Source: Ruminococcus sp. | GTDB taxonomy: Bacteria; Bacillota; Clostridia; Oscillospirales; Ruminococcaceae | Length of the DNA: 52,639 bases | Assembly: GCA_017462565.1 (NCBI GenBank) | Contig: JAFTQW010000061.1 | Span: forward strand, 1-52,639 | Reading direction: 5' to 3' | Shown here: in pieces, positions 1 to 52,639 of the stretch | Layout: each line of letters opens with the position of its first letter | How positions within the stretch are numbered: position 1 is the first letter of the stretch | The notes under the pieces: model-generated | Databases searched by the model: none | Told to the model about the DNA's origin: nothing | Seen by the model: only the letters and a program-made list of their open reading frames with translations | Position numbers and translations under genes: made by a program

Positions 1-240
1 AAGTATTCAATCTTTGGCGATAGCCATAATTATTTCAAATACCAATGGTATTTGAAATAATTAATACTGGGTTTCCAAAGGGTTGAATAACCCTTTGGCA
101 GGGGTACGGGGACGGCGTCCCCGCTTAAGTTGTTGGCATTGGTCCCCTTGAACCCCTGCCAAAGGGTGAATCCACCCTTTGGAATCCCGATATTAATTCA
201 TCTGTATCCTCGTAAAGAGGAGACAGATGAATTAGGGCAG
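1..240. repeat. Multi-hairpin repeat element, cut by window edge
   Basis: Non-coding. A perfect 16-bp hairpin (28-43 with 47-62) is followed by CCAAAGGG/CCCTTTGG palindromes, a nested long-range stem (CCCTTTGGCAGGGG pairing with CCCCTGCCAAAGGG), an inner GGGGAC/GTCCCC hairpin, and a second terminal hairpin (195-211 with 217-233, one mismatch, loop GTAAA). The same modules recur near 23.3, 34.2 and 48.9 kb, so this is a member of a dispersed family. No terminal repeat is visible because the window starts inside or at the edge of the element. Confidence 0.7.
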
Positions 241-387
241 AATGCCCATAGAGTGCAGTCATTTTTGAAAAAGGATAAAGAGAACAGAACCTCTTGAAGA
301 GGACTTATTCAAAAGCAAAAAACTGCGCTCTGTAACCAATATCTGCCGATCAGCATAATATACAGAAAAATGCTGTGAGGTGGTATA

Positions 388-1647
388 ATGCAGAAATTTA
401 TTATAAACGGCGGGAAAAGACTGAGGGGTGAACTTTCTCTGCAAGGAAGCAAAAACAGCGCATTGCCTATTATGGCTGCGTCGCTTCTTTGCAGGGGGGA
501 ATGCATTCTTCGCAACTGCCCTAAACTTACGGATGTTTATTCAGCTGCGAGAATTCTTAACTGCGTTGGATGCAGGTGCAATTTTTCTGAAAATACAGCG
601 GTGATAGATTCTTCGGTAATAAGCGAAACAGCGATTTCGGAAGAACTTATGCGTGAGATGCGGTCGTCCATTATTTTTATGGGAGCTATGCTCGGAAGCG
701 CAGGCGAATGTACCGTTAGTATTCCGGGAGGATGCGAGCTTGGTCCTCGCCCCATTGATATGCACCTTGCCGCAATGCGTAAAATGGGTGTTGATATTAA
801 AGAAGGAAACGGCAGAATAATTTGCAGGGCGGCTTCCGGAAAAGCTCATGGAGCAAAGATTTCCCTTTCATTTCCGTCTGTCGGCGCAACGGAAAATATT
901 ATTCTCTGCGCTGTTACATCCGATGGCGAAACTATCATAAACAACGCCGCAAGAGAACCGGAAATCTGCGATTTATGCGGCTTTCTTCGTTCTTGCGGAG
1001 CGGAGATTTCCGGAGACGGCGAGAGCAGAATCATTATAAAAGGCAAAGAAAAACTTCATGGATGCGAATACTCTATTATGCCCGACAGAATCGTTGCGGC
1101 AACTTATCTTTCAATGATCGCCGCATCGGGAGGAGAACTTATACTTAGAAACGCCTGCGTTCCCGAAACAGAGCCGTTTATCTCGGTTCTTGAGCAGACG
1201 GGATGCAGTATTTATACGGGAGAAAACAAAATTTTTCTCCGAAGCGGAGCAAGACTGAAAGCTATAAAGGACAGGATAAGAACTATGCCTCATCCAGGTT
1301 TTCCGACTGATGCGCAGTCTGTTCTTATGGCGGCCCTTTTAACGGCGGACGGCACAAGCGTTTTCGAGGAAAATATCTTCGATTGCCGTTATCGTCATGT
1401 TGACGCTTTTATTAAAATGGGAGCTGACATTCAGGTTCTCGGCAAGGTTGCGGTCATAAAGGGAGTATCATCGCTTTACGGAGCATCGGTTGAAGCAACC
1501 GATCTTCGGGGCGGAGCGGCAATGGCGGTTGCGGCGCTTGCAGCAGACGGAGAAACGGAAATTTCTAAAATCTCTCACATAGACAGAGGATACGAAAAAT
1601 TTGAGGACGCTGTCAGAGCACTCGGCGGAGATATACGCAGAGTCTGA
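388..1647 (+). CDS. murA: UDP-N-acetylglucosamine 1-carboxyvinyltransferase
   Basis: Catalyses the first committed step of peptidoglycan synthesis: transfer of enolpyruvate from PEP to UDP-GlcNAc in the cytoplasm. The 419-residue length matches the family. The N-terminal GSKNSALP motif places the conserved lysine at K22, and the catalytic-loop cysteine is C116 in PGGCELGPRPID; a Cys here is the usual fosfomycin-sensitive form. A GGTGG ribosome site lies just before the ATG. It precedes ftsQ by about 20 bp and ftsZ follows, so this is a cell-wall and division cluster. MurA and MurZ paralogues cannot be told apart from this window alone. Confidence 0.96.
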   Translation: MQKFIINGGKRLRGELSLQGSKNSALPIMAASLLCRGECILRNCPKLTDVYSAARILNCVGCRCNFSENTAVIDSSVISETAISEELMREMRSSIIFMGAMLGSAGECTVSIPGGCELGPRPIDMHLAAMRKMGVDIKEGNGRIICRAASGKAHGAKISLSFPSVGATENIILCAVTSDGETIINNAAREPEICDLCGFLRSCGAEISGDGESRIIIKGKEKLHGCEYSIMPDRIVAATYLSMIAASGGELILRNACVPETEPFISVLEQTGCSIYTGENKIFLRSGARLKAIKDRIRTMPHPGFPTDAQSVLMAALLTADGTSVFEENIFDCRYRHVDAFIKMGADIQVLGKVAVIKGVSSLYGASVEATDLRGGAAMAVAALAADGETEISKISHIDRGYEKFEDAVRALGGDIRRV

Positions 1648-1666
1648 CGGCTGATATGGAGAAAAT

Positions 1667-2770
1667 ATGAAAGATGTTGAGAAAACAAATGTCGAAAGAA
1701 ATAATAGCCGTAAACGTATAAGAAGACGGCGAAGATGGAATAATTTGTATGGACTTGCGGTAATTCTGCTCGTTCTTACGGTCGGATTAACGATTTGCTG
1801 TACATTTCTTTTCAATATAAGCGAGATTCGGGTTTCAGGAGAATCTGATATTTATTCGGCAGAGGAAATAGTGTCTGCTTCCGGAATAAACCAAGGCGAT
1901 AACCTTCTGAGACTCGATTCCGAAGAATGTGAAAAGATGATTTTGGACAAGCTTTTGTATGTTGAAACGGCTGAGATATCAAAAAAATATCCGTCATCTA
2001 TCGATATCAAGGTAACAAGATGTGTTCCGGCGTTTAATATTTGTTATGACGGCGGTTCGCTTCTTGTCAGCAGGAAAGGAAAAATTCTTGAGGATAACGG
2101 AAATGGAAATATAACTAACGGTTTGCCTGTTATTCAAGGATTAGAGCCGTCTGACCTTATGCCGGGAAAGAATATACAATCCGGAAATGAACATAAAAAT
2201 GAAGCTTTTCAGGCGTTTGTGAAAAGCTTTGATTCAGAAGGAGAAAATGAGATAACAGCTATTGATCTGACAGATGAGTTCAGCATAATTGTTAGTTACA
2301 AGAATGGCATAATTTTCAAAATGGGCGGCTGGAATGATATTGAATATAAGCTTGATCTTGCAGCAAGCGTTATGGAGGATGAATCGGTTAAGGGAAAAAA
2401 AGGGTATCTTACCATGATCGGAACAAATCAGTGCAGCTTCAGAACTTCTGATTCTCCTGCAAGCGTTCCGGGAAATATTGAACCCTCAAAGTCAGATAAA
2501 ACTGATGAAAACAGCAGCGATGAATCCAATCCGGAGCAGGAAGCTATGTTCAGTGAATATAACAACCAGAATAATCCGGATTCTGCTGAATCAACCTCTG
2601 AACCTGACACTTCAGCCTCGGACGATTATTATTCTGACGATTACAGCGATTGGGATAACGGCTATGATGCCAATGATTATGGCTACGATAACAGTTATGA
2701 CTACGGATATGATGAAAATTATGATTGGAATGACTATGGCGGCGATTATTCGGATGACTATAGCTATTAA
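1667..2770 (+). CDS. ftsQ: Cell division protein FtsQ/DivIB with acidic Tyr-rich tail
   Basis: Bitopic divisome protein. A basic N-terminus (RKRIRRRRRW) is followed by one transmembrane helix (about residues 27-50) and a POTRA domain beginning ISEIRVSGESDIYS, with the typical KKYPSSIDIKVT segment. The extracellular beta domain follows. From about residue 265 the protein becomes low-complexity: Ser/Asp/Glu/Pro-rich, then about 50 residues almost entirely Asp, Tyr, Gly, Asn and Ser, running to the stop. The tail is not part of the conserved family core. Position between murA and ftsZ supports the assignment; DivIB would be an equally valid name. Confidence 0.9.
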   Translation: MKDVEKTNVERNNSRKRIRRRRRWNNLYGLAVILLVLTVGLTICCTFLFNISEIRVSGESDIYSAEEIVSASGINQGDNLLRLDSEECEKMILDKLLYVETAEISKKYPSSIDIKVTRCVPAFNICYDGGSLLVSRKGKILEDNGNGNITNGLPVIQGLEPSDLMPGKNIQSGNEHKNEAFQAFVKSFDSEGENEITAIDLTDEFSIIVSYKNGIIFKMGGWNDIEYKLDLAASVMEDESVKGKKGYLTMIGTNQCSFRTSDSPASVPGNIEPSKSDKTDENSSDESNPEQEAMFSEYNNQNNPDSAESTSEPDTSASDDYYSDDYSDWDNGYDANDYGYDNSYDYGYDENYDWNDYGGDYSDDYSY

Positions 2771-2857
2771 ATCTATAATACGATTTGTATAAAATGTCAT
2801 GAATCGTAATAGCAGTATTGTTCAATATGCCGAAATTTGAAAAAATAGAATTATAAC

Positions 2858-2886
2858 TTGCAAAAAAGAAGATATTATGATAAAAT
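2858..2886 (+). promoter_or_regulatory. Predicted sigma-A-type promoter of ftsZ
   Basis: TTGCAA at 2858-2863, a 17-bp spacer, and TAAAAT at 2881-2886, about 70 bp before the ftsZ start. Confidence 0.55.
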
Positions 2887-2956
2887 ATAAAGTGTAATTA
2901 TAGTGTGTAATTAGCTTTAGTTAAAATACAGGATAGTTCAATAGGAGGAGTTAATA

Positions 2957-4078
2957 ATGTCAGATTTTAATTACGAAGAAGCACTCGAGCCGGATGTTAA
3001 TATTAAGGTCATCGGCGTAGGCGGAGGCGGCGGAAATGCCGTAAACTGCATGGTGGATTCGGGTGTTAGTAATATAGAATATATTGCAATCAATACAGAT
3101 GCTAAGGCTCTTAATAAATCAAAGGCAACAACAAGAATTCCGATCGGCGCTAAGCTTACAAAGGGCAGAGGCGCTGGCAATAAGCCGGAGATTGGTCAGA
3201 AAAGTGCAGAGGAGAACCGTGACGAGATCGAAACGCATCTCAAGGGTGCTGATATGATCTTTATTACTGCCGGTATGGGAGGCGGTACGGGTACGGGAGC
3301 TGCTCCTGTTGTCGCTAAGATAGCTAAGGAAATGGATATCCTTACTGTTGCCGTTGTAACAAAGCCGTTCCTTTTTGAAAGAGAACAGAAAATGGCTCAG
3401 GCTGAAAAAGGTATCGCAGAGCTTAAAAAGTATGTGGACTCGCTTATAGTTATCCCTAACGAAAGACTTCTTGTCGGACTTGATAAACCGCTTACAATGA
3501 TGCAGTCTTTTGCACTTTCAGACGATGTTCTCAAAACAGGTGTAAAGAGCATTTCTGATCTTATCGTTGAGGAAGGCTACATAAACCTTGATTTTGCTGA
3601 TGTTTCAACAATTATGAAGGGCGCCGGATACGCTCATATGGCTATCGGTCACGGTTCAGGCAAGGATAAGGCAAGGGATGCCGCAACTGCTGTTATCTCA
3701 AGCCCGCTGCTTGAAACTTCAATTTCCGGAGCAAAAAGACTTCTCATCAATATCGCTATGTCAGAAGATATTTTGTCTTCCGATGTTGATGCGGCTACTA
3801 AGATGATCACTGATACTGCTGCTGACGGCGTTGAATTTATCTTTGGTACTGCATTCAAGGAAGATATGCAGGATGAGATGATGATCACTGTTATAGCTGC
3901 CGGCTTTGAAGATGAGTCAGATTCGTCTGCTGATTCGGCTTCTGATGCTTCAGATGATGTGATTCAGATAGATAATCCTCTTATCGACGGACTTGGACTC
4001 GGTGACAGCGCTCCTAAGGCGCCTGCTTCAACTCCTGATTATGACCTTGATGACATCTTTAAGATGCTGGGCAACTGA
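2957..4078 (+). CDS. ftsZ: Cell division GTPase FtsZ
   Basis: Tubulin-like GTPase that forms the Z ring at mid-cell. The nucleotide-binding glycines [13 protein letters not shown] are near residues 21-33 and the tubulin signature GGGTGTG is at about 108-114; the T7-loop region (NLDFADV) is present. After an Asp/Ser-rich linker the protein ends in [13 protein letters not shown], a typical C-terminal peptide for binding partner proteins. 373 residues is normal. An AGGAGG site precedes the ATG. ftsA is absent between ftsQ and ftsZ. Confidence 0.98.
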
Positions 4079-4089
4079 TTAAATTTTTT

Positions 4090-4124
4090 AAGCGGTTTCT
4101 CTTTTGAAGAAACCGCTTTTAATT
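4090..4124 (+). terminator. Rho-independent terminator after ftsZ
   Basis: An 11-bp stem (AAGCGGTTTCT with AGAAACCGCTT) is followed by a T-rich tract. Confidence 0.85.
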
Positions 4125-4280
4125 TTTTACAGGTATATGAATCTGAAAAATAATTATCATAATATACAAATAGTATCTTTTAAATTGCATTTACGAATGA
4201 TATATACTCAAAGTTGATTTTGGCAGAGCTTATATATTAAAATGCACTAAAAAATATATGAAATTTCTACATATTAATAG

Positions 4281-4309
4281 TTGAAATTATGTATTGAATG
4301 TGTTATAAT
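4281..4309 (+). promoter_or_regulatory. Predicted promoter of the DivIVA-like gene
   Basis: TTGAAA at 4281-4286, a 17-bp spacer and TATAAT at 4304-4309. The 4125-4280 stretch before it is AT-rich with nothing recognisable. Confidence 0.65.
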
Positions 4310-4375
4310 TAATTGTAAGGTATATTTCCTTTAATTATTATTACCTCGGCTTACCGTAGGGGATTGGAGTTTGCA

Positions 4376-5932
4376 ATGGATGAACCAACAATATTAAGAG
4401 AAACTAAAATCGGTCAAAAAGGATTTGTCAAAGAAGATGTTATGACATATCTTGATGAGCTTAACTCTAAGATCGTTTCCCTTGAGGGAGAACTTAAATC
4501 AGCTAAAGTAACCGGTCCTGCCGATCCTCAGGAGCTGACAAAATACCGCAATCAGGTTGATAGTCTTCAGGAAAAGCTGAATGCTTCAAATAACGCTTTG
4601 AGAAGCTCTAAAAAGGAAATTGAGGAGCTTAAAAAGCAGCATGAAGACGATCAGAAGCTTATTTCACAGCTTAAAGCCGGCGGATCAGGTGCTGTTGCAG
4701 CTGCCGCTCAGTCTAATGCTCAGACAACTGCCGCTCTTGAAGCTGCGAGAAGAGAAATAGATAAACTTAAAGCTCAGCTTAAAGATGCCGAATCTAAGGC
4801 TTCTTCTGCTCCGGCCGCTCAGCCGAATGCCCAGCAGAATTCTCAGACAGCCGCTGCTCTTGAAGCTGCAAAGAAGGAAATTGACAGGCTTCGTTCTCAG
4901 CTTAAAAATGCTGAACAGAAACCGGCTGCTGCTCCGGCTGTAAATAACGCAGGCAAGGAAGAGCTCGAAAAGACTAAGCAGGAACTTGCTAAAATTAAGT
5001 CAGAGCTGGAAGCTAAGTCTAAGGAAATTTCCCAAAAGACCAGCGAGGTTGACAAGCTGACTAAGGATAATGCGGCGGCAATTGCACAGAAGGACGCAGC
5101 ACTTGCACAAAAAGATGCTGAAATCATTAAACTGAACAGCGAGATCACTACGCTTAAGGAAAGTGCGTCTGATCCGACGGCACAAATGGGAATACTCTTT
5201 GCCGAAGCTCAGAAAACCGTAAATTCATTGAAAGCACAGGCAAAAATCGACGCTGATAAGGCTACGGCAGAAGCACAGGAAAAGGCTGAAAAGATTCTCA
5301 GTGAAGCCAATGAAACAGCCGAAAAGACTATTGCCAATGCTAATGCAACGGCTGAAACGTGCATAAAGGAAGCTAACGATCAGGCAAAGGCAACTGTTGA
5401 AGATGCAAATAATCATGCAGATAAGGTTAACCTGATGTCAACTACAGTCCGCACAATGCTCCTTAATGAGATTGAAAGCGTTAATACGAAGTTTAATGAT
5501 ATTACTTCTGTTCTTAACCGTCTTACAAGTCAGGCGGGAGATCGTATGAGCGAAGCACAGCTTATTATCGGCGAGGCACGTAAGGCTGTCAGCAAAAACG
5601 AGTCTGAAGACGTTAAGAAAATGGAGGCTCCAAAGGCTGATTTTAAGGCTTCTGAAGCACCAAGAGCTGCTATGTCCGATTTTGGAACTTCGTCACAGAA
5701 AATGGCCTCAAAGTCCTCTGATCCGTTCGCTGAAATTGGTTCGGCAGAATCTTACCAGAAGAAGAATTCGGGATATAATAATACAGTAAATTCACATAAT
5801 AAAAATAGTGCTCCTTCTCAGCCGGAACAGTCTAAACAGCCGCAGCCGGCTAAGAAGAACAATTTCAGCTTCGATATGGCTGAGCTTTTGAAGGCAGCTG
5901 AGGAAGAAGCTGCAAAGAATCCAGAAGCATAA
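4376..5932 (+). CDS. DivIVA-domain coiled-coil protein
   Basis: The N-terminus (about residues 8-35, IGQKGFVKEDVMTYLDELN) matches the DivIVA/GpsB membrane-binding region, and coiled coil follows. Ala/Gln/Lys-rich coiled coils occupy about residues 30-260, including two near-identical copies of a module (TTAALEAARREIDKLKAQLK and its partner). A second Ala/Glu-rich coil follows, then a disordered Ser/Pro/Gln tail. The gene follows ftsZ, so a role in division-site or polar scaffolding is likely. Start choice: GGAG at 4366-4369 lies 6 nt before ATG 4376, whereas an upstream TTG at 4364 has no spacing to a ribosome site. The protein is much longer (518 residues) than B. subtilis DivIVA. Confidence 0.8.
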   Translation: MDEPTILRETKIGQKGFVKEDVMTYLDELNSKIVSLEGELKSAKVTGPADPQELTKYRNQVDSLQEKLNASNNALRSSKKEIEELKKQHEDDQKLISQLKAGGSGAVAAAAQSNAQTTAALEAARREIDKLKAQLKDAESKASSAPAAQPNAQQNSQTAAALEAAKKEIDRLRSQLKNAEQKPAAAPAVNNAGKEELEKTKQELAKIKSELEAKSKEISQKTSEVDKLTKDNAAAIAQKDAALAQKDAEIIKLNSEITTLKESASDPTAQMGILFAEAQKTVNSLKAQAKIDADKATAEAQEKAEKILSEANETAEKTIANANATAETCIKEANDQAKATVEDANNHADKVNLMSTTVRTMLLNEIESVNTKFNDITSVLNRLTSQAGDRMSEAQLIIGEARKAVSKNESEDVKKMEAPKADFKASEAPRAAMSDFGTSSQKMASKSSDPFAEIGSAESYQKKNSGYNNTVNSHNKNSAPSQPEQSKQPQPAKKNNFSFDMAELLKAAEEEAAKNPEA

Positions 5933-5947
5933 AATGAATCAGGCGTC

Positions 5948-5973
5948 GTTGATCCGATTTTTCTCGGATCAAC
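5948..5973 (+). terminator. Strong hairpin after the DivIVA-like gene
   Basis: A perfect 10-bp stem (GTTGATCCGA with TCGGATCAAC) around TTTTTC. No T-run follows, so termination is only likely, not certain. Confidence 0.5.
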
Positions 5974-6055
5974 TGACTTGCCTATACTCTTTACAAAATG
6001 ATTATGTTGGCAAAATGACGTTTGTACAGCACAATTCGGAATGTTGGTGGATATC

Positions 6056-6655
6056 TTGTTCGATTTGGACTTCAATTTGAATGAATTTTGCAGTAAAACG
6101 GATGAAGAATTGGTTAAACTCGCACGAAATAATAAAAGTGCGGCCGCCGTTCTTTTGTCCCGCTACTCCAGACTTATTTCTATTAAATCGGAAATTTATG
6201 CATATACAAATACCGACAGTGAAGATCTGCGTCAGGAAGGACTTTTAGCTCTTCTTAAGGCAATTGCTTCTTTTGAATCTGAAAGAGGGGTTAAGTTTTC
6301 AACCTTTGCTGAAGTCTGCATTGTAAATCGTATGCGCACTGTTTCAGCAGGTAATTCAAAAAAATCTTTCAGATCGGAAAATATTGATGATATAATCGAA
6401 GCAGATGAGCTGTCTGTTGATGAAACTCCGGAAAGTATTTATTTGTATAAAGAGTTTATAACTGAATTGTCAAGCGGAATCCAGTCCGCTTTATCTCCAA
6501 CTGAATTAAAGGTATTTAACCTTTGTATGAAAGGATTAAGTTACCGATTTATAGCCGAAAAACTTGGCGTTTCAGAGAAAACAGTTGATAACGCAGTTCA
6601 GCGTGCCCGTAAAAAAATCCGTGCACTGATTTCCAAATTGAACATGACCGTGTAG
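6056..6655 (+). CDS. Sigma-70 family RNA polymerase sigma factor, SigH-like
   Basis: A short sigma factor of about 200 residues. Region 2 includes SEDLRQEGLLALLKAIASFESERGVKFSTFAEVCIVNRM, the core-binding and -10 recognition segment, as in the sporulation sigma factor H group. C-terminal region 4 is a helix-turn-helix (LSYRFIAEKLGVSEKTVDNAVQRARKKI) for -35 contact. Regions 1.1 and 3 are absent. Start: TTG at 6056 sits 5 nt after GGTGG; an in-frame ATG at 6041 has no spaced ribosome site but is possible and adds five residues. Whether it controls sporulation, competence or something else cannot be told here. Confidence 0.85.
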   Translation: MFDLDFNLNEFCSKTDEELVKLARNNKSAAAVLLSRYSRLISIKSEIYAYTNTDSEDLRQEGLLALLKAIASFESERGVKFSTFAEVCIVNRMRTVSAGNSKKSFRSENIDDIIEADELSVDETPESIYLYKEFITELSSGIQSALSPTELKVFNLCMKGLSYRFIAEKLGVSEKTVDNAVQRARKKIRALISKLNMTV

Positions 6656-6735
6656 CTTAAATCAAGAGCGTTGTTTTACAAAGATGTAGGTGTAAGTCCA
6701 ACCGTGGTCCAAATATTTTAAGCGAGGTATTAAAA

Positions 6736-7011
6736 ATGTACGAAGACAAGACATTAGTTTGCAAAGAGTGTGGAAACGAGTTCATTTTCTCCGCTGGCGA
6801 ACAGGAATTTTACGCAGAAAAAGGCTTTGTAAACGAGCCGCAGAGATGTAAGGCTTGCCGTGATGCAAGAAAAAATGCTGGCAGAGCAGAAAGAGTTATG
6901 TATACTGCTGTATGTGCTTCATGCGGCGGCGAAGCTAAGGTTCCTTTTGAGCCAAAGGAAGGCAGAGCTGTTTATTGCAGTGAGTGCTTTGCAAAAATGA
7001 ACGAAGCTTAA
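6736..7011 (+). CDS. Zinc-ribbon protein with paired CxxC motifs
   Basis: A 91-residue cytoplasmic protein. CKEC (about residues 9-12) and CKAC (about 38-41) form one zinc knuckle pair separated by an aromatic stretch (EFIFSAGEQEFYAEKGF). CASC and CSEC form a second pair near the C-terminus. This matches the small Firmicutes zinc-ribbon family whose first half is a probable treble-clef domain. Function is unknown; nucleic-acid or protein binding is a guess. A GCGAGG-like ribosome site precedes the ATG. Confidence 0.8.
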   Translation: MYEDKTLVCKECGNEFIFSAGEQEFYAEKGFVNEPQRCKACRDARKNAGRAERVMYTAVCASCGGEAKVPFEPKEGRAVYCSECFAKMNEA

Positions 7012-7028
7012 TTTGTCGATAAATCCAT

Positions 7029-7064
7029 TCAGCACAGCTTTTTCCTGGCTGTGCTTGGATTTTA
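7029..7064 (+). terminator. Hairpin after the zinc-ribbon gene
   Basis: An AGCACAGC/GCTGTGCT stem followed by GGATTTTATT; likely a weak terminator between the two small genes. Confidence 0.55.
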
Positions 7065-7101
7065 TTCGTATAAATGTCAAAAATTGAAAGGATGTATTGC
7101 T

Positions 7102-7302
7102 ATGCAGATCACAAAAGAAACAATCATCGGAGATATTCTTGACGCTGATTTCAACGTTGCGCCTTTTTTCCTTGATATGGGTATGCATTGTCTTGGATGC
7201 CCTGCTTCAAGAGGTGAATCGATTGAGGAGGCCTGTGCCGTTCATGGAACAGATCCGGATGCTCTCGTTGAAAAGCTCAACGCTTATTTTTCTTCTAAGT
7301 AA
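7102..7302 (+). CDS. DUF1858 domain protein
   Basis: 66 residues beginning MQITKETIIGDILDADFNVAPFF, with MGMHCLGCPASRGESIEEAC in the middle: the typical CxxC segment of the DUF1858 (hydrid-cluster-associated) family. Members are single-domain proteins or are fused to redox enzymes. Role unknown. The start at 7102 has a GAAAGGA site 9 nt upstream; longer in-frame extension to 7051 has no such site. Confidence 0.85.
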   Translation: MQITKETIIGDILDADFNVAPFFLDMGMHCLGCPASRGESIEEACAVHGTDPDALVEKLNAYFSSK

Positions 7303-7312
7303 TGCGATTTTC

Positions 7313-7347
7313 AGCGTGCTGTATAAAACGGCACGCTTTTATTTTTT
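7313..7347 (+). terminator. Terminator after the DUF1858 gene
   Basis: A GC-rich 7-bp stem (AGCGTGC with GCACGCT) followed by TTTATTTTTT. Confidence 0.75.
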
Positions 7348-7365
7348 AGTGAATGAGGTACAGAA

Positions 7366-8817
7366 ATGCTTGATAAAAGATTGAAAGCCTGCGCAGAATT
7401 GGTTTCGGGGAAGGGAATTGCCGTTGATGTTGGTACGGATCATGCCTATCTGGCAGCGGATTTGATTCTAAGCGGCAAATGCAGTAAGGTTATTGCTTCG
7501 GATGTTAAGGAAGGACCTCTTGAATCCGCTCGAAAAACCGTTGAGAAGTATGAAATTTTAGATAAAGTGGACTTGATTTTGTCGAATGGATTGGAGAAGA
7601 TTCCATATGAAAATGTTTCCGATGTTGTAATAGCCGGAATGGGCGGCGAGACAATTGCTGAAATTATTGCAAATGTCGATTGTGACAAATATGAAAAAAT
7701 TCGCTGGATCTTGCAGCCAATGACAAAAATCGAATATCTCCGCAAGAAATTATATGATTTTGATCTTAAAATTGTTTCCGAAAAAGTTGTTGAGGACGGA
7801 GATAAACTTTATGTTGTGATCTGTGCCGAATATAATAAGGATTGGCGGTATCTTACGGAGTATGAATCCATTGCAGGTTTTTTTGATGAATCTGAATCGT
7901 TTGCACAGAAGTATCGTCGGAAACAGTTGGAACGTCTTGAAAAAAAGTATATTGCTCTCGAAAATGCTGGCAAGCTAAATGATGCGGTACACATTAATTC
8001 ACTGATTTATAAATTGAAAAATGGTACAGAAATAGTCGGTATTAATGAGATTTATTCATATCTTGATGAACTTTATCCGTTTAACTTACAGGAAAAGTGG
8101 GATAATTCCGGACTTCTTGTCGAAAATTATTATATGGAATGCAGCAAGGTTCTTTTGACTTTGGACATAAGCTATGAGGTGATATGTGAGGCGTCATGCA
8201 AGGGAACAGATCTGATTATTTCGCATCATCCCGTTATTTTCAATCCAATTAAAAGGCTCACACCGAGAAATCCCGTTTATAGTCTCGCTGAAAAAAATAT
8301 TGCGGCAATTTGTATGCATACCAACCTTGATATTGCTCAAAATGGTACTAATGGAGTAATTCTGAAAATGCTTTCCGAGAAATTCAGTTTTGCAAAAGAA
8401 CCTGAACCATTTGAAGAAATTGGCGGCGGACATAATCTCGGCTGGATAGTTGAGCTTGATGAAAAGACTTTTTCGGACAATATTGCTATTAAGTTAAAAC
8501 AAATTTTTGACTGTGAATATGTTCGTGCATCAAGAATTGCAAGGAAAAAAATTTCCCGCATTGCATTTTGTTCCGGTTCGGGAGGTTCAATGCTTGAGTT
8601 TGCGAAACAGAAAAACTGCGACGCTTTGATTACCGGTGATGTGAAACACGATGTCTGGGTAGATGCAAACGCAAACGACATTGTCGTGTTTGATTGCGGT
8701 CACTTTCATACGGAAAATCCTGTTTTATGGGAACTGCGCCGTGCTCTTGAAGAGAGATTCCCACAGCTTGATGTGGAAATTTCAGAGCGCTCGCTTGATC
8801 CGGTTATTTACTTCTGA
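7366..8817 (+). CDS. Fusion of tRNA (adenine22-N1)-methyltransferase TrmK and Nif3-like protein
   Basis: Two domains in one 483-residue chain. Residues 1 to about 220 are TrmK-like: the SAM-binding segment AVDVGTDHAYLAADLI, then DVVIAGMGGETIAEII and WILQPMTKIEYLRKKL, ending in the coiled tail typical of TrmK. Residues about 225-483 are Nif3/YqfO-like: EKWDNSGLLVE, the metal-binding IISHHPVIFNP, CMHTNLD and DCGHFHTENP motifs for a dinuclear metal centre. The internal PII-like insertion of the longer Nif3 forms is absent. In B. subtilis the same two genes (yqfN, yqfO) are neighbours, so this is a fusion of an existing pair. The reading frame runs through the junction without interruption. Confidence 0.93.
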   Translation: MLDKRLKACAELVSGKGIAVDVGTDHAYLAADLILSGKCSKVIASDVKEGPLESARKTVEKYEILDKVDLILSNGLEKIPYENVSDVVIAGMGGETIAEIIANVDCDKYEKIRWILQPMTKIEYLRKKLYDFDLKIVSEKVVEDGDKLYVVICAEYNKDWRYLTEYESIAGFFDESESFAQKYRRKQLERLEKKYIALENAGKLNDAVHINSLIYKLKNGTEIVGINEIYSYLDELYPFNLQEKWDNSGLLVENYYMECSKVLLTLDISYEVICEASCKGTDLIISHHPVIFNPIKRLTPRNPVYSLAEKNIAAICMHTNLDIAQNGTNGVILKMLSEKFSFAKEPEPFEEIGGGHNLGWIVELDEKTFSDNIAIKLKQIFDCEYVRASRIARKKISRIAFCSGSGGSMLEFAKQKNCDALITGDVKHDVWVDANANDIVVFDCGHFHTENPVLWELRRALEERFPQLDVEISERSLDPVIYF

Positions 8818-8826
8818 GGTGAGAAC

Positions 8827-9645
8827 ATGAGTATTTTAACTTGTCCTGTTTGCGGAAAACAGCTGAAACTCATGGAAAAAAGCTATATTTGTGAAAAAAA
8901 TCACTGTTTTGATATTGCCAAAAGCGGCTATGTGAATCTTTTGCTATCTAAACATACCGGGAAAACCGTTCACGGAGATAATAAACTTATGCTTCAGGCA
9001 AGACGTGATTTTTTGGAAAGAGATTATTATGCTCCGTTGAAAGATGCGCTTTGCGATGCTGTTAAAAGAAATTTTAACGGTGGAGTGATTCTCGATGCCG
9101 GATGCGGCGAGGGTTATTATACTGCTGCGATTTGTGATGAACTTCAAACTGCCGGAGTTTCGACGGAAATATATGGAATTGACGTTTCAAAAATCGCTGT
9201 TGAAATGGCTGCAAAACGAAAAAAAGAAATCGCTTTTGCAACCGCCAGCGTATTTCATATTCCGATTGAGAATAAATCCTGTAATATAATTGTAACTCTT
9301 TTTGCACCATATTGCGGTGAAGAATTCAAGCGTATTCTTTCTGAAAACGGAGTTATGATCATGGCAATTCCCTCTGAGGAACATCTCTGGGAGCTGAAAC
9401 AAGCTGTTTATGATACTCCGTATAAAAATGAGGTTCGACCGTATGAACTTGACGGCTTTCGCTTGCTTCAAAAAAAGAGGATACGACGTAAAATCTCGCT
9501 TGAATCCAATGAGGATATACAGTCGCTTTTTTCAATGACTCCGTATTATTATCGTACAGGAAAAGAACAGCGTGAGCGGCTTAATGCTCTTGAAAAACTC
9601 GAAACAACAACGGATTTTGAGCTTCTTATATATATTAATGATTAA
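8827..9645 (+). CDS. 23S rRNA (guanine-N1)-methyltransferase, RlmA family
   Basis: An N-terminal zinc site C6, C9, C22, H26 (TCPVCGKQL and YICEKNHCFD) is followed by the family segment SGYVNLLLSKHTGKTVHGD and LMLQARRDFLERDYYAPL. A Rossmann SAM domain follows with VILDAGCGEGYYTAAIC. RlmA enzymes methylate G745 or G748 in helix 35 of 23S rRNA; which base is targeted cannot be told from sequence reading. 272 residues is normal. The gene starts 10 bp after the TrmK-Nif3 gene, so the two are probably co-transcribed and both act on RNA. Confidence 0.9.
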   Translation: MSILTCPVCGKQLKLMEKSYICEKNHCFDIAKSGYVNLLLSKHTGKTVHGDNKLMLQARRDFLERDYYAPLKDALCDAVKRNFNGGVILDAGCGEGYYTAAICDELQTAGVSTEIYGIDVSKIAVEMAAKRKKEIAFATASVFHIPIENKSCNIIVTLFAPYCGEEFKRILSENGVMIMAIPSEEHLWELKQAVYDTPYKNEVRPYELDGFRLLQKKRIRRKISLESNEDIQSLFSMTPYYYRTGKEQRERLNALEKLETTTDFELLIYIND

Positions 9646-9669
9646 TTAAATTAGCAAAGGAATGATTTT

Positions 9670-11421
9670 ATGGCTCTTGACGGAGCATTTCTCTATGCAG
9701 TGAAAAATGAACTTACACCGCTTATCGGAAGCAGAGTTGAAAAAATTCATCAGCCTTCCCGTGAGGAAATAATTATTTCTCTTCGCACAAAGCAAGGAGG
9801 AAAAAAGCTCTATATATCGGCAAACGCAGGAAGTGCCAGAATTCATATCACAGAAAAGAACGTTGATAATCCGCAAACTCCGCCTATGTTTTGTATGCTT
9901 CTTCGCAAGCATCTTGGCAGCGGAAAATTAATCGGGATTCGGCAAGACGGACTCGAAAGAATTCTTTTTCTTGATTTTGAATGTGTAAACGAACTTGGCG
10001 ACGTTGTTACAGTCACTCTCGCCTGTGAAATTATGGGGAGATGTTCCAACCTTATTATAATTAATCACGAAGGCAAGGTCATCGACAGCATAAAGCGTGT
10101 TGATGAAGATATGTCACGAGAACGAATCGTTCTTCCCGGAATGAGGTACACTCTTCCGCCAAGAAATGATCGTCTGAACTTTTTGAAAGCTGAACCGGCG
10201 GAGATTATTTCGACTCTGGAAAATACTCCTCCGGCAGAACTCTCTAAGGCTCTGATACGAATTTTTGAAGGAATATCGCCGATTTTGGCACGTGAGTGGA
10301 CTTTTTTCGCCGGAAGGGGAGTTTATATCAACAGTGATAAGATCGAGCCGAATCAGCTTGAGAGACTGCTCTTCGCTATTAAACGAACTCGTGAACAGCT
10401 CGAAAAGGGAGAATGCTTTTTCAGCGTTGTAAAGGACAAAGAGGGACAGCTCAGGGACTTCTCATTTATACGGCTTACACAGTTCGGAACTTTGATGTAT
10501 ACTAAGGAATTGTCCAGCGCTTCAGAGCTTCTTGACTATTTTTACTTTGAGCGTGACCGTGCCGCAAGAACGAAACAGCGTGCCAATGATCTTTTCAAGC
10601 TGCTTGTCAACCTTACCGAGAGAACTTCACGCCGAATTGCCGCTCAGCGTGAGGAGCTTGCCGAGTGCGCCGACAAGGATTATTATAAGCTCTGCGGCGA
10701 CTTGATTTCCGCAAATATGTATCGGATTCAAAAAGGTGATTCTCTTCTGATTGCTGAGAATTTTTACGATGAATCCTGTCCCGAGATAGAAATTAAACTT
10801 GATGTAAGAAAAACTCCGTTACAGAACGCTCAGAAATACTACGGAGAGTATAAAAAATCAGTTACAGCAGAAGAGAAACTCGCCGTTCAGATAGAGAAAG
10901 GCGAAGAAGAACTGCAATATCTTGACAGTGTTTTTGATTCTCTTACAAGAGCCGTTTCCGAAAATGATATAATTCAGCTTCGCCTTGAACTTCGTGAGCA
11001 AGGGTATATAAAATCAGGCAGCAGCAAGGTGAAACCTCCGAAAGCTTTGCCTCCGATTGAATATAAATCAAGTGACGGATTTACTGTTCTTGTTGGAAGA
11101 AACAATCATCAGAATGATCAGCTTTCCCTTAAATTTGCTGAAAAATCGGATATATGGCTTCATACTCAAAGTATTACCGGTTCTCATGTTCTTATCCTTA
11201 CAGACGGTGAAACACCTCCGGACAGAACGATTGAAGAAGCGGCTGTGATTGCTGCTGTCAACAGCAGGGGACGTAATTCAACGCTCGTTCCGGTTGATTA
11301 TTGCCTTGCAAAATTCGTTAAAAAACCATCCGGAGCAAAACCCGGAAAGGTAATATTCACTAACTATCAGACCGCTTTCGTTAAGCCGGATGCTGAACTC
11401 GAACAACAACTGAGGGTATAA
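9670..11421 (+). CDS. rqcH: Ribosome quality control protein RqcH (NFACT family)
   Basis: Binds 50S subunits carrying stalled nascent chains and directs alanine tailing. The N-terminal NFACT-N domain begins MALDGAFLYAVKNEL and continues with RVEKIHQPSREEIIISLR and TPPMFCMLLRKHL. A helical coiled-coil region spans about residues 290-430. The C-terminal NFACT-R domain holds VGRNNHQNDQLSLKFA and DIWLHTQSITGSHVLI. 583 residues is the usual length. Older annotation calls such proteins fibronectin-binding. The next gene starts 4 nt after the stop. Confidence 0.95.
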   Translation: MALDGAFLYAVKNELTPLIGSRVEKIHQPSREEIIISLRTKQGGKKLYISANAGSARIHITEKNVDNPQTPPMFCMLLRKHLGSGKLIGIRQDGLERILFLDFECVNELGDVVTVTLACEIMGRCSNLIIINHEGKVIDSIKRVDEDMSRERIVLPGMRYTLPPRNDRLNFLKAEPAEIISTLENTPPAELSKALIRIFEGISPILAREWTFFAGRGVYINSDKIEPNQLERLLFAIKRTREQLEKGECFFSVVKDKEGQLRDFSFIRLTQFGTLMYTKELSSASELLDYFYFERDRAARTKQRANDLFKLLVNLTERTSRRIAAQREELAECADKDYYKLCGDLISANMYRIQKGDSLLIAENFYDESCPEIEIKLDVRKTPLQNAQKYYGEYKKSVTAEEKLAVQIEKGEEELQYLDSVFDSLTRAVSENDIIQLRLELREQGYIKSGSSKVKPPKALPPIEYKSSDGFTVLVGRNNHQNDQLSLKFAEKSDIWLHTQSITGSHVLILTDGETPPDRTIEEAAVIAAVNSRGRNSTLVPVDYCLAKFVKKPSGAKPGKVIFTNYQTAFVKPDAELEQQLRV

Positions 11422-11424
11422 TTT

Positions 11425-11940
11425 ATGGCTGTTAAACTTACTGAAAAATTCTTTCACAGAGACGCTCTTGAAGTTGCTCCGGAACTTGTGGGGAAGATTA
11501 TAGTCCACAGACTTGACGATGCTACATTGATTCGTGAACGTATTGCCGAAACCGAGGCTTACCGTGGCGAGGAGGATAAAGGCTGTCACGCTTCTAAAGG
11601 CAGAACAAAGCGAACGGAGCTGCTTTACGGTGAAAGCGGTGTGATATACGTTTATCTTTGCTACGGAATGCATTGGCTTATGAACGTTATAACCGGCGAT
11701 ATAGACCAGCCGCAGGGAGTTTTGCTGCGCTGCGGCGAGATTCATAATGGTCCGGGGAAGCTGACGAAATATCTGAAAATTGACGGAAGCTTCAACGGCG
11801 GAACATTCTGCGGAAACGATGTCTGGATCGAGGACGATGGCTATAAACCGGAAATAATCACAGCTCCGAGAGTTGGAATCGACTATGCAGGAGATTACTG
11901 GAAAAATATAGAATGGCGATTTATCGACAACAGGAAGTGA
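11425..11940 (+). CDS. DNA-3-methyladenine glycosylase, AAG/MPG family
   Basis: Base-excision repair enzyme that removes alkylated purines. The MPG-family core is evident: LVGKIIVHRL, RIAETEAYRGEEDKGCHA (containing the general-base Glu), GVIYVYLCYGMHWLMNVIT and GVLLRCGEI. At 171 residues it is slightly short compared with many members (about 190-200), but all core motifs are there. It starts 4 nt after rqcH, with its stop 5 nt before the AraC-type gene. Confidence 0.92.
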   Translation: MAVKLTEKFFHRDALEVAPELVGKIIVHRLDDATLIRERIAETEAYRGEEDKGCHASKGRTKRTELLYGESGVIYVYLCYGMHWLMNVITGDIDQPQGVLLRCGEIHNGPGKLTKYLKIDGSFNGGTFCGNDVWIEDDGYKPEIITAPRVGIDYAGDYWKNIEWRFIDNRK

Positions 11941-11944
11941 TTTT

Positions 11945-12724
11945 GTGAACATACGCAGTATCGGATTCAATTCAGTATACGATAGTGGATATCAGGTTTG
12001 CCGAAAACCAGAAAAAGGCGAATTTACGCTGATTCTTCTTAAAAGCAGGGCAAATCTGTGTTTAAAAGGAGTAAATGTAAAAGCTCCGTCTGATACTGCT
12101 ATTCTGTTTGATGACAGCGAAATTTTGCAATATTCTGCGGATGACGGTTTTTTTGTATGCGACTGGATATGTTTTGATGCGGATGGCGACAAAGAGTTTT
12201 TCGATTCACTTGAGCTTGAAATGAATGTTCCGATACGTTTCCTCGATATTGAATTTATGAGCGGTATTATACGCAATATAGCCTCGGAATATTATTCGCT
12301 TACCTCGAGGAGAGTGAAAATGCTTGATTCGCTTCTGAAAACTCTGCTTATTAAATTTGGCGAAACGGGCGATCACAGCGATTCCGCTCAGCAAACCGCA
12401 GAGCCGCATTACAGCGCTCTTATCGAACTTCGGGCAAAGATATACCGCAACCCTCAGCTTAAATGGAATGTTGATACGATGTCTGCGGACGTGAATATGT
12501 CGAGGTCGTACTTTCAGCATATTTATCGTGAGATGTTCGGAGTTTCGTGCATTTCCGATGTTATAAGCGGCAAGATTGAAAAGGCAAAAGAGATTTTAAG
12601 TGAAACTTCCTGCACTGTTTCACAGGTTGCTTCAATGTGCGGTTACGATAATGAGGAGCATTTTATGCGGCAGTTTAAAAAAATCGTGGGAGTTACTCCT
12701 ACAAAATACAGGAAGAATGCATAG
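11945..12724 (+). CDS. AraC family transcriptional regulator
   Basis: A GTG start, 259 residues. The first about 130 residues look like a cupin-type sensor (beta-rich, no obvious enzyme motif). The last 100 form the double helix-turn-helix: MSADVNMSRSYFQHIYREMFG, then VSQVASMCGYDNEEHFMRQF and a GVTPTKYRK ending typical of the family. Ligand and targets are unknown; no divergent sugar operon sits next to it, so the regulon may be elsewhere or include the downstream carbohydrate genes. Confidence 0.9.
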   Translation: MNIRSIGFNSVYDSGYQVCRKPEKGEFTLILLKSRANLCLKGVNVKAPSDTAILFDDSEILQYSADDGFFVCDWICFDADGDKEFFDSLELEMNVPIRFLDIEFMSGIIRNIASEYYSLTSRRVKMLDSLLKTLLIKFGETGDHSDSAQQTAEPHYSALIELRAKIYRNPQLKWNVDTMSADVNMSRSYFQHIYREMFGVSCISDVISGKIEKAKEILSETSCTVSQVASMCGYDNEEHFMRQFKKIVGVTPTKYRKNA

Positions 12725-12734
12725 GGGTGAGAAA

Positions 12735-13100
12735 ATGACCGAATATCTTAAAGAATACATGAAAACAGTTCAGCAAAAGCTTGAAAGATGCCGTAATTCA
12801 GAGGAACTTGAAGAAATTTTTTTGGAGCATAAGGACAAGATTGCGTTTATGCAGCATGAAAGAATCGTTCATTTTCTCGTAACTATGATGTTTGCAATAG
12901 TACTCGCAGTTTTTATGACGGCGATGCTCCTTACTGAAAATCTGATGATGCTGATTCTCGTTACGATAATTATCGTGCTTCTTGGGTTTTATATAAAGCA
13001 CTATTATTTTCTTGAAAATACTGTTCAGAAGATGTATAAAGTATATGATGAAATACTTGTGAAACGGAGGAAAACTGATGACGAAAAAAGAAATAGCTAA
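12735..13100 (+). CDS. Small two-helix membrane protein, unknown function
   Basis: 121 residues. A soluble helical N-terminus (MTEYLKEYMKTVQQKLERCRN) precedes two adjacent transmembrane helices (about residues 45-90, FLVTMMFAIVLAVFM and LMLILVTIIIVLLGFYI) and a short basic C-terminus. The start at 12735 follows a GGGGTGAG ribosome site and lies 10 nt after the AraC gene. The 3' end overlaps nth by 23 nt. I do not recognise the family. Confidence 0.75.
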   Translation: MTEYLKEYMKTVQQKLERCRNSEELEEIFLEHKDKIAFMQHERIVHFLVTMMFAIVLAVFMTAMLLTENLMMLILVTIIIVLLGFYIKHYYFLENTVQKMYKVYDEILVKRRKTDDEKRNS

Positions 13101-13713
13101 GCTTGCCTGTGAAGAGCTTGAAAAAATTTATCCCGATATAGACTGCACTCTTACATATGAAAAGCCGTATGAGCTGATGTTTGCCGCAAGACTCGCCGCA
13201 CAATGTACTGATGCGAGAGTAAATGTTGTTACAAAAACTTTGTTTAAAAAATATCCTACCCTTGAAGCTTTTGCGGACGCCGATCTTGAGGAGCTTGAAC
13301 AGGATGTCAAACCATGCGGCTTCTATCATACAAAGGCTAAGAGCATTAAAGAAATGGCAGGACAGCTTATCAATAATTTCGGGGGAGAAGTTCCTCAGAC
13401 TATGGAGGAGCTTTTAACGCTTTCCGGAATCGGCAGAAAAACGGCAAATCTCATGCTTGGAGACGTTTTCGGCAAGCCTGCGATAGTAACCGATACTCAT
13501 TGCATAAGAATCACCGGCAGGCTTGGTCTTACTGATAATAAAGAACCGGCAAAGGTGGAAAAAGATCTTATAAAGCTTATTCCGCCTGAAATATCTTCAC
13601 ATTTCTGTCATCAGACGGTTCAGTTCGGACGTGATATCTGTCGTGCAAGAAGTCCGAAGTGCGGTGAATGTTCGCTCAGCTATTTTTGCAGATACTTTAA
13701 AAATAATAATTAA
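13078..13713 (+). CDS. nth: Endonuclease III
   Basis: Bifunctional DNA glycosylase/AP lyase for oxidised pyrimidines. The helix-hairpin-helix motif LSGIGRKTANLMLG carries the catalytic lysine K121, and the catalytic aspartate is D139 in VTDTHCIRI. The C-terminal 4Fe-4S cluster ligands are C188, C195, C198 and C204 with the canonical C-x6-C-x2-C-x5-C spacing. 211 residues is typical. It overlaps the preceding membrane protein gene. Confidence 0.97.
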   Translation: MTKKEIAKLACEELEKIYPDIDCTLTYEKPYELMFAARLAAQCTDARVNVVTKTLFKKYPTLEAFADADLEELEQDVKPCGFYHTKAKSIKEMAGQLINNFGGEVPQTMEELLTLSGIGRKTANLMLGDVFGKPAIVTDTHCIRITGRLGLTDNKEPAKVEKDLIKLIPPEISSHFCHQTVQFGRDICRARSPKCGECSLSYFCRYFKNNN

Positions 13714-13726
13714 TTGAGGTGACGTT

Positions 13727-15094
13727 ATGATAAAAAGGTTAAGAAAAGCTGCTGCGTCTGCTCTTGCTCTGACACTTGCTTTTTCGAGTTTTGGGGGAAT
13801 GACGGTTTATGCCGATGTTACGCCTAATCCTGTTATAAGCAGGAACTGTCCGGCGTATTCGGAATCAAATCCTGCAACGGCTTCGGCTGGAAATGACGAG
13901 CATTATTTTTCATTCTGGTTTGGTCAGTCGCCGGATTATCTCGCTTACGATCTTTCGCAGGTCCCTGAAAATGAACGAAAACAGGTTCTTGCCGTCTGGT
14001 ACAACACCAGTTCATACGACAGCATAGGAAACTATATTTCACGCAATATGGAGCCTTCCGATTATACCATAGAGGTCAATTCAGCTCCCGGAGGAGATTT
14101 TCCCGAAAATGGCTGGGAGACAGTATGTACCGTTGAGGGAAATACTCTTAGCTCAAGACAGCATCTTGTTAACATGGAGGGTTACAACTGGATACGCATT
14201 AACATCTCGAAAGCTGACGGAGAAGCAGGAAAACAGGCAAGCATCAATTTTGATATACATAATGCGTCTGACGGAGTTTTCGACAGTTGGATCTTTTTCG
14301 GAGATTCCATAACAGCCGGAGGAATGAATAATTGCTACGGAACAGGTTTTGCCACATATGTGAACCGCATTGACGAACGTTATTTTCCTGTTCAGGAAAA
14401 TGGCGGTATCGGGGGTATAACGTCTACAGACGGACGAAATAACATCGACCGCTGGCTTGAAAGTTATGCCGGAAAATACGTCAGCATTGCTTACGGCACA
14501 AACGATGCATGGGGAAACCAGACGGGTGCGGAACGGTATTATGAAAATACAAAGTACATGATAGACGCTGTTCTTGCTCTTGGAAAAATTCCGGTGCTTC
14601 CGAAGATTCCTTATGCGGCTGAAAGCGGAGTAAATACTTATCTGGATGAATACAATAATGAGATAGACAGACTTTATGAGGAATACGGCGATAAACTTGT
14701 AAAGGGTCCTGACTTTTATGGAATAATCAAAGAAAATCCCGATTACCTCAGCGGAGACGGAGTTCATCCAAGCTCAGAGGGCTATGAGGAAATGCGCCGT
14801 ATCTGGGCGGAAACTATGTATGAAAATGTTTACAAAAACGATAATATCGGTGAAGAAATTTGTTACGGCGACGTAAATATTGACGGTGAAGTAGATATGT
14901 CCGACGCTGTTCTTATAATGCAGTCTTTGTCAAATCCTGATAAATATGGAATAAACGGAACAGATGAAACTCATATTACAATGCAGGGATTGAAAAATGG
15001 TGATGTAAGCGGGAATGGCGACGGAATTACCAATAATGACGCTCTTGCCATTCAGAAATACAAACTGAATCTTATAGATAGTCTGCCGGAATAG
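13727..15094 (+). CDS. Secreted SGNH/GDSL esterase with C-terminal dockerin
   Basis: The signal peptide (residues 1 to about 30, ending VYADV) is followed by a beta-sandwich-like region (about 35-185). An SGNH hydrolase domain then has the nucleophile block WIFFGDSITAGG, the oxyanion glycine region (GGIGGITS), block III YGTNDAW and the His motif GDGVHPSSEGY. A dockerin occupies the last about 75 residues (GDVNIDGEVDMSDAVLIMQS and NGDGITNNDALAIQKYKLN), so the enzyme should plug into a cellulosomal scaffoldin. Deacetylation of xylan or mannan is the likely role by analogy with two-domain carbohydrate esterases, but substrate is inferred. Confidence 0.92.
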   Translation: MIKRLRKAAASALALTLAFSSFGGMTVYADVTPNPVISRNCPAYSESNPATASAGNDEHYFSFWFGQSPDYLAYDLSQVPENERKQVLAVWYNTSSYDSIGNYISRNMEPSDYTIEVNSAPGGDFPENGWETVCTVEGNTLSSRQHLVNMEGYNWIRINISKADGEAGKQASINFDIHNASDGVFDSWIFFGDSITAGGMNNCYGTGFATYVNRIDERYFPVQENGGIGGITSTDGRNNIDRWLESYAGKYVSIAYGTNDAWGNQTGAERYYENTKYMIDAVLALGKIPVLPKIPYAAESGVNTYLDEYNNEIDRLYEEYGDKLVKGPDFYGIIKENPDYLSGDGVHPSSEGYEEMRRIWAETMYENVYKNDNIGEEICYGDVNIDGEVDMSDAVLIMQSLSNPDKYGINGTDETHITMQGLKNGDVSGNGDGITNNDALAIQKYKLNLIDSLPE

Positions 15095-15114
15095 ACACAA
15101 GTTGAAGAAAACTA

Positions 15115-15143
15115 TTGACTAATCCTGAATTATAGTTTATTAT
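15115..15143 (+). promoter_or_regulatory. Predicted promoter of the GH74 operon
   Basis: TTGACT at 15115-15120, a 17-bp spacer and TATTAT at 15138-15143, about 20 bp before a GGGAGGA ribosome site. Confidence 0.7.
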
Positions 15144-15178
15144 ATAAGAGATGTGATGAACAGGGAGGAATGATTTAA

Positions 15179-17392
15179 ATAAGAAAGCATATAATTAAAA
15201 TCAGCAGGGCTTTTTCGCTTGCTGCTGCTGCGGCTTTTATCGGAGCTGCGGTTTCCGGCTGCGGTAAAGGAAAAGAAGATGCCTTGAAAAATGACGAATA
15301 TGAATGGAGCAATGTCGCTATCGGCGGAGGAGGATATATTACAGGTATCGTCTACAGTCCGGCGGAAGAAGGTCTTGCTTATGTCCGTACAGATATCGGC
15401 GGAGCTTATCGGTTCGATAAGGAGAAAGACAGATGGATGGCTATAACCGATAATTTCGGAGCAGATGAATGGAATCTGATCGGGATCGAAAGCATTGCTG
15501 CCGATCCTGTGGAGCCAAATCGTGTTTATGCTGCCTGCGGAACTTATATGGGCAGTGACGGAGCGCTTATCGCTTCGGATGACTACGGTGAAACGTGGAA
15601 ACGATTCGACCTGAACTTCGGCTGCGGAGGCAATAATTCCGGCAGAGGAACAGGCGAGCGGATAATGGTTGATCCGGTGAACAATAATAATGTATATTTT
15701 GGCTCTCGTGCAAACGGCTTGTGGAAGTCGGAGGATTATGGTCAGAACTGGAGCAGAATAGAATCGTTTCCCGTTAATGGCGATTATAGTCAGGAGGGCA
15801 ATAATATCGGAATAATGTGGATACATTTTGATCCCTCTAACAACGATATCTATGCCGGAGCAGCAATGACGAATGGCGAATGTATTTATAAATCGTCTGA
15901 TAACGGCGTTTCTTGGGAAACTCTTCCTGCATTGGATGCCGGAATGTACCCCTTGCAGGCTGAAATTTCTTCTAATGGAACGATGTATATCGCCTGTTCG
16001 GATAACTGCGGACCGAATTTAAGTCCTGCGGACGGAGCAGTTTATGCTCTCGATCTGAAAACCCAGACCTACAGAGATATTACTCCTGCGCTTGATGACG
16101 GAAGATACGGCGGATTCGGCGGAATTACACTCGATTACAGCGACGACGACACCATTATTGTGACTTCGCTCGGCTTCTGGGATGACAGAGGTCATAATAT
16201 CTACCGCTCAACTGACGGAGGCGAAAGCTGGAACGCTCTTTATACAAAAACCGAAAAAAATTATGTTATGGATGTTTCTGAAGCACAGTGGCTTCAATGG
16301 GGAAGAGAAGAGGCTTCTACAGGCTGGTGGACGTCTGCTGTTGCTATAGATCCGTTTAATTCGGATATCGTAAGCTACGGTACGGGAGCAACTCTTTATT
16401 CGACTGTGAATATGACCGATCTTGGAAGCGAAACTCCGGTTACAATAAAATTTGACGCTTACGGCATAGAGGAAACAGCGGTTTACGATATGATTTCTCC
16501 CCCAACAGACGGAACTTCGCCGCAGCTTTACTCAATTATGGGCGATTTGACCGGATTTTCACATCTTGATGTTGAAAAAGCTCCGGATGATAATCACTTC
16601 TTCAAAAACGGTGATGCAAAATCAGTCGACTGCGCATGGCAGAACGGAAATTACGCTGTTTATACCAGCGATAATGTGAGAAGTCAGCTTAATTATACTA
16701 CCGACGGAGGCAAAAGCTGGAAATCCATAACAAGACTTCCAGCAAAATCAAAGGGCGGAAGCGCAGTTATGTCGGCAGACGGAAGCACTATAGTCTGGAA
16801 GCCGGATGGTCTCACCGGAAAACCCTATGTTACGCCTGATTTTGGTGAAACATGGTATGAATGTGCCGGACTTTCATATGGTGCAAAAGTTATTGCAGAC
16901 CGTGTAAATCCGAAGATGTTCTATGCGATATGCGAAGGTTCTTTCTATGTTTCTGACAATGGAGGAACAAAATTTGAGAAGACAGATTCGACTCTCACTG
17001 ACAATGCCGAAATAACGGCTGTTGGCGATAAAGAGGGACATATCTGGGCTGCGAACGGTTCGTATATAATGTATACGGAAAATGCCGGGGAAAGCTGGAA
17101 TGTTCTGAAAAATATAAACGCAAAAGCCCTTGGTTTCGGTGCGCCGAAAGAAGAAGGCGGATATATGACAATTTACGTTATGGGAAATGATGATGTGAGC
17201 GGAAACGATAATCCAAGCGGCGACGGAATCTACCGTTCGACCGATAAGGGAAAAAACTGGCAGAGAATAAATGACGATCAGCATCTTTTCGGAAATCTGA
17301 CATATTCCATTACGGGCGACAGCGAGATCTACGGAAGAGTTTACTTTGCAACAAACGGCAGAGGAATAGTTATGGGAGACATTAAAGATTAA
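15179..17392 (+). CDS. GH74 family xyloglucanase-like lipoprotein, non-canonical ATA start
   Basis: The mature part is a GH74 beta-propeller: NVAIGGGGYITGIVYSP, YVRTDIGGAYRFD with a probable catalytic Asp, and repeated S/T-D-x-G-x-x-W blades (SSDNGVSW, STDGGESW, TTDGGKSW, STDKGKNW). A second conserved Asp is in WWTSAVAIDPFNSDIV. Reading in frame back from the first standard start (TTG 15284) gives a perfect lipoprotein signal: RKHIIKISR, an Ala-rich core and lipobox AVSGC (Cys codon 15260-15262). That frame closes at TAA 15176-15178, and the only plausible start next to the GGGAGGA site (15163-15169) is ATA at 15179. No dockerin: it would be anchored in the membrane. The next gene begins directly after the stop. 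Confidence 0.85.
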   Translation: MRKHIIKISRAFSLAAAAAFIGAAVSGCGKGKEDALKNDEYEWSNVAIGGGGYITGIVYSPAEEGLAYVRTDIGGAYRFDKEKDRWMAITDNFGADEWNLIGIESIAADPVEPNRVYAACGTYMGSDGALIASDDYGETWKRFDLNFGCGGNNSGRGTGERIMVDPVNNNNVYFGSRANGLWKSEDYGQNWSRIESFPVNGDYSQEGNNIGIMWIHFDPSNNDIYAGAAMTNGECIYKSSDNGVSWETLPALDAGMYPLQAEISSNGTMYIACSDNCGPNLSPADGAVYALDLKTQTYRDITPALDDGRYGGFGGITLDYSDDDTIIVTSLGFWDDRGHNIYRSTDGGESWNALYTKTEKNYVMDVSEAQWLQWGREEASTGWWTSAVAIDPFNSDIVSYGTGATLYSTVNMTDLGSETPVTIKFDAYGIEETAVYDMISPPTDGTSPQLYSIMGDLTGFSHLDVEKAPDDNHFFKNGDAKSVDCAWQNGNYAVYTSDNVRSQLNYTTDGGKSWKSITRLPAKSKGGSAVMSADGSTIVWKPDGLTGKPYVTPDFGETWYECAGLSYGAKVIADRVNPKMFYAICEGSFYVSDNGGTKFEKTDSTLTDNAEITAVGDKEGHIWAANGSYIMYTENAGESWNVLKNINAKALGFGAPKEEGGYMTIYVMGNDDVSGNDNPSGDGIYRSTDKGKNWQRINDDQHLFGNLTYSITGDSEIYGRVYFATNGRGIVMGDIKD

Positions 17393-18127
17393 ATGCATAA
17401 ACTTAAAAGAATTGTCTGTATTTTAACAGGCGGAATTTTGACCGGAATTGCCGGTATCGCTTCATGCTATTATTCATCGGCAATGGTGAACAGTGAAAAA
17501 TATCCTGTTTTCGGAGTAGACGTATCAAACTATCAGGGAGACATAGATTGGAATGTTCTTGAAGAACAGGGCGTTCGGTTTGCTTTTATAAAAGCAACCG
17601 AGGGAAGCGGTCATGTTGACGAATCCGTAAGACAGAATCTTGAAAGGGCTTCCGAGACTGATATAAAGCTGTCGGCGTATCATTTTTTCAGTTTTGACAG
17701 TGCAGGAGAAACTCAGGCAGCGAATTTTATCTCTGCTGTTCCGGCGGATGAAATTGATATGCCTCCGGTAGTAGATATAGAATATTATGCTGATAAGCGG
17801 AAAAATAAGCCGTCAAAAGAGGAAGCGGAGAATATTCTTCGGCCTCTTCTTTCAAAGCTGGAAGAATATTACGGCGAAAAACCGATAATTTATACAACTC
17901 TTCCGGTTTACCGCCGATATGTAAAAGAAAACTTCAGCGATTATCCGCTTTGGATAAGAAGCGTGAATTTCGAGCCTGATCTTATCGACTGGAAATTCTG
18001 GCAGTATTGCGACAGCGGCGAGCTTGAAGGATATAACGGCGATGAAAAATGTATAGATTTCAATGTCTATAACGGAACGGAAGAAGAGTTCCTTAATGAA
18101 TTTTCATCAGAGCAGGAGGAAGAATAA
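17393..18127 (+). CDS. GH25 family lysozyme (muramidase), membrane-anchored or secreted
   Basis: The N-terminal hydrophobic segment (about residues 7-30) is a signal peptide or anchor. GH25 motifs follow: GVDVSNYQGDIDW (D43), FAFIKATEGSG, then the catalytic pair region VVDIEYY (D128, E130), and PLWIRS and FWQYCDSG near the end. It would cleave peptidoglycan outside the membrane. The start ATG abuts the GH74 stop and its own stop overlaps the manA start (TAATG), so translation is likely coupled. A lysozyme inside a sugar-use operon is unexpected. Confidence 0.92.
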   Translation: MHKLKRIVCILTGGILTGIAGIASCYYSSAMVNSEKYPVFGVDVSNYQGDIDWNVLEEQGVRFAFIKATEGSGHVDESVRQNLERASETDIKLSAYHFFSFDSAGETQAANFISAVPADEIDMPPVVDIEYYADKRKNKPSKEEAENILRPLLSKLEEYYGEKPIIYTTLPVYRRYVKENFSDYPLWIRSVNFEPDLIDWKFWQYCDSGELEGYNGDEKCIDFNVYNGTEEEFLNEFSSEQEEE

Positions 18128-19068
18128 TGCAGCCATTGTTATTAAAACCGCCGATAAAAGATTATATCTGGGGCGGAACAAAATTAAGAGAACAATTCGG
18201 CAAGGAGAGCAATCTTGAAAAACTCGCTGAAAGCTGGGAGCTATCCTGTCATAAAGACGGAAAAAGCGTTATATCCGGCGGAGAATTTGACGGTATGACC
18301 CTTGAGGATTTCCTGAAAAAACATCCCGAAGCGATAAGACAAAGCTGTAAGGAATATACGGATTTCCCGATACTTATAAAGCTTATCGACGCAAGGGACA
18401 ATCTCTCGGTTCAGGTTCATCCGGATAACGATTATGCCCGTAAATTCGAGGGCGATAACGGTAAAACTGAAATGTGGTATATCGTTGACTGCGATGAGGA
18501 TTCAGAGCTTATTTACGGCTTTAAAGAGAATATTTCCAAAGAAGAATTCAAAACGGCGATCGAGAAAAATACTCTTCTTGAAAAAGTGAACCGTGTTAAG
18601 GTTCATAAGGGAGATGTATTTTTCATTGAACCGGGTACGCTTCACGCTATCGGAAAGGGAATTCTTATTGCCGAAATTCAGCAGAGTTCAAACGTAACAT
18701 ACCGTGTTTACGATTACGGTCGTGTCGGCGCTGACGGAAAACCAAGAGATCTACACATTGAAAAAGCTCTCGATGTGACTAAGCTTGAATCGCCGTCTGT
18801 AAAATACGGTCAGCCGGAAAAAATTGAATTGCCGGATGCAGAATGCTTTGAGCTTTGCAGCTGCGAGTATTTTGAGACGGCAAGATACGATATTTTTACT
18901 TGTTTTTCAATAGACTGTACGGATGCGTTTTGTCATGTTCTGGTTATTGACGGCGAGGCTGAGATTTCCGGAATATTTTTGAAAAAAGGCTCAAGCGTAT
19001 TTGTTCCGGCAGGAACGGATGCGATTAATATAAAAGGCAAATGCAGTATAATTTTAACAACAATTTAA
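18127..19068 (+). CDS. manA: Mannose-6-phosphate isomerase, class I
   Basis: Interconverts mannose-6-P and fructose-6-P in the cytoplasm. Cupin-type zinc enzyme: KDYIWGGTKLREQFGK at the start, zinc-ligand motifs SVQVHPDNDYA, KTEMWYIVD and GTLHAIGKGILIAEIQQSS. The short form (313 residues) is typical of Firmicutes. Its 1-nt overlap with the GH25 gene and the glucokinase 13 bp downstream place hexose entry into glycolysis in the same unit as an extracellular xyloglucanase. Confidence 0.95.
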   Translation: MQPLLLKPPIKDYIWGGTKLREQFGKESNLEKLAESWELSCHKDGKSVISGGEFDGMTLEDFLKKHPEAIRQSCKEYTDFPILIKLIDARDNLSVQVHPDNDYARKFEGDNGKTEMWYIVDCDEDSELIYGFKENISKEEFKTAIEKNTLLEKVNRVKVHKGDVFFIEPGTLHAIGKGILIAEIQQSSNVTYRVYDYGRVGADGKPRDLHIEKALDVTKLESPSVKYGQPEKIELPDAECFELCSCEYFETARYDIFTCFSIDCTDAFCHVLVIDGEAEISGIFLKKGSSVFVPAGTDAINIKGKCSIILTTI

Positions 19069-19081
19069 GGAGGATTTTAAA

Positions 19082-20038
19082 ATGAAATATTATGTTGGAA
19101 TTGATCTTGGAGGTACAAACATTGTAGCCGGAGTCGTTGACGAGGAATACAACATCATCGCAAAGGCAAGCACAAAAACAAACTGCCCTCGCCCTGAAAA
19201 GGAAATTGCCGATGATATGGCAAAAATGGCTTTACAGGCAGTCAAGAACGCTAACCTTGATATCAGCGATATCGAGTGGATCGGAATCGGAACTCCCGGA
19301 ATCGCAAACAGCACTACAGGTATCATTGAAAGAGCAAATAATCTCGGTTTTGAAAATACGCCTATGGTGAAGTATATCAGCGAATCTATCGACAAGCCTG
19401 TTTTCATTGAAAACGACGCTAATGCCGCAGCTTACGGCGAATACGTTGCAGGCGCTGCTAAAGGAGCTAAAAACGCAGTCTGCATTACTCTCGGAACAGG
19501 CGTCGGCGGAGGAATCATCGTTGACGGAAAGATTTATGCCGGTTCTAATTTTGCAGGAGCTGAGATCGGTCATACTGTTATCGAGGTGGACGGAGCACAG
19601 TGTTCATGCGGAAGAAAAGGCTGCTTCGAGGCTTATTCGTCTGCAACAGGACTTATCAGAATGTCTAAGGAAGCCATGGCTCAGTTTCCTGACAGCATCA
19701 TGAACAAAATGGCTGAGGAAAAGGGCAAGGTTACGGCAAGAACCTCATTCGACGCTATGAGAGCAGGGGACAAGCCTGCTAAGGATGTTGTCGACAAATA
19801 CATAAAATATCTTGCTGCCGGAATTACAAATACTATCAACATCTTCCAGCCTGACGTTCTCTGCATAGGCGGAGGAGTTTGCAACGAGGGCGATCCGCTT
19901 CTTCTCCCAGTAAAGGCTCTTGTTGAAAAAGAGGACTTCGCAAGCAATTCCGCAAAGCGTACAGAGATCGTTATTGCTAAGCTTGGAAACGATGCAGGAA
20001 TCATCGGAGCTGCTTTCCTCGGAAGAGCAAATCAGTAA
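19082..20038 (+). CDS. glcK: ROK family glucokinase
   Basis: ATP-dependent glucose phosphorylation. The phosphate motif GIDLGGTNIVAGVVD is at the N-terminus, the sugar-binding ENDANAAAYGE and LGTGVGGGIIVDGKIY follow, and the ROK zinc site is CSCGRKGCFEAYSSATGL. 318 residues is normal. No DNA-binding domain is attached, so it is a kinase rather than a repressor. An AGGAGG site precedes the ATG. Other hexoses, including mannose, could also be substrates. Confidence 0.92.
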   Translation: MKYYVGIDLGGTNIVAGVVDEEYNIIAKASTKTNCPRPEKEIADDMAKMALQAVKNANLDISDIEWIGIGTPGIANSTTGIIERANNLGFENTPMVKYISESIDKPVFIENDANAAAYGEYVAGAAKGAKNAVCITLGTGVGGGIIVDGKIYAGSNFAGAEIGHTVIEVDGAQCSCGRKGCFEAYSSATGLIRMSKEAMAQFPDSIMNKMAEEKGKVTARTSFDAMRAGDKPAKDVVDKYIKYLAAGITNTINIFQPDVLCIGGGVCNEGDPLLLPVKALVEKEDFASNSAKRTEIVIAKLGNDAGIIGAAFLGRANQ

Positions 20039-20066
20039 GCGAGCGAACACGATTTCACTTATATTC

Positions 20067-20123
20067 ATCAGCTATATTGCACATTTTATCGCATGATATT
20101 TTGTGCATATAGCTGATTTTTTT
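20067..20123 (+). terminator. Terminator after glcK
   Basis: A long stem (ATCAGCTATA...TGCACA with TGTGCA TATAGCTGAT) followed by seven T residues. Confidence 0.8.
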
Positions 20124-20193
20124 CTTCTCTTGCAGCGATTTCCACTTTTCATGACACTTTATTTATGAATCGATTCAAAAGGAGGGATTTTTG

Positions 20194-20700
20194 ATGGATG
20201 ATTTCTCCGCTGATGTAAAACTTGCGCAGGAAGGCAGCAGCGAAGCTTTTTCAAGGCTATACGCCTTGGTTTATAAAGATATGTATCATATTGCTCTTTA
20301 TAGTTTAAGAAATGCTCATGATGCCAGTGATGCGGTAAGCGAAACAGTTCTGGATGCATTTTGTTCTATAAAAAAGCTGCGTGACCCGAGTTGCTTTAAA
20401 AGCTGGATAATGCGGATTCTTTCGGCAAAAATCAAAAGAATGCAGAGTGGATATTTCAAAGAAATGGACGAACTGAAGGACGACAGCGGTATCAGCAATT
20501 TCGATTTTGATTCTGTTGATTTAAGGGAATCAATTGAAAGACTCGACAGCGCTTCAAGGCTTATACTTTCATTGTCGGTGCTTGAAGGCTATTCCAGTGC
20601 GGAAATATCAAAAATATGCGATATAAAGGCAAGTACGGTACGATCAAGATTATCAAGGATAAAAAATGCGTTAAGAATTGAGCTTACTCCGGAAATTTAA
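20194..20700 (+). CDS. ECF-type RNA polymerase sigma factor
   Basis: A 168-residue extracytoplasmic-function sigma factor. Region 2 (AFSRLYALVYKDMYHIALYSL, HDASDAVSETVLDAFCSI) and region 4 (LSVLEGYSSAEISKICDIKASTVRSRLSRI) are evident, joined by a short linker. GGAGGG lies 7 nt before ATG 20194; an in-frame TTG just upstream is less likely. The gene 15 bp downstream encodes a one-pass membrane protein with a large outside domain, a typical partner arrangement. Confidence 0.9.
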   Translation: MDDFSADVKLAQEGSSEAFSRLYALVYKDMYHIALYSLRNAHDASDAVSETVLDAFCSIKKLRDPSCFKSWIMRILSAKIKRMQSGYFKEMDELKDDSGISNFDFDSVDLRESIERLDSASRLILSLSVLEGYSSAEISKICDIKASTVRSRLSRIKNALRIELTPEI

Positions 20701-20715
20701 GAGAGGGGAATCTAT

Positions 20716-23106
20716 ATGAACGACAATGATAAAAAATTAAGGGAACTGCTCACGGAAGAGCCTGTTCCGCAGGAGCTTGAACCGGAAAATATCAAGAAAA
20801 TGCTGGATGAAAAAGTTCCGGCGAGAAAAAGAAATAAAATAAAGCGCAGCATGGCTTTAAGGATTACTGCCGGAGCGGCTGCGTGTGCGGTTGTAGGAAC
20901 AACGGCTGTGCATTTTGCAGGACAAAGAAATGTTATAAATAAAAACAAATCAGTTATTAACAGTGAATATGAAAAGGTGACTAATTCTGTTAAGGACGTT
21001 GCTGACGGAGAAAAATATGAACTTAAAACCCAAGCTCCTTATATGAGCGGAGCATCCGATTACAGCGAGGTCTATAAGCTTTTCAAAGATTCAACAAAGG
21101 ATCCGGTTGTTTTCACGGAAGAAACTGTGGATGCTGCATTGGGCGGCGAGGAATTTTACGATGAAGCAGAATCAGTCGATAACAGTATTAAAGGTGAAAC
21201 GCCGACAGAAGTTCAGGATGACGCAGAACTGACCGACGCTCCCGTTTTTTCTGAAAATGAAGACGACGATGATTATTCCGAAACCTATAATCAGGAAGAG
21301 GGCGTTCTTGAAGCAGATATCGTTAAAACCGACGGAAAATGTATCTATTATATCTATAATAATTATAACTACGGAAATTATAATGAAGACGGTATTTATG
21401 AAAATTATTCGAGAGAGATTCCGCTTATGAATGTCACCGCAGTTGATAACGGAACATTTACATCTTCGGAAAAAATTGATCTCCGGGTTGACGCAGACAG
21501 CTATTTTGGCGGCGGGTTTGACGCATCGTACTGCTATGTTCAGGATATGTATGTCTATAACGATATGCTTCTTGTCGTTGGAAGTATATCTGCGGAAAAA
21601 TGGGTATATTTTGATGAAAACAGCAAAAGAACCGATGATGTAGATATGGACGGCGATTATTTTCCGGATTGTCTTAGTAAGGAAGCCGTTTTCGTTTCAG
21701 TTTACACAACGGGAGAATCTCCTCAGCTTCTCGACACATATTATCAGGAAGGCAGTTACGAAGATGTAAGAATTTCTCCGGATGGATATATGTATCTTAT
21801 TTCGGACTATTTTACTCAAAGTACCAATGTTGTTGAAAATGAAAACGAGCTTGAAAATTACGTTCCGACTTGCGGAATAAATGATAAGGTTTCGTATATT
21901 CCGGCAGAGGACATTCTTCTTCCGGCTGAATCGGAAAATAAAAGCGACAGACTAAGTTATACCGTTATCGGAAGTCTTGACCTTAACACTTCCGGAGAGA
22001 TAACGGCAGTCGATTCAAAGGCTCTCGCAGGTTATACGGGACAGATTTACTGCTCGCAGGATAATCTTTATACAAACACCTATTCTCCGTATGAAAGAAA
22101 TGATGAAGAGAGTCTCAAGACTGAAAAAACCAATATAACACGAATCGCGATCAACGCCGGAACGATAACTCCTGCCGCATCCGGAACTATCGATGGAACT
22201 GTTAAGGATCAGTTCTCAATGAGCGAATACAACGGCTATTTCAGAGTAGCTGCACATAGACAGTATTATTATTACAAATTCGTACCGTATGACAATTACG
22301 AAATCAACGAAGACGACGATGCTATTGATTCTTGGGGAGATGTTCTTTACGGAGACTGGAAAGGTGATGAATTCGGCAGGTATTATTTTAATACGTCTAA
22401 AATCGACAACTGCGTTTACGTTCTCGATCTTGATATGAATATTGTAGGCGAATCGGAAGCTTTCGGTCAGGGTGAAAGCATAAAATCCGCAAGTTTCAGC
22501 GGTGATATCTCATACGTTGTAACATATGAGCAGACCGATCCTCTTTTTGCAATAGACCTCAGCGACCCGACAGCTCCGGCAATAATGGACGAATTCAAGA
22601 TCCTGGGTTATAGCACATATATGCAGCAATGGAACGACGGACAATTGCTCGGATTCGGCATTGCAGCCGATGAGGACGGTATTGAACGTGGAATAAAGCT
22701 TACAATGTTTGATAATTCTGATCCGTATAATTTACAGGCTATCGACACATTTGAGCTTATCAGAGGTGAAGAGCAGTATATCGGCTCAGACGCAGTGTGG
22801 GATAGAAAAGCATTGCTTATTGCTCCGGAGAAAAATCTTATCGGATTCCCGTTATACCGTTATAATTATGGCGAAGAAGATTGGAATATGTCTGAACAAT
22901 ATGCTTATATGTTCTTCTCGTTTGAGGACGGTAAGTTTGTATACCGAGGTGAGTTTGTCAACAATCTCGTTGATTATAATACAGATATATACAACTTCAC
23001 AAGAGCTGTCTATATCGGGGATTACGTTTATATCATCTCCGGCAGTAATTTTATAGCCGTAGATATAAACACTATGGAAAAAACAGATGAAGTTTTCTTT
23101 GATTAA
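20716..23106 (+). CDS. Membrane-anchored protein with C-terminal beta-propeller domain
   Basis: 796 residues. A short charged cytoplasmic N-terminus (LRELLTEEPVPQELEPENIKKMLDEKV) is followed by a basic patch, one transmembrane helix (about 51-70) and a long extracellular part. Acidic linkers (residues about 115-200) precede a beta-propeller region related to the Firmicutes 'secreted protein with C-terminal beta-propeller' family: ADIVKTDGKCIYYI, PLLDTYYQEGSYEDVRI-like blades, LDLDMNIVGE, FSGDISYVVTYEQTDPLFAIDLSDP. Because it directly follows an ECF sigma gene and has cytoplasm-facing helices before its membrane span, an anti-sigma role is possible (inference). Confidence 0.8.
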   Translation: MNDNDKKLRELLTEEPVPQELEPENIKKMLDEKVPARKRNKIKRSMALRITAGAAACAVVGTTAVHFAGQRNVINKNKSVINSEYEKVTNSVKDVADGEKYELKTQAPYMSGASDYSEVYKLFKDSTKDPVVFTEETVDAALGGEEFYDEAESVDNSIKGETPTEVQDDAELTDAPVFSENEDDDDYSETYNQEEGVLEADIVKTDGKCIYYIYNNYNYGNYNEDGIYENYSREIPLMNVTAVDNGTFTSSEKIDLRVDADSYFGGGFDASYCYVQDMYVYNDMLLVVGSISAEKWVYFDENSKRTDDVDMDGDYFPDCLSKEAVFVSVYTTGESPQLLDTYYQEGSYEDVRISPDGYMYLISDYFTQSTNVVENENELENYVPTCGINDKVSYIPAEDILLPAESENKSDRLSYTVIGSLDLNTSGEITAVDSKALAGYTGQIYCSQDNLYTNTYSPYERNDEESLKTEKTNITRIAINAGTITPAASGTIDGTVKDQFSMSEYNGYFRVAAHRQYYYYKFVPYDNYEINEDDDAIDSWGDVLYGDWKGDEFGRYYFNTSKIDNCVYVLDLDMNIVGESEAFGQGESIKSASFSGDISYVVTYEQTDPLFAIDLSDPTAPAIMDEFKILGYSTYMQQWNDGQLLGFGIAADEDGIERGIKLTMFDNSDPYNLQAIDTFELIRGEEQYIGSDAVWDRKALLIAPEKNLIGFPLYRYNYGEEDWNMSEQYAYMFFSFEDGKFVYRGEFVNNLVDYNTDIYNFTRAVYIGDYVYIISGSNFIAVDINTMEKTDEVFFD

Positions 23107-23113
23107 AATGAAG

Positions 23114-23142
23114 AAAGGAACTGCTTTATGCAGTTCCTTTTT
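23114..23142 (+). terminator. Terminator after the beta-propeller gene
   Basis: An 11-bp stem (AAAGGAACTGC with GCAGTTCCTTT) followed by a T tract. Confidence 0.85.
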
Positions 23143-23191
23143 CAATGTATTTGTTTATGTCTGATGAGATGTAATGCAAGTGATTTTTATA

Positions 23192-23523
23192 TAGGGCAAC
23201 AGCGCTTACTTTTTTATGTTTATCAAGCGGACTTTGATTCTTTAAATCCCTGCTGAACGATGTATTTCCGTCTGGGCAACCTGCCCTAATTATTTTCATT
23301 ACCTCTTTACGAGGTAATGAAAATAATTAATACCGGGTTTCCAAAGGGTGACTCCCCACAGTGTGGGGAGATGTCGGCTTGCTGACAGAGGGGACGGGCG
23401 CCTGTTAGGCGGGTATCCCTTTGGCAGGGGTACGGGGACAGAGTCCCCGCTTAAGTTGTTGACATTGTTAAGGGGACAGCGTCCCCTTTATAACTAACAG
23501 AAAAAATAAATGCTGTTGCCATA
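23192..23523. mobile_element. Non-autonomous MITE-like element with GGCAACAGC termini
   Basis: Left end GGGCAACAGCGCTTAC, right end inverted (AAATGCTGTTGCC). About 330 bp with no gene. Internal modules: a conserved left arm (TTTTTTATGTTTATCAAG...), a perfect 18-bp hairpin (23288-23305 with 23311-23328, loop TTTAC), CTCCCCACA/TGTGGGGAG and TGTC/GACA hairpins, and GGGGACAG repeats. It lies between a terminator and the rnf promoter. The flanking ATAG on both sides could be a 4-bp duplication or chance. Confidence 0.75.
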
Positions 23524-23542
23524 GAAAAATTATGAAAAGTAC

Positions 23543-23571
23543 TTGATAATTATTAAGAAATCATATATAAT
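23543..23571 (+). promoter_or_regulatory. Predicted promoter of the rnf operon
   Basis: TTGATA at 23543-23548, a 17-bp spacer and TATAAT at 23566-23571, about 95 bp before rnfC. Confidence 0.7.
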
Positions 23572-23665
23572 TGAAATGTATAGCGTATTTCAGAACCTGT
23601 TTACATATAAATTATGTGTGTGATTTCATATGCTGACAGATTCTTAACATTAAAAGGAGAATATG

Positions 23666-24943
23666 ATGAATAAACTTAACGGAATAAGGCTTAAACACCG
23701 TAAAAATACGGAAAACAGCCATACAGAGGTTTTCCCGATTCCAAAAAAAGTGAAGATCCCAATGTCGATGACTATGGGCGCACCTTGTACACCGCTTGTG
23801 AAAATCGGGGATGAAGTTAAAGTAGGGCAAAAAATCGGGGACTCTGAAGCTGCATTCAGCGCTCCGATACATTCGGGAGTTTCAGGAAAGGTCACGGCGA
23901 TAAGCGACTACCGGACTGCTATGGGAGCTGTCTGTAAAGCTCTGGAGATAGAAACGGACGGCTTGCAGACGCTTTCTGAGGATATCAGACCTCCGGAAAT
24001 TTCTGATAAGGAAAGCTTTATAAAGGCGGTTCGTGAAAGCGGAGTCTGCGGACTTGGCGGAGCAGGATTCCCGACGCATATCAAGCTCAATCCGAAAACT
24101 CCTATCGACACGCTGATAATCAACGGTGCAGAGTGCGAACCGTACATAACTGCGGATTATCGTGAAATGATAGAGAATTCCGACGATGTTATCGGTGGAA
24201 TCAAGCTGGTAAAAACGCAGCTCGGAATAAAAAATGCAAAGCTCGCAATTGAAGCCAATAAGCCGGAGGCTATAAAAAAGTTCACTGAAATGGCAGATAA
24301 TGATGATACTATCGACATTATCACTTTGCCGTCAAGCTATCCCCAGGGCGCAGAAAAGGTAATCATTTATAATTCGACCGGCAGAATCGTTAAAGAAGGA
24401 GAGCTGCCTTCGGACGAGGGAGTTATAGTTCTGAATGTTTCAACAGTTGCGTTTATTTACCGTTACGTCAAAACAGGTATGCCGCTTGTTTCAAGGAGAT
24501 TGACAATAGACGGAAATGCGGTAAAAGAGCCTAAAAACGTAAGCACTGTTATAGGAACTTCTTTCCGTGAGCTTCTTGAATTCTGCAAAACAGATCTTGA
24601 TTCCCTGAAAAAAGTAGTTGCCGGAGGTCCTATGATGGGAATGAGCGTTCCCGATATAGATATGCCTGTTGTAAAAACATCCAACGCTTTGCTTGCTTTT
24701 GACAGCTACGACAACAGAAGCACATCTGCCTGTATCAGATGCGGAAGATGCGTCAGAGTCTGTCCGCTGGGACTTATGCCTGCCGATATTGACAAAGCCT
24801 ATAAAATTAAGAATATTGAAGAGCTTAAAACGCTGAAGGTAACTCTTTGCATGAACTGCGGAAGCTGTACATATGTATGTCCGGCAAACAGAAAGCTTGC
24901 GGAAACAAATCAGCTTGCAAAAGCTCTTATACCAAGAAAGTGA
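23666..24943 (+). CDS. rnfC: Rnf electron transport complex subunit C
   Basis: Peripheral NADH-binding subunit of the ion-pumping ferredoxin:NAD+ oxidoreductase. An N-terminal lipoyl-like barrel (VFPIPKKVKIPMSMTMGAPC, VKVGQKIGDSEA) precedes the glycine-rich GVCGLGGAGFPTHIKL FMN/NAD region and the SLBB-like part. Two C-terminal 4Fe-4S motifs are CIRCGRCVRVCPLGLMP and CMNCGSCTYVCPANR. ATG 23666 is better spaced from AAGGAGA than ATG 23663. First gene of rnfCDGEAB. Confidence 0.96.
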   Translation: MNKLNGIRLKHRKNTENSHTEVFPIPKKVKIPMSMTMGAPCTPLVKIGDEVKVGQKIGDSEAAFSAPIHSGVSGKVTAISDYRTAMGAVCKALEIETDGLQTLSEDIRPPEISDKESFIKAVRESGVCGLGGAGFPTHIKLNPKTPIDTLIINGAECEPYITADYREMIENSDDVIGGIKLVKTQLGIKNAKLAIEANKPEAIKKFTEMADNDDTIDIITLPSSYPQGAEKVIIYNSTGRIVKEGELPSDEGVIVLNVSTVAFIYRYVKTGMPLVSRRLTIDGNAVKEPKNVSTVIGTSFRELLEFCKTDLDSLKKVVAGGPMMGMSVPDIDMPVVKTSNALLAFDSYDNRSTSACIRCGRCVRVCPLGLMPADIDKAYKIKNIEELKTLKVTLCMNCGSCTYVCPANRKLAETNQLAKALIPRK

Positions 24944-24956
24944 GAGGGCGGATAAT

Positions 24957-25901
24957 ATGAATAAATTGATCGTTTCGCCGTCGCCGCACGACGATAATTA
25001 TGTAAAAACCTCAAAAATAATGCTCAATGTTATTATAGCTCTGATTCCGGCATTATGCGTCGGATGCTATTTCTTCGGCTGGAGAGTTATTTCACTTACG
25101 TCAGTATGCGTTGCGAGCTGCATGATCTTTGAGTATCTCTGCCGCAGGATAATGAAACGCAGCAACACGATAACCGATCTTTCTGCTGTTGTTACCGGAG
25201 TTATCCTCGCTATGAATCTTCCTGTAACTCTTCCGTACTGGATGGCTGTTATAGGTTGTTTTGTAGCGATAGTAGTTGTTAAACAGCTTTTCGGCGGATT
25301 GGGACAAAACTTCGCAAATCCTGCTATAACAGCAAGAATAGTTCTTATGGTTTCGTTTCCGTCAGCTATGACCCACTGGATAAAGCCTCTTGAATATCAG
25401 TATGACGCAGTTTCTTCTGCAACTCCGCTTGCTCTTGAAAGCTCCGGAGCAGATTCGCTTCCGTCGTATCTCGATTTACTTTTGGGAAAAGTCGGCGGAT
25501 GTCTCGGCGAGACCTGCGCTCTTGCTCTGCTTGCCGGAGGTCTTTATCTTGCCGCAAGAAAAATAATCTCGCTTGCAGCTCCGATCTCGTTCATCGGAAG
25601 TCTTGCGCTTCTTACGGCTGTTTCCGGCGGAGATCCGATTTATCATATACTTGCCGGAGGAGTTTTTCTCGGAGCATTTTTCATGGCGACCGATTATGCC
25701 ACAACTCCTATAACGACAAAAGGTAAGATCGTATTCGGTCTTGGATGCGGAATCATAACGTTTGTTATCCGCCGTTTCGGTTCTTATCCGGAGGGTGTAT
25801 CGTTCTCGATCCTCATTATGAACGTTCTTACTCCGTATATCGAACAGCTTACAAGAACTAAGGTGTTTGGGGCAAAGGAGGCTGTTAAAAATGAAGGATA
25901 A
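24957..25901 (+). CDS. rnfD: Rnf electron transport complex subunit D
   Basis: Integral membrane subunit with covalently bound FMN. 314 residues with about nine or ten transmembrane helices. The N-terminal SPSPHDDNYVKTSKIML segment and the NFANPAITARIVLMVSFP motif are characteristic. The flavinylated threonine is in DAVSSATPLALES. Start at 24957 follows AGAGGGCGG, 13 nt after rnfC. The end overlaps rnfG by 11 nt. Confidence 0.95.
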   Translation: MNKLIVSPSPHDDNYVKTSKIMLNVIIALIPALCVGCYFFGWRVISLTSVCVASCMIFEYLCRRIMKRSNTITDLSAVVTGVILAMNLPVTLPYWMAVIGCFVAIVVVKQLFGGLGQNFANPAITARIVLMVSFPSAMTHWIKPLEYQYDAVSSATPLALESSGADSLPSYLDLLLGKVGGCLGETCALALLAGGLYLAARKIISLAAPISFIGSLALLTAVSGGDPIYHILAGGVFLGAFFMATDYATTPITTKGKIVFGLGCGIITFVIRRFGSYPEGVSFSILIMNVLTPYIEQLTRTKVFGAKEAVKNEG

Positions 25902-26418
25902 GATAAAACCAACTCTCGTTTTAACAATAATCTGCGTTATTGCATCGCTGCTCCTTGTTCTTGCATACGAAAGCACAAAGGATAAAATTGCCGAGCAGAA
26001 AGAGATAAAGTTCAACAGCAGCGTTGAATCGCTGTTCGGAAAGTGTGAAAGCAGACTTCTTGACGATAATTTCGGAAACGATGACATTATGGCTATTGCA
26101 GTCACAAATGATGGAAAAACTGCCATTCAGGTGTGTGTGGACGGCTATTCCAAAGACGGCATCAACGTTCTTATCGGCATTGATGAAAACGGAGCATTAT
26201 CCGGAATTGAATTTGTCTCTCTCGGAGAAACTCCAGGTCTTGGTTCTAAGGTAAGGGATGAAGCTTCGTTCCGCAAGCAGTTTATCGGAATAACGGAAGC
26301 TCCCGAAAGCTTTGATGCAATAAGCGGTGCGACATTCTCTTCAAAGGGTATGAAGAAAGCCGTAGATACGGCAATGAACGTTTATAATGAAAATAAGGAG
26401 GCGATTCTCGGTGGCTGA
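25891..26418 (+). CDS. rnfG: Rnf electron transport complex subunit G
   Basis: Single N-terminal transmembrane helix (PTLVLTIICVIASLLLVLAY) and an extracytoplasmic FMN-binding domain. The flavinylation motif is DAISGATFSSKGMK, with the threonine as attachment site, preceded by LGETPGLGSKVRD. 175 residues, normal for the family. Overlaps rnfD upstream and rnfE downstream. Confidence 0.95.
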   Translation: MKDKIKPTLVLTIICVIASLLLVLAYESTKDKIAEQKEIKFNSSVESLFGKCESRLLDDNFGNDDIMAIAVTNDGKTAIQVCVDGYSKDGINVLIGIDENGALSGIEFVSLGETPGLGSKVRDEASFRKQFIGITEAPESFDAISGATFSSKGMKKAVDTAMNVYNENKEAILGG

Positions 26419-27085
26419 AAATAAAAAATCATTGGGAAGCGAAATAACCAAGGGAATCATTAAAGAGAACCCTACTCTTGTAATGCTTCTCGGAATGTGT
26501 CCGACGCTTGCCGTTACAACTCAGGCGAGCAACGGCATAGGAATGGGACTTGCAACTACATTTGTACTTCTCGGCTCGAATATTGTAATATCGGCTTTAA
26601 GAAAAGTCATTCCCGATAAAGTAAGAATTCCGGCATTTATTGTAATTATCGCAAGCTTTGTAACGCTTATCGGCTTTCTTCTTGAGGGATTCATGCCCGA
26701 TCTTTATGATAGTCTCGGAATTTACCTTACGCTTATTACAGTAAACTGCATTATTTTCGGACGTGCAGAAATGTTTGCAAGCAAAAACGGAATAGCCGCT
26801 TCCGCCTGCGACGCAATAGGTATGGGTGCAGGATTTACTCTGGCGCTTTTCATCATGGGTTCGATTCGTGAGATATTGGGCGCAGGACAGTGGTTCGGTA
26901 TGGATATTCCGGTTCTTCACGATAACCCGATGCTGCTGTTTATTATGCCGGCAGGAGGATTTTTCACTCTCGGAGTTATCATTGCTCTTGTAAATAAAAT
27001 TGCAAAAAGAAAACCGCCGCAGGAGCTTGGATGTCATGGCTGTCCTAATGCGGAAGCTTGCGGAAAGGCAGGTGGCTGTCAGTGA
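26411..27085 (+). CDS. rnfE: Rnf electron transport complex subunit E, with Cys-rich tail
   Basis: Six-helix integral membrane subunit that with RnfA carries the intramembrane cluster; NPTLVMLLGMCPTLAVTTQASNG holds the conserved cysteine region and ITVNCIIFGRAEMFASKNG the second half. A GTG start at 26411 has AAGGAGG upstream and overlaps the rnfG stop. After the last helix the protein adds a soluble tail ending CHGCPNAEACGKAGGCQ, four cysteines in 16 residues, which is not needed for the family core. Confidence 0.94.
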   Translation: MAENKKSLGSEITKGIIKENPTLVMLLGMCPTLAVTTQASNGIGMGLATTFVLLGSNIVISALRKVIPDKVRIPAFIVIIASFVTLIGFLLEGFMPDLYDSLGIYLTLITVNCIIFGRAEMFASKNGIAASACDAIGMGAGFTLALFIMGSIREILGAGQWFGMDIPVLHDNPMLLFIMPAGGFFTLGVIIALVNKIAKRKPPQELGCHGCPNAEACGKAGGCQ

Positions 27086-27660
27086 AATCCTTAATGATAA
27101 TACTTTTATCGGCTATGCTGACGGATAACTTTGTTTTAGCAAAATTTATGGGAATCTGTCCGTTCCTTGGCGTTTCAAAAAAGCTGGACAGCGCTTCAGG
27201 CATGGGACTTGCAGTTACATTCGTAATGATATGCGCAACGATAGTTACATATCCTATTCATCACGGAATTCTTGTGCCGAATGGATTGGAATATTTTGAT
27301 ACGGTCGTTTTTATTCTTGTAATTGCGCTTTTTGTACAGCTTGTGGAAACAATGCTGAAAAAGTGTGTACCCTCGCTTTACAGCTCTCTTGGAGTTTATC
27401 TGCCGCTTATCACTACAAACTGCGCAGTTCTCGGCGTAACTGTTCTGAATATTGACAACAGCTATTCATTTTTGCAGTCGATAGTCAATGCTCTCGGCGG
27501 AGGTCTTGGATTTATGCTGGCGCTTGTGATTTTTTCCGGCGTTCGTAAAAAAATGGAATATGCAGATATTCCCGAAACATTCAAAGGCGTTCCGGCAACG
27601 CTTATTGCAGCTTCGATAGTTTCCGTAAGCTTTATGGGCTTTTCCGGATTATTCAGCTAA
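27082..27660 (+). CDS. rnfA: Rnf electron transport complex subunit A
   Basis: Six-helix membrane subunit paralogous to RnfE. The GTG start at 27082 overlaps the rnfE stop. Motifs: LTDNFVLAKFMGICPFLGVSK at the N-terminus and LPLITTNCAVLGVTVLN in the middle, each supplying a conserved cysteine. 192 residues. rnfB follows after a GGAGGTGG ribosome site. Confidence 0.95.
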   Translation: MKSLMIILLSAMLTDNFVLAKFMGICPFLGVSKKLDSASGMGLAVTFVMICATIVTYPIHHGILVPNGLEYFDTVVFILVIALFVQLVETMLKKCVPSLYSSLGVYLPLITTNCAVLGVTVLNIDNSYSFLQSIVNALGGGLGFMLALVIFSGVRKKMEYADIPETFKGVPATLIAASIVSVSFMGFSGLFS

Positions 27661-27675
27661 GGAGGTGGAGCGGAT

Positions 27676-28476
27676 ATGACATATTTGATCCCTGCGCTCA
27701 TTGTCGGCATTTGCGGAATGCTGGCAGGAATTCTGCTGACTGTTGCCGCAAAGGTTTTTCACGTTGAGGTTGACGAAAGAATTGAGAAAATCGGCGAGGC
27801 TTTACCTCAGGCAAATTGCGGAGCCTGCGGATATGCCGGATGTGCAGATTATGCTGCCGCTATTGTGAATAATGGCGCAGCAACAAATCTCTGCCGTCCG
27901 GGAGGAGCGGACGCTGCCGGAAAAATCGCTGAAATTCTCGGAACTGCCGCTGCCGACGTTGTTCCTATGGTTGCCGTTGTTCACTGTAACGGAGACTGCA
28001 ATGCGACCCGGACTGCGTTTGAATTCAGCGGTGTTCAATCGTGCAAGGCAGTTAAACGTTTTTACGGAGGAAACGGAGTCTGCAAATTCGGATGTATCGG
28101 CTTAGGCGACTGTGCAGCCGTCTGCGATCATGACGCTGTTACAATTATCAACGGCGTTGCAAAAATTATTCCGTCGCTTTGCGGAGCCTGCGGACAGTGT
28201 GCTGCGGCGTGTCCTAACGGTCTTATATCCATAAAGCCGATGGCAAAGCATATTGACGTTCTCTGTTCTTCGGCTGCTAATGGAAAAGAGACAAAGCTGA
28301 GCTGTAAAAACGGCTGTATCGGCTGTAAGATCTGTGAGAAGAAATGTCCCTCCGGAGCAATTACTGTTGAGAATTTCCACGCTTCTATAGACTATGATAA
28401 GTGTACAAACTGCGGAGTTTGTATGCAGGCTTGTCCGGTTAAGGTTATTCACAACTGCAATAAAACGAATATATGA
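27676..28476 (+). CDS. rnfB: Rnf electron transport complex subunit B
   Basis: Ferredoxin-interacting subunit. One N-terminal transmembrane helix (LIPALIVGICGMLAGILLT), then the 4Fe-4S motif ANCGACGYAGCADYA with a distal CRPGG, followed by Cys-rich segments and ferredoxin-type motifs CGACGQCAAACPNGLI, CIGCKICEKKCPSGAI and CTNCGVCMQACPVKVI. 266 residues. Last gene of the cluster; a TIR-bounded element begins 3 nt after the stop and may affect transcript ends. Confidence 0.96.
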   Translation: MTYLIPALIVGICGMLAGILLTVAAKVFHVEVDERIEKIGEALPQANCGACGYAGCADYAAAIVNNGAATNLCRPGGADAAGKIAEILGTAAADVVPMVAVVHCNGDCNATRTAFEFSGVQSCKAVKRFYGGNGVCKFGCIGLGDCAAVCDHDAVTIINGVAKIIPSLCGACGQCAAACPNGLISIKPMAKHIDVLCSSAANGKETKLSCKNGCIGCKICEKKCPSGAITVENFHASIDYDKCTNCGVCMQACPVKVIHNCNKTNI

Positions 28477-28478
28477 CA

Positions 28479-28735
28479 ATAGCTTGTTCATACTAATCCC
28501 CAAAATAACAATAGATAAACTTGCGGCATAAATTCTACCATGCTGCGTCGAGCATCCTCGACAGGTGACTCTCCACGGTGTGGGGAGATGTCACGAAGTG
28601 ACAGAGGGGACGGCTCGTTCGAGCAGCCTGTCTTGCGGTGCTCTCCTTGTCTGATGAAATTTCTGCTCGCAATTTTATCTATCAACATTTCGGGGATTAG
28701 TATCACATACCATACATCATATGTGAACAAGCTAT
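28479..28735. mobile_element. TIR-bounded palindromic element after rnfB
   Basis: Perfect 12-bp terminal inverted repeats (ATAGCTTGTTCA at 28479-28490, TGAACAAGCTAT at 28724-28735) and a second inner inverted pair (ATACTAATCCCC with GGGGATTAGTAT); the left arm lacks about 20 bp present in the right. The centre carries the CTCCACGGTGTGGGGAG and TGTCACGAAGTGACA hairpins and AGAGGGGACGG also found in the elements at 23.3 and 34.2 kb. No coding capacity that I trust. Confidence 0.7.
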
Positions 28736-28749
28736 ATAAACTTTTTAAT

Positions 28750-28794
28750 AAAATGAAAAGCTGTCCGGAAAAAATCCGAACAGCTTTTCATTTT
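28750..28794 (-). terminator. Strong bidirectional-looking terminator of the small-peptide unit
   Basis: A 20-bp stem with one G-U pair (28750-28769 with 28775-28794). On the minus strand the hairpin is followed by TTATTAAAAAG-type sequence; it closes the small-peptide transcript. Confidence 0.8.
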
Positions 28795-28815
28795 GCGCAG
28801 ATTTATTGCTGCCAT

Positions 28816-28875
28816 TTATTTGCAGCAAATTCCAAACATCTCGCAGAGCATTTTCCAAATGTTATTGCAGCACAT
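28816..28875 (-). CDS. 19-residue Cys-rich peptide, copy 2
   Basis: Encodes MCCNNIWKMLCEMFGICCK, identical to copy 1. AGGAGG (complement of 28884-28889) lies exactly 8 nt before ATG, as in copy 1. It differs from copy 1 only at two third codon positions (Lys AAA and Phe TTT). Five of 19 residues are Cys, with CC pairs near both ends; the rest is hydrophobic with net charge about +1. No family recognised. It is the second cistron of a small minus-strand unit ending in a strong terminator. Product could be a membrane-active, metal-binding or disulfide-rich peptide; function unknown. Confidence 0.7.
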   Translation of the reverse strand: MCCNNIWKMLCEMFGICCK

Positions 28876-28920
28876 AATTGAAACCTCCTATTTTTATTTG
28901 CAAAGATTTATTGCTGTCAT

Positions 28921-28980
28921 TTATTTGCAGCAAATTCCGAACATCTCGCAGAGCATCTTCCAAATGTTATTGCAGCACAT
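28921..28980 (-). CDS. 19-residue Cys-rich peptide, copy 1
   Basis: Encodes MCCNNIWKMLCEMFGICCK. Its AGGAGG site (complement of 28989-28994) is 8 nt before the ATG. Start-to-start distance to copy 2 is 105 bp, and the flanking leader and post-stop sequences are also duplicated, so the pair arose by tandem duplication. Nucleotide changes between the copies inside the coding part are both synonymous, which argues that the peptide itself is selected. No signal peptide, too short for a folded domain without disulfides or metal. I do not recognise it. Confidence 0.7.
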   Translation of the reverse strand: MCCNNIWKMLCEMFGICCK

Positions 28981-29001
28981 GATCGAAGCCTCCTATTAAG
29001 T

Positions 29002-29037
29002 ATTGTTCCTTTGAACTGTCGTCCCTTTTGGAACAAT
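29002..29037 (-). promoter_or_regulatory. Inverted repeat at the start of the small-peptide transcript
   Basis: ATTGTTCC (29002-29009) and GGAACAAT (29030-29037), a perfect 8-bp inverted repeat with a 20-nt loop, spanning the expected transcription start. It may be a protein-binding operator or a 5' mRNA hairpin ending about 12 nt before the first ribosome site. Confidence 0.55.
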
Positions 29038-29040
29038 TAT

Positions 29041-29069
29041 ATTATAGCATAGCTTATTCGTTAAATCAA
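29041..29069 (-). promoter_or_regulatory. Predicted promoter of the small-peptide unit
   Basis: On the minus strand TTGATT (complement of 29064-29069), a 17-bp spacer, and a perfect TATAAT (complement of 29041-29046). Confidence 0.75.
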
Positions 29070-29098
29070 TGCAAAAATAATGGCAAAATATTTTCCAA

Positions 29099-29764
29099 TT
29101 ATTTAAGAGGAGTTACATTGTTGAAAACGGAGTAAAATTTTATGGGAATATGCTTATCAATGTGACATTTTCCGAAGTACCACTTTTTATAATCGCAGGT
29201 TTTGATAATGTCCTCGAAAAAAGCGTGAACTTCAAGACGCTGAAGTACGTCAACGTTCAGGCAGTCTTTAAGCGATGCAGGAGGTTCGTGAGTTATAATA
29301 TAATCGACTTTATTATCATTCAGCTCAAGATTATGAATTGCTTCACGAATCTCATCATGAGTCGGACGCTCTCTCTGCCACCAGTTTTCGCTGTCGCTGC
29401 GGAAATCATAATCCTGACTATGACCTCCTCCGAATGTGAAAATTTTTTTATCTTCTATATTATAAACCTGACCTCGCATGAGGTGAATGATGTTTCCCGA
29501 AATTATCCTTGCTTTTCCGCCATGCCATTCAGTAACGGGAAAATTTTCAAGAATGTCGAAATTTTCGTGGCAGCCATCTACAAAGGCTACGGTATAATTT
29601 TTTGAAGCGAGTTTTTTCAGATCATTTTTTTCTTTTCTTGATCCATTCCAGAAAAAACCGAAATCTCCGCATATAATAAGCGTGTCTCCACGCTTGATTT
29701 TTTTGAATTCAGGCTGTTTGAATCGGCTTATATCGCCGTGAGTGTCTCCGGTTACGAAAATCAA
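29099..29764 (-). CDS. Calcineurin-like metallophosphoesterase
   Basis: About 221 residues. The five metallophosphoesterase blocks are visible: VTGDTHGD, CGDFGFFW, DGCHENFD, THEPPASLKD and FGKCHIDKHI. Substrate unknown; small phosphodiesters or phosphoproteins are possible. Start: TTG (complement of 29762-29764) has GGAGG 8 nt upstream; the ATG at 29779 would place that GGAGG inside the coding region and lacks its own site. It is upstream of, but with its own spacing from, the small-peptide promoter. Confidence 0.88.
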   Translation of the reverse strand: MIFVTGDTHGDISRFKQPEFKKIKRGDTLIICGDFGFFWNGSRKEKNDLKKLASKNYTVAFVDGCHENFDILENFPVTEWHGGKARIISGNIIHLMRGQVYNIEDKKIFTFGGGHSQDYDFRSDSENWWQRERPTHDEIREAIHNLELNDNKVDYIITHEPPASLKDCLNVDVLQRLEVHAFFEDIIKTCDYKKWYFGKCHIDKHIPIKFYSVFNNVTPLK

Positions 29765-29795
29765 TTTTATTACCTCCATGATGTTCTTTTCTTTT

Positions 29796-29824
29796 ATTTT
29801 ATCACATTAGGCTGTAAAGGTAAA
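29796..29824 (-). promoter_or_regulatory. Predicted promoter of the metallophosphoesterase gene
   Basis: Minus strand: TTTACC (complement of 29819-29824), 17-bp spacer, TAAAAT (complement of 29796-29801). Confidence 0.55.
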
Positions 29825-30002
29825 GGCTTTTTGCAGTAAATTTGCAAAGCAAATATATTTTTACATATGTTGTTTTTCATTTGCCGACAACTATTTCCCC
29901 TAAAGCTGACTTAATAGAATGTGAATTATGATTTAATTATAATAAGATACTGATAATTGATTGATAATTTTAAAAAATAGTTGAAAACTACAAATTAATT
30001 GA

Positions 30003-30181
30003 GATAACAGGCATTTACTTTTTTATGTTTATCAAGTGGATTTTGTTTCTTTAATTTCCTGCTGAACAGTGTATTTTCTTTTGAGTATTCTTTCTAAATG
30101 GATTATATCCCTTTGGCAGGGATTAAAGGGGACAGCGTCCCTTTTATGATTAACATAAAAGCAAATTCTGCTGCCGTGGAC
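30003..30181. mobile_element. Degraded MITE-like element
   Basis: The left arm (CATTTACTTTTTTATGTTTATCAAG..., CCTGCTGAACAGTG) is close to those at 23.2 and 34.1 kb; the right end is CTGCTGCCGTGG. Most interior hairpin modules are missing; one GGGGACAG/CTGTCCC-like block remains. The rest of the 29.8-30.3 kb intergenic stretch holds only the two promoters and AT-rich sequence. Confidence 0.6.
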
Positions 30182-30197
30182 TTTTATACAATATATC

Positions 30198-30226
30198 TTG
30201 ACAAATGAAATGTAATTTAGTATAAT
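30198..30226 (+). promoter_or_regulatory. Predicted promoter of the GH26 gene
   Basis: Perfect TTGACA at 30198-30203, 17-bp spacer and TATAAT at 30221-30226; the mRNA leader would be about 110 nt. Confidence 0.8.
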
Positions 30227-30343
30227 ATACTTGGAGTAGAATTATCATTTATTGCTATAAAGCCACGCTGCGGAATTGTTTTGTATTAATACCGCTGCGT
30301 ATCTGCACGGCTTTTACATATAATAAAAAAGGAGAGTTTGATA

Positions 30344-32200
30344 ATGAGTAGAAAACTGAAAAAAACTGTTTCACTTGCTGCCGCTGCGGCAATGGCAGCC
30401 GTTCAGTGCGGTTCATCCGGACTTTTCGGAGTAATCGCAGCAGGTGAAACTTCATCAGCTTCAACAAGTTTCCCTTATACTATTGAGGGTGAAAATCTTG
30501 AGGGAGCAACTTTATGGACTTCTATTTATGAAAATCAGATCCCCGGATATTCAGGAGAGGGATTTGCTTATCTTACAGGAAATGCTCTTAGCTTTAAAGT
30601 GACAGTTCCGGAAGACGGTATGTATAAAGTTTCTGCCAAAATTGCGCAGATTCTTGATAAAGAGGGAAGCGGCAGAATGGAAACGATAGCTGTAAACGGT
30701 TCGGAATACAGCAAAACTGTACCATATACGCCTGAATGGATTGATTTTGATTTCGGAGTTGTACGTCTCAAAGCTGGAGAAAATACTATTGAATTTCTTA
30801 ATAAATATGGTTATATAGCAATTGATACTGTAACTGTATCCGTTGCTGAAAAGAAAGATTATTCAATTGCTACAGATGAACTTTGTGACTCGAAAGCTAC
30901 TCCTGAAGCAAAAGCTCTTATGAAATATCTCAAGAGCGTTTATGGCAAGCATACGATTGCTGGTCAGCAGGAAATCTATGGGGGCGGTCATAAGGATAAT
31001 TACGAATGGGAGAATGAATTTCTTGAAGAACTGACAGGAAAAATTCCGGCAATAAGAGGTTTGGATTTTATGAACTATAATCCTCTTTACGGCTGGGATG
31101 ACGGTTCGACTGAGCGTGGTATTGCATGGGTCAAGGAAAGAAATGGAATCCTTACAGCTTCATGGCATATAAACATTCCGATAGATTTTGATAATTATCA
31201 GATTGGCGATACGCTTGATTGGAAAGAATGCACCTATAAAAACTATCAGGCTTCAGGAAGTACATTCAATACTGAAAATGTATTAAAAGAAGGTACAAAA
31301 GAACGTGAATATTTTGAGCTTGCTATGGAAGATCTTGCTGAACAGCTTAAAAAGCTTCAGGATGAGAATATTCCGATCATTTTCCGTCCTCTTCACGAAG
31401 CACAGGGCAACGAGGGACATTACGGCGACGGTACATCATGGTTCTGGTGGGGAGACAGAGGTGCAGAAGTTTATAAGGAACTCTGGAAGCTTCTTTACAC
31501 AACTCTGACCGAGAAATATGATCTTCACAATATTATCTGGGAATTTAACAGCTATGATTATTCAAATTCTCATACATGGTATCCCGGAGACGAATATGTC
31601 GATATAGTGGCATACGATAAGTATAATGTTGAAAACGAAAGAGGAGACGGAAAGAGCAGCGGTCCGAATCTTTTGGCTATTTCAGGCAAATTTGATTATC
31701 TGTTTAATCTGACCAATGGCAAAAAAATGGTAGCAATGGCTGAAAATGATACCGTTCCTGCTATGGATAATATGATTATTGAAGATGCTAACTGGCTCTA
31801 TTTCTGCCCTTGGTACGACGGCGGAGAAGATGGTGGTACTGCTTTCCTCAGTGAAGCTTATCAAGATTATGATGAGCTGAAAAAAATGTATCAAAGCGAA
31901 TACTGCATTACTCTTGACGAGCTTCCGGCTGATCTTTACAAAAGCGGTTCAAGTGAGGAGTATCTTGCCGGTGATGCAAACTGCGACGGCGAAATAGATA
32001 TGTCGGATGCTGTCCTTGTAATGCAGTCCCTCTCAAATCCTGATAAATACGGTCTGGGCGGAACTGATAAAACTGCTATTACTGAACAGGGAATCAAAAA
32101 CGCCGATGTTTCCGGAAACGGCGACGGAATTACTAATAACGACGCACTGGCTATTCAGAAATATAAACTTGAAATTATAGACAGTCTGCCGGAGGTTTAA
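30344..32200 (+). CDS. Cellulosomal GH26 beta-mannanase with N-terminal CBM and dockerin
   Basis: Secreted enzyme of 618 residues. Signal peptide (KKTVSLAAAAAMAAVQC...), then a CBM35-like beta-sandwich (about residues 40-170, YTIEGENLEGAT to IAIDTVTVSV). The GH26 domain follows: GKHTIAGQQEIYGGG, a general acid at E352 in FRPLHEAQG and a nucleophile at E467 in VAMAENDTVP. A dockerin (GDANCDGEIDMSDAVLVMQS, SGNGDGITNNDALAIQKYKL) ends the protein. Expected to hydrolyse beta-1,4-mannan in the cellulosome. Start ATG 30344 is 7 nt after GGAGAG; an in-frame TTG at 30338 is less likely. Confidence 0.94.
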   Translation: MSRKLKKTVSLAAAAAMAAVQCGSSGLFGVIAAGETSSASTSFPYTIEGENLEGATLWTSIYENQIPGYSGEGFAYLTGNALSFKVTVPEDGMYKVSAKIAQILDKEGSGRMETIAVNGSEYSKTVPYTPEWIDFDFGVVRLKAGENTIEFLNKYGYIAIDTVTVSVAEKKDYSIATDELCDSKATPEAKALMKYLKSVYGKHTIAGQQEIYGGGHKDNYEWENEFLEELTGKIPAIRGLDFMNYNPLYGWDDGSTERGIAWVKERNGILTASWHINIPIDFDNYQIGDTLDWKECTYKNYQASGSTFNTENVLKEGTKEREYFELAMEDLAEQLKKLQDENIPIIFRPLHEAQGNEGHYGDGTSWFWWGDRGAEVYKELWKLLYTTLTEKYDLHNIIWEFNSYDYSNSHTWYPGDEYVDIVAYDKYNVENERGDGKSSGPNLLAISGKFDYLFNLTNGKKMVAMAENDTVPAMDNMIIEDANWLYFCPWYDGGEDGGTAFLSEAYQDYDELKKMYQSEYCITLDELPADLYKSGSSEEYLAGDANCDGEIDMSDAVLVMQSLSNPDKYGLGGTDKTAITEQGIKNADVSGNGDGITNNDALAIQKYKLEIIDSLPEV

Positions 32201-32228
32201 GTTTAGTTAAAAAATAAGATGCAGATTA

Positions 32229-32255
32229 CTGCCGGATTTATTCCGGCAGTTTTTT
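32229..32255 (+). terminator. Terminator after the GH26 gene
   Basis: 8-bp stem (CTGCCGGA with TCCGGCAG) followed by TTTTTT. Confidence 0.9.
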
Positions 32256-32275
32256 GTTAAGTTGTAAGATAAATA

Positions 32276-32304
32276 TTGACAAATTATTAATGATATTGTA
32301 TAAT
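32276..32304 (+). promoter_or_regulatory. Predicted promoter of the GH5 gene
   Basis: Perfect TTGACA at 32276-32281, 17-bp spacer and TATAAT at 32299-32304. Confidence 0.8.
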
Positions 32305-32342
32305 AAATTTGATGAAATTGTTCTTTGAAAGGAGAATATGAA

Positions 32343-34055
32343 ATGGCGAATTTATTACTTAAAAAATCCCTTGCAGCGGTTGCTGCTTCAGTTATTGCAT
32401 TTATACCGCTTTACAGGACTGCTCCTGAAAAATCTGTAAACGGTGCGGAACCCGATGCATATCATGATGACTGGCTGCACGTTAACGATAATGCAGAAAT
32501 TGTCGATATGTATGGGAATCCTGTTTGGCTTACAGGATGTAACTGGTTTGGTTACAATGTTACAACACAGGTTTTCGATGGCGTATGGTCACGAAATATG
32601 CATGAAATGCTCAACGAAATAGCAGATCATGGTTTCAATTTTCTTCGTGTTCCGATGTCGACTCAGATTCTGCTCCAGTGGAAAAATAACGAGCCGGATC
32701 CTTATATGGTAAAGATAAACGAGTGGAAAAACCCCGAGCTTACTGTTGAGGGAATTGAAGGCGGAACTCCGAAATACAGCTTCGATATATGGAATCAGGC
32801 TGTTGAATGGTGCAGAGAGAACGGAATCAAGATCATGATAGATATTCACTGTGCAACAACGGCTTCAAACGGTCATCAGCTTCCTTTGTGGTATGATGAT
32901 AATTACAGTACTGAGGATTGGCTTGAGGCTCTTTCATGGGTTGCCGATTACTATAAGGATGACGATACCATTCTTGCTATCGACCTAAAAAACGAACCTC
33001 ATGGAAAAAAAGATGAGGGTGATTTCGCAAAGTGGGATGATTCGACTGACCTGAATAACTGGAAATATGCTGCAGAGCGTGGTGCGGAAGCCGTTCTTGA
33101 AAAAAATCCCAACCTTCTTATAATGGTTGAGGGAATTGAAGTATATCCGAAATTTGAAGAAGGTGCAGACTGGAATTCGATTGGAAGCGATTATTCAAAG
33201 CCTCCCTATCCCTACAGCAATTATCACGGAACATGGTGGGGGGGAAATTTCAGGGGAGTAAAGGATTATCCGATAGATCTCGGAGAATATCAGAGCCAGC
33301 TTGTTTACTCTCCGCACGATTACGGTCCGCTTGTTTACGATCAGACATGGTTTTATGGCGGATTCAGTCAAGATACGCTTATGAAGGATGTCTGGCACGA
33401 TAACTGGTTTTTTATCATTGAGGATAAGACAGCTCCGCTTCTTATGGGCGAGTGGGGAGGATTTATGGATGACGAGCATGATGCCGACAGACGAAACAGA
33501 GTGTGGCTTACGGCTCTTCGTGACCTTATGATAGAAAATCATATCCACCATACTTTCTGGTGCTTTAATGAAAACTCAAGTGATACAGGAGGTCTTATTG
33601 CCGGTGGAACAAACTGGGCAGAATGGGACTTGGAGAAGTATGATTTCGTTGAAAAAGCTCTCTGGCAGGATGAAAACGGAAAATTTATCAGCCTTGATCA
33701 CAAGATCAAGCTCGGACAGAGCGGAAATGGAATCTCGCTTTCCGATTATTATTCAGGAAATCCAATACCGCCCGATTCAACGCAATCCGGAACAGGTTCT
33801 GATGATGATCTTGCTTACGGCGATGCGAACTGCGACGGCGAAATTGATATGTCGGACGCCGTTCTTATAATGCAGTCTCTTTCAAATCCCGATAAATACG
33901 GTCTGGGAGGAACATCTGAAACTGCCATTACAGAAAAGGGCTTAAAGAATGCCGATGTTTCCGGAAACGGCGACGGAATTACTAATAACGATGCTCTTGC
34001 GATACAGAAATATAAGCTGAATCTTATAAGTAGTCTGCCTGAAACTCAGGGATAA
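32343..34055 (+). CDS. Cellulosomal GH5 endoglucanase with dockerin
   Basis: Secreted enzyme of 570 residues. Signal peptide, then a GH5 TIM barrel: NPVWLTGCNWFGYN, GFNFLRVPMS, IKIMIDIHC, catalytic acid E218 in AIDLKNEPHG, SPHDYGPLVYDQTW, and nucleophile E370 in LLMGEWGGF. The pattern is like subfamily 1 of GH5 (inference). A short Pro/Ser/Thr linker leads to the dockerin (GDANCDGEIDMSDAVLIMQS ... NNDALAIQKYKLNLI). Start ATG 32343 follows AGGAG. It has its own promoter and a terminator separates it from the GH26 gene. Confidence 0.94.
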   Translation: MANLLLKKSLAAVAASVIAFIPLYRTAPEKSVNGAEPDAYHDDWLHVNDNAEIVDMYGNPVWLTGCNWFGYNVTTQVFDGVWSRNMHEMLNEIADHGFNFLRVPMSTQILLQWKNNEPDPYMVKINEWKNPELTVEGIEGGTPKYSFDIWNQAVEWCRENGIKIMIDIHCATTASNGHQLPLWYDDNYSTEDWLEALSWVADYYKDDDTILAIDLKNEPHGKKDEGDFAKWDDSTDLNNWKYAAERGAEAVLEKNPNLLIMVEGIEVYPKFEEGADWNSIGSDYSKPPYPYSNYHGTWWGGNFRGVKDYPIDLGEYQSQLVYSPHDYGPLVYDQTWFYGGFSQDTLMKDVWHDNWFFIIEDKTAPLLMGEWGGFMDDEHDADRRNRVWLTALRDLMIENHIHHTFWCFNENSSDTGGLIAGGTNWAEWDLEKYDFVEKALWQDENGKFISLDHKIKLGQSGNGISLSDYYSGNPIPPDSTQSGTGSDDDLAYGDANCDGEIDMSDAVLIMQSLSNPDKYGLGGTSETAITEKGLKNADVSGNGDGITNNDALAIQKYKLNLISSLPETQG

Positions 34056-34076
34056 GCTTAGTCTGTATTAATTATA

Positions 34077-34343
34077 CAGGGCAACAGTATTTACTTTTTT
34101 ATGTTTATCAAGTTGACTTTGTTTCTTTAATTTCTTGCTGAACAGTATATTTCCTTTTGGGCATTCTTCATAAATTATTACAAATACCCCTTTACGGGGT
34201 ATTTGTAATAATTCAATTGTGGGTTCCCAAAGGGTGATTCCCCACAGTGTGGGTAAATGTCACGAAGTGACAAAGGGGACGGGCGACCGTTGGGAGCAGC
34301 GTCCCCTTGATAAATAACATCAAAAGTAAATGTAGTCGCCGTG
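34077..34343. mobile_element. MITE-like element with CAGGGCAACAG terminus and near-perfect target duplication
   Basis: Left end CAGGGCAACAGTATTTAC, right end the inverted form (GTAAATGTAGTCGCCGTG). Flanks ATTAATTATA (34067-34076) and ATAAATTATA (34344-34353) match at 9 of 10 positions, as expected for a target-site duplication. Inside: an 18-bp perfect hairpin (34173-34190 with 34196-34213, loop TTTAC), CCCCACAGTGTGGG, and TGTCACGAAGTGACA. No gene. Confidence 0.8.
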
Positions 34344-34362
34344 ATAAATTATAATTTTTGGC

Positions 34363-34391
34363 TTTACATATTCCGGTAAATATGTTATAAT
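34363..34391 (+). promoter_or_regulatory. Predicted promoter of the ABC-F gene
   Basis: TTTACA at 34363-34368, 17-bp spacer and TATAAT at 34386-34391. Confidence 0.7.
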
Positions 34392-34418
34392 TATAGAAAT
34401 ACATATTTTGGAGGCAAT

Positions 34419-36017
34419 ATGATTACAGTAAGCAATGTCAGCGTTCAGTTCGGAGGAACAACTCTTTTTAAAAATGTAAATTTAAAATTCACAAATGGAA
34501 ACTGTTACGGTGTTATCGGAGCAAATGGAGCGGGAAAATCTACGTTTCTGCGTGTTTTGTGCGGAGAGCTTGAACCGGCTTCAGGCGAAGTCGCAATGCC
34601 CAAGGAAGAGCGCCTGAGCGTTCTCAAGCAGGATCATTTCGCTTACGATCAGCACACGGTTCTTGATACGGTTATAATGGGAAATGCCCGTCTTTATGAA
34701 ATTATGCAGGAGAAAGAAGCTCTTTATGCAAAAGAGGATTTTTCCGAAGAGGACGGCGTTAAGGCTTCCGAGCTTGAGGGTGAATTTGCCGAACTTAACG
34801 GCTGGGAAGCTGAATCCGATGCTTCAAAGCTTATTCAGGGACTGGGTCTTTCCGAAGACATACTTTATTCGCAGATGTCCTCTCTTTCGGGCAACGAAAA
34901 GGTGAAGGTTCTTCTTGCGCAGGCTCTTTTTGGAAATCCGGATATTATTCTTCTCGATGAGCCGACTAACCACCTCGATATTGATGCAGTAAAATGGCTG
35001 GAGGATTTCCTTTCGGAATATTTCGGAACGGTAATAGTTGTTTCTCACGACCGTCATTTTCTTAATAATGTCTGCACTCATATCGTTGATATCGACTACA
35101 ATAAAATCAAAATGTATGTCGGAAACTATGAATTCTGGTACGAATCAAGTCAGCTTATTCAGCGTATGATAAAACAGCAGAACAAGAAAAACGAGGAAAA
35201 AATCAAGGAACTTAAAGATTTTATCGCAAGATTTTCGGCAAATAAATCCAAGTCCAATCAGGCAACTTCAAGACGTAAGCTTATTGAAAAGCTCACAGTT
35301 GAGGAGCTTCCTGCTTCAAGCAGAAGATATCCGTTTATCGGTTTCGATATGGACAGGGAGCTTGGCAAGGATATCCTTCAGGTTGAAGGTCTTACTAAAA
35401 CTGTCGACGGAGTTAAGCTTCTTAATAACGTAAGCTTTACTCTCGGAAGAACGGATAAAGTTGCATTTATCGGCGAAAGCGAACAGGCGATAACTATGCT
35501 TTTCAAAATTCTGAACGAGGAGGAAAAACCTGATTCCGGAACGTTTAAATGGGGAGTTTCAGTAACATCTTCATATATGCCGGTTGATAACTCTGAGTAT
35601 TTCAACGGCTGCGAGCTTTCTATCCTTGATTGGATACGTCAGTATTCCGTTAAAGACGAAACCGAAACGTATCTGCGTGGATTTCTCGGAAGAATGCTTT
35701 TCTCCGGAGACGACGTGTATAAGCCTGTAAATGTGCTTTCGGGAGGAGAAAAGGTTCGCTGTATGTTTTCAAGAATGATGCTGTTCGGCTCGAATGTTCT
35801 CATGCTCGACCGACCGACAAATCATCTTGATCTTGAAAGTATTACCGCTGTTAACAACAGTCTTGTGAATTTCAAGGGTGTCGTTCTGCTTGCTTCCCAC
35901 GACCATGAAATACTCCGGACTACGGCAAACCGTATTATTGAAATAACTCCCGACGGATGTATAGACAGACAGGGAACATACGAAGAATTTATTGAGTTTA
36001 AGAAAAATAATAATTAA
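34419..36017 (+). CDS. ABC-F family ATPase with degenerate second nucleotide-binding domain
   Basis: Soluble ABC-F protein (532 residues), a group that acts on ribosomes in translation or antibiotic resistance. NBD1 is intact: Walker A GANGAGKST (34-42), signature LSGNE (156-160), Walker B with catalytic E181 in LLDEPTNHLD. The linker (about 245-300) is Lys-rich. NBD2 is degenerate: the Walker A position reads GESEQAITML (352-361) with no Lys, and Walker B reads LMLDRPTNHLD with Arg465 in place of the catalytic Glu. Signature LSGGEKVR and switch His (ASHDHE) remain. Closest in layout to the YkpA/YbiT type, but subgroup is inferred. Confidence 0.9.
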   Translation: MITVSNVSVQFGGTTLFKNVNLKFTNGNCYGVIGANGAGKSTFLRVLCGELEPASGEVAMPKEERLSVLKQDHFAYDQHTVLDTVIMGNARLYEIMQEKEALYAKEDFSEEDGVKASELEGEFAELNGWEAESDASKLIQGLGLSEDILYSQMSSLSGNEKVKVLLAQALFGNPDIILLDEPTNHLDIDAVKWLEDFLSEYFGTVIVVSHDRHFLNNVCTHIVDIDYNKIKMYVGNYEFWYESSQLIQRMIKQQNKKNEEKIKELKDFIARFSANKSKSNQATSRRKLIEKLTVEELPASSRRYPFIGFDMDRELGKDILQVEGLTKTVDGVKLLNNVSFTLGRTDKVAFIGESEQAITMLFKILNEEEKPDSGTFKWGVSVTSSYMPVDNSEYFNGCELSILDWIRQYSVKDETETYLRGFLGRMLFSGDDVYKPVNVLSGGEKVRCMFSRMMLFGSNVLMLDRPTNHLDLESITAVNNSLVNFKGVVLLASHDHEILRTTANRIIEITPDGCIDRQGTYEEFIEFKKNNN

Positions 36018-36028
36018 GGAGAAAAATT

Positions 36029-36538
36029 ATGCAGTGTAAATATTGCGGACAAGAGATGAAAGCTGGCGCACAGTTCTGCCCTAACTGCGGAGCCAATAAT
36101 GCTGACAATATAAGTTCATCAACCGATACGGGAGCTTTCGACGGCGGAATTACGATAAATGATTTTGACGGCAAGAAAAAGAAAAGAGTCAATCTGCTTA
36201 CTGTGATTGCAGTTGTACTTGTGATTGTTATTGTAGCTGTAGTAAGATTCAGCAATCTTGACGCATACCGTGTTAAAGGCGGTCATCCGAATCTTTATCC
36301 GAATACAACATGGGAAGACGCTCTGAAAGACGTATGCAAAAAGTCGAAATGGAAGTCTTATAAAGAGGACGGCGACCGATATGTTAAATATACAGGAGTT
36401 GTAAAAAGTGACGGCGATAAGCTTGAGATCATTTTCAAGATAAAAGACGATGAATTTTCGGTTGAGTCAATTGAAAAAGACGGAGATGAAGTCAACATAA
36501 TAAGCACAGTGAGGGACATATTCTCAGGAGATTTATAA
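36029..36538 (+). CDS. Zinc-ribbon membrane protein, unknown function
   Basis: 169 residues. An N-terminal zinc ribbon (C3, C6, C17, C20 in MQCKYCGQ and FCPNCGAN) is followed by a polar linker, a basic patch KKKKR, one transmembrane helix (about 56-72, LLTVIAVVLVIVIVAVV) and an extracytoplasmic domain of about 95 residues that looks compact (TTWEDALKDVC, YVKYTGVVKSDGDKLEIIFKI). It starts 11 nt after the ABC-F stop, so it is probably in the same transcript. Family not recognised beyond the zinc ribbon. Confidence 0.8.
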   Translation: MQCKYCGQEMKAGAQFCPNCGANNADNISSSTDTGAFDGGITINDFDGKKKKRVNLLTVIAVVLVIVIVAVVRFSNLDAYRVKGGHPNLYPNTTWEDALKDVCKKSKWKSYKEDGDRYVKYTGVVKSDGDKLEIIFKIKDDEFSVESIEKDGDEVNIISTVRDIFSGDL

Positions 36539-36542
36539 AATA

Positions 36543-36576
36543 TAATTCCCCGATTCTCATGAATCGGGGTTTCTTT
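36543..36576 (+). terminator. Terminator between convergent genes
   Basis: A 9-bp stem (CCCCGATTC with GAATCGGGG) followed by TTTCTTTT. It overlaps the end of the minus-strand gene and may serve both directions. Confidence 0.8.
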
Positions 36577-38029
36577 TATACAAGTAATAATAAAAATTTT
36601 TTTCATAATATGAAAATTCACTTTCCGCAACGAAGGTGTAATTGGAGAACGACGGTTTATTTCCGTCAGAACTTCGTGCAACGATATAGTCCGGAATACC
36701 GTTTTCAACGTAATATTGCTGACTTGAAAGCATCGCTTCGAGTCCGGTGTTATTGCGGCAGAAATATTTGAATTCGGGAACTATACCTGAAGCAAGATAA
36801 AATCCTCCGTCGAGAAAATCATAGTTGAGAAGAGTGGGGTTTTCGGTCCGATTGATGATCTCTGCAAACTGATACTGCGGAAGATCTTTTTTTTCGTATT
36901 TCATAAGGTAAACATTCGGACAAAGCAGAAAACAGTTTCCAACACATACAGAAAATGCTGTTGCTGAGCAGATAACGGACGGCAGCTTTATTCTTTTTAT
37001 CTTATTTTCGGAAAATGAAATTATAAAAGCTGCTGAAACAGGAACAAATGCCGCTAAAATAAGAGGATAGTACCGGTAGCTTAGGTGACCTGCAAATACA
37101 AACAGAAAAGCGGTCAGCAGAGTAATAACAGTATAAGTCAGGTTAGTTCGATTTTTTTGAATCGCCGCAGTTACGATTCCGATTGCGATCGCAGCGAATC
37201 CCAATGGCATGAAAGAATAGGTGAAAACGAATCCATTTTTGAGGTTTTCAAATAAAGAGGATTTTTTTTCCGTACCGCTGTAAACAAAGAGATTATCATA
37301 AAAGTAAACTTCAAAAAGGCTCTGGAGCGAATTGTTTGCCGCAAAGAATATGATTATCGGAATTGAAACTGCTCCTACACCGAGAATTATCATCGAACAC
37401 ATTCTTACGAGTTTGAACATATTTTTTCTGTAGAAAAAAACTGCGATTAGAAAAAATCCTGCGTAAAATCCAAGCAGAGTGAATTTTGTCCACAAAATTA
37501 TGCCGGAGAGGATTCCGATAAAAAACGAATCACGGTCGGATAATTCATTCTTTGTGCAAAATACTTTTAGTCCGATAAGGTATGAACAAAGTATCAGAGG
37601 CATACAAAATTCTTCGGCACTGTCACCATGGCAGAATGCCTTTGAAGCATAAATAGCAGCGGCAGTCAGCGGAATTGCCCAGATATGACGTGATTTGCAC
37701 TTAAACAGCAGTACCTTGTATGAAAGGTAAAGAAACCATGAACAGAAAGCTGCTTCTATAAGAAAAACACCAAAAAAAGAATCGTCTGAAACAATCGCCG
37801 CAAGAGCGTGGAGCAGATAGACTACAGGTCCTTTATGTTCAAAAAGATCACGGTATGGCATCGCTCCGTTAAGCATTGCACGTCCGACGGTCATATAACA
37901 GTTAGCGTCAGTCCAGTCGTTTATCGGGTAGAGGGGCGATGATTTAGAGCATATCAGAATTGTCGTAAATGCGGTAATAAAGATAAAAATAAATTCCGTA
38001 CAATGGATTTTTGTAGGTTTATCTGGCAT
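36557..38029 (-). CDS. Polytopic membrane protein, GT-C/ArnT-like glycosyltransferase candidate
   Basis: 490 residues with about eleven transmembrane helices. An acidic residue in the first outside loop (PINDWTDANCYMTVGRAML), followed by YRDLFEHKGPVVYLL, is the arrangement of lipid-linked-sugar glycosyltransferases of the GT39/ArnT type. The C-terminal about 110 residues are soluble. Acceptor and donor are unknown. Single minus-strand gene ending at a shared terminator; the start is preceded by AAAGGAG. Confidence 0.7.
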   Translation of the reverse strand: MPDKPTKIHCTEFIFIFITAFTTILICSKSSPLYPINDWTDANCYMTVGRAMLNGAMPYRDLFEHKGPVVYLLHALAAIVSDDSFFGVFLIEAAFCSWFLYLSYKVLLFKCKSRHIWAIPLTAAAIYASKAFCHGDSAEEFCMPLILCSYLIGLKVFCTKNELSDRDSFFIGILSGIILWTKFTLLGFYAGFFLIAVFFYRKNMFKLVRMCSMIILGVGAVSIPIIIFFAANNSLQSLFEVYFYDNLFVYSGTEKKSSLFENLKNGFVFTYSFMPLGFAAIAIGIVTAAIQKNRTNLTYTVITLLTAFLFVFAGHLSYRYYPLILAAFVPVSAAFIISFSENKIKRIKLPSVICSATAFSVCVGNCFLLCPNVYLMKYEKKDLPQYQFAEIINRTENPTLLNYDFLDGGFYLASGIVPEFKYFCRNNTGLEAMLSSQQYYVENGIPDYIVARSSDGNKPSFSNYTFVAESEFSYYEKNFYYYLYKRNPDS

Positions 38030-38052
38030 TTTTCTACTCCTTTAAAAAAATC

Positions 38053-38081
38053 TTTACAATAAAATGAAAATGTGATATAAT
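38053..38081 (+). promoter_or_regulatory. Predicted ddh promoter, upstream of an inserted element
   Basis: TTTACA at 38053-38058, 17-bp spacer, TATAAT at 38076-38081. The expected start site falls inside the adjacent repeat element, so the element would form most of the ddh leader. Confidence 0.65.
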
Positions 38082-38084
38082 AAA

Positions 38085-38281
38085 GGCAACGCCGCACAAA
38101 GATTGTGCGTCAGATGCGCCGTCAGATTTTTTGTCAGCTTGCATAAAAATTTCGTAGGCATACTGACGTATGTCAAGAAATTTTTGTGTAAGATGACGGA
38201 AAATATGTACCCCAAGGGCACTTCCTTCGGGCGCAACAGATGACGTACAAAACTGTCAGGTGTGCTTTGTGCGGTGTTGCC
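38085..38281. mobile_element. 197-bp MITE with 17-bp terminal inverted repeats
   Basis: GGCAACGCCGCACAAAG at 38085-38101 and its inverted copy at 38265-38281 (16 of 17 match). TAAA directly flanks both ends (38081-38084, 38282-38285), a possible 4-bp target duplication. The interior holds further complementary blocks (CGTCAGAT..., TGACGTATGTCA). No trusted gene; a 60-codon minus-strand frame is a by-product of the repeat. Confidence 0.8.
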
Positions 38282-38323
38282 TAAAGTTGTTTCTAAATTA
38301 TATCAATTCAGGAGGAATTTTCA

Positions 38324-39313
38324 ATGAGCAAAATCAGAATTGGAATTGCAGGCTACGGCAATCTTGGAAAAGGCGTTGAGCTTGCAATAAGACAAAATGA
38401 CGATATGGAGCTTGCAGGAATCTTCACAAGACGTGAACCTTCAACCGTAAAACCGATGACAGCAGGGGCAAAGGTTTATAAACTTGACGACGCCGAAAAA
38501 ATGCAGGGCGATATTGACGTTATGATAATCTGCGGAGGAAGCGCTACCGATCTTCCGGAGCAGACTCCGGCGCTTGCAAAATATTTTAACGTTATCGACA
38601 GCTTCGATACTCATGCAAGAATTCCTGAGCATTTCGCAAACGTTGATAAAGCCGCAAAGGAGAGCGGTCATCTGGCGCTTATTTCTCTTGGCTGGGATCC
38701 GGGACTTTTCTCCCTCAACAGACTTTATGCCGAGTCGATTCTTCCGAACGGAAAGAGCTATACATTCTGGGGCAAGGGTGTAAGTCAGGGACATTCCGAC
38801 GCTATAAGACGTGTTGAAGGCGTTAAGAGAGGCATTCAGTATACCGTTCCGATCAAATCGGCTATGGAAGCAGTCCGCAGCGGAAGTCAGCCGGAGCTTA
38901 CAACTCGTCAGAAGCATTTAAGAGAGTGCTACGTTGTTGCAGAAGAGGGCGCAGATCTCGCTAAGATCGAAGAAACTATCAAAGGTATGAAAAATTATTT
39001 TGACGAATATGATACGACAGTTAATTTCATTACTGAAGAAGAGTTTGACGCTGTTCACAATAAGATGCCCCACGGTGGATTTGTTATGAGAAGCGGCTTC
39101 ACGGGCGACGGTGAAAAAACTCATCAGATGATCGAGTATTCGCTCAAGCTTGAGTCGAATCCGGAATTCACAGCAAGCGTGCTTATCTGCTATGCAAGAG
39201 CTTTGAGCAGACTTAAAGCAGAGGGTGCAACAGGCTGTAAAACTGCATTTGATATTGCTCCCGCATATCTTTCAAAACTTAGCGGAGAGGAACTCAGAGC
39301 CTCCATGCTTTAA
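38324..39313 (+). CDS. ddh: meso-Diaminopimelate D-dehydrogenase
   Basis: NADPH-dependent one-step conversion of tetrahydrodipicolinate to meso-DAP, for lysine and peptidoglycan. The N-terminal Rossmann motif is IGIAGYGNLGKGVELAI. Family segments: CGGSATDLPEQTPALAKYFNVIDSFDTH, LISLGWDPGLFSLNRLY, FWGKGVSQGHSDAIRRVEGVKRGIQYTVP and HQMIEYSLKLESNPEFT. 329 residues is typical. It is preceded by a clear promoter and a MITE, and an AGGAGG site lies before the ATG. Confidence 0.97.
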   Translation: MSKIRIGIAGYGNLGKGVELAIRQNDDMELAGIFTRREPSTVKPMTAGAKVYKLDDAEKMQGDIDVMIICGGSATDLPEQTPALAKYFNVIDSFDTHARIPEHFANVDKAAKESGHLALISLGWDPGLFSLNRLYAESILPNGKSYTFWGKGVSQGHSDAIRRVEGVKRGIQYTVPIKSAMEAVRSGSQPELTTRQKHLRECYVVAEEGADLAKIEETIKGMKNYFDEYDTTVNFITEEEFDAVHNKMPHGGFVMRSGFTGDGEKTHQMIEYSLKLESNPEFTASVLICYARALSRLKAEGATGCKTAFDIAPAYLSKLSGEELRASML

Positions 39314-39319
39314 GAACAT

Positions 39320-39355
39320 CAAGCTGACTTACCAAAGTAAGTCAGCTTTTATATA
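39320..39355 (+). terminator. Terminator after ddh
   Basis: A 12-bp stem (AAGCTGACTTAC with GTAAGTCAGCTT) followed by TTATATAT; located at the end of the convergent GGDEF gene too. Confidence 0.8.
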
Positions 39356-41142
39356 TAGGCGTTTTTCTTCAGAAGAGCCGTAACCGTTCTTCCGATAATG
39401 GCGAGGTAATTTATATCCGAAACCGCCCATTTTTTAAATCTGCCGATATAGCAGAAAGAAATCATGCCCTTGATAAGGCTGTCCTCAGTCATGAGATATT
39501 GAACTGCTCCTCCGATATTCTGCTCAGTCAGCTTGGCAAAAGCGGAGTCATCACGTCCTTCAAGCTCGTTAACATTGTCAATAACGAAAATACCGTCACC
39601 GGAAAATCTCTCTGTATAGCGGTTTTCAAAAAGATAAGAAGCGTTTTTGGATTGAGCGTTTCCGCAGCTTAAAATAAGATTCATATCGTTTCCGGCAAAA
39701 ACGCATATATCGTCGATAGCAAACTGAGTGCGGATCTGCTCCAAAAGAACAGAAATATCGGGGATTCTTCCAAGAACAAGGCTTTCGGCAAGTTGTCCCA
39801 CAAAGCCGAGTTTTTCGGTTGCGTTATCTTTTCCGCCGAGAAAAACGATTTTGTTTTCAATATCCTTTTCAACTGGACCATGCTTTTCTATATCGTAGAT
39901 AACATATCGGTTCTGACCTTTTTGCTGGGCGATATACAGGGCTTTATCCGCCTGCATGAAAAGTTCATTGTAGTCGGAGCTGTCGACAGGATAAGTTGAA
40001 GCGCCCATAGAACAGGTAAGACGGAAATTTTCAAATCTGTCGGCGAAAGCAAACTCGGTGTTAGTCCGTATCGCACGGAGAATACCACGAAGATCCTCTT
40101 CATCACGTGTGTCTTCAAGGACGATGAGAAAACCGCTTCCGCTGATTCTTCCGGCAAGACCTCTCGTATTGATCTCGGTTTTAATGATTCCGGCGATGGT
40201 ATAAATGACTTCGTCGCCGAAAAGATGACCGTAACTGCTGTTTATTTCAGCAAAATTGTCAATATCAACAATGATAAGATTTACGTTATACGAGGGTTTT
40301 TCAGCAAGAATTCTCATGGCAAAAGAGGTTATGGCACGTTTGTTGAGCAGTCCGGAGAGAGAATCTTTATTTGCCTCGAGAGCAAGATTTATATCCTTGC
40401 TTTTCTGACGTGAGCTTACAACGGAAACGATTCCGTTTACCTTTTTATGTTCAGGATCGTCATAACGGGTTATGCCTCTGAAAAGGCAGAATTCTCTTGT
40501 TCGTCCTCCTGTCAGAACAGAAGATTCAAGTTCGTAATCGAATCGATAAACTCCGTTTTTTATGTCACGGCACAGGCTATTGAAAGTCTCAATATATCGT
40601 GGGGGGATGAATCCGGAATTTATGGCTTCTTTGCGCCAATTTTCAAGCTCTTCATCTACGAGTATGATCTCACGGAAGCAATCGAACATATAAATCCGAA
40701 TTTTTTTCGTATCGAAGCTGTATTCAAATGCAAGATCGCTTATAAGACTGAGAATGTGCCGGTATTCCGAGATTTTTCGCTCACGTATCAAAGAAAGCTT
40801 TTCAAGTGAGAAAATATCGCTGAAAGTGATTCCAAAAAGCGGTTCTTGCTCCTGAGTATGTGAAATTTTTCTTACAGAAGCGAGAACATAGCGTGAATAT
40901 CCGTTTAATCCTTTCATACGGATAACGGTACGGCGAATTTCTCCGTTATCGACATTTTCGATGCATTCAAGGATATTTGGATAATCCTCGTCACAGATAG
41001 TGCGCCTTATGGAGTATGTAACATCGTTGCCGAAATAGCTGAAAAAATACTCGTCTGCGCTTTGCGTATGCAAGCTTTTATCGACGACCACTCTTCCTAT
41101 AAGATATAATTTTTCATTTAGAAATTCAAAAGAGCTATTCAT
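39349..41142 (-). CDS. GGDEF-domain protein with degenerate active site
   Basis: 597 residues, no transmembrane helix. N-terminal half looks like two PAS-type sensor regions (about 1-115 and 125-245). The GGDEF domain starts at about 260 (DSLSGLLNKRAI) and keeps the metal-binding VDIDNFAEIN (D293) and GHLFGDEVIYTIA, but the signature loop is SGSGF (334-338) instead of GGDEF. The last about 160 residues resemble a GAF-like domain (VFAGNDMNLILSCG, YLAIIGRTV). Diguanylate cyclase activity is therefore unlikely; it may bind GTP or c-di-GMP, or act as a partner protein. Stand-alone gene. Confidence 0.87.
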   Translation of the reverse strand: MNSSFEFLNEKLYLIGRVVVDKSLHTQSADEYFFSYFGNDVTYSIRRTICDEDYPNILECIENVDNGEIRRTVIRMKGLNGYSRYVLASVRKISHTQEQEPLFGITFSDIFSLEKLSLIRERKISEYRHILSLISDLAFEYSFDTKKIRIYMFDCFREIILVDEELENWRKEAINSGFIPPRYIETFNSLCRDIKNGVYRFDYELESSVLTGGRTREFCLFRGITRYDDPEHKKVNGIVSVVSSRQKSKDINLALEANKDSLSGLLNKRAITSFAMRILAEKPSYNVNLIIVDIDNFAEINSSYGHLFGDEVIYTIAGIIKTEINTRGLAGRISGSGFLIVLEDTRDEEDLRGILRAIRTNTEFAFADRFENFRLTCSMGASTYPVDSSDYNELFMQADKALYIAQQKGQNRYVIYDIEKHGPVEKDIENKIVFLGGKDNATEKLGFVGQLAESLVLGRIPDISVLLEQIRTQFAIDDICVFAGNDMNLILSCGNAQSKNASYLFENRYTERFSGDGIFVIDNVNELEGRDDSAFAKLTEQNIGGAVQYLMTEDSLIKGMISFCYIGRFKKWAVSDINYLAIIGRTVTALLKKNAYI

Positions 41143-41180
41143 TGATAAACCTCCTTTCTATGATAATAAGTTCATGATCA

Positions 41181-41209
41181 ATTATAACATGATAACAGAA
41201 TAAGGTCAA
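41181..41209 (-). promoter_or_regulatory. Predicted promoter of the GGDEF gene
   Basis: Minus strand: TTGACC (complement of 41204-41209), 17-bp spacer, TATAAT (complement of 41181-41186). Confidence 0.7.
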
Positions 41210-41344
41210 GGGTAAAATAATTGCTGAATTTACTAAAAATTAACATTCTTTTTCGCAGCTTCATCACAATTATGTTATATAATTGTATGTAATTATATCT
41301 ATGGTAAGGAGGATTGTGCCGTTAAATAATATCGGCAGGGGAAT

Positions 41345-42532
41345 ATGGATAAACAGGAAATAAAAAGAGGAGTTTTTGTCGCTGCTCTTGCAGTTGCCGT
41401 CTGCGTCATAGTTCAGAATTTTTCATATGTTCAGGGATTAGTAGGAATAGCGCTTAAAGCTCTTGAACCGCTTTTTATCGGATGTATAATGGCTTATATT
41501 TTTAATATAATAATGAACTTTTTTGAAAAGCATTATTTTCCGAAAAAGAACAATAAATTTATAAGCAGCTCACGAAGACCGCTTTGTCTGCTTTTTTCGT
41601 TTGCTATAACTATAGCTATAATCGTTCTTATATTAAATATTATAATTCCGGAGATAATAAATGCGATAAAGCTTATGTATTCAGTAATCCCTCCGCTTTT
41701 TGTAAAATTCAGAGACTGGGCAATGGTCAAGCTTGAAGAATATCCCGATATTCAGAAGGAAATTAACAATATTGAACTTGATACGGCTTCTATAGCTGAA
41801 AAGGTCACGGATCACGCTTTCGGACTTTTTAACTCGGTAATATCTCTTATAGGAACTATTACAGCGACTGTTACAAATCTTATTCTTGGAATAATTTTTG
41901 CAATATATCTTCTTCTTCGCAAGGATAAGCTTAAGGAAGATCTTAATCGTTTTCAGAACCTCTTTATAAGTGAAAAGATAAATAAAAAAATAAACAGATT
42001 CTTTTCAGTTGCTCATGAAACGTTTACAAACTTTTTTATCGGTCAGTTTATAGAAGCGATCATTATCGGCTCGCTTACATTTTTAGGCGCTTCAATTCTC
42101 CGCCTTCCATATGCGGCGATGACTGGAACTATCGTTGGAGTAACCGCCCTTATACCGATAGTCGGAGCTTTTGGCGGAGCTGCTCTTAGCGCATTCATTA
42201 TTTGTACAGAAAGTCCGAAACAGGCGCTTATATTCCTGATTTTCCTTATAATTCTACAGCAGTTTGAAGGCAATATAATTTATCCGAAGGTTGTTGGTTC
42301 TTCAATAGGGCTTCCGGGAATATGGGTTCTCGCCGCAGTAACTCTTGGCGGAGGTCTTTGCGGAATAATGGGAATGATGCTTGGCGTTCCTCTTGCCGCA
42401 ACACTTTATAAGCTTTATTTTGAAACTATCGAACAGAAAGAGGGAAGGCTTCTTCCTGAATCTGACAGTAAAAAAATTGAAAAGCCCGATTCTTCACCTG
42501 CAAAGCAGATGAAGATAAGCAAAAATAAATAA
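41345..42532 (+). CDS. AI-2E family transporter (PerM/YdbI-like)
   Basis: 395 residues, about seven to eight transmembrane helices. Family hallmarks: an N-terminal helix pair with LEPLFIGCIMAYIFN, a central soluble amphipathic stretch, then FFIGQFIEAIIIGSLTFLGASILRLPYAAMTGTIVGVTALIPIVGAFGGA-type core (given in parts: IGQFIEAIIIG, LIPIVGAFGG) and QQFEGNIIYPKVVGSSIGL. The substrate of most members is unknown despite the family name. C-terminal tail is Lys/Ser-rich. Confidence 0.9.
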   Translation: MDKQEIKRGVFVAALAVAVCVIVQNFSYVQGLVGIALKALEPLFIGCIMAYIFNIIMNFFEKHYFPKKNNKFISSSRRPLCLLFSFAITIAIIVLILNIIIPEIINAIKLMYSVIPPLFVKFRDWAMVKLEEYPDIQKEINNIELDTASIAEKVTDHAFGLFNSVISLIGTITATVTNLILGIIFAIYLLLRKDKLKEDLNRFQNLFISEKINKKINRFFSVAHETFTNFFIGQFIEAIIIGSLTFLGASILRLPYAAMTGTIVGVTALIPIVGAFGGAALSAFIICTESPKQALIFLIFLIILQQFEGNIIYPKVVGSSIGLPGIWVLAAVTLGGGLCGIMGMMLGVPLAATLYKLYFETIEQKEGRLLPESDSKKIEKPDSSPAKQMKISKNK

Positions 42533-42726
42533 AATCTCTTATTTGAACAAATTATGCAAACAAATTTCAATGATTTTATAAACAGTTTTTCGGCGGAAAT
42601 GATAAATACCTGTATTTTGTATTTCTAAAAATTAACGATTAAGTAATTTGTAATATTTTCAAACTGCATAACAGCTTTTGATATGTTTGCTCAATGATTT
42701 TTTACATTTGATTTTGAAATTTAAGA

Positions 42727-42755
42727 TTGACAAAGTTGAATCAATGTGTTACAAT
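42727..42755 (+). promoter_or_regulatory. Predicted promoter of the split pfl operon
   Basis: TTGACA at 42727-42732, 17-bp spacer and TACAAT at 42750-42755. The rest of the 42.53-42.80 kb gap is AT-rich and shows nothing else. Confidence 0.75.
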
Positions 42756-42795
42756 AACAACCGTAAATTTAATTTAAGAAGGAGTCCTGAAAAAA

Positions 42796-44859
42796 ATGAT
42801 TAAAACTTGGCCGCAGGAATGGGAAGGCTTCAAAGAAGGACGTTGGAGCAATACTTCTGTAAATGTCCGAGATTTTATTAAGAAAAATTACACACCTTAT
42901 GACGGCGATGAAAGCTTCCTCGTTGGTCCTACAGATGCTACTAAAAAGCTCTGGGATCAGATTATGGATCTCTCTCGTCAGGAAAGAGAAGCCGGCGGCG
43001 TTCTTGATATGGATACAAAAATCGTTTCTACTATCACATCTCATGGTGCCGGTTATCTTAACAAAGATTTGGAACAGATCGTTGGACTTCAGACAGATAA
43101 GCCTTTCAAGCGTTCACTTCAGCCTTTCGGCGGAATCAGAATGGCTCAGAATGCCTGCACACAGAATGGCTATGAGGTTGATCCTGAAATAGTAAAAATT
43201 TTCACTAAATATAGAAAAACTCACAATCAGGGCGTTTTCGACGCTTACACACCTGAAATGCGTATGGCTCGTAAGTCTGCTATTATCACAGGTCTTCCGG
43301 ACGCTTACGGAAGAGGACGTATCATAGGCGACTATAGAAGAGTTGCTCTTTACGGCATCGATATGCTTATTGAAGATAAGAAGCATCAGATCGAAACTTC
43401 GCTTGTTCGTATGACTTCAAAGAACATCCGTCTCCGTGAAGAACTTGCTGAACAGGTTCGTGCTCTTGAAGAACTTAAGGAGCTTGGACATATTTACGGC
43501 TTCGATATTTCAAAGCCTGCCGCAACAGCCAAGGAAGCTGTACAGTGGCTCTATTTCGGCTACCTCGCTGCTGTTAAGGAGCAGAACGGCGCTGCTATGT
43601 CTCTTGGACGTACATCAACTTTCCTTGATATTTACATTCAGCGTGATATGGATAAGGGTATTCTTACTGAAGAACAGGCTCAGGAGCTTATCGATCACTT
43701 TATCATGAAGCTTCGTATCGTTAAGTTCGCAAGAACTCCTGAATATAACGAACTCTTCTCAGGCGACCCGACATGGATCACAGAATCTATCGGCGGCGTT
43801 GACGTAGACGGTCATCACCTTGTTACAAAGAACAGCTTCCGTTATCTCCACACTCTTGAAAATCTCGGAACTGCTCCGGAGCCGAACATGACAATTCTCT
43901 GGTCACAGAAGCTCCCAAGAAAGTTCAAGGAATACTGCGCAAAGATGTCCATCAAGACATCGTCTATCCAGTATGAGAACGATGATATGATGCGTGTTAC
44001 TCACGGTGACGATTACGCTATCGCCTGCTGCGTATCTTCAATGAGAGTCGGCAAGGAAATGCAGTTCTTCGGTGCAAGAGCAAACCTCGCTAAGTGTCTC
44101 CTTTACGCTATAAACGGCGGTGTTGACGAAAGAATGAAGGTTCAGGTCGGTCCTAAGTACAGACCTGTTGAGGGCGATTACCTTGACTTTGACGATGTTT
44201 GGGAAAAATATGACGCCATGATGGAATGGCTTGCCGGACTTTATGTTAATACACTTAATGTTATTCACTATATGCATGATAAGTACTGCTATGAAAAGCT
44301 CCAGATGGCTCTTCATGACAGAGATGTAAAGCGTTATTTCGCAACAGGTATCGCAGGACTTTCTGTTGTTGCAGACTCGCTTTCTGCTATCAAATATGCT
44401 AAGGTTAAGTGCATCCGTGATGAAAACGGCATTGTAACTGATTACGAGGTTGAGGGTGACTTCCCGAAATACGGCAACAATGATGACCGTGTTGACCAGA
44501 TCGCTGTTACAGTTGTCCGCAAGTTTATGGAGAAGATCAAGAAGCACCATACATACCGTGACGGTGTTCCCACAATGTCTATTCTTACTATTACTTCAAA
44601 CGTTGTTTATGGTAAGAAGACAGGCAACACTCCTGACGGAAGAAGAATGGGAGTTCCGCTTGCTCCCGGAGCAAATCCGATGCACGGAAGAGATACTCAC
44701 GGCGCAGTTGCTTCACTTGCTTCTGTTGCAAAGCTTCCTTTCAGACACGCACAGGACGGTATTTCAAATACATTCTCAATCGTTCCAAATGCTCTCGGCA
44801 AGGATATGGATGTGTTTATGGGCGAAGTTGATCTTGATCAGCTCAGAGGAGAAAAATAA
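42796..44859 (+). CDS. pflB: Pyruvate formate-lyase large part, lacking the glycyl-radical domain
   Basis: Converts pyruvate and CoA to acetyl-CoA and formate. 687 residues, against about 750-760 for the complete enzyme. Catalytic cysteines C411-C412 sit in [44 protein letters not shown] and [13 protein letters not shown] are typical. The sequence follows normal PFL up to [17 protein letters not shown], then stops after about 15 residues. The missing VSGYA radical segment is encoded 240 bp downstream as its own protein. The stop overlaps the next start (TAATG). No frameshift connects the three frames; each has its own start. The activating enzyme gene is not in the window. Confidence 0.95.
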
Positions 44860-45074
44860 TGCTTGAATCCAATGTTTTCGGAAAGGCTCAGAATCCGGAT
44901 GAACTCGTCGATCTGATCGACAGTCTTATGTCGGATGGAACGGGTCATGTTAATATATTTTCAAACGACGACAGCGACAGCCTGAAGGTTGAAACCTTGA
45001 ATAGTACTGACTGCGGTATAAAGGGCGCTTGCTGTCAGCCAACAGAAGACGCAATTGACGAGGACGAGGATTAA
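44859..45074 (+). CDS. 71-residue acidic protein between the PFL parts
   Basis: No family recognised. Residues about 12-34 (NPDELVDLIDSLMSDGTGHV, then NIF) line up with residues 7-30 of the downstream radical protein ([20 protein letters not shown]), as a diverged copy of the N-terminal half of a glycyl-radical domain without the radical loop. The rest holds DCGIKGACCQP (Cys 52, 58, 59) and a run of Asp/Glu to the end. The 1-nt overlap with pflB predicts coupled translation, so it is probably made with the enzyme. It could be an assembly factor, a linker subunit or a regulator (inference). Confidence 0.8.
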   Translation: MLESNVFGKAQNPDELVDLIDSLMSDGTGHVNIFSNDDSDSLKVETLNSTDCGIKGACCQPTEDAIDEDED

Positions 45075-45095
45075 TTTTAACAGGAGGATATCATT

Positions 45096-45335
45096 ATGGA
45101 TAATCAGAAACAGGTTGACAATCTTATTGAACTTCTTGACGGATACGTTGAAAAAGGCGGACATCACCTTAATGTAAACGTTTTCACAAGAGAAACACTT
45201 CTTGACGCTCAGGCTCACCCGGAAAAATATCCGCAGCTTACTGTAAGAGTATCAGGTTATGCAGTAAACTTTGTAAAGCTTACAAAAGAACAGCAGGATG
45301 ACGTTATTTCAAGAACGTTCCACGCTACACTCTAA
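45096..45335 (+). CDS. Autonomous glycyl-radical subunit of pyruvate formate-lyase
   Basis: 79 residues equal to the C-terminal domain of complete [40 protein letters not shown] with radical glycine G54, then [18 protein letters not shown] to the end. Similar in principle to E. coli GrcA (YfiD), the spare radical domain, but shorter, and here it must be the only source of the radical for the adjacent truncated PFL. AGGAGG lies before the ATG; a terminator follows directly. Confidence 0.93.
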
Positions 45336-45346
45336 TTAACAAAATG

Positions 45347-45374
45347 CCGGACTGTTTAACCAGTCCGGTTTTTT
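45347..45374 (+). terminator. Terminator of the split pfl operon
   Basis: 8-bp GC-rich stem (CCGGACTG with CAGTCCGG) followed by TTTTTT. Confidence 0.92.
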
Positions 45375-45458
45375 ATTTAAATCGGAATAATATTTGATTA
45401 ACCTGATTATAATGTTGTATAGAGTAAAATTTTATTTGTCATTTTCTACATATTTGGG

Positions 45459-45474
45459 GTTAGAAAGAGCTAAC
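45459..45474. promoter_or_regulatory. Upstream GTTAG-N6-CTAAC palindrome, candidate metal-regulator site
   Basis: GTTAGAAAGAGCTAAC, the same half-sites and spacing as the palindrome overlapping the downstream side of the feo promoter, located about 45 bp before the -35. Confidence 0.5.
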
Positions 45475-45519
45475 TTTGATACGCCTTGTACAAAAATAAT
45501 AAGAGAAGAATGAAAGTGA

Positions 45520-45548
45520 TTGACTTTTTCTATTAATTAGTGTATAAT
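45520..45548 (+). promoter_or_regulatory. Predicted promoter of the feo operon
   Basis: TTGACT at 45520-45525, 17-bp spacer, perfect TATAAT at 45543-45548. Confidence 0.8.
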
Positions 45549-45556
45549 AACATATA

Positions 45557-45576
45557 GTTAGTGATACCTAACCTAA
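45557..45576. promoter_or_regulatory. DtxR/IdeR-like operator at the feo start site
   Basis: TTAGTGATACCTAACCTAA (45558-45576) contains the palindrome GTTAG-N6-CTAAC and resembles the TTAGG...CCTAA consensus of DtxR-family iron repressors. It sits over the expected transcription start, where a bound repressor would block initiation. Confidence 0.6.
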
Positions 45577-45608
45577 TAATATGAATTATTTCCAAGGAGG
45601 ATAAATCT

Positions 45609-45818
45609 ATGCCGCTGACATTTGCAAACGCTGGCGAAGAGCACACGATCCTGAAAATTGGCGGAACGCCGGAGGTGAAAAAGCATCTCGAAAATCTTGG
45701 TTTCGTTGCAGGAGGTACTGTAACTATCGTTAACACGATCGACGGAAATTTAATTGTTAACGTCAAGGAAACAAGAGTTGCTATAAGCCGTGAAATGGCT
45801 ATGAAAATTATGGTTTAA
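45609..45818 (+). CDS. feoA: FeoA domain protein, first copy
   Basis: 69 residues forming an SH3-like FeoA domain (HLENLGFVAGGTVTIVNTIDGNLIVNVKETRVAISREMAMKIMV in parts: LGFVAGGTVTIV, TRVAISREMA). Thought to assist FeoB in ferrous iron uptake. First gene of the feo operon behind a clear promoter and operator; an AAGGAGG site precedes the ATG. Confidence 0.9.
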   Translation: MPLTFANAGEEHTILKIGGTPEVKKHLENLGFVAGGTVTIVNTIDGNLIVNVKETRVAISREMAMKIMV

Positions 45819-45830
45819 GGAGAAGATGAA

Positions 45831-46055
45831 ATGAATCTTAAAGAAGCAAAAATCGGCGATACAGTCAAGGTTAAAAAGCTTATCGGCGAGGGCGCTGTAA
45901 AACGCCGTATTATGGATATGGGAATTACAAAGGGAATAGAGGTTACTGTTCGTAAAGTCGCTCCGCTTGGCGATCCTATCGAGGTTACGGTAAGAGGATA
46001 TGAGCTTTCGCTCCGTAAGGCTGATGCGGAAATGATCGAAGTTGAGAAAGTATAA
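45831..46055 (+). CDS. feoA: FeoA domain protein, second copy
   Basis: 74 residues; IGDTVKVKKLIGEGAVKRRIMDMG, ITKGIEVTVRKVAPLGDPIEVTVRGYELSLRK (parts of one FeoA domain). It starts 12 nt after the first FeoA. Only distantly similar to copy 1, so not a recent duplication; Clostridia often carry two small FeoA proteins before feoB. Confidence 0.92.
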   Translation: MNLKEAKIGDTVKVKKLIGEGAVKRRIMDMGITKGIEVTVRKVAPLGDPIEVTVRGYELSLRKADAEMIEVEKV

Positions 46056-46066
46056 TATTTCAGGTG

Positions 46067-46092
46067 ATTGGCGCTGGGAACAGCTCCAATTT
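46067..46092 (+). other. Small hairpin between feoA and feoB
   Basis: TTGG-CGCTG-GGAA-CAGCT-CCAA can fold on itself. No T-run; it may stabilise or modulate the feoB transcript. Confidence 0.35.
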
Positions 46093-46144
46093 ACCCTATA
46101 TTATGAATGTATGCTCACATATTTAATTGAAGGAGAGGTTTAAA

Positions 46145-48658
46145 ATGAGTATAAGAATCGCACTTGCGGGTAATCCGAACTGCGGTAAAACAACACTTTT
46201 TAACGCTTTGACCGGCTCTAATCAGTTCGTTGGAAACTGGCCCGGTGTAACCGTTGAAAAGAAAGAGGGAAAGCTTAAAAAACACGATGGTATTGTAATT
46301 ACCGATCTTCCCGGAATATATTCGCTTTCTCCGTATACGCTTGAAGAGGTTGTTGCAAGAAATTATCTTATTGGCGAGCGTCCGGACGCTATTCTGAATA
46401 TCATCGACGGCACAAATCTTGAACGAAATCTCTATCTCACAACTCAGTTGACTGAAATTGGAATTCCCGTTGTTCTTGCGGTCAATATGATGGATATTGT
46501 AAGAAAAAACGGAGATAAAATCAATCTTGATGAGCTTTCAAAAGCAGTCGGATGCAAGGCCGTTGAGATCTCGGCTCTTAAAGGAGAGGGAATCTCCGAA
46601 GCGGCTGAAGCTGCGATAAATGCTGCAAAATCCGGAAAGACTATTCCGCAGCATACATTTTCCGGTCCTGTTGAACACGCTCTGGCACATATTGAAGAGG
46701 CTGCGCTACATAATATGTCTGAAGAGATGCAGCGCTGGTATGCTATAAAAATTTTTGAGCGTGATGAAAAAGCTCTTGAAAAACTGAATCTTTCTGAAAA
46801 TGTTATGAAGCATATGGAACAGGATATTCAGGCTGTTGAAAAAGAAATGGACGATGACGCTGAATCAATCATAACAAACGAGCGCTATGAATACATTTCA
46901 AAAATTATAGGAAAATGCCTTAAAAAGAAAAATAAAGGAGGCCTTTCAACATCGGATAAGATTGATAAGATCGTTACTAATCGCTGGCTCGGACTTCCTA
47001 TTTTTGCTGTAATAATGTTTCTTGTTTACTATATTTCTATGGTAACGGTGGGAACTGCTGCAACGGATTGGGCTAACGACGGCTTGTTCGGCGACGGATT
47101 CCACCTTTTGGGAATCGGTTCGAGTGAAACTGCTGAAAATGAGGAGAAGTACGGTGATACAAATGCGATCATAGAAGGCTTCCTTGCTCAGGCAGAATCC
47201 GACGGATACAACATTGATGCCGCTTCGGCTGCTATTGATACGGAAACAGACGATTTCAGCGCAGAAATTGCTGAAACGGAATTGAATGCTCTTGCTGCAA
47301 ATTATGCCGACAGCAGCTTTGAGTTTGAGTATGATATTGAGGATGAAGAAACTCTTGAAGTTTCGACGGAAACAGCTTCTATCAGTGATTTAAACGATTC
47401 TATTGTACTCTTTAAGGAGTATGAGGGCGGAGTTGATCCAGCGAATTATGGAATCTGGGTTCCGGGAATTCCGGTTCTTATTGAAAAGCTGCTCGGCAAT
47501 AACTGTCCTGATTGGCTTCACGGTCTTATCATAGACGGTATTGTAGGCGGTGTGGGTGCAGTTCTCGGATTTGTTCCGCAAATGCTTGTTCTTTTCCTGC
47601 TTCTTGCTTTCATCGAGGCCTGCGGCTATATGTCAAGAGTTGCTTTTGTTCTCGACAGAATATTCCGTCGTTTTGGTCTTTCCGGTAAATCGTTTATCCC
47701 GATCCTTATAGGAACAGGATGTGGCGTTCCAGGTATCATGGCTTCAAGAACTATCGAAAATGAACGTGACCGCCGCATGACTATCATGACAACAACTTTC
47801 ATTCCCTGCGGAGCTAAAACTCCCTTCATTGCAATGATTGCCGGAGCAATTTTCGGTGGTTCGGCGTGGGTTGCAGTTTCGGCTTATTTCCTCGGAATGG
47901 CAGCTATAATCATTTCAGGAATCATCCTTAAAAAGACAAAAATGTTTGCCGGCGATCCTGCACCGTTTGTTATGGAACTTCCGGCTTATCATATGCCGAC
48001 AGCAGGAAATGTTCTTCGTTCTATGTGGGAGCGTGGCTGGGCGTTTATCAAAAAGGCAGGAACGATTATTCTTCTCTCAACGATAGTAGTATGGTTCTTA
48101 ACTTTCTTTGGAACAGTTGACGGTTCATTCAGAATGCTTGCAGAAGACGAACTGGATAACAGCGTTCTTGCAACTATCGGTAAAGGCATCGCATGGCTCT
48201 TCGTACCTCTCGGCTGGGGCAACTGGCAGGCTGCCGTTGCATCTGTTACAGGTCTTGTTGCAAAGGAAAACATTGTCGGAACAATGGGAGTACTTTTCGG
48301 TGCAGGAGAGACATCGGTTTACGCAGCACTTGCAGAACAGTTTACAGCAGTTGCAGGATATTCGTTCCTCGCATTCAATCTCCTTTGTGCGCCTTGCTTT
48401 GCTGCAATCGGAGCTATCAGACGTGAGATGAACAGTCCAAAGTGGACATGGTTTGCAATTGCATATCAGTGTGGATTTGCATATATAGTTGCATTCGTTA
48501 TCAATCAGCTTGGAACATTGTTCTCAGGCGATGCAAACGGATTGGGGATAGTTGGAGCAGTTCTTTCATTCGCAATTATAGCATTGGCAATTTATCTCAT
48601 ATTTAAGCCTTATAAGGAATCTGTAAAGCTTACTAAAAGGGTTAAGGATTCAAAGTAA
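46145..48658 (+). CDS. feoB: Ferrous iron transporter FeoB with large extracytoplasmic insertion
   Basis: 837 residues. N-terminal G domain: G1 GNPNCGKTT, switch NWPGVTVE, G3 DLPGIYSLSPY, G4 VNMMD; then a helical GDI-like region. Membrane part with two Gate motifs: FVPQMLVLFLLLAFIEACGYMSR, IPILIGTGCGVPGIMASR-type core, FIPCGAKTPFIAMIAG and LCAPCFAAIGAIRREM. Between the first helix and the GIPVLIEKLL segment lies an extra block of about 110 acidic residues (about 322-435) not needed by the family core. Start ATG 46145 follows AGGAGAGG. Confidence 0.94.
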   Translation: MSIRIALAGNPNCGKTTLFNALTGSNQFVGNWPGVTVEKKEGKLKKHDGIVITDLPGIYSLSPYTLEEVVARNYLIGERPDAILNIIDGTNLERNLYLTTQLTEIGIPVVLAVNMMDIVRKNGDKINLDELSKAVGCKAVEISALKGEGISEAAEAAINAAKSGKTIPQHTFSGPVEHALAHIEEAALHNMSEEMQRWYAIKIFERDEKALEKLNLSENVMKHMEQDIQAVEKEMDDDAESIITNERYEYISKIIGKCLKKKNKGGLSTSDKIDKIVTNRWLGLPIFAVIMFLVYYISMVTVGTAATDWANDGLFGDGFHLLGIGSSETAENEEKYGDTNAIIEGFLAQAESDGYNIDAASAAIDTETDDFSAEIAETELNALAANYADSSFEFEYDIEDEETLEVSTETASISDLNDSIVLFKEYEGGVDPANYGIWVPGIPVLIEKLLGNNCPDWLHGLIIDGIVGGVGAVLGFVPQMLVLFLLLAFIEACGYMSRVAFVLDRIFRRFGLSGKSFIPILIGTGCGVPGIMASRTIENERDRRMTIMTTTFIPCGAKTPFIAMIAGAIFGGSAWVAVSAYFLGMAAIIISGIILKKTKMFAGDPAPFVMELPAYHMPTAGNVLRSMWERGWAFIKKAGTIILLSTIVVWFLTFFGTVDGSFRMLAEDELDNSVLATIGKGIAWLFVPLGWGNWQAAVASVTGLVAKENIVGTMGVLFGAGETSVYAALAEQFTAVAGYSFLAFNLLCAPCFAAIGAIRREMNSPKWTWFAIAYQCGFAYIVAFVINQLGTLFSGDANGLGIVGAVLSFAIIALAIYLIFKPYKESVKLTKRVKDSK

Positions 48659-48670
48659 AGGAGAATTGAT

Positions 48671-48826
48671 ATGCAGTCCTGGATAATAGCGCTTATTATA
48701 CTCACAGTGGTTGTTGCGCTCATAATTTACAGTCTTATTAGAGATAAAAAGCAGGGGAAATCCTCTTGCAGTCATGGATGCAGCAATTGCGCAATGTATG
48801 GACAATGCCATCAAAGCAAAAAATAA
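48671..48826 (+). CDS. FeoB-associated Cys-rich membrane protein
   Basis: 51 residues: one transmembrane helix (IIALIILTVVVALIIYSLI), a basic turn (RDKKQGK) and a Cys cluster CSHGCSNCAMYGQC. This matches the small family that follows feoB in many Firmicutes and may occupy the place of FeoC. It starts 12 nt after the feoB stop with AAAGGAG upstream. Confidence 0.88.
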   Translation: MQSWIIALIILTVVVALIIYSLIRDKKQGKSSCSHGCSNCAMYGQCHQSKK

Positions 48827-48874
48827 ATTTTAAAGATTGTTCATGTTCAAACAGAGGACGAATTATTCGCCCTC

Positions 48875-49053
48875 CACGGCAACAGCATTTACTTTTTCTG
48901 TTAGTTATAAAGGGGACGCTGTCCCCTTAAACCCCTGCCAAAGGGACGTACAGTCCCTTTGGAAACCCAGTATTAATTATTTTCATTTAGCGAGAAATTC
49001 AATATACAAAATCCGCTTAATAAACAATAACAAAAGGTAAATGCTGTTACTAT
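48875..49053. mobile_element. MITE-like element in inverted orientation
   Basis: Left end CACGGCAACAGCATTTAC, right end inverted (GTAAATGCTGTTAC). Its right arm is the reverse complement of the left arm of the 23.2-kb element (AAGCGGATTTTG...), and its left part matches that element's right end (GTTAGTTATAAAGGGGAC). Hairpins AAGGGGAC/GTCCCCTT and CCAAAGGGAC/GTCCCTTTGG. The hairpin with loop TTTAC is reduced to one arm. Confidence 0.75.
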
Positions 49054-49073
49054 TGTTTCGCGCATAAATATTA

Positions 49074-49102
49074 TTGAAAAAATATACCGGATATGATATA
49101 AT
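49074..49102 (+). promoter_or_regulatory. Predicted promoter of the DUF4234 gene
   Basis: TTGAAA at 49074-49079, 17-bp spacer, TATAAT at 49097-49102, just downstream of the MITE. Confidence 0.7.
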
Positions 49103-49134
49103 AATAATGTATTCTGATGAAACAAGGTGATCAT

Positions 49135-49656
49135 ATGAAATGTTATATGTGCGGAACAGAGTTTAGCGGAAAATACTGTACCAATTGCGGTGCGATAGCT
49201 AAGGATGAACAATCTGATTACAGCAATAAGCCTGTAGTTCTGATTTCGCCTTTCCAAAAAAACAGAGCATCTTCGGAAAATTATAATAATTATAGTAATG
49301 TTAATTCTTCTTCAGGAATAAAAAAACGTTCTATTGCGGTGTGTATTCTTCTCACAGTCATAACGTGTGGAATATACGGGATATATTGGTTTGTCAAACT
49401 GAATGATGAGGTTAATTATCTTAGCTCAGTTCAAGTTCCGGTATCCGGAGGAACGGCTTTGTTCTTAACTATCATAACGTGCGGAATTTACGGTTTATTC
49501 TGGATGTATAATCAAGGGGAAAAGCTTGAAACAGCTCGTATGCAGCGAAATATGCCAGCTGGAAACCTTGCAGTTCTTTATCTGATTCTTGCAGTTCTGA
49601 GCTTTGGTATAATTTCATATGCGCTTATGCAGTATGAAATAAACTCAATGGTTTAA
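49135..49656 (+). CDS. Zinc-ribbon DUF4234 membrane protein
   Basis: 173 residues. N-terminal zinc ribbon (C3, C6, C15, C18 in CYMCG and CTNCGAI), a polar linker, then a DUF4234-type membrane part with two repeated helices (VITCGIYGIYWFVKL and IITCGIYGLFWMYNQG) and a last helix (LAVLYLILAVLSFGIISYAL). Function unknown. ATG 49135 has AAGGTGA just upstream; an ATG at 49117 is also in frame. Confidence 0.82.
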   Translation: MKCYMCGTEFSGKYCTNCGAIAKDEQSDYSNKPVVLISPFQKNRASSENYNNYSNVNSSSGIKKRSIAVCILLTVITCGIYGIYWFVKLNDEVNYLSSVQVPVSGGTALFLTIITCGIYGLFWMYNQGEKLETARMQRNMPAGNLAVLYLILAVLSFGIISYALMQYEINSMV

Positions 49657-49660
49657 GTAT

Positions 49661-50014
49661 ATGAAAGTACGAATGAAAAGAACGCTTTTAATATTGAAAA
49701 TCGGTGCTTTGGGGATTATATACTGCATATTCGTAATGCTTACAGGATTTTCAATTTCATGTCCGATAAGAGCTTTTACAGGGGGACGCATTAAGTGTCC
49801 GTCTTGCGGTATATCGAGAATGTGCATTAGTATGGTGAAACTGGAGTTTCATGATGCTTTCAGATATAATCCTGCAATATTTTTACTTATCCCTATCTGG
49901 ACGCTATGCATTGGATTATGGATTTTTGAAAAAGGCGGGCGTTTTATCAAAATAATTGAAATAATATCAATAATTATTCTTATCGGCTTTGGAATTGTCA
50001 GAAATATTGTCTGA
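49661..50014 (+). CDS. DUF2752 membrane protein
   Basis: 117 residues, three transmembrane helices. The DUF2752 core is CPSCGISRMCISMVKLEFHDA, followed by FRYNPAIFLL. This family often sits beside DUF4234-type proteins, and it does so here with 4 nt between them. Function unknown. Confidence 0.88.
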   Translation: MKVRMKRTLLILKIGALGIIYCIFVMLTGFSISCPIRAFTGGRIKCPSCGISRMCISMVKLEFHDAFRYNPAIFLLIPIWTLCIGLWIFEKGGRFIKIIEIISIIILIGFGIVRNIV

Positions 50015-50016
50015 AT

Positions 50017-50053
50017 AAAAATACTGCTGCACTTTAGTGCAGCAGTATTTTTA
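50017..50053. terminator. Bidirectional terminator
   Basis: A 14-bp stem (AATACTGCTGCACT with the complementary AGTGCAGCAGTATT) with A/T runs on both sides, between convergent genes. Confidence 0.9.
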
Positions 50054-52378
50054 TTCGTTAACCGGAAGCTCGCTTATAAGATTAAGCTTGAATCTCTGAA
50101 CTGCAAGAGCGTCCTGATTTGTTATGCCGTCTCCGGAATTGCAGCAGTCTGCGTTTTTCATACCTGATTCGGTAATATGCGTAGGATCTGAACCATTAAA
50201 TCCGTATTTATCCGGATTGGAGAGTGACTGCATAATGAGGACAGCGTCCGACATATCAATTTCACCGTCGCAGTTTGAATCTCCGTAAACGATCTTATCA
50301 ATAGGATCTGTTGTAGGCTGAGTAGTAGGAGGATCGGGATTAGTAACATCAGAACCGCCAAGACCGTCGGCATAAGTTCCGTCCGGTTCGTAGCCGTAAT
50401 AAAGCTTGCCGTTCACATAAACAGGAACATATGGTGTAATGATTCCTTTTGCAGTACCGTTGCTGTCTGTAACAGAACCGCCTTCAAGAAGCTCCTTATT
50501 TGAAAAATCATTTGAAGCGTCCCAGCCGCTGCCATAGTCAGGATATACTAAAGCAAGAAGTATCTCGCATTGCTGCATACCCTCGGAAACGGGGAGAACA
50601 GCTCTTCCGTCAGGGAGATTGACTTCAATATAATAAATGTTTCCGTCATACTGAATGGGTTTTGAAATTTCAGCGCTCTTTATTCCCTTAGAAGCATACA
50701 TTTCAGACTGGTCACGGTCGCAGCGGATAACAACGTCTTCCGGTTTATAGCCTGCGGAAATAATCTCGCTGAGATCCATATAGTAGCGGAAAGAGATATT
50801 ATCCTGAACCCTTGCAGGCCATGCAGAGTGGTTGGTTATTTTAAAGCTGAGCGTCATTCCGCTTGCATCGCTTCCTTTGGTCATGGTTTCAACGTAGAAT
50901 TCAGGACCATCATGTTTTTCAGCAGGCGGGAATGAAGGATCGGTTTTTCCGCCGTATTTGTCGATCATTTTACAGAGAATAGCAGTAAATCCTGCATTGT
51001 AGTCGGTAGCAACTTCGTTGTTGATATAGTTGTTTCTGTCGTCCTCATAGCTGCCGTTCTGAGACGGTCCTCCGACAAGAGCACCATAGAGAACGTGTCT
51101 GTTCTGTTCAGGCATATAAATATCGTTTTTCCACGAAGCATGAGCCGTTCTGTGGTGAGCGTTGTGTGCAGGCTTATCGCCGTAGCCGACAACATAGCTC
51201 TGATTTGACGGATTATCGCCAAGAACGTAGTTTATCTGATTTTCGTAAAATTTCTCATAAGCGGAAGTATCCTTATCGGAAAGAACCGTATCACAAGCAA
51301 CTGCGGCAATAAAAGCGGCAGTCTGAGCGTATCTTGCACAGCCCCAGCTATCGGCATAACCAAGGATTCCGTCAACTTTTTGAATCTGATTTGTCCAGTA
51401 ATTGACGTGCTTTTCAACACGGCTGATATAGAAGCTGTCATTTGTGTTGATAGCGTAGAGAAGCATACCTCCCTGCATAGTATCGTCCCAGCAGTGTCCC
51501 CATGTATATTTAAGCTCATCAGAGCCTAATTCTCTGCCGAGATTCGGGATATAGCTTGTAGCCTTATCAAGATAGGCGCTGTCGTTTGTTGCAATATAAA
51601 GCCAGTTTGCGGCATAGAAAAGCTCGTCGTAGAAGTGGCTGGAGCGATAGAATCCCGAAGCGTTGCTGTCGTTATAAACCGAGTCGCTTCGTGAAGCATC
51701 AGCAAGTTCAAAAATATGCTCGGCGTGTTCGAGATATTCCTTGCGTTTTGATTCGTCTATCCTGCCGTCAAGAGCACAGTATCCGGCAGCAAGTGCGGCA
51801 GCCATATCTCCGAAAACTGCCGAACATCCCTCGGAAGCTTTATACGTCTGACGAGCCGCTTCATAGGAAGTTCCGCTGTCGCTCATTCCGTATTCATAAA
51901 GTTCAACAGGACCCCACCATGTATGGTCAATAGTACCGTTTCCGACTTGAAATACTATCTCATCACCAAGATCACAGTCTGTGAAGTAGTCAAGGACAAA
52001 TTCAAGATTATTCACATAATTGGTCATTTCTCCGCATTTCTCCACGCCGTCGGGATACTGATAAAGTCCCCACGCAAGCACTGAAGCAGTGTAAGACATG
52101 GGAAGGTTGAATTTAACATGATCTCCTGCATCGTACCATCCGCCCTTTATTTCGTCGATCATGGTCGAATCGCTTCTCCATTCAACACGGTTCCATTCAG
52201 GAAGCGGACCTGCCTGCTGACATTCGTAGAAATAGAGCGATTTCTGAAGAGCTTCGGCATAATTCGGAGTTTCAGAAGCTGCCATAACATTCTTTACGGA
52301 ATCGACTGCCGGAAGCGTACTGATTGAAACTGCAATTAGTGCGGCTGAAACGATTCCACTTGTAATTTTTTTTAGCAT
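50051..52378 (-). CDS. Cellulosomal GH9 cellulase with CBM3 and dockerin
   Basis: 775 residues. Signal peptide ending near VMAASE, then a GH9 catalytic domain: NYAEALQKSLYFYECQQAG, GGWYDAGDHVKF (catalytic D83 and D86 region), HHRTAHASW, and the acid Glu in NEVATDYNAGFTA. A CBM3c-like module follows (PEFYVETMTKG, LSFKITNHSAWPARV, ALVYPDYGSGWD), which in this architecture supports processive cutting. A Pro/Thr linker leads to the dockerin (GDSNCDGEIDMSDAVLIMQS). Its second calcium loop reads ADCCNSGDGITNQDA, unlike the DVSGNGDG loop in the three other dockerins here. Confidence 0.95.
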   Translation of the reverse strand: MLKKITSGIVSAALIAVSISTLPAVDSVKNVMAASETPNYAEALQKSLYFYECQQAGPLPEWNRVEWRSDSTMIDEIKGGWYDAGDHVKFNLPMSYTASVLAWGLYQYPDGVEKCGEMTNYVNNLEFVLDYFTDCDLGDEIVFQVGNGTIDHTWWGPVELYEYGMSDSGTSYEAARQTYKASEGCSAVFGDMAAALAAGYCALDGRIDESKRKEYLEHAEHIFELADASRSDSVYNDSNASGFYRSSHFYDELFYAANWLYIATNDSAYLDKATSYIPNLGRELGSDELKYTWGHCWDDTMQGGMLLYAINTNDSFYISRVEKHVNYWTNQIQKVDGILGYADSWGCARYAQTAAFIAAVACDTVLSDKDTSAYEKFYENQINYVLGDNPSNQSYVVGYGDKPAHNAHHRTAHASWKNDIYMPEQNRHVLYGALVGGPSQNGSYEDDRNNYINNEVATDYNAGFTAILCKMIDKYGGKTDPSFPPAEKHDGPEFYVETMTKGSDASGMTLSFKITNHSAWPARVQDNISFRYYMDLSEIISAGYKPEDVVIRCDRDQSEMYASKGIKSAEISKPIQYDGNIYYIEVNLPDGRAVLPVSEGMQQCEILLALVYPDYGSGWDASNDFSNKELLEGGSVTDSNGTAKGIITPYVPVYVNGKLYYGYEPDGTYADGLGGSDVTNPDPPTTQPTTDPIDKIVYGDSNCDGEIDMSDAVLIMQSLSNPDKYGFNGSDPTHITESGMKNADCCNSGDGITNQDALAVQRFKLNLISELPVNE

Positions 52379-52452
52379 AGTAAAAATCTCCTCTCAATTT
52401 TATTAAAAAATTCATTTCATTTTATACAGGCGTACCATAGCTATACGATTTA

Positions 52453-52481
52453 ATTATGACATAAAAAAGCCGATTTGTCAA
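52453..52481 (-). promoter_or_regulatory. Predicted promoter of the GH9 gene
   Basis: Minus strand: TTGACA (complement of 52476-52481), 17-bp spacer, CATAAT (complement of 52453-52458). Confidence 0.7.
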
Positions 52482-52500
52482 GGGAAAATGAGAACTTGTC

Positions 52501-52639
52501 CACGGCAACAGCATTTACATTTTATCAGAAAAGTGGTAAAATAGAAGAATGAAGATAGAAAGATTAACAGAACGGCTTTCCGAACTAACAGATCCGAGGA
52601 GGACGAGATACGGAAATATCCGACATAAGCTTGAAGATA
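52501..52639 (+). mobile_element. Left end of an ISAs1-type insertion sequence
   Basis: Starts with CACGGCAACAGCATTTAC, the same terminus as the MITE-like elements at 23.2, 34.1 and 48.9 kb, followed 31 nt later by the start of a transposase gene. The right end is outside the window. Confidence 0.8.
52549..52639 (+). CDS. ISAs1-family transposase, N-terminal fragment (cut by window edge)
   Basis: The visible 30 codons read MKIERLTERLSELTDPRRTR followed by YGNIRHKLED. The PRR...RH-x-L-x-D pattern is that of the N-terminal domain linked to ISAs1/H-repeat type DDE transposases. Catalytic residues lie beyond the window, so intactness cannot be judged. Confidence 0.8.
   Translation, partial: MKIERLTERLSELTDPRRTRYGNIRHKLED

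Follow-up and report, generated by a model that had tools for sequence, protein, structure and literature searches.

Two identical peptide genes in one compact transcription unit

The minus strand of the window (the whole 52,639-nucleotide stretch of Ruminococcus sp. DNA that was analysed) carries two open reading frames in tandem that encode one and the same 19-residue peptide (Table 1). This identity, claimed in the original prediction, is exact at the base level, and the flanking elements named there, namely an AGGAGG 8 nt upstream of each start codon, a TTGATT-17-TATAAT promoter and a terminator with a 20-bp stem, are all present. As had also been stated, the two base differences between the coding copies are both synonymous (2.0 of 7.0 synonymous sites differ versus 0 of 47 nonsynonymous sites). 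The copies lie within a duplicated unit of 101 nt that repeats at a spacing of 105 nt with 92% identity, and a search of the same genome allowing up to three mismatches returned no copies of the gene beyond these two. Since neither a promoter nor a hairpin of its own was seen for copy 2, both copies are probably carried on one two-cistron mRNA.

Table 1 Features of the peptide locus and its immediate surroundings in the window
Feature	Position	Strand	Details
ORF copy 1, MCCNNIWKMLCEMFGICCK followed by TAA	28921..28980	−	coding 28980-28924, stop to 28921
ORF copy 2, MCCNNIWKMLCEMFGICCK again	28816..28875	−	coding 28875-28819, stop to 28816
Shine-Dalgarno AGGAGG of copy 1	28989..28994	−	ATG 8 nt downstream; read from the sequence
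Shine-Dalgarno AGGAGG of copy 2	28884..28889	−	ATG 8 nt downstream; read from the sequence
Promoter TTGATT-17-TATAAT	29041..29069	−	-35 at 29069-29064, -10 at 29046-29041; extended -10, TGC before TATAAT
5' hairpin ATTGTTCC / GGAACAAT	29002..29037	−	20-nt loop; at, or close to, the point where the transcript is expected to begin
Intrinsic terminator, 20-bp stem	28750..28794	−	arms 28750-28769/28775-28794, 95% complementary
MITE-like element	28490-28709		inverted ends of 36 bp, 28490-28525/28668-28703; rnfB on one side, the peptide unit on the other

A further element, the 5' hairpin, was absent from the original description. It starts at the fourth base after the -10 and, in the predicted fold of the whole unit, forms with a pairing probability of 0.94-0.96, while the Shine-Dalgarno sites are predicted to be partly paired (0.68 for copy 1 and 0.66 for copy 2). 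The unit as a whole folds better than 100 of 100 dinucleotide shuffles (z -5.6), a strong score that is partly due to the terminator. The proposal of a complete, roughly 290-nt transcription unit is supported by homologous loci, which retain both the ORF and the surrounding signals, and this retention argues that the window unit did not arise by chance.

The peptide is conserved at the protein level within the genus

When the 19-mer was used as a tblastn query, matches were obtained in 80 of the 125 genomes of the genus at E ≤ 10, a permissive limit that includes chance matches, and in 31 genomes at E < 1e-3. Forty further stretches were read by script for family members; because only relatives with a GGAG-type site entered the list, the presence of a Shine-Dalgarno site in these is not independent evidence. 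A covariance model spanning 117 positions from promoter to stop (R1), whose seed excluded members with long leader loops as well as L038 and L074, in which the promoter was not clear, detected the unit in 80 of the 125 genomes at E ≤ 0.01 and in 49 of the 68 good genomes, so that in the 45 genomes of the genus that gave no match the gene is either dispensable or was missed. Alignment of 34 of 47 distinct peptides yields the genus consensus M-C-C-N-N-I-W-K-x-L-C-x-L-F-G-x-C-C, with Met1, Cys2 and Cys11 invariant among those aligned.

The pattern of substitution was analysed in 66 ORFs from 56 same-genus loci. Over 49 nearest-neighbour pairs, differences occupy 133.0 of 403.3 synonymous sites versus 131.0 of 2068.7 nonsynonymous sites, and dN/dS (JC) is 0.074 below 10% divergence, 0.079 at 10-20% and 0.16 at 20-30%; the raw pN/pS climbs from 0.09 to 0.47 with distance, a rise explained by saturation of the synonymous sites. 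In 195 close pairs, codon positions 3, 1 and 2 account for 954, 292 and 95 differences, respectively. Tandem duplication is itself recurrent, with two copies in 10 of the 56 loci and three in G490, and the ten tandem pairs differ at 41.0 of 83.7 synonymous versus 25.0 of 450.3 nonsynonymous sites, the peptides being identical between the copies in five of the ten loci. Second copies were left out wherever first copies were counted, as were L001 (the same place as L002, the window locus), L094, L095, L098 and L101 (repeats of other loci) and the non-family ORF MCGLCGRCRKQRCAN; L069, L070 and L074 were additionally removed from the same-genus counts. Selection on the peptide, which the original prediction had proposed to test by comparing synonymous and nonsynonymous changes over homologues, is thus supported by a synonymous excess: homologues keep the codons, the reverse of the outcome that the prediction had named as refuting it, and the 5' hairpin is retained too. 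That this is a real and conserved peptide gene, with homologues forming a family, is in our judgement close to certain.

A leader hairpin and a terminator accompany the gene across the order

The usual unit comprises a sigma-A-type promoter, a covarying 5' hairpin, an AGGAGG-type site, an ORF for 16-29 amino acids and a terminator, and it recurs across the order. The -10 is aligned in 44 relatives (the alignment begins 60 nt before the ATG) and the -35 is visible in the locus listing, while the best sense promoter score in the 90 nt 5' of the ATG averages 9.98 of 12 over 54 loci. The hairpin occupies a near-constant place, with its start mostly 3-8 nt past the -10, and a change in one arm is matched in the other: the stems of relatives include TCCC/GGGA, TTGTC/GACAA, TCCGC/GCGGA, TGTTC/GAACA and GTCC/GGAC, and enclose loops of 3-24 nt. 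A stem of at least 4 bp was scored in 72 of 75 leaders, some of them wrong picks (for at least seven members the -10 taken by the script was wrong, and no -10 was found in L074 and L115), and the significance of each leader is modest, as shuffled sequences match the stem in 11% of cases on average and in fewer than 5% for 30 of 72 members. Single leaders are for this reason weak evidence for the kind of element involved; a DNA operator instead of an RNA hairpin is nevertheless less likely, since the loop length varies while the arms still match. At the other end of the unit, a terminator-like hairpin follows the last stop codon in 52 of 55 same-genus loci, compared with 2.0 of 55 in shuffled sequence. 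We also observed by eye, at a near-fixed distance 5' of the -35 in many loci (L150-L179 and same-genus loci), a TTCCA or TGCCA element, in some cases as TTGGAA in the opposite orientation.

Outside the genus, R1 was run at E ≤ 1 on 396 genomes of the family and 295 of the order, and matched 60 and 31 of them, respectively; many of these matches are weak. A matching ORF was read in 15 of 17 loci from other genera of the family (L108-L124, E ≤ 0.0128) and none was seen in the remaining two, L120 and L121; members were also read in three other families of the order, f14 (L133, L134), f24 (L136, L138) and f9 (L137). Many of these far members are linked to the genus by a core recognized by eye, C-x-x-[IL]-W-x-x-L-[CS]-x-[LI]-[FC]-G-x-[GC]-C. 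A looser pattern of this core fits 72 of the 96 distinct peptides and misses 24, and for the most divergent of these 24 the putative homology rests on the leader.

The leader is in fact a simple handle for finding more members. A second form of it, designated type B (TCCTCG[AC]GAGACAA, then GGAGG and ATG), was matched in 30 contigs across the GTDB genome collection, of which 25 are titled Oscillospiraceae, Ruminococcaceae or genera that we take to be theirs, and five only Eubacteriales, Clostridia, Clostridium sp. or bacterium. The ORF that follows encodes a peptide of 16-29 residues with 2-6 Cys in 29 of the 30. In the thirtieth, L157, it encodes a LysM-type protein (so named by likeness to a LysM profile match) with a signal-like start, which indicates that another kind of gene can carry this leader as well; in this contig the promoter, a WalR-type box and the type-B hairpin all precede the LysM-type gene, whose ATG lies on the reverse strand. 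The hairpin loops of five type-B members (L113, L117, L133, L136 and L137) contain 6-nt self-complementary stretches (TCGCGA, CTCGAG or TTGCAA), through which two mRNAs could conceivably kiss, and the loops AAGA and GAAA of the genus are free of such stretches. In 291 genomes of the class, a sequence-only model (R2) placed three genomes at 39-43 bits, namely the window together with two genomes from g149 of the order, with the next at 26.2 bits; as R2 would miss divergent leaders, absence outside the order is not proven by this search. Both R2 in the class and the profile A1 in the family gave many chance hits.

The unit stands alone among variable neighbours

An ORF of at least 90 amino acids lies downstream in 51 of the 56 loci, where the genes fall into 26 groups, 41 in reverse and 10 in forward orientation, and the four largest groups (23 loci) are all convergent. 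These numbers replace a cruder count (21 forward, 29 reverse) whose forward class was swollen by spurious ORFs on the strand opposite real genes, and a few of the 10 remaining forward ORFs also look spurious. No conserved co-directional gene follows the terminator at the 51 loci, and the scatter of the downstream genes over so many groups argues that the unit stands alone.

This arrangement bears on the idea that the locus is a regulatory leader or dual-function small RNA, in which ribosomes on the Cys-rich ORF would respond to charged Cys-tRNA and so govern the terminator or the activity of the RNA. A conserved hairpin, a short Cys-rich ORF and a terminator do have the form of an attenuator, and the partial pairing predicted for the Shine-Dalgarno sites of the window would suit such control. 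Cys-responsive leader peptides occur in actinobacteria, and they likewise consist of a very short Cys-rich ORF near a terminator; they differ from the present family, in which the downstream gene is not conserved and residues other than Cys are conserved as well. Tandem copies, moreover, keep the peptide while their codons drift (10 pairs). Given the 26 downstream groups and the opposite direction of 41 of the 51 genes, attenuation was dropped, and we consider a regulatory leader or dual-function small RNA very unlikely.

Another alternative is a type I toxin, a membrane-active peptide kept in check by an RNA acting antisense or in trans. The peptide is small and amphipathic, its gene has its own promoter and terminator, the two- and three-copy loci recall the tandem arrangement of known toxin loci, and a partly paired Shine-Dalgarno site, as predicted for both copies in the window, is a usual brake on genes of this type. 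Ibs, Ldr and TxpA are type I toxins. However, the best antisense promoter score in the 200 nt from the ATG onwards (the ORF and its 3' side, a scan that covers antisense RNAs in cis) is 8.17 of 12, compared with 8.28 in mononucleotide-shuffled sequence (54 loci), and this equality weakens the toxin reading. The gene is also retained across an order, and no exact match to a 27-base pattern was found in viral contigs, nor any match to one 29-residue member in phages. Together with TimP (PMC7667032), the toxins named above resemble the family in being tiny membrane-type peptide genes, sometimes in tandem, and differ from it in that here an antisense promoter signal and an antitoxin RNA were not seen and retention is order-wide. 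On balance we consider a type I toxin improbable.

On the upstream side, two same-strand genes are steady neighbours in the genus, within 1.5-3 kb: of 52 loci, 47 have a metallophosphoesterase and 43 have TspO. TspO was assigned by PF03073 and the metallophosphoesterase only by a sub-threshold calcineurin-like hit. A functional tie to either was not adopted, because the peptide locus of the window lacks TspO, which is present on another contig of the same genome, and because neither gene was found at 62 loci outside the genus.

The peptide is computed to be an amphipathic helix with terminal and central Cys

The 96 distinct peptides are 16-29 residues long and contain 22% Cys (Met1 excluded) and almost no Pro, Val or His. 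Averaged over the 48 distinct peptides of the genus, the hydrophobic moment is greatest at 100 degrees (0.467), falling to 0.376 at 90 degrees, 0.348 at 110 degrees and 0.12-0.20 elsewhere, and 44 of these 48 lie in the top 10% of their own shuffles for the helical moment. Nine distant peptides were also tried, of which five lie in the top 10% and four do not (shuffle fractions 0.47, 0.30, 0.13 and 0.12). By calculation the peptide is a strongly amphipathic helix, and its Cys residues are placed both terminally and centrally. Among the functions suggested in the original prediction, which included a membrane-active or metal-binding peptide, a small toxin and a signalling peptide, membrane activity fits this computed helix best, while the toxin, at least as a type I system, has lost ground through the antisense scores described above.

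The abundance of Cys could alternatively be the point of the molecule: a thiolate peptide, made in bulk as a miniature metallothionein or redox buffer, would bind Cu(I), Zn or an Fe-S cluster, or take up oxidative stress, and its helix would merely arrange the Cys ligands. Three to six Cys are found in 94 of the 96 peptides (2-6 overall), 78 have Cys as residue 2 and 55 end in Cys, longer members carry additional Cys at the N-terminus, and an anaerobic cytoplasm favours free thiols. Yet the number and spacing of the Cys vary while the genus keeps the hydrophobic face, and no metal-transport gene came to notice among the neighbours; we regard this alternative as unlikely. A secreted signal or leaderless antimicrobial peptide would similarly be amphipathic, Cys-rich, encoded on its own and probably well expressed. 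Against it, a signal sequence is absent by eye, and within 1.5-3 kb nothing but the metallophosphoesterase and TspO recurs steadily beside the gene in the genus; we consider secretion very doubtful.

As the original prediction had supposed, no described family was found in the libraries or in the open-licence literature searched. Scans of NCBIfam and Pfam with seven members of 20-29 amino acids gave no match, apart from one sub-threshold hit to MRP-S34 (E 0.22), and neither did PHROGs (four members) nor the PDB (one member); the scans used members of 20-29 amino acids because the 19-mer of the window falls below the 20-residue limit. All 18 Rfam matches listed by E-value in the window between 28600 and 29200 remained under their gathering scores, many of them lying on the terminator, and at the gathering score 20 loci returned tRNAs only. 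The peptide was not found described in open-licence papers, a scope outside which lie the small-ORF catalogues in supplements, where an earlier unnamed entry is possible. The family is thus new to every library searched, and its kind, the small stand-alone amphipathic microprotein, is already known. SpoVM and the phenol-soluble modulins are small amphipathic microproteins of the membrane surface that are not Cys-rich; the present peptides resemble them as helices of about 20 residues with no signal peptide and with their own ribosome site, and differ in their Cys-rich ends, in the conserved 5' hairpin leader and in that no library match links them. Peptides of 16-29 residues are commonly omitted by gene finders, and the family adds a conserved protein of rumen and gut bacteria at this lower edge of size.

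A WalR-type box marks many promoters outside the genus

The sequence TGTWAH-N5-TGTWAH is cited as the WalR consensus of B. subtilis in one report (PMC9210968), and a box of this kind between the -35 and -10 is tied to repression in S. aureus, irrespective of its orientation, in another (PMC10746227). An exact match on the reverse strand is present in 17 of the 30 type-B promoters, compared with 0.026 expected per 30 in mononucleotide shuffles. Apart from the LysM gene L157, the bearers are 16 of the 29 peptide genes, L156 of Pseudoflavonifractor phocaeensis among them, and the other 13 promoters lack the box. It sits between the -35 and -10, and because it shares bases with the -10, some of the match may simply be promoter sequence. 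The family and order searches supplied 20 further members, at least five of them duplicating sequences of the type-B set of 30; here the box occurs forward in five and reverse in two. In the genus of the window, by contrast, none of 56 loci, the window included, has an exact box within 200 nt upstream; together with its absence from the 13 type-B promoters, this means that envelope control may not apply there.

The WalR-repressed envelope genes iseA and pdaC of Bacillus subtilis offer a parallel, in that they have the consensus box between the -35 and -10; the present genes differ in encoding a Cys-rich product of 16-29 residues and in the absence of the box from the window's genus. To place the box among other genes, GTTACAAANNGGTTACAAT was searched with up to two mismatches in 10 genomes, selected for having the box, or something close to it, at their peptide promoter, and gave 30 hits versus 2 for the reversed pattern. 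Behind these hits lie the peptide genes (nine listed directly and the tenth, L217, placed by its coordinates), ftsE-like genes in seven of the 10 chosen genomes, and a LysM gene, a lysozyme-like protein and another exported protein in one each, whereas the genes at the remaining hits are unclear or unrelated. For two of the seven ftsE-like starts, scans of 90-residue pieces, which cannot reach the FtsE cut-off, put FtsE ahead as the best NCBIfam match by 26-34 bits; the other five were named by likeness. The GTTACA-N5-GTTACA-type box at these ftsE-like promoters (L221, L223, L224, L226, L230, L232 and L233) is a candidate regulator site for FtsEX in the order.

A possible membrane-surface microprotein serving the cell envelope

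Taken as a whole, the reading that we favour is an abundant membrane-surface microprotein with thiol-rich ends that serves the cell envelope, a proposal we put forward tentatively and at somewhat short of even chances. Its parts differ in strength. That the peptide is a helix of the membrane surface is probable, judging from the computed amphipathicity; an envelope role, suggested by the box in other genera, is possible but would not be our first wager. A 5'-terminal stem slows the decay of Gram-positive mRNAs, as in the ermC and aprE leaders, and the 5' hairpin would likewise protect this short mRNA, from which we infer that the peptide may be abundant; the predicted partial pairing of both Shine-Dalgarno sites in the window speaks against unhindered translation. 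Cys at residue 2 should permit removal of the initiator Met, which would leave an N-terminal Cys. The helix would then lie on the inner face of the cytoplasmic membrane, where the thiols may bind metal or cross-link copies of the peptide.

With less weight, the peptide may serve cell-envelope homeostasis, an idea drawn from the WalR-type box at peptide promoters and from similar boxes before ftsE and LysM genes. The box predicts repression in the other genera, so that the peptide would rise when Wal signalling falls, and it might then damp or tune the activity of a wall hydrolase or sensor at the membrane. Against an envelope role, neither of the steady neighbours in the genus, the metallophosphoesterase and TspO, is a wall gene. 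A bolder version, which we think unlikely, would make the order-wide peptides a membrane effector or feedback element of the Wal circuit that tunes FtsEX-linked hydrolases or the sensor kinase, with the Ruminococcus-like genus of the window having rewired the control and kept the peptide. If the WalR-type link holds, the family would give the order's cell-wall control circuit a peptide component.

Genomic surroundings in the window

The MITE-like element beside the peptide unit has three more near-full copies in the genome (97-99%) as well as partial ones. Nested in it is a repeat of about 50 bp (28564-28613) that is also seen at 34233-34282 and 23347-23397 and has about 30 further short matches in the genome. 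Cellulosome-type genes adjoin the rnf operon (23663-28476): between 30338 and 34055 the window encodes enzymes of families GH26 and GH5 that each carry a type I dockerin.
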